From: Chitinophagales bacterium
GTDB taxonomy: Bacteria; Bacteroidota; Bacteroidia; Chitinophagales; Saprospiraceae
NCBI GenBank assembly: GCA_013298845.1
Contig: JAAFJN010000042.1
Span: 1-41,153, forward strand
DNA length: 41,153 nucleotides
Reading direction: 5' to 3'
In this document: piece by piece, positions 1 through 41,153 of the stretch
How positions within the stretch are numbered: position 1 is the first letter of the stretch
Layout of the letters: each line of letters begins with the position of its first letter
Translations under genes and position numbers: made by a program
The notes under the pieces: model-generated
What the model was told of the DNA's origin: nothing
Databases searched by the model: none
The model's input: only the letters and a program-made list of their open reading frames with translations

Positions 1-68
1 TTCGGATTTTCAGCAAAAGACATTTCCCAAAAGTATGCCGCACCACTCAAGAGCCTTAAAAAATACCA

Positions 69-234
69 TGTGGCTTTGTCATTCAGAAGGAATCTATTAG
101 CATAGGATTTTGCATAAATATCACAGGCAACGTGCGTACTTAAAGCGCATGACGGTTGTTTTATCACGCTTTTCTTCCGCGCTTTTTGCCCGATATTGTA
201 ATCCCGTAGATTCCTTCTGAATGACAAAGCCACT
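69..234. repeat. MITE-like element, copy A
   Basis: This 166-base non-coding element has 27-base terminal inverted repeats (70-96 against 207-233) that read GTGGCTTTGTCATTCAGAAG inward. A second copy lies at 5743-5910 and agrees at roughly nine positions in ten by eye, including the non-palindromic middle. The size, the long terminal repeats and the lack of any reading frame fit a miniature inverted-repeat transposable element moved by a transposase elsewhere. Unlike copy B, this copy is not flanked by TA dinucleotides. Confidence 0.7.
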
Positions 235-345
235 TGTGTTGAGCGGTAGTCGAAACATAGCGTTTTTGATGGTTATTTCGTGGGCCGGGACGTATGATTT
301 CTGGTATGATAGCAGAAGTTCTTTTTCTATTTTGTGGATTGCAAC
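235..345. repeat. Degraded intergenic repeat mosaic next to MITE copy A
   Basis: This stretch holds a TGTTGAGCGGTAGTCGAAAC motif, which is also found near 5088 and 10988. It is followed by a shortened reverse-orientation copy of the repeat seen at 5656-5728 (260-320). The order of modules next to the MITE matches the order next to copy B, but inverted. I see no gene in 1-360. Confidence 0.55.
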
Positions 346-360
346 AGTGTGTTTTTTACC

Positions 361-2862
361 CTACCGCACCACTACCCCCGGTTTTTTGCCCGTTGCTTTT
401 CCCCGTTCAAACACCAATTGACCATTGACCCATACGGCGGCGATACCGCCCGACAGCGCCGTGGGGTTATCGGCCGTGGCGTTGTCCTGCACGGTGGCCG
501 GATCCAGCAACACCAGATCGGCGAAATAGCCGTTGGCCACCAGTCCGCGCCGTTGAATGCCGGTGTGTTCGGCGCTGAGGGCCGTCATTTTCTGAATGGC
601 CGTTTCCCAAGACAGCACTTTTTGTTCGCGCACGTATTTGGCCAATACCCGTGGAAAGGCGCCGTGCCCGCGCGGGTGGTTGTTGGGGGCACCATCGGAG
701 CAGATATTGGTGTGCGGCCAGGTGAGGAAGTTCACAATATCCGATTCCAGCATGGATTTACCCATAATTCCTTCCGTATTTTCTTCGGAATTGGGGTGTT
801 CGGCGTCGTAGCGTTCGGCTTCCGCGATCAGCCAAACGAGGGTTTGGGCCGAGGTTTCGCCACGCAAACGGGCCACTTCGGCCAGGGTTTTGCCTTTGTA
901 CGCGGGATTGGGTAAAAACGCCGACAACCGCGATTGCCCGGGATCAAACAACTCGCGGCAGGCAAATTCGGCGCTGGCCAGGTTGCTGTAATCGCGGTTG
1001 GGAAACAACACTTTTAACGTCGAAGACCAAAAATCGTAGGGATAACAGTCGGCGGTAATGTCAATACCCTCGGCGCGGGCGGCCTGCATGGCGGCAATAA
1101 TCCCCGCGCTCGATGACCATTTGCTTTTCATGGCTACTTTGATGTGCGACACCTGCACGGGCAGCCGGGCTTCGCGCCCGATGTGGATAATTTCGTCAAT
1201 GGCATCTTCGAGGGTGATGTCTTCGCTGCGGATATGGCTGATATAACGCCCGCCCGCCGCCCCTGCCACTTTGGCGAGTTCGAGTACTTCATTTCGGTTG
1301 GAATAAAATGCCCGCTCGTATTCCAGCCCGGAACACAAACCCAGCGACCCTTTTTCCATTTCCGAGGCCAGGCTGGCTTTCATTTTTTCGAGTTCCGCCG
1401 CGTTGGCCGGTCGGCGAAAACTGCTCATGCCCATTGCCCGGAGGCGGAGGGAGGTGTGCCCGGTGTACGAGGCCACGTTGATGGCAATGGGTTGGCGTTT
1501 TACGGCGGCATCGAGGCTGTCCATGGGTTCGCTGCTGCCGTCCTGGCCGGTGACAATGGTGGTAATGCCCTGGTTTAGCGCCGGTAAAAGGCTCGGATCG
1601 TCGTCCAAGGCCCAAAAATGGTGGCTGTGGGTATCAATAAATCCGGGGGCCAATACCAGTCCTTGTCCCTCGTACACGGGTTCATTGGGAAAAGGTGCGA
1701 GGTCGCCTATTTCCCAAATTTCGTCAGCCTTCAGGCGCACGGCAGCCGCGCGGGCGGGCGACCCGGAACCATCAATCAGCCGAATATTACGGATGAGTTG
1801 GGTGGCCGGTACCCGGATTTTTTCCCCTTTCATGAATTGTTGTCCGGCTTTAATGCCGTCCGGCGTGCTGCCGTTTGACAATACAATTAAGGTGCGTTTT
1901 TGGTCAAAATCGGTCCAAAGCAGGTTTAAAAAACCAACCCAACCGCCCGTGTGGTGGGCGCAATGGGTGCATTCATCCAACGAAAGGCCAAAACCGTAGG
2001 GATAAGTGGAGCCGTCGTTGAGCGGGGCCGGTTTTTTCATTTGGGCCAACGACGCGGGTTTTAGCAGTTTTCCGCCGTAGAGCGCTTGCGTCCACGTTAA
2101 CAGATCTTCGGCGGAAGCGTACACGTTTCCATCACCCACAATTCCGTCCAACCGTACGAGGTCGTTGGGCAGGAGTTTGCCGTTTTCGCGCCGAAATCCG
2201 TACACCCGATTTTCGGGCGATGATGCCATTTTCAGGTGATAAAAACGGGTATTTTTTAAACCCAGCGGCTGGGTTATTTTTTCGGCAAAATAATCCCCGA
2301 CGCTTTTGCCCGCGCATTTTTCAATCAAAAGACCCAGCACCACGTAACCCGTATTGCTGTACTGCCATTGAGCGCCGGGGGTAAAATCGAGCGGCGGATT
2401 TACGTCGGCCAAAATGCGCATCACCATTTGATTATCAACGGTATCCAGCGGACCAGTGTAGCGCGTACAAAGATCAAAATACTCCGGCACACCGCTGGTA
2501 TGGTTTAATAATTGGCGAACGGTAATGTCGGCGTAGGGAAACGCAGGCAGGTGTTGTTGCACTTTATCGTCGAAGCGTAATTTGCCGTTTTCCTGCAAAA
2601 GACACACCATAGCGCCCACAAACTGTTTGGAAACGGACGCCAGGTTAAAAGCCGAAGACGCCGTTAGGGGTTGCGGCTGACGTATATCGGAAATGCCGTA
2701 GTTTTTTTGAAAAACCACCCGGTCGTTTTCGGCCAACAGCACGACGCCATTGAACAAACCACGGTCGTAGAGGTACGAAAATGCGCTGTCCAAGGCGGGA
2801 ATTTGGGCGAAAACGGCGCAAGAAAAGAACAGCAAAGCACTTAAAACGGATGTTTTTTTCAT
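361..2862 (-). CDS. Exported serine hydrolase (beta-lactamase/DD-peptidase family) fused to D-aminoacylase
   Basis: This 833-residue, two-enzyme protein begins at the ATG at 2862, chosen because a Sec signal peptide ending in FAQ follows at once. Longer in-frame starts lack this. Residues about 21-345 form a class C beta-lactamase-like serine hydrolase with SVSK at 76-79, YSN at 168-170 and a later HTGG in the KTG position. Residues about 372-833 form a zinc amidohydrolase of the N-acyl-D-amino-acid deacylase type, with HSH at 412-414, later HIRSED and SHIK metal and lysine motifs, and SDGAPNNHPRGHG near the end. Family members hydrolyse D-stereospecific peptides and N-acyl-D-amino acids, so a role in salvage of D-amino-acid peptides such as wall fragments is an inference. 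It is divergent from the VanZ-like gene. A beta-lactam target is possible but less likely. Confidence 0.88.
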   Translation of the reverse strand: MKKTSVLSALLFFSCAVFAQIPALDSAFSYLYDRGLFNGVVLLAENDRVVFQKNYGISDIRQPQPLTASSAFNLASVSKQFVGAMVCLLQENGKLRFDDKVQQHLPAFPYADITVRQLLNHTSGVPEYFDLCTRYTGPLDTVDNQMVMRILADVNPPLDFTPGAQWQYSNTGYVVLGLLIEKCAGKSVGDYFAEKITQPLGLKNTRFYHLKMASSPENRVYGFRRENGKLLPNDLVRLDGIVGDGNVYASAEDLLTWTQALYGGKLLKPASLAQMKKPAPLNDGSTYPYGFGLSLDECTHCAHHTGGWVGFLNLLWTDFDQKRTLIVLSNGSTPDGIKAGQQFMKGEKIRVPATQLIRNIRLIDGSGSPARAAAVRLKADEIWEIGDLAPFPNEPVYEGQGLVLAPGFIDTHSHHFWALDDDPSLLPALNQGITTIVTGQDGSSEPMDSLDAAVKRQPIAINVASYTGHTSLRLRAMGMSSFRRPANAAELEKMKASLASEMEKGSLGLCSGLEYERAFYSNRNEVLELAKVAGAAGGRYISHIRSEDITLEDAIDEIIHIGREARLPVQVSHIKVAMKSKWSSSAGIIAAMQAARAEGIDITADCYPYDFWSSTLKVLFPNRDYSNLASAEFACRELFDPGQSRLSAFLPNPAYKGKTLAEVARLRGETSAQTLVWLIAEAERYDAEHPNSEENTEGIMGKSMLESDIVNFLTWPHTNICSDGAPNNHPRGHGAFPRVLAKYVREQKVLSWETAIQKMTALSAEHTGIQRRGLVANGYFADLVLLDPATVQDNATADNPTALSGGIAAVWVNGQLVFERGKATGKKPGVVVR

Positions 2863-2939
2863 AATCAATGATTTATGCCCCAAGAAACGAAAAAAGTATT
2901 TTGGCAGCATTTTTTTAGCGGAAGATTTCCTGCGAAGTG

Positions 2940-2947
2940 TACCTTTA
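2940..2947 (+). promoter_or_regulatory. Possible -7 box for the VanZ-like gene
   Basis: TACCTTTA differs by one base from the Bacteroidota -7 consensus TAnnTTTG and lies 23 bases before the chosen ATG. No TTTG is present at the expected -33 spacing, so support is weak. Confidence 0.3.
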
Positions 2948-2970
2948 CACCCGATTTTATCACGCCATCC

Positions 2971-3324
2971 ATGTCATTACCACCAAAAAACAAATTACTG
3001 TTGCCCTTTATCTGGTTTTTAGCCATCACTTGGTTATCCACCAAAGGCGGGGTTTCGCTGCCCGGTTTTTCGCTCATCGGGACCGATAAACTGGCCCACG
3101 CGGCGGCTTATGCCTTGTTGTCGTGGCTATTGGCCAACGCTTACGGCAGCCGGGAATTTGTGGTTCTGAGGAACATTTCGATGTTTTCGTTTGTTTATGG
3201 TGCTTTCATGGAATTTGTTCAATATACGTTTTTTCCCAACCGCTATTTCGAAATAGACGATATGCTGGCCAACGGGATTGGGGCGATATTGGGCGTATGG
3301 ATGTACCGTTTTACAAGTAAGTAA
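2971..3324 (+). CDS. VanZ-like family small membrane protein
   Basis: This 117-residue protein begins at the ATG at 2971, which gives MSLPPKNKLLLP followed by hydrophobic segments. A longer in-frame start at 2875 would add a non-membrane tail and run across the promoter region. There are about four membrane-spanning stretches. The pattern DKLAHAAAYALLSWLL followed by EFVQYTFFPNRYFEIDD and then NGIGAILG is typical of VanZ-like proteins. The founding member gives low-level teicoplanin resistance, but most homologues have no known job, and this is not evidence of resistance here. It ends 26 bases before lysS on the same strand, so the two may be cotranscribed. Confidence 0.75.
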   Translation: MSLPPKNKLLLPFIWFLAITWLSTKGGVSLPGFSLIGTDKLAHAAAYALLSWLLANAYGSREFVVLRNISMFSFVYGAFMEFVQYTFFPNRYFEIDDMLANGIGAILGVWMYRFTSK

Positions 3325-3350
3325 TTGTCTAAACATATACACACCAATCA

Positions 3351-4889
3351 ATGACAGAACAGGAACTGTTGCGCCGGGAGTCGCTTGCCAAACTCAAGGA
3401 ACTCGGCGTTGATCCATATCCGGCAGAAATGTACGAAGTGACCGGATACGCCGCCGATATTGTGGCCAATTATCAGGAAGAAGTGTTGGAAGATGGCACC
3501 AAAAATCGCCTGAACTACCAACAAGTGGCACTCGCCGGTCGGGTAATGGCTACCCGGGAGGCGGGTAAAGCCCTGTTTATGAATTTGCAGGATACCACCG
3601 GCCGGATTCAGTTGTATTTGCGCAAAGAAGAAATCAACGGTGGCGACGAAAACTCGCCCATGTTTGATACCGTGGTGAAAAAATTGCTCGATTTGGGCGA
3701 TTATATCGGGGTAAAAGGTTTTGCTTTTCGCACCAAAACCGGCGAAGTGAGTATTCACGTGCAGGAATTTAAGTTTTTGTCCAAAGCACTCCGCCCTTTA
3801 CCCATTGTAAAGCGCGACGCCGAAGGAAATATTTACGACGCTTTTACCGACCCGGAAGCGCGGTACCGTATGCGTTACGTGGATTTGACGGTCAACCCTG
3901 ATTTCCGCCAAATTTTTATCAAACGCGCCAAATTGGTGAAAACCATCCGCACTTTTTTGGATGATTTGGGCCTGTTGGAAGTGGAAACACCCATTTTGCA
4001 ACCCATTCACGGCGGTGCCGCTGCGCGGCCATTTACCACCCACCACAATACGCTGGACACGACGTTGTACATGCGAATTGCCAACGAATTGTACCTGAAA
4101 CGCTTAATTGTGGGCGGTTTCGACGGGGTGTATGAATTTGCCAAAATGTTCCGCAACGAGGGCATGGACCGCACCCACAACCCCGAATTTACGGCGTTGG
4201 AGTTTTACGTGGCGTACAAAGACTACAACTGGATGATGGATATCACGGAACAAATGCTCGAAAAAGTAGCGCGGGCACTTGATCCCGACGGCGGCAGCAC
4301 CGTGCAGGTGGGCGACCGCACCATTGAGTTTGCCGGTCCGTACCGCCGCCTCACCATGTTTGATGCCATTCAGGAGTACACGGGCATCAACGTGGAAACG
4401 GCCAGCGAAGACGAATTGCGCGCTTATTGCAAAAAAGTGCACATTGAAGTGGATAATTCGATGGGTAAAGCCAAACTGATTGACGAAATTTTTGGCGAAA
4501 AAGTGGAAGCCAGCCTCATTCAGCCCACATTCCTCATTGATTATCCGGTGGAAATGTCGCCGCTCACCAAAATACACCGCTCAAAACCGGGTTTGGTGGA
4601 GCGTTTCGAGTTGTTTGTCAACGGTAAAGAGGTGGCCAATGCCTACACCGAGTTGAACGACCCGATTGATCAACGCGAACGATTCGAGGATCAATTGCGC
4701 CTGGCCGAACGCGGCGACGAAGAAGCAATGGCCCTCGACGAAGATTTTCTCCGCGCTTTGGAGTACGGTATGCCCCCAACGGCGGGTATCGGTTTCGGTA
4801 TTGATCGCCTGACGATGTTATTTACTGGTCAACAAAGTATCCAGGAAGTGTTGTTCTTCCCGCAGATGCGGCCGGAGAAAAACGTGTAA
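3351..4889 (+). CDS. lysS: Lysyl-tRNA synthetase, class II
   Basis: This 512-residue cytoplasmic enzyme charges tRNA-Lys with lysine using ATP. An N-terminal OB-fold anticodon-binding domain spans about residues 55-150 (VALAGRVMATREAGKALFM). The class II catalytic core follows. Motif 2 is FRNEGMD at 267-273 with RTHNPEFT next to it, and motif 3 is GIGFGIDR at 479-486. The length matches bacterial LysRS, and the start at 3351 gives the usual helical N-terminus. It is a single intact housekeeping gene and is followed by a strong terminator. Confidence 0.98.
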   Translation: MTEQELLRRESLAKLKELGVDPYPAEMYEVTGYAADIVANYQEEVLEDGTKNRLNYQQVALAGRVMATREAGKALFMNLQDTTGRIQLYLRKEEINGGDENSPMFDTVVKKLLDLGDYIGVKGFAFRTKTGEVSIHVQEFKFLSKALRPLPIVKRDAEGNIYDAFTDPEARYRMRYVDLTVNPDFRQIFIKRAKLVKTIRTFLDDLGLLEVETPILQPIHGGAAARPFTTHHNTLDTTLYMRIANELYLKRLIVGGFDGVYEFAKMFRNEGMDRTHNPEFTALEFYVAYKDYNWMMDITEQMLEKVARALDPDGGSTVQVGDRTIEFAGPYRRLTMFDAIQEYTGINVETASEDELRAYCKKVHIEVDNSMGKAKLIDEIFGEKVEASLIQPTFLIDYPVEMSPLTKIHRSKPGLVERFELFVNGKEVANAYTELNDPIDQRERFEDQLRLAERGDEEAMALDEDFLRALEYGMPPTAGIGFGIDRLTMLFTGQQSIQEVLFFPQMRPEKNV

Positions 4890-4926
4890 AACACCAGCGC
4901 TTCTGTAATAAGAAATTTTTTTTTTG

Positions 4927-4965
4927 CCTCGGGACTGGCTTCGGCTGGTTTCGAGGTTTTTTTTT
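4927..4965 (+). terminator. Rho-independent terminator of lysS
   Basis: A 13-base-pair stem (4927-4939 with 4944-4956, allowing G-T pairs) is capped by a TTCG tetraloop and followed directly by nine T residues. It lies 38 bases after the lysS stop. Confidence 0.9.
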
Positions 4966-5036
4966 GAGAGATGAGTTAGGAGTGATGAGTTTTTTTAGTG
5001 ATGAGTTAGGAGTGATGAGAGATGAGTTTTTTTAAC
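4966..5036. repeat. GAGTGATGA-type simple repeat tract
   Basis: Imperfect repetitions of GATGAGTTAGGAGTGATGAG are separated by T runs. It resembles the other short-unit arrays in this window (11178 and 34420) and is non-coding. Confidence 0.6.
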
Positions 5037-5135
5037 TTCTGCTATCTGCTATCATACATCATCAATCATATATCAAAAAATCACGATGTTGAGCGATAGC
5101 CGAAACAACGGCCCAACCCACAAAATACGCTAAAA
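5034..5135. repeat. Interspersed AT-rich repeat, copy 1
   Basis: This is one of four clear copies (also 5656-5728, 6931-7008 and 10930-11038) that start with AACTTCTGCTATC. They continue through ATCATACATCATCAATCA and end with a CCCACAAAA motif. Copies 1 and 4 also carry TGTTGAGCGATAGCCGAAAC in the middle. Confidence 0.75.
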
Positions 5136-5146
5136 ATACGTACCAC

Positions 5147-5331
5147 ATCTATCATCCTGTAACCGCCGATCTTCAGTCGGCGGCCATCGTGCCTGCTCTT
5201 TTGCATCTATCATGCTGACAAACATCACATCGCCGCTGCGCGATAAGATGTGATGTTTGTCAGCATGATAGATGTGATAGTGGGTCGCATTCCAGCCCCC
5301 AGATGAATCAGGGGGTTACAGGATGTTAGAT
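5147..5331. repeat. Nested palindromic repeat block with a perfect 28-bp hairpin
   Basis: Outer arms 5147-5164 and 5314-5331 are inverted copies with one mismatch (core CATCCTGTAACC). Just inside the left arm is a 7-bp hairpin, CCGCCGA with TCGGCGG (5163-5183). Just inside the right arm is a CCCCC/GGGGG hairpin (5296-5315). In the centre, 5204-5231 and 5247-5274 form a perfect 28-base-pair stem with a 15-base loop. There is no reading frame. It looks like two REP-like modules in opposite orientation around a larger palindrome. Confidence 0.75.
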
Positions 5332-5342
5332 GTTTTTGGTGC

Positions 5343-5402
5343 TTTTTTTGCAAAAAACTTCAAAAATCAAAAATCGTACATCGGAATTCTTATATCAAAA
5401 AA
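5343..5402. repeat. Interspersed repeat, copy 1 of 2
   Basis: TTTTTTGCAAAAAACTTC is followed by a run ending in CATCGGAATTCTTATATC. The same block, slightly diverged, occurs at 10842-10902 on the same strand. Confidence 0.65.
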
Positions 5403-5430
5403 ACGCAGATTGTTTCACACGAAAATGATT

Positions 5431-5528
5431 GGACACGGATTGAACACGGATTTTCACAGATTTTTTGTTGCTTCGGAAAAGTCCAAAATCCGTATAAATC
5501 CGTGTCTAATCCGTGTAAATCCGTGTCC
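5431..5528. repeat. Inverted repeat of AATCCGTGT units
   Basis: GGACACGGATTGAACACGGA at the left and several AATCCGTGT units plus AATCCGTGTCC at the right form an imperfect long palindrome. It has no coding signal. Confidence 0.6.
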
Positions 5529-5585
5529 CTTGCATTATTTGGTACGGGTACTTACAGAGCCAATGTCTTTGGCCAGAAATCTGTA

Positions 5586-5655
5586 CCGCTCCGAGATGTC
5601 ATCCACTCCGTACCTCCGGGATGCACATCTCGCCGCTGGACGCGCTACGACGGGC
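5586..5655. repeat. GAGATGTCATCC hairpin repeat, copy 1 of 3
   Basis: A conserved block of about 65-70 bases, also at 5979-6045 and 11092-11160. GAGATGTCATCC can pair with GGATGCACATCTC with a one-base bulge, and a conserved CGCCGCTG-ACGCGC tail follows. Confidence 0.75.
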
Positions 5656-5728
5656 AAAACTTCTGCTATCTGATATCATATATCATCAATCATATATCAA
5701 AAAACCACGGCCCAGTCCACAAAATAAC
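5656..5728. repeat. Interspersed AT-rich repeat, copy 2
   Basis: This is the same family as 5034-5135 but lacks the TTGAGCGATAGCCGAAAC module. It follows a GAGATGTCATCC hairpin copy directly and precedes MITE copy B. Confidence 0.7.
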
Positions 5729-5742
5729 CATCAAAAACGTTA

Positions 5743-5910
5743 TGTGGCTTTGTCATTCAGAAGGGATCTATTGGCGTAGGATTTTGCATAAAATACCACA
5801 GGCAGCGTGCGTACTTAAAGCACATGACGGTTGTTTTATCACGCTTTTCTTTCCGAACTTTTTGCCCGATATTGTAAACCCGTAGATTCCTTCTGAATGA
5901 CAAAGCCACA
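5743..5910. repeat. MITE-like element, copy B, flanked by TA
   Basis: This 168-base element has 28-base terminal inverted repeats (5743-5770 and 5883-5910) with one mismatch and TA on both sides (5741-5742 and 5911-5912). It is the partner of 69-234. The TA flanks would fit a TA-targeting transposase of the IS630/Tc1-mariner type. Because CGTTA/TAACG also continues the inverted repeat for three more bases, the TA could instead be part of a longer terminus. Confidence 0.72.
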
Positions 5911-5978
5911 TAACGGTTTTGATGTTTTTTGGGTGATTTTGGCCGCTTTTTCGGACAAATATTCGGTCTAAGGTTATT

Positions 5979-6045
5979 CTGCTCTGAGATGTCATCCAAT
6001 CCGTTCCTCCGGGATGTACATCTCGCCGCTGTACGCGCGATGGGC
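5979..6045. repeat. GAGATGTCATCC hairpin repeat, copy 2 of 3
   Basis: This is the same conserved block as 5586-5655. A further small hairpin (GCTTCAAA with TTTGAAGC, 6044-6067) follows between this repeat and the stop of the minus-strand gene at 6083. That hairpin has no T run and so is not a convincing terminator. Confidence 0.75.
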
Positions 6046-6082
6046 TTCAAAAATGGGCCTTTGAAGCAAAATGCGCAGTCTA

Positions 6083-6778
6083 TTAATTTGTGACCAACAA
6101 CACTTTATCAATCCGCCGAATCAACTTTTTGGAATTATCCGCCGCAAGGTGGAGACATTTTACGGCCTCTTTTTTGTAACACATATTGGTCAGCAGCAGG
6201 TGCCTTAACTTGGGTGTTTTCAGGTATTTTATTTTCTCCGGGTTAGAAACCATGTTAAACGTATCAATAACAACGGGAAAATAATTGCTCATTTCGGGGA
6301 TAAGGTGGGACATGGTGTGGAGTTTATCAATTTCGCACCACTCTTTTACGTAGGGAATCAGGCTGGTGTAATGCCCCAAAATCATTTTTTTCAGGGTATC
6401 GTCCTGGATCAAACTCGTTCTTCCGGTTTGTTTGATTTCTTCGTAAATGGTTTGGTTCACCGGGCATCCGGTATAACTGGCGGCCATATCAATAAAAAAA
6501 CTAACACTGTCGGTGATATTGGGATTCAATTCGATCAACCGGTTGATGCCGTTGATCATGTTTTCGCCCATTTGTGCGGTACCTTCTTGAAACAGGGAAT
6601 CCTGGGCGAGGTTTTCTTTCAGGTTGAGCAAAATTTTTCGCTCCGTTTCCCGGTCATTCCGGTCATTTTTCCATTCTTCGAACCAAAAAGAAATGGAAAT
6701 CCCCAAAACAATGGCGATGATTTTTTGAACGTATTCTTTAAAAATTTCCTTAAAAATAGATGGGTGCTGCTCTGACAT
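6083..6778 (-). CDS. Membrane-anchored protein of unknown function (DUF6090-like layout)
   Basis: A 231-residue protein with a short charged N-terminus, one predicted membrane helix (about residues 18-34, IIAIVLGISISFWFEEW) and then a soluble, helix-rich region. The layout of a helix ending in a WFEEWKNDR-type boundary followed by RETERKILLNLKENL recalls DUF6090-type Bacteroidota proteins. I cannot confirm membership, and no catalytic motif is visible. It is flanked by repeat-rich DNA on both sides and so is probably transcribed alone. The start at 6778 is the only methionine before the membrane helix. Confidence 0.7.
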   Translation of the reverse strand: MSEQHPSIFKEIFKEYVQKIIAIVLGISISFWFEEWKNDRNDRETERKILLNLKENLAQDSLFQEGTAQMGENMINGINRLIELNPNITDSVSFFIDMAASYTGCPVNQTIYEEIKQTGRTSLIQDDTLKKMILGHYTSLIPYVKEWCEIDKLHTMSHLIPEMSNYFPVVIDTFNMVSNPEKIKYLKTPKLRHLLLTNMCYKKEAVKCLHLAADNSKKLIRRIDKVLLVTN

Positions 6779-7054
6779 GGTTTGTTTTTTACAAAAGTGG
6801 TACGTTAAGTGCGCTAAGGTAAAGCAAGCGCCGCTTTATGATTCGATTTTTGGTTCAAAAAAGCGTACATGGTCTGAATCAGGATTTTCAGGATTTTAGG
6901 ATTTACGGGATTTTTTTGGTGTTTTTTGCCAAAAAACTTCTGCTATCAGATATCATACATCATCAATCACATATCAAAAAAAACACACTCGCCCGACCCA
7001 CAAAACACAAAAAAATCCTTCTCATCCTTTAAAATCAAGAAAATCCTGATACTA
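6779..7054. repeat. Intergenic repeats between two minus-strand genes
   Basis: This stretch holds copy 3 of the AACTTCTGCTATC repeat (6931-7008). It also holds an inverted pair of AATCAGGATTTTCAGGATT-like sequence (about 6877-6900) and AAAATCAAGAAAATCCTGAT (about 7028-7050). I see no gene. Confidence 0.6.
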
Positions 7055-10000
7055 CTATTCACGCGCCCCACAAACCACCAAACGCGTTTCCGTGTGTTTT
7101 TCGTCCGAAATACGGAGAAAAAAGGCCGTTGAGTGCCTATTTCCGGGATAAAGCCAGGTTAACCGAGGGGCGTTTTTCTCCACCTGAAAAGTCTCCAGCG
7201 TGCGGCCGTCCAAACTTAAAATATCAAACCGGATGTTGCCGATATACTCATTTTCAACACCAACGCGCAGAGGGCTGCCTTTGGGCAACGGATTGGGCGA
7301 CAACTCCATATTCCAAGGCCGCCGCGCGCCTCCTTCCGATGTGCCGGACACGATGGGTAAACCAACTGTGTGCCAGGTTTCGTTGGTCATTATGGGCAAA
7401 TTAAAATCAAAATAAATGCCCGCCCGGTTGCGAATGACTGCGCCGTTGGGGTTATCGGCTTTTTGCCCAATCCGGTACACCACAAAACCGTGCGATGCCG
7501 CTTCATTGATATTGGAATCGGGGAGTAAAATATGGTCAAAACGGAATTCCAGTTCCCGTTCGCCGCGCACTTGTACGGTCATGGGGTGGCTGCTTGTGCC
7601 AATATTCAGCGTTTCTACATCGAGCAATGGAGAAAGAGTGTCCCGGATAACCACCGTAAAGGCCGTATCGGTACCGGTGTTTTGGAACCGAATCAGGTAT
7701 TCCAGCGGTTCATTTTTGTCAATATTATGCCCGGTGCCAATGCCCTCGGGGAATCCGGTTTTGTCGTTTGGATCGAAGGAACCAATATTGGCCCGACAAA
7801 ATACGTTGCGGCTCGGCAGGTACTCGGTGGTACTATACGCATAAGGCGTGCTGTTGCCACCGTTACAATGGAGCAAAAAGGACTGCGCATACAAGGACCC
7901 AAACGGATAACCGATTTCTTGTGGCACCCGAAGTTGCAGACTGGGGTCGGTAGTGGCGGCTATTTTTTGGGTAAAAACCCCACCGGCATTCAGGAAAAAA
8001 TTCCCTTCGGCGACCAACAGAGAATCGACGTTGTTTTGAACGGGCCGCCACACTTGCCAAATACGGGGCGCACCCATATCGCCCGTACCAACGTTGTTGA
8101 TTTGTACCAACACCGAATCGCCGAGACAGGCCATTTTTGCGCGCAAAATCGCACCCTGCCAATTAGTGCACAAGGTATCCGGCGTAATGGTTGCTTCGGT
8201 GCAGTGCATTTGTCCCAACGCCGATGCACAAGAGATGTTTACAGTCAAATAAAACGTTCCGCTTCCATTGGCCGGAAGATCGCCCAAATTGAACCAAAGG
8301 CTATCGCCCGATTGTTGGGCAATGGGAAACGAACTACTCAGCAAATCAATAAATGGATCGAGTATGATTCTGGCTTGGGCATTGGGCGCCAACGCGGTGC
8401 CGGTATTGCGGTACCTGACCGCCAGTCGGGTATCGAAACAACGGCGCAGCAGCGGAGCGGCCACACTGATTTCGAGGCGGGGACAAAGCACCGCCGGCTT
8501 AACGGGCAGCCGTGGACTGTTGTAATTGCCACTGGTAATATTGGCGGGTATGGTGGCCGTAGTGGTGCAGGTTTCCCACAAGTCATTGGGAACTACTGCC
8601 GATATTTCATAGGTACCGCCCGTTGCTAATACCCTGAAATTACCCGTTTCACTGCTCATGCCGTAGTTCGCCTGGTTGTTTGCGCCAATGGTTTTTACCA
8701 AAAAGTTCGACAGGCTGGGTTCGGCAAGTGCGCCAACGCAATCGGCGTTGATATCACTTTTAACCACCCCGCCCAAAGTCAGAAAATCGGGAACGGGGTA
8801 AGTGCTGCGCCAGGCACCGTCGCCGCTGGTAAACCAAAGGTATTGCTCGGGGGTTAAAAACAGTTGACGATCTACCCAATAATGCGGGGGCGCGTTGAGC
8901 GAATTCCAGGTAAAGCCATTATCTACCGAAAGCATGGGAGAATTGGTACCCAGCACCAAAAGTCGGTTGTTGGCCAATGTAAAAGAGATGCTTGGTGTAC
9001 CCAATCCACTTTGGTTAGTGGTCGTCCAACTGGCACCACCGTTGGAACTTCGATGGGTTTTACCACCGCCAATGAGCAGAATATCGCCATTGAGCAAAGG
9101 AAAAATATGGGGTATTCCTCCGGTTAAAGCGGGCGTTTGCACGTTTGTCCAGGTGACACCCTCATCGGTAGATTTCTGAATTTGACCCGCTCCATTTGCG
9201 GCCCAAAACACCCCGTCGGGGGCAATGGTGGGCGAATTGATGGTGACATTTCCAAGATCGCTCCAGGTACTTCCCTCGTCATCGGAGCGAAAGGTGGTGA
9301 AATCCGCCATACCGGTCGTATCGGCCGCAATAAACATGACACGATCCACCAACCGCACGTATCTCAATTCGGCATCGGGGTTCAACTGCGACGGCGTTAT
9401 ATCTTGCCAATTCAGGCCGCGATCGGCAGATTTGTACAAACGATTGTCCCAAATAGCGCAAAAGGCGCTATCAGATACAATAGCCAGGTCGGTATAGATG
9501 AAAAAATCATTGGTATTGTTGAGCGTACCGCGCCGATGTTGCCAGTTGTCCGCGCCATTTTGGCTATAATAAACGCCGTCGGGGTTAAATACTAAAGCCG
9601 CTCCGTCGGGGAAAAAGTGCATCTTTAATGGTTCGACGTGGTTGGGCATTCCGTAAGCCGAAACTTGCCACGAAATACCATCGTCGGTGCTGCGGTACAA
9701 GCCACTGTAAGTATATTCGGCAAGGATAACTCCGCCGGGCATTGTGGCAAATTTTCGAAGATTATCCAGGGGTAATGGTTGCCAGGTAGTTCCATTATCA
9801 TCGGAATATTGCGATAAATTGCTCAATGTTTGTTCTTTTACGGCCAACAGACGCCCGGTTTCGGTAACGGCCACACTACTGGCTTTTAGGGGCAGTTCGG
9901 TCCAGGTCAGGCCGTCGTCAGTACTTCGTAGCAAGTTATTGTTGGTGACGAGGTAGGCTGAGCCGTTGGGGTTAAACACAATTCCGGTAATGTTTTTGCC

Positions 10001-10678
10001 CGTTGTGAGCGCATCGTTTTCCCAAACGGTCCAGGTCAGGCCATTATCGGTGCTTCGGCGAATGGGGTTGATTTGCCCGGCTGTTCCGGTCGCTTTCCAG
10101 GCGTAAAAATGCCCGGTTAATGGGTTACGGCTAAGATTGGTAAGCCCACCAATATTCAATACCTCCACCACCGTACGACTGCTGTCGGTACTGCGCACCA
10201 CATTACCACTCCGAATACCTAACATAATGGCCCCGGTGTCGAGGATTTGCGTTGCCGTGACATTAGTGGAAGTCCAGATGGAGCCATTATTTAATATTTT
10301 GGTCCAATTGCGACCGTTATCGGCAGAAACGGATAGCCGAACATTATCAAAATACCAAATTCTTCCATCTTTACCCAAAACCAGGGCCGCTTCGGTGTGG
10401 ATGGTGCTGGGATAGTCGTTCCACTGCCAGTTGATACCGCCATCGGCACTTTCGTACACCCCAGCCACCGCACCAAAGCGCAGGAATTTGCCACCGGTAC
10501 CTACTCCGAAGGAACCAAAAGCAAAGCCGCCGGGCGGACCGGGCATCCGTTGCCACTCCAGTTGGGCATGAAGCGAGGGCGTTGCCAGAAAGATCAAAGC
10601 CCAGAGTAAAAACAAGGTGAATTTATGGCCACCCAAGGTGGTACGTTCGGTTGCGAAAACTATATTTTTATGTCTCAT
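7055..10678 (-). CDS. Large secreted BNR-repeat protein with T9SS C-terminal domain
   Basis: This 1207-residue protein starts at the ATG at 10678, about 25 residues before a hydrophobic signal segment ending SLHAQ. The upstream extension has no signal character. Residues about 40-640 contain many BNR/sialidase-type turns (SADNGRNW, STDDGLTW, SDDNGTTW and similar), as in beta-propellers of secreted glycan-binding or photosynthesis-stability-like proteins. After an Ig-like stretch comes a DUF11/DUF7619-like module (FDPNDKTGFPEG, then LEYLIRFQNTGTDTAF, GIYFDFNLPI). The last ~80 residues form a T9SS type A sorting domain beginning LSPNPLPKGSP. Sialidase activity is not implied, because Asp-box repeats occur in many non-enzymes. 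It probably sits on the cell surface. Confidence 0.88.
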   Translation of the reverse strand: MRHKNIVFATERTTLGGHKFTLFLLWALIFLATPSLHAQLEWQRMPGPPGGFAFGSFGVGTGGKFLRFGAVAGVYESADGGINWQWNDYPSTIHTEAALVLGKDGRIWYFDNVRLSVSADNGRNWTKILNNGSIWTSTNVTATQILDTGAIMLGIRSGNVVRSTDSSRTVVEVLNIGGLTNLSRNPLTGHFYAWKATGTAGQINPIRRSTDNGLTWTVWENDALTTGKNITGIVFNPNGSAYLVTNNNLLRSTDDGLTWTELPLKASSVAVTETGRLLAVKEQTLSNLSQYSDDNGTTWQPLPLDNLRKFATMPGGVILAEYTYSGLYRSTDDGISWQVSAYGMPNHVEPLKMHFFPDGAALVFNPDGVYYSQNGADNWQHRRGTLNNTNDFFIYTDLAIVSDSAFCAIWDNRLYKSADRGLNWQDITPSQLNPDAELRYVRLVDRVMFIAADTTGMADFTTFRSDDEGSTWSDLGNVTINSPTIAPDGVFWAANGAGQIQKSTDEGVTWTNVQTPALTGGIPHIFPLLNGDILLIGGGKTHRSSNGGASWTTTNQSGLGTPSISFTLANNRLLVLGTNSPMLSVDNGFTWNSLNAPPHYWVDRQLFLTPEQYLWFTSGDGAWRSTYPVPDFLTLGGVVKSDINADCVGALAEPSLSNFLVKTIGANNQANYGMSSETGNFRVLATGGTYEISAVVPNDLWETCTTTATIPANITSGNYNSPRLPVKPAVLCPRLEISVAAPLLRRCFDTRLAVRYRNTGTALAPNAQARIILDPFIDLLSSSFPIAQQSGDSLWFNLGDLPANGSGTFYLTVNISCASALGQMHCTEATITPDTLCTNWQGAILRAKMACLGDSVLVQINNVGTGDMGAPRIWQVWRPVQNNVDSLLVAEGNFFLNAGGVFTQKIAATTDPSLQLRVPQEIGYPFGSLYAQSFLLHCNGGNSTPYAYSTTEYLPSRNVFCRANIGSFDPNDKTGFPEGIGTGHNIDKNEPLEYLIRFQNTGTDTAFTVVIRDTLSPLLDVETLNIGTSSHPMTVQVRGERELEFRFDHILLPDSNINEAASHGFVVYRIGQKADNPNGAVIRNRAGIYFDFNLPIMTNETWHTVGLPIVSGTSEGGARRPWNMELSPNPLPKGSPLRVGVENEYIGNIRFDILSLDGRTLETFQVEKNAPRLTWLYPGNRHSTAFFLRISDEKHTETRLVVCGARE

Positions 10679-10929
10679 CGTGTATTTATACTGAGCGTCG
10701 CCAGATTTTGTGCACCGCCACGGGGGAACGCGTCCCACATTTTCAGGCACAAGACCTGCTCAGTCGTAGTATATCTGCAAAAGTCTTGTTTTATTACCGA
10801 TCATCCTTCATCAACACCCCAAAAACTTTTGATTTCGAATGCCTTTTTTGCAAAAAACTTCAAAATCAAAAATCTTACATCGGGATTCTTACATCAAAAA
10901 ACAGATTAGGATAACCCACAAAATGCGCT

Positions 10930-11038
10930 AAAAAACTTCTGCTATCTGCTATCATACATCATCAATCATATATCAAAAAAACCACGGTGTTGAGCGATAG
11001 CCGAAACACACTGGCACAATCCACAAAATGCGCTAAAT
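10930..11038. repeat. Interspersed AT-rich repeat, copy 4
   Basis: This is the longest copy. It contains the TGTTGAGCGATAGCCGAAAC module and ends with CACAAAATGCGCTAAA, as copy 1 ends with a related sequence. Confidence 0.75.
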
Positions 11039-11091
11039 AAGCCGCCGTTTTCAGGTCTGCCGTGGGTAATGGCGCTCATATAGAATCCGAA

Positions 11092-11160
11092 CCGCTCTGA
11101 GATGTCATCCACTCCGTTCCTCCGGGATGCACATCTCGCCGCTGCACGCGCGATGGCGGG
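11092..11160. repeat. GAGATGTCATCC hairpin repeat, copy 3 of 3
   Basis: It is nearly identical to 5979-6045 through the bulged stem and the CGCCGCTG-ACGCGCGATGG tail. Confidence 0.75.
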
Positions 11161-11177
11161 CAAAAAACGCTTCGTTT

Positions 11178-11246
11178 TTCACTCTACACCTTTCACTCTT
11201 CACTTTTCACTCTTCGTTTTTCACTCTTCACTCTTCACTCTTCACT
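11178..11246. repeat. TTCACTC heptamer array
   Basis: TTCACTC units, with some TTTCACT variants, repeat about nine times and end just before the promoter of the hybrid sensor. The same unit makes up the array at 34525-34605. Confidence 0.8.
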
Positions 11247-11256
11247 AAAAAAAGTC

Positions 11257-11264
11257 TAAGTTTG
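11257..11264 (+). promoter_or_regulatory. -7 promoter box (TAAGTTTG)
   Basis: This is an exact match to TAnnTTTG, 23 bases before the TTG start of the hybrid sensor. The -33 position falls inside the TTCACTC array and shows no TTTG. Confidence 0.5.
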
Positions 11265-11287
11265 CGCTGCCGTTAGGAACTTTACGT

Positions 11288-14200
11288 TTGAAAAATTCAA
11301 TATTTTTGCTCATATTCAGCAGTTTTGTGCTCGCGCTGCCCGCACAAAAATTACCGCAGTGCCAACTGCTCACCACCGCAGACGGCTTGTCGCAGGGCAT
11401 GATATTCGACGTACTGCAAAGCCGCGACGGGTTTATCTGGCTGGCCACCAACGATGGTTTAAATTGTTACGATGGCAGCCGTTTTGAGGTCTTTACCCCC
11501 GATCCTTTTAACCCCTTTTCGATTAGCAACAGCGAAATTAACCGACTATTTGAGGACCACAACGGCCTGATTTGGGCCAGTACTGCCACGCAATTGGAGG
11601 TTTTTGACCCAAAAAACAAACGTTTTTACCACGTTTTTCACAACGGACAACCGGTGTTTAGTTCGAACCACAATAGTTTTGAACAAACACCCGACGGTAC
11701 CATCTGGCTCACCGATGATTATTACCTGTGGAAAATCAACCTTTCGCCCGGCGATTTGGAAAAAGCGGCGGCGACGGGTTCGGCCAATGTTGCGCCGGTT
11801 TGTGAACATGTATTGTTGCAGGATGCCGCCGGTCCGGCCAACGGACAGGAGCCTTTGCGGTGCGCAAAAGTGCTGTTTAGCCGCCAGCAAAAATTACTGC
11901 TGGGTACCAACCACGGTTTGTATCGCCTCGATCGGGAAACCGGCAAATTGGCCCCCGAATACCTCATTCCGGCGATTGAATTGCGGGGACTGGCCGAAAA
12001 CAAAGCGGGCCAAATTGTGCTCATGGGCCGCCTGCCGTCCAAGTGCCGGTTGTGGGTGTGCATCTCGGCCACGGGCGTGCAGCAGGTGGAAGATTGCCCG
12101 TTGATCAATTACCCACGCAACGTTTTTTCTTTTGATGAAGCGGATTATTTGTGGACGTACCGCGGTGGAATGATCCAAAAATGGCGGGTTTCGGCCTTTT
12201 TTAACCGCGAAAAACCAGAACTGGAAATCAGCGGCGAAGTGGCCTTGCTGAAAGATGAACAGGGCGGTTATTGCACCCGGTTTTTATTTGACAAAAGTGG
12301 GGTCGGCTGGATTGGCACCAATGGTTTTGGGGTGATTAAAATGAACAAAAACACTTCCAAATTTAAAACGGCCCTGCCCAATATTACCCAACGGCTTATC
12401 CTGGAAGCGCCCGACGGCGGTTTTTACAGCCTGGAATCGCCGCAGGTAAAATACCGCTCGATTGCCTTTGACCAACCCGGCCCGAATACGGACTTTTTTG
12501 GGCGTTTTCACCCCACGGATTACAGTTCGGTGGGGCGGCTGGCGGCATGTTTCGACCGGGCGGGCAACGGTTGGTCGTTGAGCCGCTCCGATTCCTTTTT
12601 GTACCGCATGGATGCCGTTACCAAAGTGCAAACGGCGTTTCCGTGGCGGGGTTTTGGGTTGTTGTGCACCCGATATGGGCAGTTGTTGAGCCTCGAAACA
12701 ACGGGGTTGCGCCAATTTGATCCCCAAAGTCAAACCACCGCCGTTTTTGCATTTGACCAACCCCAAAAACGGCTGCTCGAAAATTCCCATTTCCTCTACG
12801 AAGACGCGGCGGGGGTGATTTGGATCATGGGCATGCAGGGACTGATTCGGGCAACGCCGGACCAGGGACGGTACCGGTTTACGTTTTTTCGCAACGAACC
12901 CAGCGACCGTTTTTCACTCAGCAGCAATATCGTGCAAAGTGTCGCCGATGACCCGCTGGACCCGCACTTGTACCTTTGGGTGGGGACAAAAGGGGGCGGT
13001 TTGAACCGTTTGGACAAAAAAACGGGCCAGTTCCGGCAGTATAAAACGGAGCAGGGACTACCGGACAATGTGGTGTACGGGGTGTTGGCGCCCAACCGGC
13101 CTTTGGGCAGCACGGCTCCGGGTTATATTTGGTTAAGTACCAACAAGGGGCTTTGTCGTTTCGATGTACGGGCCGAAACCACCAAAAACTTCACCGTGGC
13201 GGATGGTTTGCAGGAAAATGAGTTCAACAACGCCAGTTACCTGAAAACCCGGAATGGTACGTTGATTTTTGGCGGGGTAAAGGGCCTGACGGTGTTTCAC
13301 CCCGATAGTTTGCGGTTTAATAAGGTATTGCCCCAAACCCGCATCGTTGGTTTGCAGGTGAATAATAAAAAATACGACATTGCCGGCCGCTCATCCGTAG
13401 TGTTGGCCCATTACCAAAACTTGTTGACCTTCGATTTTGCGGCGCTTGAATTTACCAATCCGGCCCAAAACCAGTACCGGTATCAGTTGGTGGGCGTGGA
13501 CAAAAACTGGGTGGATTTGGGCAATAAAAACAGCATTCAATTTGCCAATTTGGCCCCGGGAACCTACATTTTTATGGTCTTGGGCAGCAATAACGACGGG
13601 TTGTGGAGCGAGCAACCCGCCCAGTTGCAGTTTACGATTCGGCCGCCGTGGTGGGCTTCGTGGTGGGCTTACCTGGTGTATTTGGCGTTGGTAGCCACGG
13701 CGATTTGGGCGTATTACCAATATTTGCTGCGCCAGCGAATCTCCGAACAGGAGAAACTGCGCTTGCGGGAATTGGCCGATTTTAAAAGCCGATTTTTCAC
13801 CAATATCACCCACGAATTCCGGACGCCATTGACCGTTATGTTGGGTGTGGGTGCGCAATTGGCGCAGGCGGAAACCGACGAACCCAAACTGAATAAACTG
13901 GACTTGATTAAACGCAGCGGCGAAAATCTGTTGCGGCTGGTGAACCAAATTTTGGATTTGGCCAAATTGGAATCCGATGCGCTGAACATGCACTACGTTC
14001 AGGGCGATATTTTGACGTTTATTAAATACATCGCCGAAAGTTTGCACTCCCTCGCCAATGCCCAAAACTTGCTCTTGCGCGTAGAAAGCACCGAAAGCAC
14101 CCTCGTGATGGACTACGATCCCGAACGTTTTTTGCAAATTATCCATAACCTGTTGTCGAACGCAATCAAGTTCACGCCATCGGGTGGGAAGGTTTTGGTG

Positions 14201-15526
14201 CAGGTGGCGGCCAAAGATGCGTGGCTACACGTGGCGGTTAAGGATTCGGGCGCGGGTATTCCGCCGGAGGAACTGCCCCATTTGTTTGACCGATTTTTTC
14301 AGGCGCGCAATCAGGCGTACGCGAACGCGGGCGGAACCGGCATTGGTTTATCGCTGACGCGTGAACTGGTAAAAGCAATGGGCGGCGAGATTTCGGTGGA
14401 AAGCACCGTGGGCGCGGGAACCACTTTTTTGGTCAAATTACCCATCACGAATCGGGCGGATTTGGAGGAAAAAGTGTCTCTGGAGCGCATTCCGATGGGG
14501 CGGGAACGGTGGTCGGCAGCGGGAACGGTGGTCCCGGCCGGAACGGAACCGGATGGTTATTCAATTTTGATTATTGAGGATAATCCCGATGTCGTGGAGT
14601 ATTTGGAATCTTGTTGGGGCGACCCTCGTGGTCGCCCAATCGTGCCCGACCCAGGATCCAAGGGCGACCGTCGGGGCGACCCTCGTGGTCGCCCAATCGT
14701 GCCCGACCCAGGATCTATGGACCGTCCTAATTCACCAATTTCGGATAATTCGCAGGGTGATGGGATGGTGGATTATCCGAAGTTGGGCGACCACAAGGGT
14801 CGCCCCAACGGTCGCCCCGACGGGCGCCCCAATATATATTTCGCGTACAACGGCCAGGCCGGCATCGAAAAAGCACTCGAAACGATCCCCGATCTCATCA
14901 TCAGTGACGTCATGATGCCCATTAAAGACGGCTTTGAAGTGGTAGAAACCCTCAAAAACGACGAACGCACCAGCCATATTCCCATCATTCTGCTCACCGC
15001 CAAAGCCGACGTCCAGAGCCGTTTGGCGGGACTGCGCCGGGGCGCGGATGCCTATTTGTCCAAACCTTTTCACCAGGAAGAACTGCTGGTAACCGTGGAC
15101 AACCTGCTGGAAACGCGCAAAAAATTGCAGTTAAAATACCAGCAAACCATCTTCACCACCGAAGCACCCGTGACGCCCGAAAGGCCGTTAGCAAAGGAAA
15201 ACACCGACGTAGAGGACGTGTTTTTGCAAAATATCCGCCTCCTGATCGAAGAAAACTACACGCAGGAAGATTTTGGCTTGCCACAATTGTGCCTGAAAGC
15301 GGGGATGAGTCGTTCGCAATTATTCCGCAAAATGAAAGCCCTCACCGATATTGCGCCGTCCGATTTAATTCGGTCGCACCGCCTGAACCGGGCCAAAGCC
15401 CTGCTCGAAAGCGGCACCGTCAACGTCGCGGAGGCCGCGTGGCGGGTGGGTTTTAAAGACCCTTCTTATTTTTCAAAATTGTACCAGGAGGAATTTGGGG
15501 TAGCACCGAGTGCGGTGAAGCGTTAA
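11288..15526 (+). CDS. Hybrid two-component system sensor-regulator (HTCS) with palindrome-derived insert in its receiver domain
   Basis: This 1412-residue one-protein signalling system starts at TTG 11288, which gives a signal peptide ending LPAQ. An in-frame stop lies 40 bases upstream with no ATG between. Two-component propeller repeats (about 30-700) and a Y_Y_Y domain (about 711-785) form the periplasmic sensor, followed by a membrane helix (about 788-815). The kinase has its phospho-acceptor H842 (THEFRTP) and an ATPase domain (NLLSNAIKF, later GTGIGLSL). The receiver has E1097-D1098 and phospho-acceptor D1207, with an AraC DNA-binding domain at about 1312-1412. Residues 1110-1182 (14615-14833) are a foreign, Gly/Pro/Arg/Asp-rich insert between receiver helix 1 and strand 2. 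Other HTCS proteins often control glycan-use genes, but no SusCD pair is nearby, so the signal is unknown. Confidence 0.95.
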   Translation: MKNSIFLLIFSSFVLALPAQKLPQCQLLTTADGLSQGMIFDVLQSRDGFIWLATNDGLNCYDGSRFEVFTPDPFNPFSISNSEINRLFEDHNGLIWASTATQLEVFDPKNKRFYHVFHNGQPVFSSNHNSFEQTPDGTIWLTDDYYLWKINLSPGDLEKAAATGSANVAPVCEHVLLQDAAGPANGQEPLRCAKVLFSRQQKLLLGTNHGLYRLDRETGKLAPEYLIPAIELRGLAENKAGQIVLMGRLPSKCRLWVCISATGVQQVEDCPLINYPRNVFSFDEADYLWTYRGGMIQKWRVSAFFNREKPELEISGEVALLKDEQGGYCTRFLFDKSGVGWIGTNGFGVIKMNKNTSKFKTALPNITQRLILEAPDGGFYSLESPQVKYRSIAFDQPGPNTDFFGRFHPTDYSSVGRLAACFDRAGNGWSLSRSDSFLYRMDAVTKVQTAFPWRGFGLLCTRYGQLLSLETTGLRQFDPQSQTTAVFAFDQPQKRLLENSHFLYEDAAGVIWIMGMQGLIRATPDQGRYRFTFFRNEPSDRFSLSSNIVQSVADDPLDPHLYLWVGTKGGGLNRLDKKTGQFRQYKTEQGLPDNVVYGVLAPNRPLGSTAPGYIWLSTNKGLCRFDVRAETTKNFTVADGLQENEFNNASYLKTRNGTLIFGGVKGLTVFHPDSLRFNKVLPQTRIVGLQVNNKKYDIAGRSSVVLAHYQNLLTFDFAALEFTNPAQNQYRYQLVGVDKNWVDLGNKNSIQFANLAPGTYIFMVLGSNNDGLWSEQPAQLQFTIRPPWWASWWAYLVYLALVATAIWAYYQYLLRQRISEQEKLRLRELADFKSRFFTNITHEFRTPLTVMLGVGAQLAQAETDEPKLNKLDLIKRSGENLLRLVNQILDLAKLESDALNMHYVQGDILTFIKYIAESLHSLANAQNLLLRVESTESTLVMDYDPERFLQIIHNLLSNAIKFTPSGGKVLVQVAAKDAWLHVAVKDSGAGIPPEELPHLFDRFFQARNQAYANAGGTGIGLSLTRELVKAMGGEISVESTVGAGTTFLVKLPITNRADLEEKVSLERIPMGRERWSAAGTVVPAGTEPDGYSILIIEDNPDVVEYLESCWGDPRGRPIVPDPGSKGDRRGDPRGRPIVPDPGSMDRPNSPISDNSQGDGMVDYPKLGDHKGRPNGRPDGRPNIYFAYNGQAGIEKALETIPDLIISDVMMPIKDGFEVVETLKNDERTSHIPIILLTAKADVQSRLAGLRRGADAYLSKPFHQEELLVTVDNLLETRKKLQLKYQQTIFTTEAPVTPERPLAKENTDVEDVFLQNIRLLIEENYTQEDFGLPQLCLKAGMSRSQLFRKMKALTDIAPSDLIRSHRLNRAKALLESGTVNVAEAAWRVGFKDPSYFSKLYQEEFGVAPSAVKR
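14615..14833. repeat. REP-like palindrome cluster inserted in frame in the HTCS receiver
   Basis: A 219-base block (73 codons) holds two 43-base direct repeats 57 bases apart (14616-14658 and 14673-14715). Each contains the hairpin GGGCGACC-ctcgt-GGTCGCCC. A third hairpin of the same arms lies in 14785-14805, and a 15-base imperfect palindrome pairs 14735-14749 with 14772-14786. The sequence encodes GDPRGRPIVPDPGS twice. It has no counterpart in ordinary receiver domains, where strand 2 follows helix 1 after a few residues. Confidence 0.85.
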
Positions 15527-15653
15527 AACACTCGTTTTGCGGTTGTTGAGGGGAATGACCAATTTTCCAAAAATTCACATTGGAATGAAAAAAATTTTAG
15601 TGTTCGACTAAAAAAAACAAAAACGAGCAAATAATTGATTGTCAATTTTTTAC

Positions 15654-15695
15654 AAAAAAGGTAATTTCGTTACACGCAACGAAATTACCTTTTTT
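15654..15695 (+). terminator. Terminator after the HTCS gene
   Basis: A perfect 18-base-pair stem, with arms containing GGTAATTTCGTT and AACGAAATTACC, has a six-base loop and A/T ends, so it can act in both directions. It stands 128 bases after the stop. A close relative is at 17464. Confidence 0.8.
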
Positions 15696-15821
15696 AATGC
15701 GCATTTGAACGGGGACCGGGAGGAGGGGCACTTACCTCCTTCCGGTAGTTTGACATATAGCCAATGAGGACCGACAATTACCCAACGGCCTCATAACACT
15801 TATTTCAAAACACCCTTTATT

Positions 15822-17444
15822 ATGCGATTCAACGATCAAAAAACAATTGCTCAGCGCACGGCCCTTGCCACCTTATTACTGTTTATCACCTTTTTGGCCA
15901 CCAATGCACAGGTGCAATGGCCAGTGATGGACCCTTCCAATATTGCTCAATTTAAACCCGCCAAACAAAGCAGTATTTTTGACGACAAACACGCTAACCG
16001 GGCCGTGGACGGAAATACCGACGGCGATTTGGGCCATAATTCGGTAACGCACACCCAAAACAACGAAAATTCATGGTGGGAAGTGGATTTGTTGTACCTG
16101 TACGATATTTCTGACATTACCATTTATAACCGGATGGATTACACCGAACGGTTGGACAAATTTTCCGTTGCCGTTTCCGAAACACCTTTTGCCAATAACC
16201 AAAGTGGCCAACTGGTCGCCGACAAACAACCGACGTTTAAAGGATCAAGAACCTTTAGCAACGTGAACAAAAAAGGCCGCTACGTGCGCATTTTTTTGAA
16301 CAAAAACGAATATTTGAGTCTGGCGGAAGTTGTTGTAAAAGGCAAAATGTCGAAAATTAAAAACGACAAAGGCGAGATGGTGGACCAAACGGTGCAGTCG
16401 GGTTCTAATTTGGCGTTGGGAAAACCAGCCCGACAATCGAGCATATACAACTCCAATGTGGCCAACCACGCCAACGACGGCGATACCAACGGCAATATCA
16501 ACAATGGTTCGCTCGCACATACCCAAAACGACAACCAGGCTTATTGGGAAGTAGATTTGGGAAAAAATTTCCTGATTGATGAAGTGAAAATTTTTAATCG
16601 GACCGATTGCTGCCAAGATCGCCTCGACAATTTTAATCTTTGGGTTACCGAACAACCCAAAGATCAGATCACCAGCCGTTTGACCGCGTTTTTGGAAGGA
16701 GAAAAAAAGTTTGATAACGGAGTAGTCAGCAAGTCATTTCCAGCGGCAAACCCCTTCGTTGGCCGCTACGTTCGGGTAGATTTGAACGGGCATAATAATT
16801 TTAATATCGCCGAAGTACAAGTGTTTGGCCGCGAGGTAGGTAACATTGTCATTGGCGATTCGGAAACTGAAATTTTGTACAAGTTAAACACATTTGAAAA
16901 CGCTTCGGGCACTCCGATTGAGGTAAAAATCGGTTTGATTAGTTCAGTGTCGCAAGGGGTGGAGTTTAGCCGGAAAGTAAGCGAAGAACACCAGGCGCAC
17001 TGGGCTTTATCCGTCGAGGCCAAAGCATCTGCCGATTATCTTTTTTTAAAGGCCGAATTAGACACGAAATTTGATACCGGTGTTGAAACAACAACCAGCA
17101 CCGAAGATGGTAATTCGACCAAAGTGGAAGAGTCTAAAGAAGAAACAACGGATTATACCCAAGAAATAGCGGCCAATACCGTACGTTATGATTTTAGTAA
17201 ATTTGTTTTTAACCAAAGACCGGTAACATACCTGTTTAACGGGCAAACATATTCTTGGTATTCGATTAATGAAGCGGCTAAACCCGTTGGCAATCACGCC
17301 ATATTTATTCTTACTAAAGCGCAAAACGACGATTTGAAGAAAAAAATGAAAGAACTAAAAATCACCATCCCGGCGGATAATTGGGTACCAGAAACACTGT
17401 ACAATGACTTGATGGAAATCATGAAAACCTACCGGATTAACTAA
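15822..17444 (+). CDS. Secreted two-fucolectin-domain protein with aerolysin-like C-terminal region (candidate pore-forming toxin)
   Basis: This 540-residue protein has a signal peptide of about 30 residues ending NAQ. Two tachylectin-4/fucolectin (F5/8 type C-like) domains follow, at about 35-175 and 194-340. Each has AxQSS, an A-DG-T/N-DG-substituent, a WxVDL strand and NR-D---RLD-F; the second has the hallmark NRTDCCQDRLDNF. Such domains bind fucose or related glycans. Residues about 345-500 are beta-rich and amphipathic. They include SVSQGVEF, a W-SVEAKASADYLFLKAEL segment and a Thr/Ser/Glu-rich stretch (about 415-447) that could be the membrane-inserting hairpin of an aerolysin-type toxin. 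The pore assignment is by pattern only. No T9SS domain is visible. The gene stands alone between two related terminators. It could instead be a non-toxic adhesin. Confidence 0.8.
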   Translation: MRFNDQKTIAQRTALATLLLFITFLATNAQVQWPVMDPSNIAQFKPAKQSSIFDDKHANRAVDGNTDGDLGHNSVTHTQNNENSWWEVDLLYLYDISDITIYNRMDYTERLDKFSVAVSETPFANNQSGQLVADKQPTFKGSRTFSNVNKKGRYVRIFLNKNEYLSLAEVVVKGKMSKIKNDKGEMVDQTVQSGSNLALGKPARQSSIYNSNVANHANDGDTNGNINNGSLAHTQNDNQAYWEVDLGKNFLIDEVKIFNRTDCCQDRLDNFNLWVTEQPKDQITSRLTAFLEGEKKFDNGVVSKSFPAANPFVGRYVRVDLNGHNNFNIAEVQVFGREVGNIVIGDSETEILYKLNTFENASGTPIEVKIGLISSVSQGVEFSRKVSEEHQAHWALSVEAKASADYLFLKAELDTKFDTGVETTTSTEDGNSTKVEESKEETTDYTQEIAANTVRYDFSKFVFNQRPVTYLFNGQTYSWYSINEAAKPVGNHAIFILTKAQNDDLKKKMKELKITIPADNWVPETLYNDLMEIMKTYRIN

Positions 17445-17463
17445 TTTTTCTTACTGATGTACG

Positions 17464-17503
17464 CGGGTAGTTTCGTTCCATGCAACGAAATTACCCGTTT
17501 TTG
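17464..17503 (+). terminator. Terminator after the lectin gene
   Basis: A 14-base-pair stem (CGGGTAGTTTCGTT with AACGAAATTACCCG, one G-T pair) has a six-base loop and is followed by six T residues. It lies 20 bases after the stop. The core is the same as in the terminator at 15654. Confidence 0.85.
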
Positions 17504-17573
17504 AAACGGAATTACCCGGTGTTTGGGGGCATCGGCCTGCACCTTTGACCTACTTAATCCACCCGCCCCCCAA

Positions 17574-17581
17574 TAGTTTTG
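17574..17581 (+). promoter_or_regulatory. -7 promoter box (TAGTTTTG)
   Basis: This is an exact TAnnTTTG match 58 bases before the NTF2-like gene and after the terminator of the previous unit. A TTTG lies upstream at 17544, but its spacing (26 bases) is longer than usual. Confidence 0.5.
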
Positions 17582-17639
17582 TAGAACGAGCAACGGCTAA
17601 TATTCCCAAATTTTACATCCATTAATTATTGAAACAGAA

Positions 17640-18083
17640 ATGAAAAAACACACTCAATTCAGCCTTTTTATTGCGTTACTGCTTTGCTTCACCACCACCG
17701 CCAAAACATTTGGCCAAGATGTGGACAAAGAAATGCAGGAATTTGCCCAAAAGTACCAGGATGCGTACAACAAAGAAGACCACGTTACCCTAAAAACCCT
17801 TTACACCGACGACGCGAAGCGCATTGCCCAAGACACCATTTCGGGTGCCGAGGCCATTGCCGCCCAATTGGCCCGGCAGTTCGCCGCTTCCGATGCCACC
17901 ATCCAAATCACCCAGCAATCGGCTTCCTGGAGCGATTTCCACTACACCATTATCGCTTCAGGAACGTACTCCGTAAAAGGAAAAGATGCGGCGGGAAAAG
18001 TTATTGATTTCTCGGGCAAATACGCCAACATCATGTTAAAACAAAACGGCGTTTGGAAAATCTCCAACTCCACCTTGAAATAA
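17640..18083 (+). CDS. Exported SnoaL/DUF4440-like (NTF2 fold) protein
   Basis: This 147-residue protein has a signal peptide (MKKHTQFSLFIALLLCF to FGQ). The remainder matches the SnoaL-like/DUF4440 layout: a first helix EFAQKYQDAYNKEDHVTLKTLYTDDAKRI, a central GAEAIAAQL segment and beta strands ending NGVWKISNSTLK. NTF2-fold proteins of this group are small enzymes or binding proteins with diverse or unknown substrates, so no reaction can be assigned. Its stop is 18 bases before the start of the giant repeat protein, which suggests a two-gene transcript from the promoter at 17574. Confidence 0.8.
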   Translation: MKKHTQFSLFIALLLCFTTTAKTFGQDVDKEMQEFAQKYQDAYNKEDHVTLKTLYTDDAKRIAQDTISGAEAIAAQLARQFAASDATIQITQQSASWSDFHYTIIASGTYSVKGKDAAGKVIDFSGKYANIMLKQNGVWKISNSTLK

Positions 18084-18101
18084 ACTTACAAAAAAACTAC
18101 A

Positions 18102-21100
18102 ATGATTTTTGCAACGTACCCATTTAATGCGCCACTTCATTCCGCAACGAAGCGGTTATTTTATATTTTCGGGCCATTGTGCCTGTTTTTGGCCGCTCAG
18201 GCACTACAAGCGCAACCTTGTACGGCCAGTATCTCGGGCGAATTGGTCATCTGTCCCGGTGGCAGTCGCGTCCTGACGGCCTCGGCGGCGACGAACTACC
18301 TCTGGAGTAACGGGGCCATGACCAACACCATTACGGTCACCACCGCCGGTACCTACACCGTCACTACCACCAACGCCGTTGGTTGTACCGCTACGGCGTC
18401 GGCCACCACCCGCATCCTTTCCGCCGGAACAATTTCGGCACCCGTACCACAGGGGTTTCAGGGTTATCCGGTTTGTTTTGGTTCCACCCTGCAACTGAGC
18501 AGTACGGTTCCCGGCGGCACCTGGAGTACATTTTCTTCTTTTCCGGCGGTCTCCGTGAACCCGGTTACCGGCTTGGCCACCGGCATAGCGGCCAGTTTTG
18601 GAACCGATACCTCTTCGGTTGGGTATCGGGTATCGGCAACCGGCTGTACGGCCTCCGCATTCACCATGTTAGAATCGAGGGGCCTGAATCCCGGGACCAT
18701 CAGTGGTGGCAATACCAACCTTTGTTATAATTCTTTCGGCGTACAAACTACCCAACTCAGTACGAATGCGTCCGGCGGCGTTTGGGCCAGCAGCAATCCT
18801 GCCATTACCGTCAATTCATCCGGTTTGGTGTCAACAACCGGCCCCGGAACCACCACCATCTCGTACACGGTTACCTTTGAGGGATGCGCGAATAGTGCCA
18901 CCACTCAGGTTACCTGGAATGCGCGGCCCAATACTTTAGTTACGGCCCCTCCATTTGTCTGTCCGGGTGAGACATTTGCCATATCCGTCCCCAACGCCGG
19001 GCTGGGTACCACCTATAATTGGGCGGGCACCGGAATTACCAATGTCAATTCAAACGCGACTACCATCACGCTGCCGCCCTCTATCCCTGCTGGAACTCAA
19101 AGTTATACGGTGACCATTACACCGGCTAACGGCTGCGGCGCCATCGGTTTCGGCAACGTTTCCGTCGGGACGGTACCCAATGCAACCATTGCGGCTACGC
19201 CCAATCCCGTTTGCATTGGGCTAATGCTCAATCTTTCGGTACCAGCCGCGGCCTCCACCACCTATGCGTGGTCGGGGAACGGCCTGAATAGCACAACGGG
19301 CAGCATGGTAACCGCCACCCCAACTATATTGGGCACACAGACTTATACCGTTACAGCCACGGGCAATGCTTTTTTGGGCGGCTGCTCGAATACCAGTAGC
19401 GCCAATGTGGAGGTCACGTTTTGTTGTCCAACCATAACATTCACCATGCCCAATGTGACGCAACCCACCTGCACTACGGCGGGCACCATTGTGGTAAATG
19501 CCTTCAGCACTGGTCCTTTGCAATACAGCGTGGACAACGGTGCCAATTGGCAAACCAGTTCGACCTTTAGCGGCCTCGCGCCCGGTAATTACACCATCAA
19601 AGCGCGGCTGGCGTCCGCTCCAACTTGTGAAGCGAGTTATGGCAGTAATCCGGTAGTGCTGAATTCGCCCTTTACGACCTCTACCACAACGGATACCTGG
19701 ACGGGTTGTGTCTCCACCAACTGGTCCACACCGGGCAACTGGGCGGATGGTTCGGTGCCAACGGCCTCCAATCACGCAATCATCCCGGATGTGGCCAACG
19801 ACCCCGTCATCATGGCTGGAACGGCCGCCGTGGCTCAATCCACCGAGGTACAGGGAGGTGCAGTATTGACACTTGCTTCTACCGGTAGTTTGACCTTAAA
19901 TGGCACCTTGTCAAATTTTGGTACAGTTACCAATTCGGGCACCATCTCCATTGGCAACACCATTTTTGCGGGTCAGGACAACATTTTTAACTTTGGAAAC
20001 TTTACCAATACTTCCACGGGGATTATTTCGGTTGACCGAGCGTCGAATGGAATCTGGCATGTAGTTGGTAGTTTTCAAAATAGTGGTATCATTAATATTG
20101 GTTCGGTTGCCACTACCGGGACGGGGATTTTAAGTTATGCCCCCTTCACCAATCACGCCGGCGCACAAATCAACATTGACCGGACCGACAGCGGGATTGT
20201 CAGTACCAGTGCCTTTACCAATGCCGGTTTAATTCGCATGGGCGAAAACGGGCCATTGTCGGGGAGTGGCCTCGTTAATACCGGCGGATCGGCGGGTATA
20301 TTCAACAACGATGCCGGTGCTGAAATCAGTATCAAACAAACCGCCGTTAATGGTTTGCTAAATGACCAAAATGCTGTTTTTAACAACAATTCCTGCGCAA
20401 TACTCACCATTTTTGACAACCTGAACAACGCCGGAACATTGACCAATACCGGTTTATGGACGGTGAATACCGCGCAAGCGCACACCAATTCGGGTTTGAC
20501 CAACAACGGCATTATTGCCTACCCGGTGGGCAACCCCATTCCGAATGTAACCAACAACGAGATTGTTATTGCACCCACGACGGCCAATGGCTGCGACGTC
20601 ATCAGCCCGGCTTTTGGGTTAGGTAGCCCCGTAAATTTCACAATTCTCGGCGTATTCACCGATGCGGCAGCCACCAATTCGGCGGGTACTTTCACCGTAG
20701 CCAACAACACGTTTACCCCCACCGCGATTTTGCCGGAAGGCGTTCGGACGTATTATGTACAAATTATGGACGGCGGTTGTACCCGAATTGTTCCCTGGCA
20801 ACTGACGACCCAAAACTGTTGCGCCGTTCCGCAGGCCCTTTGCCAAACGGCAACGATTCCTTTGGTCGGAAATAGTGCAACACTGACCGTTGCAGCGGTG
20901 AATAACGGCAGTACGGCGGCATGTGGGTTGCAAAGCATCAGCGTAGCGCCAAATGCCTTTAATTGCAGCCACGTTGGTACACCACAAACGGTGACACTCA
21001 CCGTAACGGATGTAAATAACGCCAGTTCTACGTGTCAAACAACGGTTACTGTTGCCGATCAAACCGCGCCAACGATTACTTGCCCGGCCAATACAACCGT

Positions 21101-24100
21101 GGCTGCCGGTGCCAATTGTTCCGCAACCCTGGCTTCTTACGTAGCCAGCGCAACCGCCAACGATAACTGCACGGCCAGCCCAAACAAAACGCAAAGCCCC
21201 GCCGCCGGTACCACCATCACTGGCGCGCAAGTGGTGACCCTCACCGCTACCGATGCCGCTAGTAATACCGCGACTTGTTCGTTCACTGTAACCGTAGCCG
21301 ATCAAACCGCGCCCACCATCACCTGTCCGGCCAACGCCACGGTAAATGCCAACGCCAATTGCCAAAGCACCATCGGAACTTACGGCGCGGCGACGGTGAG
21401 TGATAATTGTAACCCAAGCCCAAGTGTGACTCAAAACCCCGCGGCTTCGACTTTATTGACGGGTCATAACAGCACGCAAACCGTGACTTTAACCGCCAAT
21501 GACGGCAACGGCAACACCGCAACGTGTGCTTTAACCGTTACTTTAAAAGACGTAACCGCGCCCACCATCACCTGCCCGGCCAACGCCACGGTAAATGCCA
21601 ACGCCAATTGCCAAAGCACCATCGGAACTTACGGCGCGGCGACGGTGAGTGATAATTGTAACCCAAGCCCAAGTGTGGTGCAAAGTCCTGCGGCTTCGAC
21701 TTTATTAACGGGTCATAACAGCGCCCAAACGGTGACTTTAACCGCCAATGACGGCAACGGCAACACCGCGACTTGTTCGTTGGTAGTTACCTTAAAAGAC
21801 GTTACCGCGCCCACCATCACCTGCCCGGCCAACGCCACGGTAAATGCCAACGCCAATTGCCAAAGCACCATCGGAACTTACGGCGCGGCGACGGTGAGTG
21901 ACAATTGTAACCCAAGCCCAGCGGTTGTGCAAAGCCCCGTTGCTTCGACTTTATTGACGGGTCACAACAGCACGCAAACGGTTGTTTTAACCGCCAACGA
22001 CGGCAACGGCAATACCGCAACGTGTGCTTTAACCGTTACCTTAAAAGACGTTACCGCACCCACCATCACCTGTCCGGCCAACGCCACGGTAAATGCCAAT
22101 GCCAATTGCCAAAGCGCCATCGGAACTTACGGCGCGGCGACGGTGAGTGATAATTGTAACCCAAGCCCAACGGTGGTGCAAAGCCCCGCGGCTTCGACTT
22201 TATTGACGGGGCATAACAGCACGCAAACCGTGACATTAACGGCCAACGACGGCAACGGCAATACCGCAACTTGTTCTTTGACCGTTACTTTAAAAGACGT
22301 AACCGCACCCACCATCACTTGCCCGGCCAACGCCACGGTAAATGCCAACGCCAGTTGCCAAAGCACCATCGGAACGTACGCGGCAGCAACGGTAAGCGAT
22401 AATTGTAACCCAAGCCCAACGGTGGTGCAAAGCCCCGCTGCTTCGACTTTATTGACAGGTCATAACAGCGCTCAAACAGTCGTTTTAACGGCCAATGACG
22501 GCAACGGCAATACCGCAACTTGTTCGTTAACCGTTACTTTAAAAGACGTTACCGCGCCCACCATCACCTGTCCGGCCAACGCCACGGTAAATGCCAACGC
22601 CAGTTGCCAAAGCACCATCGGAACTTACGGCGCAGCGACGGTAAGTGACAATTGTAACCCAAGCCCAAGTGTGGTGCAAAGCCCCGTTGCTTCGACCTTG
22701 TTGACGGGCCATAACAGCACCCAAACGGTGACTTTAACCGCCAATGACGGCAACGGCAATACCGCAACTTGTGCTTTGACCGTTACCTTAAAAGACGTAA
22801 CCGCACCCACCATCACCTGCCTGGCCAACGCCACGGTAAATGCCAACGCCAATTGCCAAAGCACCATTGGAACTTACGGCGCGGCGACGGTGAGTGACAA
22901 TTGTAACCCAAGCCCAACGGTTGTGCAAAGCCCCGCGGCTTCGACTTTATTAACGGGCCAGAATAGCGTCCAAACAGTGGTTTTAACGGCCAATGACGGC
23001 AACGGCAACACCGCAACTTGTTCTTTAACCGTTACCTTAAAAGACGTAACCGCGCCCACCATCACCTGTCCGGCCAACGCCACGGTAAATGCCAACGCCA
23101 GTTGCCAAAGCACCATCGGAACTTACGGCGCGGCGACGGTGAGTGATAATTGTAACCCAAGTCCAAGTGTGGTGCAAAGCCCCGCGGCTTCGACTTTATT
23201 AACGGGTCATAACAGCACGCAAACCGTGACATTAACGGTCAACGACGGCAACGGCAACACCGCAACTTGTTCTTTGACCGTTACCTTAAAAGACGTAACC
23301 GCACCCACGATCACCTGTCCGGCCAACGCCACGGTAAATGCCAACGCCAGTTGCCAAAGCGCCATCGGAACTTACGGCGCGGCGACGGTAAGTGACAATT
23401 GTAACCCAAGCCCAAGTGTGACCCAAAACCCCGTTGCTTCGACCTTATTAACGGGCCAGAATAGCGTCCAAACAGTGGTGTTAACGGCCAACGATGGCAA
23501 CGGCAATACCGCAACTTGTGCTTTAACCGTTACCTTGAGAGATATTGCACCGCCGACGTTAATTTGTAAAAATTTCCTGGTGAGTTTGAATACTTTGGGT
23601 ACCGCCACGCTAAATGCGGTTAATGTATTCCAAAGCGGCACCGATAACTGCGGAACCGTAAGTCCAATTTCCGTAACGCCCAATGCTTTCAATTGCAGCA
23701 ATATTGGCGCTACCACGGTGACTTTGGTCGCCAGCGATGGCAACGGCAATACGGCAACCTGTACGGCATTGGTCAAAATTGAAGATATTATCGCACCAAC
23801 CATGATTTGCCAAAACGTTACGGTGGCCCTGAACGCCAGCGGACAAGCGACGGTAACGCCCGCTCAGGTGAACAACGGCTCGACGGATAATTGTGGTATT
23901 GCTACCCTTTCGTTGAGTCGCACGACCTTCAACTGCGCTGATCTGGGTCAAAACCTCGTTACCCTCACCGGTACCGACCAATCGGGCAATAAAGGCACTT
24001 GTACGGCGACCGTTACAGTGCAGGATCTATTGGTGCCCGTTGCCAAATGCAAAAATGCCACGCTAAACCTCGGTGCAAATGGTACCGTGGTCGTGCCGCC

Positions 24101-25079
24101 CGCTTCGATCAACAACAACAGTACCGACAACTGCGCCATGAGTTTTACCGTTGTTCCGGCGACCCTTACCTGCGCAAACATTGGCAACAACCTCGTTACC
24201 CTCCGGGTCACCGATGGTGCCAATAACTTGTCCACTTGTACAGCCATTGTTACCCTCAAAGACGCCACCGCACCCACAGCATTGTGCAAAAACGCCACGC
24301 TTTTCCTGAATGCCACCGGTTCGGCAACCCTCAGTGTTGCCCAAGTCAACAATGGCTCTTCGGACAATTGTGGGATTAGCAGCCTTAGTTTGAGCAAAAC
24401 CTTGTTTAATTGCGCCGATTTAAGCGGACCAACCTGGCCCGTGTTCCTGACCTTAAAAGATGCGGCCAATAATACGAGTACCTGCACGGCGTACGTCACC
24501 ATTAAGGACAATATTGCGCCAACGGCCATTTGCGAAAATACCACGGTGGAATTGGGATCCAACGGAAAAGCCGTTGTTTATGGCGCCGATTTGGCGGAAG
24601 GTAGTTATGATAACTGCGCGGTTTGGTCATACAGCCCGGTGGCTAAAGTGTACACAACGGCCAATATCGGGACGAATAACCTGACCATTACCGTACGCGA
24701 TTGGAGCAATAACGCTGCTACTTGTGTATCGCAAGTGACGGTATTGCCTTACGGCGCCGGATTAGAAAACCCCGTCGAAGACCGCGATCTGGATTCCTTT
24801 TCTCCGCTCCGTCAGGATGATTTATTGGTGCATTTATACCCAAACCCAACGTTTGACCGGGTAAATCTGGCGTTTGAACTGGAAGCAGATCAGGCGTATC
24901 AGGTCACCATCTGGGATGTTACCGGGCGTTTGCGCCTCGAACAATCGGCACAAGGTAAAGCGGGAGAAAATCAAATCCTGATGGATCTCCGGGACTTACC
25001 CGCCGGTATGTACGTGGTGATTTTTGAATCGGCCGGACAACAGATACAGAAGAAATTAGTCAAAGACCGAGACGAATAA
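18102..25079 (+). CDS. Giant surface protein with nine near-identical HYR-like repeats and T9SS C-terminal domain
   Basis: This 2325-residue protein has a signal peptide ending about residue 38 (ALQAQ). PKD/SprB-like Ig modules fill roughly 38-520. A beta-helix-like region beginning WTGCVSTNWSTPGNWADG covers about 530-810. HYR-type modules run from about 905, including nine 83-residue tandem repeats at 1070-1816. Five more divergent modules of the same general plan (IAPT--C-N-TV-L) reach about 2220. A T9SS type A sorting domain starts near 2240 (LYPNPTFDRVNL). Paired cysteines recur in every module. HYR and SprB-like proteins are known as extracellular adhesins, and SprB itself supports gliding in flavobacteria, so adhesion is the likely role here. 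It shares a transcript with the NTF2-like gene and ends at a bidirectional terminator. Confidence 0.9.
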   Translation: MIFATYPFNAPLHSATKRLFYIFGPLCLFLAAQALQAQPCTASISGELVICPGGSRVLTASAATNYLWSNGAMTNTITVTTAGTYTVTTTNAVGCTATASATTRILSAGTISAPVPQGFQGYPVCFGSTLQLSSTVPGGTWSTFSSFPAVSVNPVTGLATGIAASFGTDTSSVGYRVSATGCTASAFTMLESRGLNPGTISGGNTNLCYNSFGVQTTQLSTNASGGVWASSNPAITVNSSGLVSTTGPGTTTISYTVTFEGCANSATTQVTWNARPNTLVTAPPFVCPGETFAISVPNAGLGTTYNWAGTGITNVNSNATTITLPPSIPAGTQSYTVTITPANGCGAIGFGNVSVGTVPNATIAATPNPVCIGLMLNLSVPAAASTTYAWSGNGLNSTTGSMVTATPTILGTQTYTVTATGNAFLGGCSNTSSANVEVTFCCPTITFTMPNVTQPTCTTAGTIVVNAFSTGPLQYSVDNGANWQTSSTFSGLAPGNYTIKARLASAPTCEASYGSNPVVLNSPFTTSTTTDTWTGCVSTNWSTPGNWADGSVPTASNHAIIPDVANDPVIMAGTAAVAQSTEVQGGAVLTLASTGSLTLNGTLSNFGTVTNSGTISIGNTIFAGQDNIFNFGNFTNTSTGIISVDRASNGIWHVVGSFQNSGIINIGSVATTGTGILSYAPFTNHAGAQINIDRTDSGIVSTSAFTNAGLIRMGENGPLSGSGLVNTGGSAGIFNNDAGAEISIKQTAVNGLLNDQNAVFNNNSCAILTIFDNLNNAGTLTNTGLWTVNTAQAHTNSGLTNNGIIAYPVGNPIPNVTNNEIVIAPTTANGCDVISPAFGLGSPVNFTILGVFTDAAATNSAGTFTVANNTFTPTAILPEGVRTYYVQIMDGGCTRIVPWQLTTQNCCAVPQALCQTATIPLVGNSATLTVAAVNNGSTAACGLQSISVAPNAFNCSHVGTPQTVTLTVTDVNNASSTCQTTVTVADQTAPTITCPANTTVAAGANCSATLASYVASATANDNCTASPNKTQSPAAGTTITGAQVVTLTATDAASNTATCSFTVTVADQTAPTITCPANATVNANANCQSTIGTYGAATVSDNCNPSPSVTQNPAASTLLTGHNSTQTVTLTANDGNGNTATCALTVTLKDVTAPTITCPANATVNANANCQSTIGTYGAATVSDNCNPSPSVVQSPAASTLLTGHNSAQTVTLTANDGNGNTATCSLVVTLKDVTAPTITCPANATVNANANCQSTIGTYGAATVSDNCNPSPAVVQSPVASTLLTGHNSTQTVVLTANDGNGNTATCALTVTLKDVTAPTITCPANATVNANANCQSAIGTYGAATVSDNCNPSPTVVQSPAASTLLTGHNSTQTVTLTANDGNGNTATCSLTVTLKDVTAPTITCPANATVNANASCQSTIGTYAAATVSDNCNPSPTVVQSPAASTLLTGHNSAQTVVLTANDGNGNTATCSLTVTLKDVTAPTITCPANATVNANASCQSTIGTYGAATVSDNCNPSPSVVQSPVASTLLTGHNSTQTVTLTANDGNGNTATCALTVTLKDVTAPTITCLANATVNANANCQSTIGTYGAATVSDNCNPSPTVVQSPAASTLLTGQNSVQTVVLTANDGNGNTATCSLTVTLKDVTAPTITCPANATVNANASCQSTIGTYGAATVSDNCNPSPSVVQSPAASTLLTGHNSTQTVTLTVNDGNGNTATCSLTVTLKDVTAPTITCPANATVNANASCQSAIGTYGAATVSDNCNPSPSVTQNPVASTLLTGQNSVQTVVLTANDGNGNTATCALTVTLRDIAPPTLICKNFLVSLNTLGTATLNAVNVFQSGTDNCGTVSPISVTPNAFNCSNIGATTVTLVASDGNGNTATCTALVKIEDIIAPTMICQNVTVALNASGQATVTPAQVNNGSTDNCGIATLSLSRTTFNCADLGQNLVTLTGTDQSGNKGTCTATVTVQDLLVPVAKCKNATLNLGANGTVVVPPASINNNSTDNCAMSFTVVPATLTCANIGNNLVTLRVTDGANNLSTCTAIVTLKDATAPTALCKNATLFLNATGSATLSVAQVNNGSSDNCGISSLSLSKTLFNCADLSGPTWPVFLTLKDAANNTSTCTAYVTIKDNIAPTAICENTTVELGSNGKAVVYGADLAEGSYDNCAVWSYSPVAKVYTTANIGTNNLTITVRDWSNNAATCVSQVTVLPYGAGLENPVEDRDLDSFSPLRQDDLLVHLYPNPTFDRVNLAFELEADQAYQVTIWDVTGRLRLEQSAQGKAGENQILMDLRDLPAGMYVVIFESAGQQIQKKLVKDRDE
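21309..23549 (+). repeat. Nine tandem 249-bp repeats inside the giant surface protein gene
   Basis: The unit is exactly 249 bases (83 codons) and begins at the APTITCP motif. Copies differ at a few shared sites, such as SVTQN/SVVQS/AVVQS/TVVQS, GHNST/GHNSA/GQNSV, NANANC/NANASC and ALTV/SLTV. These variants are mixed between copies. One copy has CLANA in place of CPANA. Confidence 0.95.
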
Positions 25080-25093
25080 ATATCATTGACAAT

Positions 25094-25141
25094 AAAAAAA
25101 ACGCGTCACAATGGGAAGCCCCGTCGTGACGCGTTTTTTTT
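25094..25141. terminator. Bidirectional terminator between convergent genes
   Basis: A 16-base-pair stem, AAAAAAAACGCGTCAC with GTGACGCGTTTTTTTT, surrounds a 16-base loop. A/T tails on both sides suit the giant repeat gene (plus) and the DUF1501 gene (minus). Confidence 0.9.
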
Positions 25142-25157
25142 ATTGGCTAAAAACAAC

Positions 25158-26771
25158 CTACCACCTGATCTCCCGTTGAAAAACTTGTCCGCTGGTCATG
25201 ATCCGGTATTGGTAAACGCCCGGCGACAAATACCAATCGTAGGGCCTTAATACAAACGTATAACTGCCTTTGTTTTTATAACTGCTCTCCAGAGTACGCA
25301 GCACGTGCCCGGCTTGGTCCAGAATTTGTAACCGCACTTCACCGGCGTTCAGCAGGGCGTATTTGATCAAAACACTACCCGATTCACCCGGCTGATGCCC
25401 CAGTAGCACGCATTTGTTGTTATCACCCGCCGAAGGGGCCACGGGCGGCACTAAATTATTGATGAGCGAAGGTTGGCTGCCAATGGTAAAATTGACCAAT
25501 TCGGGGTTATTGCCCAACCAATCCTGCAATACCGTGGCGTACACCGAACGGAAATCAACGCTGAATTCGGGATCGGTAAACGGATCGGGATTGCTCAAAT
25601 CCTGGTACTGCCCCACAAAACCGTTGCCCATTTCGCCCCCAAACAACAACATGGGCGTGCCCCATCCGTGATCGGTACCGAGGGAGCCGTTTTCGTAAAT
25701 GGTGCGGCCAAATTCGCTGAAGGTCATGCCCAGCACTTTTTTGCCCAAACCCGCATTGTCGTAGTTTAAATCTTCGTAAAAAGCCGATACCGCCGTGGCG
25801 AGGCGCTGCATCAGTGTACTGTGTTGCCCGGCCTGGTTGGCGTGGGTATCAAAACCACCGATGGACACCATAAACACGCGAGTGCCCAAATGCCCTTTGA
25901 TCAATTTGGCGATAATGGCCAGTTGTTCGGCCAAATTATTGTCGGTGGGGTAATCAATTTGGTTTTTGCCCCGATTGTAGGCTTCTTTAATACTGGCAGC
26001 GTACCGGAAAGCGGCGTTAGCCGTTTGGCGCACAAACGCCAATTCGAGTTCGCGCGGCGTATTGCCCAACTGCGCAATATCGTACAATTGGCCGCTTTGC
26101 GCAATTTGGTAAAATTCCTGCGGACTACTTACCGCCAATGCCATATTGGCCGTGTCCGAACGGAAAACCAGATCCGATTGCAGGCCAATTTGCAAAGCAG
26201 GCGGCACCACCGGCGGCGCTTCCAAAAAAGCCGCGTATTCGTGTTCCAAAAAACGGCCCAGCCAACCCGTGTTCACCAATTTATCCGAATCACTCGACGA
26301 CGCTACAATATCGTACGAGCGAAAATGGCTGTAATTAGGTTCGGGGTAACCCACGTTGTGAATCACCTTCATCATGCCGTTATCCCACAGTGCTTTGAGC
26401 GGTTCGGTGACCGAAGGCATGCCGTATTCGTTGCTCAATGCCCACAGGTTATTATCCGGGATACCAATGGTGGGCCGGAGGTTGTAATAATAATTGTTGC
26501 CGCGTTCAATGACCGTATTGAGGCCGTCGTTGCCGCCATCGAGGCGAATGAGGACAAGAATGCGGTCGTTGTCGCCGTTGGCCAGGCTGGCCATGAGTGG
26601 AGAGGGTTGAAATACGCTGAGCGGACTTTTGCCCAATAAAAGACTCCCCGCGCCGAACAGGCCGGAAGCGGACAAAAAATCGCGCCGCGACCAGCGCTGG
26701 TGTTCTTCCCGGTGTGCGTCGCCGTGTTCCAATGCCGCCCCAATGCGCGGCTGTTGTTGATGTTTGCTCAT
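25158..26771 (-). CDS. DUF1501 family protein with Tat signal and T9SS-like C-terminal domain
   Basis: This 537-residue protein has a twin-arginine signal (WSRRDFLSASG, R29-R30) followed by a hydrophobic stretch. The DUF1501 body (sulfatase-like fold) shows VLIRLDGGNDGLNT, NVGYPEPNYSHFRSYDI, SIGGFDTHANQAGQH and MTFSEFGRTIYENGSLGTDHGWG. The His/Asp set there is typical of the family, whose reaction is unknown. The last ~70 residues (GEVRLQILDQAGHVLRTLES to YQYRI) look like a T9SS or FlgD-type Ig tail. It lies 9 bases after the DUF1800 gene, its usual partner, in an operon read leftward. A Tat signal combined with a T9SS-like tail is unusual. Confidence 0.9.
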   Translation of the reverse strand: MSKHQQQPRIGAALEHGDAHREEHQRWSRRDFLSASGLFGAGSLLLGKSPLSVFQPSPLMASLANGDNDRILVLIRLDGGNDGLNTVIERGNNYYYNLRPTIGIPDNNLWALSNEYGMPSVTEPLKALWDNGMMKVIHNVGYPEPNYSHFRSYDIVASSSDSDKLVNTGWLGRFLEHEYAAFLEAPPVVPPALQIGLQSDLVFRSDTANMALAVSSPQEFYQIAQSGQLYDIAQLGNTPRELELAFVRQTANAAFRYAASIKEAYNRGKNQIDYPTDNNLAEQLAIIAKLIKGHLGTRVFMVSIGGFDTHANQAGQHSTLMQRLATAVSAFYEDLNYDNAGLGKKVLGMTFSEFGRTIYENGSLGTDHGWGTPMLLFGGEMGNGFVGQYQDLSNPDPFTDPEFSVDFRSVYATVLQDWLGNNPELVNFTIGSQPSLINNLVPPVAPSAGDNNKCVLLGHQPGESGSVLIKYALLNAGEVRLQILDQAGHVLRTLESSYKNKGSYTFVLRPYDWYLSPGVYQYRIMTSGQVFQREIRW

Positions 26772-26780
26772 GAGAATGGC

Positions 26781-28268
26781 TTAGGTTAATTGAAACTCTG
26801 GCATACGCACCAGGTATAATAAAAGATTGACAATTTGATACGGGGCTTCGTTCCAACTCAGGTTCCAGGAACCATCGTCGTAGTAGTTTTCCGGAACCCC
26901 CGCTTTAAAGTTGATAATGGCGGCCTGCAAATACACCGGGTCTAATTGTTGGCCCGTAAAATGAGACACAAGAGCGGCCGTAATGACGGCGGGGTCATTG
27001 CTGTTATTGGTCAAATTAATGGCCAAATTCCGCAGTTTTTCGCGCCAGGGTTCTTCGCCGCTGAAAAAACCCACCGATGAAGCACAAATATCCCAGCGAC
27101 CGGCCAGGGTGCTTTCGTTGATCCAGGCATGGTATCCTTTCCAACCGGCCACATTAGGCGGGTCGAACATATCCTGCCCCAACTGGTAACCCCAGTACGC
27201 CACCCGGTCCCACCAGTTGTCGGGCACCATCGTGCGGTCAATACCCGCCAATTTCCAGGTTTGTAACAATAATTCCAGGGGGGCTTTTAATTGCGCCGAC
27301 ATCAAGCCTTGGGTGTAAAAATGCTCACTTTTGAACAATTTTTTCAGCATGGGCAACATTTCCCAGTTGTTATCGCGCAGGGTTTGGGCCATAGCCGACA
27401 CCACCTCGTTGTTGGTGTGCTGGTAGACAAAATAGCGGTATATTTTTCCGGCGATAAAATGCGCCACCTGTTCGGCCCTTTCGGTAAAAATCAGGTTGTG
27501 CGCGGTGGTGTAGGTATAATTGGCCGTTTGCCCAAAAATCGTTTTGGGGGTATTATCGTGCTGGTTGGCGTCGAAATACGGCGGTTCGCAGTAGTAGCCG
27601 CTGGCGCGCCAGCCCGTGAGTGCGCGGGCCATTTCGACAATATCCGTCTGGGTGTAGCCATTACTTTCGCCCATCGTGAACAGTTCCATGAGTTCGCGGG
27701 CGTAGTTTTCGTTGGGTTCGCTGGCAAAATTTTCGTTGCCGTTGAGGTACACCAACATAGCCCCCGTTTTACCCATTTCGCGGGCAAACGTGCGGAAATT
27801 ACCAAACGCGAAATCGTGAATTTGGGAAAAATAAGCCCACAAATAAGCGTTACAGCCGTACACATCCAACTCCGTAACGAAGTGATTGTGCCAAAAAAGC
27901 GCCATTTTGGGGCGAATGCCCTCCTCTAACATTTCCTGCAACCAGCGGCGGCGCAACTCATTCCGGTGCTCAAACACCAGGTTGGGGTCGTTGGCGTTTT
28001 CGTAATCATCCAACGTCCAGCCTCCCCAATACGGCGGTTCGGGCGGCCCGGCAATGGCCACATCGTCCAATAAAAGGTCAATTAATGCGTCGGGAGAAAG
28101 GGCTAACCCCTGTTGAATTTGTTCAAATGTCGCGCCAAAACCTAAGCGGCGATAAACGTGCGCCACCCGTTCGGCCGTCCAGGGAATAGCCGCCGAAGGC
28201 TGATAGGGGGCCAGCGGATCGGCTAAAGGCGGAACAACCGGAACATCGGGCGAAAATATTAAAGGCAT
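26781..28268 (-). CDS. DUF1800 family protein
   Basis: This 495-residue protein matches DUF1800: HVYRRLGFGATFEQIQQGL near the N-terminus, MALFWHNHFVTE, ENYARELMELFTMGES, YTQTDIVEMARALTGWR and DPPNVAGWKGYHAWI. The family is found next to DUF1501 in many Bacteroidota, Planctomycetes and Proteobacteria. Its function is not established. No clear signal peptide is visible; the start at 28268 gives a proline-rich N-terminus. It is the first gene of the pair and is divergent from the MAM-like adhesin. Confidence 0.9.
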   Translation of the reverse strand: MPLIFSPDVPVVPPLADPLAPYQPSAAIPWTAERVAHVYRRLGFGATFEQIQQGLALSPDALIDLLLDDVAIAGPPEPPYWGGWTLDDYENANDPNLVFEHRNELRRRWLQEMLEEGIRPKMALFWHNHFVTELDVYGCNAYLWAYFSQIHDFAFGNFRTFAREMGKTGAMLVYLNGNENFASEPNENYARELMELFTMGESNGYTQTDIVEMARALTGWRASGYYCEPPYFDANQHDNTPKTIFGQTANYTYTTAHNLIFTERAEQVAHFIAGKIYRYFVYQHTNNEVVSAMAQTLRDNNWEMLPMLKKLFKSEHFYTQGLMSAQLKAPLELLLQTWKLAGIDRTMVPDNWWDRVAYWGYQLGQDMFDPPNVAGWKGYHAWINESTLAGRWDICASSVGFFSGEEPWREKLRNLAINLTNNSNDPAVITAALVSHFTGQQLDPVYLQAAIINFKAGVPENYYDDGSWNLSWNEAPYQIVNLLLYLVRMPEFQLT

Positions 28269-28384
28269 ACTGAAAAAGTTTAAAATATTGCAATTGGGCG
28301 GACAATTTTAGTAGTTATTTCGGAGACAATTACCATTTTGCAAGAATATTTTTTATTATTGTAAAGGAATCAGATTTCCCGAAA

Positions 28385-28392
28385 TATCTTTG
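28385..28392 (+). promoter_or_regulatory. -7 promoter box (TATCTTTG)
   Basis: This is an exact TAnnTTTG match 27 bases before the ATG at 28420. It overlaps the alternative TTG start at 28390, which argues that the TTG is not used. A TTG at 28359-28361 may be a weak -33 element. Confidence 0.55.
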
Positions 28393-28419
28393 GGTGTTCA
28401 TTTTAAATCATCATTACTT

Positions 28420-31400
28420 ATGCGCCTGCTGAACTGTTTATTTGCTTTGGGGATTTTTGTACTGTCAACATTTTCCCTTCACGCCCAAGTTGTTTTGTTT
28501 GAAGATAATTTTGATAATTGCAGCCTCGCCCCCGGTTGGACCGTGAGCAGTGTTGGCAACCAAAACCCGGTTTGGTACGTGGGTGCAACCGTACAAAATG
28601 ACGATAATAACGGGCAAAGCATGAACGGCTCCTGTTTTTTATTCATTGACGACGACGCCACCGGCGATAACACGCCCGCTTACGCGCTGGACTTTATCAC
28701 CCCCGCCATAGATGCCTCGCAGTTTGCAAGGGTAGTACTCTCCGCCGATATTCACTACCGCGACTGGGCCGATGGTCAGGAATTTTTTGAAGTATTGGTC
28801 ACCGACGGCACCCAACAAACGGTACTCACCCGCTTCGACGAAAACCGTAAAACCGGCAATAACCTCGACGAATACATTACCCTCCGATACGATATTTCCT
28901 TTGTCACCCAATCGCCCAACGCCCGCATTATTTTCCGCTACAACGATGCCGGTGCCTTCAACTGGTGGGCCGGTATTGACAACGTAAAAATTGAAGGTTC
29001 GGGCAGCGGCACCAACGTTATTGCCGAACCATTTAACAGTTGCTCCAAACCCGCCGGTTGGGAAACCGAAGTGCTCACGGGCAACGACGACTGGCGCTTT
29101 GGCCTCATTGATACCGGTGCTGCACTGAATAACGGCAATTCGATGGACGGTACCTGCTTTGTATTCTTTGACGATGATGTTATTGGTACTAACGCGCCCT
29201 ATTCAACCATTCGCCTGAAAACACCGTGGTTTGAAGGAACCGAATTTAGCCAATTTGAACTCAGTTACGACGTTATTTTGCGTTATTATTCCGAAAAAAT
29301 GCGCGTTTTTGTGCAACACAGCGATGGTACCGAATACCTGGCCTACGAATCGGACGGCGATATTGGAGGGCCATTTTTTAAAGATTACGTCTCTGCCCGG
29401 CTCGATCTAACGGCCTATCGTGCCCCGCAAATGCGCATCGTTTTTGAATACGACGACGGCAAATCCTGGGGTTGGTGGGCTGGCCTCGATAATATAAAAG
29501 TTACCGGTTCGGGCATTGCCAACGACGTTTGCGCCAATGCCATGCCCATTTATTCGGGGCTGAATTGTTTGCCCGCCAACAACCAAAATGCCTTGTTCGA
29601 TGGCCCGTCAGCCACTTGCGTCGATAGAAGTTCGGGCGGAATCTGGTACCGCTGGAAAGCCGAATTTTCGGGACTGGCCCGGTTCAGCACCAACGCCAAT
29701 TTCAACGACGTGGTGTCGGTATTTACGGGCACTTGCGCCAATCCAGTGGCGGTGTTGTGCCAAAACAAAGATGAACACGGGTTTACCGGGGAGCAAGTGT
29801 ATTTCCCCGTTACCCAAAACACCGAATACCTCCTGCGCGTAAGCGGGCAAACCAGCGGTTTTGGAGCGCCCAAAGGTGCCATGTGCGTGCAAATCGAAGC
29901 CGTGGCCAATCCTCCCGCCCCACCCGCCAACGACGGTTGCGCCAATGCCATTCCGGTAACGGTAAATGCGACCGCCACCGTGAACGGCAACAACCTCAAT
30001 GCCGCTATGCTACCGCCCCAACCCGCGTTGAACACCCTGGCCCGCGCCGATATTTGGTACACGTTCACCGCCCCGGCCCTCAACCCCGGCCAAACCCTGG
30101 AAATCATCAGTAATGCCAATTTTTCGGACATTATTACGGTGTATTCCGGCACTTGCGCGGCGTTAACCGAAGTGGCCTCGAATCATTTGGGCCAAAAACT
30201 CGAAACGGCAACACTGACACCCGGCCAAACCTATCGGGTGCAAATAGCGGGTAACTTTTCCACCATCGAAGGGCAAACCGCCGTTCAGGTGCGCACCGCC
30301 AATGGCGCTACGCCGCCCGCCAACGAAAACTGCACCACCGCCCAAACCCTCGTTTTGGGTCAGGCCTGCGCCGAAGGTTCACTTAAAAACGCCACCGCAT
30401 CCGGCAAAACCCCGGCTTGCGTTCCGGCGGTAGGGGCCGATGTTTGGTTTGCGTTTCAAACACCCGCTTCCGGGGCCGTTTGGATCAACGCCGGGGCCGA
30501 ATTTGAACATATTTTGGGCGTTTGGAAAGGAGACGACTGCGGCCAACTCGATAATATTGCCTGTTACAAAAACCCCTTGTATTGCGACGGCGGTGTACTT
30601 CTGAGCGCATTGTTGCCGGGTTACACCTATTATATTCAACTGGCAGCCCGCGACAAAGATGCCCTCGAAGGGAATACCGGGACCTTTTGTATCAGCGTCA
30701 CCGACGGGGCCGAGGCAGCACCCGGTACGCCGTTGTTGCTGAATATCACGGAAAAATGTATTTCGGACAATACCGCCAAATTGCTGATTACCACCAGCGG
30801 CGGGTTGTTGCCGTACCAACTACAGGGCAACCAAAACAACGACGTATTAACCGCCGGAGAAGCATATCTGGTGGTTTTGCGCGATGCACGCGGCTGCGAG
30901 ACGTCCGTTTCCGGCGTGGTAAAAACCTGCGAAGCGATTGATTGCAGCATTACAGCCTCGGTGTCGTCGGTACCCTTGTTGTGCAATGGCAGCACCGACG
31001 GGGCCTTAACGGCCGTCAATTCCGGTGGGTTAGCCCCGTACACCTACGCCTGGTCCAATGGCGCCACCACTGCCACCGCCGCCAACCTTCCGGAGGGTGT
31101 TTACACGGTATCCGTTACCGATGCATTGGGTTGCGAAACCACCGTCAGTGCTTCATTGCTGGCGCCCACTCCCCTGCTTGCCATTCCGGCCAACATCATT
31201 CAGCCGGGAACAGGCAGCAGCAACGGGGCCATTTTTATGACTATTTCGGGTGGAGCGGGTAATTATACTTTTGTTTGGAGCAAAAACGGCGCTACGGTAT
31301 CCACGGCGCAAGACCTGACCAACGCCGCCGCCGGTGACTATACCTTACAAATTACGGACGCCAACAACTGCACGGCCACTTTTGAATTTACGTTAAGTGA

Positions 31401-31669
31401 AGTCGTATCGGGTACCGAAGCAACGGAGGAGTATTACGTCGAAATATTCCCCAATCCGGCGCGGGAAAAAGCCTGGCTCAGCGCAACCACGCACCCTGCA
31501 CCTGTCCATCACCGATGGCAACGGTCGCGCCGTGCGTACGTGGACTCAACGCAATGTGAGTGAACAAAACATACCGTTGGAAATCAAAAATCTACCCGCC
31601 GGAACCTGGCAGGTGGTAATTCGTACCGATCGGGAGGTCATTCGGGAAACCTTGGTTATTGTGAAATAG
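28420..31669 (+). pseudogene. MAM-like/PPC-like/SprB surface protein, frameshifted in its T9SS domain
   Basis: The original frame runs from ATG 28420 to a stop at 31563. It encodes a signal peptide ending LHAQ and two MAM-like (choice-of-anchor J) domains at about residues 20-195 and 200-365, each with an NWWAGIDNVKI or GWWAGLDNIKV ending. Three PPC-like domains (NDVCANAMP, NDGCANAIP, NENCTTAQT) follow at about 367-780, then an Ig-like linker and two SprB-type repeats. A T9SS domain starts EIFPNPAREKAWLSA. The frame then breaks. The rest of the domain (RTLHLSITDGNGRAV to ETLVIVK) continues in the +1 frame to 31669, so one extra base (or two missing) lies near 31480-31500. This may be a sequencing or assembly error rather than gene decay, since everything else is intact. 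It is likely a surface adhesin. Confidence 0.85.
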
Positions 31670-31692
31670 GGCAATCTAAAATGTTACGGATA

Positions 31693-31812
31693 TCAACAGG
31701 CTTTTAGCAGGGCTGCGCCAAAGACCAGCCACAAAATACCTTTGATAAAAAAGAACAGGAATCCCGCGATTCCCAGTTGCATCATTTTCTCTTTCCAACC
31801 TTTTTTTTCCAT
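31693..31812 (-). CDS. Small single-pass membrane protein, 39 residues
   Basis: The ATG at 31812 opens a 39-codon frame. It encodes a lysine-rich start (MEKKGWKEKMMQ), a hydrophobic helix (LGIAGFLFFFIKGILWLVFGAALL) and a short tail ending KAC. Positive-inside topology is clear. Similar tiny proteins with a K/W-rich head and a GGFLFFLIKGLLW-like helix are common in Bacteroidota as I recall, with no known function. It lies between the frameshifted adhesin and the cytochrome gene, on the opposite strand. No promoter was identified. Confidence 0.5.
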   Translation of the reverse strand: MEKKGWKEKMMQLGIAGFLFFFIKGILWLVFGAALLKAC

Positions 31813-31873
31813 GTTCAGCGAGTTAATTTTCGTTTTCAGCGCAGATATTTTCCGGCCCCGGACAATATTAGGG

Positions 31874-31881
31874 TAATTTTG
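31874..31881 (+). promoter_or_regulatory. -7 promoter box (TAATTTTG)
   Basis: This is an exact TAnnTTTG match 117 bases before the cytochrome lipoprotein. A second near match, TAATTTTA, is at 31920-31927. No good -33 element is seen. Confidence 0.4.
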
Positions 31882-31998
31882 CAGCGTTTATCTGTTGCTA
31901 CGTTGCATGTACAACGTCTTAATTTTACAAAAGTTTCCTTTAATGGTCCGTACAAACATTTCACAAGCGACGGACGCAAAATCAATTTAATAATCACC

Positions 31999-32364
31999 AT
32001 GAAAAAATTGGTATTCTTATTATTTATTGTCACTGCCATTGTGCTTTCGGTACCATCCTGTTATTACGATAATGAAGTTGATCTTTATGGCGGAAACACC
32101 TGTGATACGGTGGCCGTAAGTTATGCCAATGATATTGTGCCCATTCTCAACACCAACTGTTACAATTGTCACGATGCCAGTACGTACACCGTTTCCGGTT
32201 ATCAGTTTGACGATTATACTTCCTTGAAAGATTACGTAACGAATGGTTCTTTGGAAGGCCGTACCAACGACGCCTCCAGCCCAATGCCCCCCACCGAATT
32301 GATGGACGACTGTAACCGCGCTTTAATTAAAGCCTGGATTGCCGCCGGCGCACCTAACAACTAA
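31999..32364 (+). CDS. Cytochrome c-type lipoprotein
   Basis: This 121-residue protein starts at 31999 (MKKLVFLLF). The longer frame upstream has no signal character and spans the promoter. A lipoprotein signal ends at C21 (LSVPSC). The mature part resembles the single-heme cytochrome c domains of Bacteroidota: VSYANDIVPILNTNCYNCHDAS holds the heme site C54-x-x-C57-H58, and SSPMPPTE (M96) may give the distal ligand. It would sit on the periplasmic face of a membrane and carry electrons. It is first in a run with the OB-fold, YceI and DUF5777 genes, with 13- and 48-base gaps before the next two. Confidence 0.85.
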   Translation: MKKLVFLLFIVTAIVLSVPSCYYDNEVDLYGGNTCDTVAVSYANDIVPILNTNCYNCHDASTYTVSGYQFDDYTSLKDYVTNGSLEGRTNDASSPMPPTELMDDCNRALIKAWIAAGAPNN

Positions 32365-32377
32365 AATAAACAACAGT

Positions 32378-32794
32378 ATGAAAAAAGTTCTTATTGCCCT
32401 ATTGCTCGTTGCCGCCGTTGGTGGTGGAATTGGTTACTACATGTGGAACAAACCACCCGAAAGTATGGCCACGCGTAAATCTGACATGGGCATTAGTGCC
32501 GCCCAATTATTGGAGGCATTTCAAAAAGACGAAGCCGCCGCCAACGCGCAATACGGGGGTAAAATCATTGTCATCAACGGCAAAGTAAAGGAATCGCGGG
32601 TAGTTGAAGGTGTAGCCAAATTATCGCTCGAAGGTGGTGCCGACGGCGCCGTTGTAGACTGCGAACTGGACAATAACACCAAACACCCCCGCACCGAATT
32701 TACCCCGGGCGAAACCATTACCATCAAAGGGGAATGCGCCGGATTGAATTTGGACGGATCGGTTCAATTGTCGCACTGCGCCGAAGAAAAATAG
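32378..32794 (+). CDS. OB-fold tRNA_anti-like family protein
   Basis: This 138-residue protein begins at ATG 32378 with an N-terminal membrane anchor (MKKVLIALLLVAAVGGGIGYYMW). The C-terminal half has the OB-fold pattern of the tRNA_anti-like family: GGKIIVINGKVKESRVVEGVAKLSLEG, then VVDCELDN and GETITIKGECAGLNLDGSVQLSHC. The family name does not imply tRNA binding; these exported proteins have no settled role. It lies between a cytochrome lipoprotein and YceI, suggesting a shared envelope function. Confidence 0.75.
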   Translation: MKKVLIALLLVAAVGGGIGYYMWNKPPESMATRKSDMGISAAQLLEAFQKDEAAANAQYGGKIIVINGKVKESRVVEGVAKLSLEGGADGAVVDCELDNNTKHPRTEFTPGETITIKGECAGLNLDGSVQLSHCAEEK

Positions 32795-32842
32795 AAACAT
32801 GCGTTTCACCATTTGTATAAACACAATAATTCAATAAATTTT

Positions 32843-33391
32843 ATGAAAAAGTTCCTTTTAAGCGCCGCTGCGCTGTTCTTATTGGTCACCGGTTCTTTTG
32901 CCCAAAAAATTGGCACTAAAGACGCTAAAGTTGCCTTTGACGCTACTTCTTCCGTGGAGAACATCAAAGCCGTAAACAACTCCGGTCAGGTGGTGGTAAA
33001 CACTTCCAGCGGTGACGTTGCCGCGCGGGTGTTGATCAAAAACTTCATTTTCAAACAATCATTGATGCAAGAGCACTTCAATGAAAATTATATGGAATCC
33101 ACCAAATTCCCAAATTCAACCCTGAAAGGAAAAATTTCCAACCTCAGCGACGTGAAATTTGGCACCGATGGCACCTATAAAGCCAAAATTACCGGCACTT
33201 TGGAAATGCACGGCGTTACCAAAAACATTGAGGTTCCCGCTACCATCACGGTCAAAGGAGACAAAACAACCTTCAAATCTGATTTTAAAATTGCTTGCGC
33301 CGATTACAATATCGCCATTCCATCTTTGGTGGCCGATAAAGTAGCCAAAGAAGTAAAAATCAGCATCGAAGGCGCGTTGAGCAACCAATAA
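32843..33391 (+). CDS. YceI family periplasmic protein
   Basis: This 182-residue protein begins at ATG 32843 with a signal peptide ending FAQ. YceI-type strands follow: VAFDATSSVENIKAVNNSGQVVVNTSSGDVAARVLIKNF, then FKQSLMQEHFNENYMESTKFP, and KITGTLEMHGVTKNIEVPATITV. YceI proteins form a lipocalin-like barrel that can bind polyisoprenoid or other lipids. A terminator-like hairpin follows before the DUF5777 gene. Confidence 0.92.
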   Translation: MKKFLLSAAALFLLVTGSFAQKIGTKDAKVAFDATSSVENIKAVNNSGQVVVNTSSGDVAARVLIKNFIFKQSLMQEHFNENYMESTKFPNSTLKGKISNLSDVKFGTDGTYKAKITGTLEMHGVTKNIEVPATITVKGDKTTFKSDFKIACADYNIAIPSLVADKVAKEVKISIEGALSNQ

Positions 33392-33413
33392 TTTTTCCCA
33401 ACAACACCAATAC

Positions 33414-33470
33414 GAGGCTGTATCCGGTAGGCTGTTTTTCCAAACAGGCAACATGGATACAGCCTCTTTT
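33414..33470 (+). terminator. Hairpin between yceI-like and DUF5777 genes
   Basis: A 12-base-pair stem (GAGGCTGTATCC with GGATACAGCCTC) with a T4 tail encloses an inner CTGTTT/AAACAG hairpin. It lies 22 bases after the stop and may separate or tune transcription of the last gene of the cluster. Confidence 0.6.
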
Positions 33471-33496
33471 AAATGTATAAAAACACCTTCATTTTT

Positions 33497-34411
33497 ATGA
33501 AAAAAATATTACTCGCCGCTTCTTTTGCAATGGTCTTCGGTGGTCTCCAAGCCCAAGATGACCTCTTAGATATGCTCGATTCGGGACCCACCACTGAATA
33601 TGCCACGGCTTCGTTCAAAACCAACCGCGTGGTGAACGGGCACTCCATCGAAAACACGGGGTACGGGGTACTGGATTTTAAAATTTCGCACCGTTTTGCG
33701 CCGCTCCGCCGGGGCATTTACGATGTGTTTGGCCTCGATAACGCTACCATCCGCATCGGTTTGGATTATGGCATCACCGACCGCCTGATGGTGGGTTTTG
33801 GCCGTAACAGCCGCGAAAAAGTGATTGATGGTTTCGTCAAATACAAAATTTTGCGCCAAAGCAGCGGTAAAAAAACCATGCCCCTCACGTTGTGTTATCT
33901 CGCCGATGCCCAAATTATTACGCAGGGATTCACCGACGAAAGCCGCGATAACCTGTTTTCGTCGCGTTTGTTTTATACCCATCAATTGTTGTTGGGCCGC
34001 AAATTCAGCGATGGTTTTACCCTTCAGTTAATGCCGACCCTACTCCACCGCAACTTAGTACCCACTCCCGACGACAAAAACGATGTGTTTAGTATGGGTG
34101 TAGCGGGTCGGGTGAAGTTAACCAAACGGGTTGCCCTAAATGCCGAATACTACCACGTATTTCCCGACCAAATCGTCAGCACCGACTTTTACAATACCCT
34201 CACCATCGGGTTTGACATTGAAACGGGTGGTCACGTATTCCAGTTGCACTTCACCAACTCCGCCGATATGACGTACAAAGGTTTTATCACCGAATCCAGC
34301 GAACGTTGGTTCTGGAAAGGCGACAACGGCAATTTAATGAGTGGTATCCGCTTTGGATTTAACGTATCGCGGGTATTTACCGTGCGCAAACCCAAAGGAT
34401 ATAACCTTTGA
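33497..34411 (+). CDS. DUF5777 family outer-membrane beta-barrel protein
   Basis: This 304-residue protein starts at ATG 33497 with a signal peptide ending LQAQ. The body has the DUF5777 signature: ATASFKTNRVVNGHSIE, then GVLDFKISHRFAPLRRGIYDVFGLDNATIRIGLDYGITDRLMVGFGR, and KYKILRQSSGKK. Alternating aromatic strands end with VFQLHFTNSADM and IRFGFNVSRVF. It is likely an outer-membrane barrel of unknown cargo. In Bacteroidota it is often found beside cytochrome and YceI genes, as here. Confidence 0.88.
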   Translation: MKKILLAASFAMVFGGLQAQDDLLDMLDSGPTTEYATASFKTNRVVNGHSIENTGYGVLDFKISHRFAPLRRGIYDVFGLDNATIRIGLDYGITDRLMVGFGRNSREKVIDGFVKYKILRQSSGKKTMPLTLCYLADAQIITQGFTDESRDNLFSSRLFYTHQLLLGRKFSDGFTLQLMPTLLHRNLVPTPDDKNDVFSMGVAGRVKLTKRVALNAEYYHVFPDQIVSTDFYNTLTIGFDIETGGHVFQLHFTNSADMTYKGFITESSERWFWKGDNGNLMSGIRFGFNVSRVFTVRKPKGYNL

Positions 34412-34419
34412 TTCTTTTA

Positions 34420-34605
34420 GTGAATAGTGAATAGTGAATAGTGAATAGTGAATAGTGAATAGTGAATAGTTAAGAGTGAATAGTCTGCCCGTCGTAGAGT
34501 ATTTTTCTCTACCCAAGTAAATTTTTCACTATTCATTTTTCACTATTCACTCTTAACTATTCACTCTTCACTATTCACTCTTCACTCTTCACTCTTCACT
34601 CTTCC
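34420..34605. repeat. Opposed heptamer arrays (GTGAATA and TTCACTA/TTCACTC) between convergent genes
   Basis: Seven exact GTGAATA units (34420-34468) plus variants to 34484 face about eleven TTCACTA/TTCACTC units (34525-34605). The two arrays are near inverted copies with a 40-base spacer, so the transcript could fold into one long imperfect hairpin and end transcription from both sides. Confidence 0.85.
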
Positions 34606-34610
34606 CTAAA

Positions 34611-35873
34611 TCACTTCCGAATCGCTTCTACCGGATCCATTTTACTGGCCTGACGGGCCGGAATCATTCCCGAAAGCACGCCTACGGCAACAGAAGTAAC
34701 AATACCAAACATAACGTTGGACAACGAAAGTGCAATTTCAAATTCCAGCACTTTGGAAATAATGGCCGTAACAATCCAGATAAAAAACAAGCCCAATAGC
34801 CCACCGGCGAGGCAAAGAATAACGGCTTCTACCAATATTTCGAGCAAAATAAACCAGCGTTTTGCCCCCAAGGCCATTTTAATCCCAATGAGGTTGGTGC
34901 GTTCTTTTACCGAAACAAACATAATATTTGCCACCGAAAACATACCTACCAACAACGCAAAACCACCAATAAGTGCACCGGCGAGGTTCAGCACCCCAAA
35001 AACGCCGTCAAAAAGGCCGCTGAGGATGGATAAAGTATTCATGGCAAAATTATTCTCTTCGCGGGGTTTTAGTCGGCGTTCGGCGCGCAACACCCCCACA
35101 ATTTCGTCTTGCATATCGTCGAGGTTAACGCCCGGTTTGGCCTGCACCGAAACACTGGTGCGTTCAAACTGCCCTTCGCGGCGCACGTTGAACCCACGGC
35201 GGGCCAGGTTGAAACCCACCAACACCGCCTGGTCAAAATTAAACGGTTTCAGCAGGTCATTCCCTGATTTTTTCAACACCCCAATAATGCGGAGTTTGCG
35301 GCCATTGACGTTGATTTCGCGTTCCACCGGATCAATACCGGGGCCAAAGAGGCTTTCGGCAATCTGGTACCCCATCACGCATACATCGGATCCGGAATGG
35401 TATTCGACGGAGGACATAAAGCGGCCTTCGTTTTCAAATTCGAGGTGAAATAAGTCTTTACAATCTTCGGTTACCCCAAGGAAAAACACATTTTCGACGC
35501 TGGAGGAGCGCCATTTTGCGGTTTTTGCGCCTAAAAACTGCCAAAAACCTACTTTATCGGCCAGTTTTAGCCGTTCTTGCAATACTTCGTATTCGGTAAA
35601 CGAGAAATTGGGGCGGCGCATCCATTTCCAATAGTTTTGGCCGGGGTCTTCGCTCCACGAAAATTTTTCAATGTATATCACGTCATTCCCTAATTTTTTC
35701 ATGGAATTACGGATATTATCTTCCAGGGAATTGACGGCACTTTTCACCCCAATAATGCAAAAAATCCCAATGGTTACCCCCAAAAGAGAGAGAAATGAGC
35801 GCAGTTTGTTGGCAATTAACTGTTGCCAAGCCTGCATTGCGCCTTCCTGAATAATTCGAATAGCCTGATACAT
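34611..35873 (-). CDS. MacB-like ABC transporter permease
   Basis: This 420-residue protein starts at ATG 35873 (MYQAIRIIQEGAMQAWQQLIANKLRSFLSLLGVTIG). A GTG eight codons upstream overlaps a promoter box. It has one N-terminal helix, a MacB periplasmic core domain (about 45-270) and three C-terminal FtsX-type helices starting near 290 (LIGGFALLVGMFSVANIMFVSVKERTNLIGIKMALGA). It ends with the MIPARQASKMDPVEAIRK motif. Such permeases pair with an ATPase to move lipoproteins, peptides or macrolides out of the cell envelope. No ATPase gene is adjacent, so the substrate is unknown. It is convergent with the DUF5777 gene. Confidence 0.92.
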   Translation of the reverse strand: MYQAIRIIQEGAMQAWQQLIANKLRSFLSLLGVTIGIFCIIGVKSAVNSLEDNIRNSMKKLGNDVIYIEKFSWSEDPGQNYWKWMRRPNFSFTEYEVLQERLKLADKVGFWQFLGAKTAKWRSSSVENVFFLGVTEDCKDLFHLEFENEGRFMSSVEYHSGSDVCVMGYQIAESLFGPGIDPVEREINVNGRKLRIIGVLKKSGNDLLKPFNFDQAVLVGFNLARRGFNVRREGQFERTSVSVQAKPGVNLDDMQDEIVGVLRAERRLKPREENNFAMNTLSILSGLFDGVFGVLNLAGALIGGFALLVGMFSVANIMFVSVKERTNLIGIKMALGAKRWFILLEILVEAVILCLAGGLLGLFFIWIVTAIISKVLEFEIALSLSNVMFGIVTSVAVGVLSGMIPARQASKMDPVEAIRK

Positions 35874-35877
35874 ACAA

Positions 35878-35885
35878 CAAATGTA
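35878..35885 (-). promoter_or_regulatory. -7-like box (TACATTTG) directly before the permease start
   Basis: This is an exact TAnnTTTG match on the minus strand only 4 bases before the ATG. If used, the message would have almost no leader. It may be coincidental, since no -33 motif is present. Confidence 0.3.
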
Positions 35886-36007
35886 GAAATGAACCACCGC
35901 TGCTGGTATCTGATTCGATAAAAAGGCAAAAAAAATATATTAAAACCCCAAATCCGACTTTTTTTTCGGAACTTCGCAGCCCCAAATTAGGCTTTAACTA
36001 CTTTTTG

Positions 36008-37624
36008 ATGCGCTCATTTATTGTATATCTATTGTGTTTTTACGGTGCCTTGGCCACCGCCCAAACCACTTTTACGGCTCCGGCAACCCCGCCGGTCATT
36101 AGCCATATTCAACCCCATAGTTTTCACCTGCAATGGACCACGGAAACACCCGTTAACAGCGCCATTGTTTGGGGAGCATCCACCGAATCGGTCAATTCCT
36201 GGCTGGCGGTTAACCAAGTCGCCAATACCCACAATATTACCCTTTCGGGGCTGCAACCGGCCACCATTTATTGGGTAAAAACGGCCCATATCACCGGCGG
36301 TGACACCCTCTTTTCCAAAGCCATGCCGTATGCCACCCAATCATTATCGACGGGTGAAATCAAGATATTTTTTAACCACGATATTGATAATCAATTTGTT
36401 GGCAACAAACAAGCCAGCGGCACCAGCGGCCAGGATTGCCTCGACGAAATTATCCAACGCATTGATAACGCCAAACAAACCCTCGATATCGCGCTATACA
36501 ATACTAACCGTACCGATATTGTAACCGCCGTCAAAAACGCCCATACCCGGGGCGTTCGCGTGCGGTACATTGCGGCAGCGGCCACCCAAAATTCCGCGTT
36601 GCAGCCGCCCCCGGCGTTTCCGGTCGTGTATGGCAACGAAGACTACCTCATGCACAACAAATTTATGGTCATTGACGCCGGTTTGGCCAATGACGCCTGG
36701 GTAATGGGCGGTTCAACGAACTGGACAACCTCCAATATTTTTAATGATTTCAACAATATGCTGATGATTCAGGACCAAACCTTGGCCAAAGCGTACGAAA
36801 TGGAATTTAACGAAATGTGGGGCAGTACCGGCGCACAACCCAACCCCGCGAACCAACGTTTCAGCAACGAAAAACTCGATAATACACCCCATTTTTTTAA
36901 TATCGGCGGGGTATCTGTCGAATGTTATTTTTCTCCCAGCGACAATGTTACCCAAAAAATTGTGGACAACCTTAACTCGGCCAACAGCAGCGTGGAATTT
37001 GGGTTATTGACCTTTACCAAAAACGAACCCTCGGATGTTTTGGTGGAAAAACACAATTTTGCCAACGTCGCCGTGCGGGGATTAATTGAAAATATCAACG
37101 ACACGGGATCGGAATACGCTTATTTAAAAGCCAACGGCATTGACGTGGGTGACCATTTCCAAACCTACCAAATGCACCACAAATACGGTATTATTGACGC
37201 ATTATTGCCTAATTCTAACCCAACGGTGTGGACCGGCTCGCACAACTGGACCTTTACCGCCGAAACCTACAACGACGAAAACTCCCTCGTTTTTCACAAT
37301 GCCGACATTGCCCGCCTGTTTCGCGCCGAATTTGAAGCGCGGTTCAGCGAAAACCCGGTAAGTGTGGCCGAACCGGGCGCGGCCAACTTTAAACTGCAAC
37401 CCAACCCGGCCTACGCCAATTTTACCGTCACCAGCGACCAGTTTGATCTGGGAACCGAGGCGCAGGTACAGGTCCTATCCGTAGCCGGGGCACTGGTCCT
37501 GCAACAGCCTTTTGTTAGTGGTACGCCGGTGGACATCAGCCGGATTCCCGATGGCGCGTACATTGTAAAAATTAAAAGTAAAAATGGATTCGCCGCCCTT
37601 CCGTTGCAAAAAATTTCACGTTAA
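36008..37624 (+). CDS. Secreted phospholipase D-family protein with FN3-like and T9SS domains
   Basis: This 538-residue protein begins at ATG 36008, directly after a TTG. It has a signal peptide ending ATAQ, a fibronectin type III-like domain (about 25-110: HIQPHSFHLQWTTETPVNSAIVWG) and two PLD half-sites. These are H216-x-K218-x4-D223 (HNKFMVIDAG, with GSTNWT after) and H390-x-K392-x4-D397 (HHKYGIIDAL, with GSHNWT after). Both histidine-lysine sets are intact, so phosphodiesterase activity is likely. The last ~80 residues are a T9SS type A domain (LQPNPAYANFTV). The family includes nucleases and phospholipases, and the substrate here is unknown. It overlaps the next gene by 41 bases. Confidence 0.9.
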   Translation: MRSFIVYLLCFYGALATAQTTFTAPATPPVISHIQPHSFHLQWTTETPVNSAIVWGASTESVNSWLAVNQVANTHNITLSGLQPATIYWVKTAHITGGDTLFSKAMPYATQSLSTGEIKIFFNHDIDNQFVGNKQASGTSGQDCLDEIIQRIDNAKQTLDIALYNTNRTDIVTAVKNAHTRGVRVRYIAAAATQNSALQPPPAFPVVYGNEDYLMHNKFMVIDAGLANDAWVMGGSTNWTTSNIFNDFNNMLMIQDQTLAKAYEMEFNEMWGSTGAQPNPANQRFSNEKLDNTPHFFNIGGVSVECYFSPSDNVTQKIVDNLNSANSSVEFGLLTFTKNEPSDVLVEKHNFANVAVRGLIENINDTGSEYAYLKANGIDVGDHFQTYQMHHKYGIIDALLPNSNPTVWTGSHNWTFTAETYNDENSLVFHNADIARLFRAEFEARFSENPVSVAEPGAANFKLQPNPAYANFTVTSDQFDLGTEAQVQVLSVAGALVLQQPFVSGTPVDISRIPDGAYIVKIKSKNGFAALPLQKISR

Positions 37625-38312
37625 CCAACGCGGCGCGGCCCACCCCGTAGGTACCGATAGTTTTTTGTTGGGCGCATGGACATCCGTGCACGGGGCGGAA
37701 AACGTATTGGACATTGGGACGGGAACGGGCATAGTGGCACTCATGGTCACGCAGCGCCGATCCGACGCGGGGCAGTGCGGGTTTACCCAAGCCGTGGAAC
37801 TGGATGCACCGTCGGCGGAAGTAGCGCGGTACAACTTCGCCCAATCGCCGTGGAACGACCAATTAACGGTGGTTCAGCGGTCCATTCAGGATTTTGCGGG
37901 GACGTATTCCGGGCTTGGTTACGATTTAATTGTGAGCAATCCGCCGTATTTTAACGAAACCATCCACGCGCCGGGTGCCGCCCGCCGACAAGCGCGCAGC
38001 ACCGTCAGCCTTTCTTTTTCGGATTTGTTGGACGCGGTCGCGTTGTTGTTATCGCCCCGGGGGCGTTTTGCCTTTATTTTGCCCCACGTCGCCGGTTTTC
38101 AATGTTGTGAAATGGCGGCAACCCGTGGCCTCTACTTTAATCGCCTCACCGAAGTGTGGGGAAAAGCGGGTAAAGCAGCGCCCGAACGGTTGTTGGTGGA
38201 AATGTCGCGCAATACGGCTTTTTTGGAAAAAACCCAATTGACCGTGTACGGCGCAAATGGTCAATACACGGAAGAATACCAAGCGTTGACGGCGGCGTTT
38301 TATCTGGGGTGA
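37584..38312 (+). CDS. trmN: tRNA1(Val) (adenine-37-N6) methyltransferase
   Basis: This 242-residue SAM-dependent methyltransferase of the TrmN6/YfiC type has the N-terminal motif KKFHVNQRGAAHPVGTDSFLLGAW and SAM motif I VLDIGTGTGI (41-50). The catalytic NPPY is at 119-122 (LIVSNPPYFNET), followed by RRQARSTVSLSFSDLL. It modifies A37 of tRNA-Val in its known homologues. The ATG at 37584 lies inside the end of the phospholipase D-family gene in another frame. Full family length supports that start, so the two genes are probably cotranscribed. Confidence 0.93.
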   Translation: MDSPPFRCKKFHVNQRGAAHPVGTDSFLLGAWTSVHGAENVLDIGTGTGIVALMVTQRRSDAGQCGFTQAVELDAPSAEVARYNFAQSPWNDQLTVVQRSIQDFAGTYSGLGYDLIVSNPPYFNETIHAPGAARRQARSTVSLSFSDLLDAVALLLSPRGRFAFILPHVAGFQCCEMAATRGLYFNRLTEVWGKAGKAAPERLLVEMSRNTAFLEKTQLTVYGANGQYTEEYQALTAAFYLG

Positions 38313-38329
38313 TGGCCCGGTACTCAGAC

Positions 38330-39223
38330 CTACTCTTTACTTTTTGAATCGTAATATTTTTTAATAATCTCTTTTACCCGCGCCACCGGAATATCAAGCA
38401 GGTCGGCTATTTCATCGTCCAATTTTCCTTTCAAATGAAGTTTTATAACAGTCTCGGCTTCTTTTTCTTCTTTGCCCTCTTCCTTGCCTTCCAACCGACC
38501 CTCTTCTTTTGCTTTTTGCGCTACCAACGCCTTCTCGCCCCGATCATCTTGCTCTTTGATGCCTACATTGTCATAATCCTTCAATTCTTCTTTGCTCCAT
38601 TGATATTTATCCGCTTCGATAAAGGCCGTTTTTAAGCCCTCATCTTCCTGGGCAAAATCCGGTATGACGATCAATTCTTCCGAATGTTTGATAAAATAAG
38701 TCCACTTGTCAATTGGCTTTTCCAATTCGTGGATGTCTTTCAAAAACTTGGGTAGTTCAATAAATGAAAATTGTATATCCTTTAAACGGTGTTCATAAGT
38801 TACCTTGTTTAAGATCAAATGACGGGTGTGATAGTTCGCATCCGTACCAAAAGGAAAATCTAATATCCCAATAAAATACGCCGGATGCAGCAGCAGATAA
38901 TCCTCTCCTTTATCTATCTGCATCGAATAATCGCACGAAATATAGTACTGCACCCGTTTGTCGAAACCCGTTTTATCGGCTACCTGCATTTCTACCACAA
39001 ATTTCCTGCCCGACTGGTCCGTGGCCCGAACGTCGAGAACGGTGGCTTTTTCACCCGCTATCCGCGGAAACTGATAGGGGTTGGCAATCGAAACACTAAC
39101 TACCTGGTGCTCGCCTTCCAACTCCAGAGCAGCGTTCAAAAACGATATCAGCGGTGCCGTTTTTTGCTCGTTACCGAATATCTTCCGAAACGCAATGTCA
39201 TTTTTTATATCTGCAAATCGCAT
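38330..39223 (-). CDS. Rpn family / PD-(D/E)XK nuclease family transposase-like protein
   Basis: This 297-residue protein matches the family annotated as PD-(D/E)XK nuclease family transposase (Rpn-like). It begins with the typical MRFADIKNDIAFRKIFGNEQ. A nuclease core follows with D64 (VLDVRATDQSG), E78 and Q80 (VVEMQV), then YYISCDYSMQIDKGEDY. A charged coiled-coil (GRLEGKEEGKEEKEAE) leads to a short C-terminal helix-turn-helix-like motif (KLDDEIADLLDIPVARVKEII). E. coli Rpn proteins promote recombination and cleave DNA, and others have been linked to phage defence. No partner gene is adjacent. It has its own promoter at 39240. Confidence 0.88.
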   Translation of the reverse strand: MRFADIKNDIAFRKIFGNEQKTAPLISFLNAALELEGEHQVVSVSIANPYQFPRIAGEKATVLDVRATDQSGRKFVVEMQVADKTGFDKRVQYYISCDYSMQIDKGEDYLLLHPAYFIGILDFPFGTDANYHTRHLILNKVTYEHRLKDIQFSFIELPKFLKDIHELEKPIDKWTYFIKHSEELIVIPDFAQEDEGLKTAFIEADKYQWSKEELKDYDNVGIKEQDDRGEKALVAQKAKEEGRLEGKEEGKEEKEAETVIKLHLKGKLDDEIADLLDIPVARVKEIIKKYYDSKSKE

Positions 39224-39239
39224 TTGTGATTTTTTTGTG

Positions 39240-39272
39240 CAAAATTAGGTTGTTTTTTCCTTAAAAACCAAC
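39240..39272 (-). promoter_or_regulatory. Promoter of the Rpn-like gene
   Basis: On the minus strand GTTG (39269-39272) and TAATTTTG (39240-39247) are 21 bases apart, matching the Bacteroidota -33/-7 pattern. The gene starts 16 bases downstream. Confidence 0.6.
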
Positions 39273-39359
39273 TACTTTGTGCAAACAATTAAAACAGCGA
39301 TAACTGCCCGCCCTTGTCTTCTTTTTTTGAAAATCCCTTCACGGTGCGGCCGCCGTGTT

Positions 39360-39962
39360 TCATAAGGCAGATTTGTGGTGTTTTTTCCAATCCAATAAAT
39401 ACCGCACGGCCAGTGACCGATGCGTCCCCCAAGTGGCGGCAATATCCAACATTTGCCGTTTGAGTTTGGTATTGGGGTCCAATCCGTACAACGAAACCAT
39501 CATGTTTTTCAGGTGAAAATCGTCGGCGGGAAATACGTTTTTGCGGTCGAGGGTGTACAACAAAATCATGTCAATGGTCCATGGTCCAATGCCTTTGATG
39601 GACGACAATTGTTCGGTCACTTCGGCGTCGCTCAGGACCTGCCAATCGAGGTTATGGTGGGTAAAAAAGTCCAATACCCGTTCGATGGTTTCCAGTTTAC
39701 CAACGGATAATTTGGCGTCGGCAAAGCCTTTTTGAGCAAATTCGTCAAAATTTTGGGTTGTTAACGTGGCTAAATGGGCTTTTTCCAACATTTTGGCAAA
39801 TATCCGTTTGGTACTGCGATAATGAATTTGTTGTTCGATGACGCAACTCATCAAATCAAAAAAGACATCGCGGGTGCTGTCCGTCCGGGGTTCGGGAATG
39901 GAAGCGATGATTTTGGCCAAAATGGGGTCCGATGCCGCCAGTTCTTGTTGTTCCTGTGCCAT
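39360..39962 (-). CDS. AlkA-like DNA-3-methyladenine glycosylase (HhH-GPD)
   Basis: This 200-residue protein has helix-hairpin-helix KGIGPWTIDM (123-132) and the catalytic aspartate region FPADDF (D147). The fold is of the HhH-GPD type that removes alkylated bases from DNA. It is shorter than E. coli AlkA and lacks the N-terminal AlkA domain, as in many bacterial and archaeal single-domain glycosylases. It has FFDLMSCVIEQQIHYRSTKRIF, the usual helix pair after the start. It has no iron-sulfur cluster motif, which separates it from MutY/Nth. Confidence 0.9.
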   Translation of the reverse strand: MAQEQQELAASDPILAKIIASIPEPRTDSTRDVFFDLMSCVIEQQIHYRSTKRIFAKMLEKAHLATLTTQNFDEFAQKGFADAKLSVGKLETIERVLDFFTHHNLDWQVLSDAEVTEQLSSIKGIGPWTIDMILLYTLDRKNVFPADDFHLKNMMVSLYGLDPNTKLKRQMLDIAATWGTHRSLAVRYLLDWKKHHKSAL

Positions 39963-40052
39963 AAAAAGGACTTGTTAATACCGTAGAAACAAAGACCTTA
40001 CATTTTTGTTTTAAAATTTTTGAAAAAATTCGCCCAATTAAAAAACAATTTG

Positions 40053-40060
40053 TATCTTTA
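40053..40060 (+). promoter_or_regulatory. Possible -7 box (TATCTTTA)
   Basis: One base off TAnnTTTG, 26 bases before the next gene. It has the same TATCTTTAC context as seen before other genes here. No -33 element at proper spacing. Confidence 0.35.
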
Positions 40061-40086
40061 CACCTCAATCTTAAACATTTTAAATC

Positions 40087-40527
40087 ATGACCTATCAACA
40101 CGTTCAGGAGTTAGAACATCGGCTACTACACGATGACGCCTTCGAAAAAACCCACGCTTATTTTATGGATAACTTCGCCGAAAAACCGGCATTTAGTAAA
40201 TTAGGCAAAAGGACAAACGTACCGTATTTGACCACGATGATTGGGGAACTGTGCCGCCAATTTTTCAAAAAAGACGCCATTGCCATGAATCATTTCACCG
40301 TTATTAAGGTGGAAGCGTACCAGTTATTACACGGTTTTGTTCAGGTGGAAGGGCTTTTTATGGTTTTTTGTTACAGTAAAAAAGTCAATCGCGGTACGGC
40401 CTGTATGCTGAACATGGCCAACCGAAACGAGCAAGCGCACTATTTCCGCATCACGCCCATTACCTCCGATGGTTCACCGGTGCCGGATACTTTATTTAAA
40501 GATGTGTTTGAAGGGACAGAGAATTAA
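40087..40527 (+). CDS. Conserved-looking cytoplasmic protein, function unknown
   Basis: This 146-residue protein has no signal peptide and no membrane helix. It begins MTYQHVQELEHRLLHDDAF and has a mixed alpha/beta composition. I do not recognise a family or motif. A run of alternating hydrophobic residues (HGFVQVEGLFMVFCYSKK) suggests a buried strand pair. It stands alone after a promoter-like box and is followed by several small palindromes. Real coding is supported by the open frame, the promoter context and the lack of repeats within it. Confidence 0.65.
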   Translation: MTYQHVQELEHRLLHDDAFEKTHAYFMDNFAEKPAFSKLGKRTNVPYLTTMIGELCRQFFKKDAIAMNHFTVIKVEAYQLLHGFVQVEGLFMVFCYSKKVNRGTACMLNMANRNEQAHYFRITPITSDGSPVPDTLFKDVFEGTEN

Positions 40528-40577
40528 AAAAGCGGATGTTATTCCAATTCATTCAACAGTAATTCGATTCCAAATTC

Positions 40578-40713
40578 TTAGAAACTGCCTGAAAGCCTCG
40601 GCAGGGGTTTTCAGGCAGTTTCTAACATTCGACTCCTTCAGAGTCGGTGGCGCACGGCATTTCACTCCCGGATTGGCATCCGGGGCTATTCAAATTCAAC
40701 CGCCTTCGCGGTT
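40578..40713. repeat. Row of four palindromes between convergent genes
   Basis: A perfect 17-base-pair hairpin (40578-40594 with 40609-40625) is followed by three small hairpins. These are CGACTC-cttca-GAGTCG (40630-40646), CCCGGAT-tggc-ATCCGGG (40667-40684) and AACCGC-cttc-GCGGTT (40698-40713). The first may end transcription of the 40087 gene, though it lacks a T run. Confidence 0.75.
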
Positions 40714-40751
40714 ATAGATCGGCCCAAGATGCTTTAAGGGCTTTATTTAAA

Positions 40752-41153
40752 TCAAATGGCGCAACGCACCATCGTCAAAATGGTCGCAATCGCCACCGAT
40801 TCACCGGTTTCGTCGTACACGTCCACCAGCCATTTTACAATGCCGCGCGGAATGGCCGCAACACCTTCTTTGGTGGGGTCGTACTCTTGTAATATTTTTT
40901 CTTTTACCGTGAGTTTTACCCCAATGGTCATTCCCGGATACACGGGTTTTACGAATCGGCATTCATCGAGGCCATAATTGAGCAAAACGGGACCTTTTTT
41001 GGCATCCACAAACAAACCGGCGGCTTTGGATAACACAAAATACCCGTGCGCTACGCGGCCTTTAAACGGTGTTCCTTCGAGTGCGGTCGCGTCCATGTGC
41101 GCGTAAAAATTGTCGCCCGAAACGTTGGCAAAATTGTGAATATAGATCGGAAG
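40752..41153 (-). CDS. paaZ: PaaZ C-terminal MaoC-like (hotdog) domain, cut by the window edge
   Basis: The frame runs off the window at 41153, so only the last 134 codons including the stop are present. FANVSGDNFYAHMD, GRVAHGYFVLSKAAGLFVD, GPVLLNYGLDECRFVKPVYPGMTI and VKWLVDV match the enoyl-CoA hydratase-like (MaoC) end of PaaZ. PaaZ opens the oxepin ring and oxidises the aldehyde in phenylacetate breakdown. The N-terminal aldehyde dehydrogenase domain would lie beyond the edge. The last three codons are probably adapter sequence. A free-standing MaoC protein is possible, but YAHMD and GLFVD are PaaZ-like. Confidence 0.85.
   Translation of the reverse strand, partial: LPIYIHNFANVSGDNFYAHMDATALEGTPFKGRVAHGYFVLSKAAGLFVDAKKGPVLLNYGLDECRFVKPVYPGMTIGVKLTVKEKILQEYDPTKEGVAAIPRGIVKWLVDVYDETGESVAIATILTMVRCAI
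41144..41153. other. Probable Illumina adapter remnant at contig end
   Basis: The last ten bases are AGATCGGAAG, identical to the start of the TruSeq adapter (AGATCGGAAGAGC). This suggests adapter read-through kept in the assembly, not genomic DNA. Confidence 0.8.

Follow-up and report, generated by a model that had tools for sequence, protein, structure and literature searches.

How does a response-regulator receiver domain come to carry a long run of palindromic DNA, translated in frame, and what has become of the receiver? We examined this question in a 41,153-nt stretch of a Chitinophagales bacterium (GenBank assembly GCA_013298845.1, contig JAAFJN010000042.1, positions 1 to 41,153), hereafter called the window. 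The gene concerned occupies 11288..15526 on the + strand as 1412 open codons, with a TTG start according to the ORF tool. Pfam matches to its 1412-aa product fell in the order two-component propeller (Reg_prop), Y_Y_Y, HisKA, HATPase_c, receiver and AraC-type HTH. With all six domains in one chain, the protein is an HTCS; it has the same full domain order as the Bacteroidota HTCS proteins and differs from them by 67 extra receiver residues. By HTCS protein sequence, its nearest named relatives are Saprospiraceae MAGs. The receiver, as modelled with its loop included, spans 14549..15139 (+) and retains E1097/D1098, D1207, T1237 and K1259. A preliminary description of the locus had held that the kinase, D1207 and the AraC domain stay in frame, and the HATPase, the HTH and the invariant receiver residues are indeed kept with no stop or frameshift. 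A 15-nt direct repeat (GCGGGAACGGTGGTC) lies at 14500-14533 in the linker immediately N-terminal to the receiver.

The inserted segment (14615..14833, +; residues 1110-1182) lies between alpha1 and beta2 of the receiver. The reading frame runs past EDNPDVVEYLESC, continues through 73 codons (14615-14833) and picks up again at IYFAYNGQAGIEKALE. REP unit 1 (14613..14637, +; exact hairpin 14617-14637) consists of the tag GTTG followed by the hairpin GGGCGACC-CTCGT-GGTCGCCC, and unit 2 (14670..14694, +; exact hairpin 14674-14694) carries the tag GTCG before the same GGGCGACC-CTCGT-GGTCGCCC. Unit 2 is within the second of two 51-nt direct copies (14613-14663 and 14670-14720, together 14613..14720, +), which share 94% identity and a 43-nt identical core and which we read as an in-frame tandem duplication. 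Unit 3 (14785..14809, - strand; exact hairpin 14785-14805) is reversed and reads GGGCGACC-ACAAG-GGTCGCCC then CAAC (tag GTTG); its orientation is that of the recognisable short inserts in relatives considered below. Between units 2 and 3 there is a separate 52-nt hairpin, CCAATTTCGGATAAT / ATTATCCGAAGTTGG (14735..14786, +), in which 14735-14749 pairs with 14772-14786, and a genome search for it returned no second copy among the matches listed at E <= 0.01. A half-stem fragment, GGGCGACC then GTCG, is present at 14662..14673 (+), and the insert closes on its 3' side with two more, GGTCGCCC-CGAC and GGGCGCCC (14810..14829, -). The coordinates, the frame and the 57-nt repeat spacing given in the preliminary description were reproduced, with the copies extended to 51 nt. 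Its inventory of two repeat hairpins plus two palindromes is revised to three complete GGGCGACC-N5-GGTCGCCC hairpins and a fourth palindrome, along with fragments. Counted on either strand, GGTCGCCC occurs 10 times in the window, and 8 of these copies belong to the insert; shuffled sequences contain 2.11 on average (maximum 5 in 100 shuffles).

The RNA of 14605-14840 (+ strand) was computed to form a single long hairpin of -132.4 kcal/mol (z = -8.0), a value matched by 0 of 200 shuffles. The 21-nt hairpin core is stop-free in all 6 of 6 frames, which makes it easier for a REP to be translated, and the GTAG tag places a TAG in one frame. The insert as a whole has stop-free frames in 2 of 6, and its open frame is weak evidence alone, since an open frame is also seen in 24% of 2000 sequences drawn from a first-order Markov model of equal composition.

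Comparison with homologues indicates a true insertion. The alpha1-beta2 interval comprises 8 residues in relatives and 75 in the window, and the EDN-to-GI span is 97 residues in the window instead of the usual 30, so that the net gain is 67 aa. About six native residues after the cysteine are absent from the window receiver. The 73 extra codons of the preliminary description are thus present in frame, but they replace these roughly six residues and do not all count as gain. That the long segment might be common to homologues was ruled out, as it was found in 0 of 25 aligned HTCS homologues (two have 7 extra residues there) in an alignment that omitted five hit groups with partial coverage.

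The source of the inserted DNA was sought in the rest of the genome. Within its 6.37 Mb, the exact hairpin occurs 14 times, 3 in the insert and 11 elsewhere, and its reversed control 0 times; allowing up to 2 mismatches, the counts are 51 versus 3. The preliminary description had predicted further genomic copies of the palindrome unit, which the 11 outside hairpins provide, and had regarded such palindromes as usually intergenic, which is true of the source genome: 10 of the 11 outside copies lack 70 open codons on both sides. The sole copy that has them (C7:230, 1/11) belongs to an array of repeats at the end of a contig. The three window hairpins each have at least 239 open codons on each side. 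Across the genus the exact hairpin was found in 17 of 42 genomes, the source genome included.

The bases 5' of the hairpin were tallied in 115 distinct copies from the source genome and its relatives, window and L191 copies included and oriented by the hairpin loop. G, T, A and G were present at the four positions in 106, 103, 94 and 98 copies, respectively. As GTAG itself precedes the hairpin in 72 of the 115, the element is a GTAG-tagged REP-like element, and the tag bias at all four positions sharpens the earlier label 'REP-like' to the GTAG-REP superfamily. The window's three copies are tagged GTTG, GTCG and GTTG rather than GTAG. According to PMC3733652, GTAG REPs are palindromes of 20-40 bp with a stem of 5-13 bp and a loop of 2-20 nt. 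The present stem of 8 bp and loop of 5 nt are inside these sizes, and the copies are dispersed and mostly intergenic, though their numbers are modest (14 strict, 51 relaxed). The likeness to GTAG REPs as outlined in that source includes the end GTAG tag, the short hairpin, the mostly intergenic location and the clustering. The differences from that outline are the host, here a Saprospiraceae-type genus, the fact that one receiver loop has inserts on about six branches (recognisably this REP on four), and the finding of no RAYT beside the present element in the loci examined.

Y1_Tnp matches were obtained in 13 of 13 genomes searched, 6 in the source genome and 52 in 12 relatives. The hairpin was present near 0 of 36 Y1-transposase loci (of the 58 matches) in flanks of about 1.5 kb. 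The arrangement of GTAG-REP systems, with a RAYT (Y1) transposase between copies of its REP, was thus not found for this element in the loci examined. One Y1 transposase gene (L346, G000:C29) stands between GTAG hairpins of another sequence (CGACGGGTT) on either side and is likely a REPtron; another Y1 locus (L348) is flanked by GTAA hairpins with one stem mismatch. The REPtron with a group 3 TnpA-REP in S. maltophilia, as sketched in PMC8266576, resembles the present element in its GTAG, its perfect 8-bp palindrome and its short loop, and differs in that the loop is 3 nt there versus 5 nt here and that no adjacent transposase was found here.

REPs within genes are not without precedent. Intragenic GTAG REPs are documented, some units in conserved genes (Di Nocera 2013, PMC3733652); in that paper, intragenic clusters encode 43 to 82 aa, and two Xanthomonas recB genes carry REPs at nearly matching positions. 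The Rickettsia palindromic elements, as they are portrayed there, are in-frame palindromes in protein genes that likely still function, a resemblance that makes them an analogue of the present insert by description; by the same description RPE-1 is longer than the present element, and RPE-4 and RPE-6 are grouped with CGTC repeats (PMC3733652). In the other genomes, 14 of the 101 exact copies examined (80 regions; 113 counted) have 70 open codons on both sides. Seven of these 14 are in genes with a Pfam match, the other seven in low-complexity or doubtful ORFs. The former comprise an exact copy in an open frame of an HTCS receiver (L191) and three proteins of G019: an exact in-frame copy in MnmE, where GRPQGSP directly precedes LLVVCNKMD within the GTPase domain (aligned to 3gee), a copy within the domain match of a DUF5682 protein, and two copies beyond the domain match of a PMT_2 protein. 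The remaining two are in PSCyt1/DUF2231 proteins (L342 and L343, in G041 and G033), one copy each at a similar position but in opposite orientation and beyond the domain matches. These two proteins are 75% identical over their length, and their genes are a possible second hotspot. At L053 (G016:C76) there are in-frame extra residues around SPSLSGRAGVGL just before the HATPase GTGIGL, and the DNA there (CCCTCTCTGTCGGGGAGGG) looks palindromic.

The window contains other repeats. The 2325-aa protein encoded at 18102-25079 bears HYR domains as well as a secretion tail; its nine repeats, spaced 249 nt, are 81-90% identical to reference copies. Arrays of 14-nt units (TTCACTATTCACTC type) are located at 11157-11263 and 34412-34610, and units face each other at 34416-34610. 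Related-looking 7-nt repeats are translated in HTCS linkers as SSFIIHHSSL (L041, L121) and SSFIAHHSSL (L079), and in MnmE of G019 they read HSSLFAHRSSL. Inverted repeats of 41 nt (80%; 15649-15689 / 17466-17506), each palindromic by eye, bracket a gene with an F5/F8 type C domain (15822-17444). Two related repeat blocks with inverted arms (43-293 and 5708-5945) are about 5.7 kb apart, a 28-nt perfect inverted repeat with a 15-nt loop is at 5204-5274, and other short repeats are at 5023-6052 and 10844-11165.

We explored whether the alpha1-beta2 loop has received insertions in other receivers. One receiver query was run against the 42 genomes of the genus, of which 29 yielded 95 matches in all, and the 94 loci other than the window were scanned. 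Of 78 parsed EDN-GI spans, among which the receiver pair of G030:C312 was counted more than once, 69 are 30 residues long, two are 29, six are 36-38 and one, the 50-residue span of L266, was misparsed, its loop being normal. All six spans of 36-38 residues have their extra residues at the alpha1-beta2 loop. Seventeen of the 94 loci were unparsed; their match lengths show no net insertion, except that G033:C661, at a contig end, stops short of the loop. The rest of the receiver is constant in the parsed rows, with 13 residues from NG to DxMMP in 94/94 and 64 from NG to KP in 90 measurable of 94. As the parse requires recognisable motifs in one frame, receivers wrecked by insertion elsewhere would escape it. 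Counting the genus, named and further loci together with the window, the carriers are 8 of 94 distinct receivers. The window gains 67 residues and seven other HTCS receivers gain 6-10 at exactly this loop: L084 10, L191 8, L042, L043, L079 and L357 (the same gene as L286) 7 each, and L047 6. When the search was widened to the family, with 398 genomes sampled from a larger group, 53 had a match; one further carrier was gained beyond the genus, L395 of G233 (+10), with a loop that reads like that of L084.

The origin of these inserts was assessed with a scoring matrix built from 116 REP copies, receiver-borne copies excluded. The scores for L191, the window, L079, L042 and L043 were 44.2, 43.8, 37.2, 23.6 and 16.8, respectively, against -11.5 for the best of 87 empty receivers and 0.4 for the best of 2000 shuffles. 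L047 scored -7.2, higher than all empty receivers yet inside the spread of the shuffled sequences (99% point -9.9); the score of L286 (G031) was -19.3. Given these values, neither L047 nor L286/L357 is safely REP-derived. The loop of L084 holds a different palindrome, CCCCTCTCC...GGAGAGGGG. By sequence, then, the short inserts comprise four that are recognisably REP, one marginal (L047), one unrecognisable (L286) and one other palindrome (L084). The recognisable short REP inserts share one orientation. These comparisons suggest that insertions have arrived at the alpha1-beta2 loop repeatedly and that the protein can tolerate them there. Intragenic REPs were already known, and what is new is a recurrent hotspot in a receiver loop; in open-licence PMC papers, the titles and abstracts among the matches listed did not mention REPs in receiver domains or from Saprospiraceae.

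We propose that the insert is a GTAG-tagged REP-like cluster which, after its arrival in the alpha1-beta2 loop, lengthened by steps divisible by three, and we consider this origin quite probable. The steps would have been the tandem duplication of 57 nt, a copy in reverse orientation and one more hairpin. Movement may have been by single-strand transposition of the Y1/RAYT type. Insertions that broke the frame or the fold would be lost, and alpha1-beta2, being opposite the phosphorylation face, would survive as a tolerant site.

The loop might instead be chosen as DNA, with the REP inserting beside the TAC/CTAC (GTAG on the opposite strand) of the conserved Tyr codon of HYxLDF. TAC forms the end of all seven short inserts at this Tyr, and in one TnpA-REP system the GTAG tetranucleotide steers the choice of cleavage site (PMC8266576). 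However, empty receivers have CTAC at this codon in only 8 of 85 cases and TAC in 38 of 85, and the TAC is also supplied by the REP tag itself. A GTAG/CTAC target site as the cause of the hotspot is thus unproven, and we regard it as possible but rather unlikely.

Whether the loop was invaded repeatedly was examined on a tree of 48 rows, the hand-picked nearer part of 92, with the loop excluded. In this careful tree, the eight carriers require six changes (gains or losses), the number adopted here; a quick tree of all 92 rows gave 7. The window groups with L357 (G031) with support 95/85, and L042 with L043. Joining the window with L042/L043 was rejected (p-AU 0.007), as was joining L047 with L084 (p-AU 0.0009), though some forks are weak and the placement of L191 is unsure. 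A recognisable REP is present on four of the six branches, namely those of the window, L042/L043, L079 and L191. The window may have inherited a short insert in common with G031 and then expanded it; the insert of G031 is too altered for recognition, which is why shared ancestry is put forward here only as an inference. The contig of a close orthologue (G033:C661, L108) starts exactly at the loop; this break would be consistent with a repeat at that point but is no evidence of one.

Repeated insertion could in principle be mimicked if a loop that already held an insert passed between HTCS paralogues by gene conversion or transfer. Carriers in G006:C289, G021:C8 and G022:C336 do have other HTCS receivers on the same contig, and five inserts are similar in peptide (D-x-E-G). 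Against this, the neighbouring paralogues on carrier contigs are empty (L245, L247, L289), the insert of L084 is a different palindrome, and at the base level the copies, whether exact, near-exact or decayed, are not alike. Spread by conversion or transfer is therefore an unlikely course of events, and we favor repeated landing of REP-like elements at the loop.

The alpha1-beta2 loop of a receiver sits away from its phosphorylation face. The structure of the window receiver was predicted by AlphaFold2 from its sequence and 57 relatives. The model (mean pLDDT 81.0, pTM 0.69) has the five strands and the helices of a receiver, in blocks of pLDDT 87-99, and the loop (model residues ~22-90) is unstructured with pLDDT 47-68. 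Response-regulator receivers make up the listed PDB matches; 3gl9, for one, has a TM score of 0.90 when normalised to the target and 0.57 when normalised to the query. With the acidic pair, the phospho-acceptor Asp, the Thr and the Lys kept and a (beta-alpha)5 fold predicted, the domain is a receiver. The preliminary description had suggested that the palindromes were accepted as a loop, and the predicted intact receiver with a disordered loop, together with the inserts at the same loop elsewhere, agrees with this. The most likely outcome, judging from the model, is a working or mildly altered receiver that carries a disordered loop.

It could be argued that the insertion disables or weakens the receiver, so that the gene is heading to a pseudogene whose frame is open because G+C-rich REPs rarely hold stops. 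The two open frames of the insert and the open Markov sequences noted above are in line with this, and the very stable RNA hairpin could impede expression. The retained invariant residues, HATPase and HTH and the uninterrupted frame speak against such decay, as does the receiver core, which is intact in the model. All eight loop inserts are multiples of three, though the parse demands that. A frame-breaking insert would make the match begin around query residue 33, which is seen solely in the window and at the contig end G033:C661. On balance, we find it improbable that the receiver is being lost, and a tolerated loop is preferred.

The REP-derived loop might even have been recruited, such that repeated REP capture at one loop alters HTCS signalling via the peptide or the long mRNA hairpin; we hold this to be highly doubtful. 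If it were true, an mRNA hairpin between the kinase and the DNA-binding parts could pause translation or invite RNase III, and the pausing or the cleavage could uncouple sensing from output. Finally, an assembly artefact is extremely improbable: some hairpin copies are near contig ends (e.g. G022:C219:11 and C333:46) and the G033:C661 contig begins right at the loop, but the insert is inside a 41-kb contig with long open frames on either side of every hairpin, and same-loop inserts are seen in independent genomes.

Intragenic REPs have so far been scattered curiosities of unclear effect. The HTCS receivers of this genus offer a series at one position: empty, with a single exact copy, with a single mutated copy, with an unrecognisable insert, with a different palindrome, and with an expanded insert of 67 aa. 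This series bears on whether the loop is chosen as a DNA target or by protein tolerance and on whether receivers signal despite large insertions, and it lets one ask how mobile DNA turns into protein sequence.
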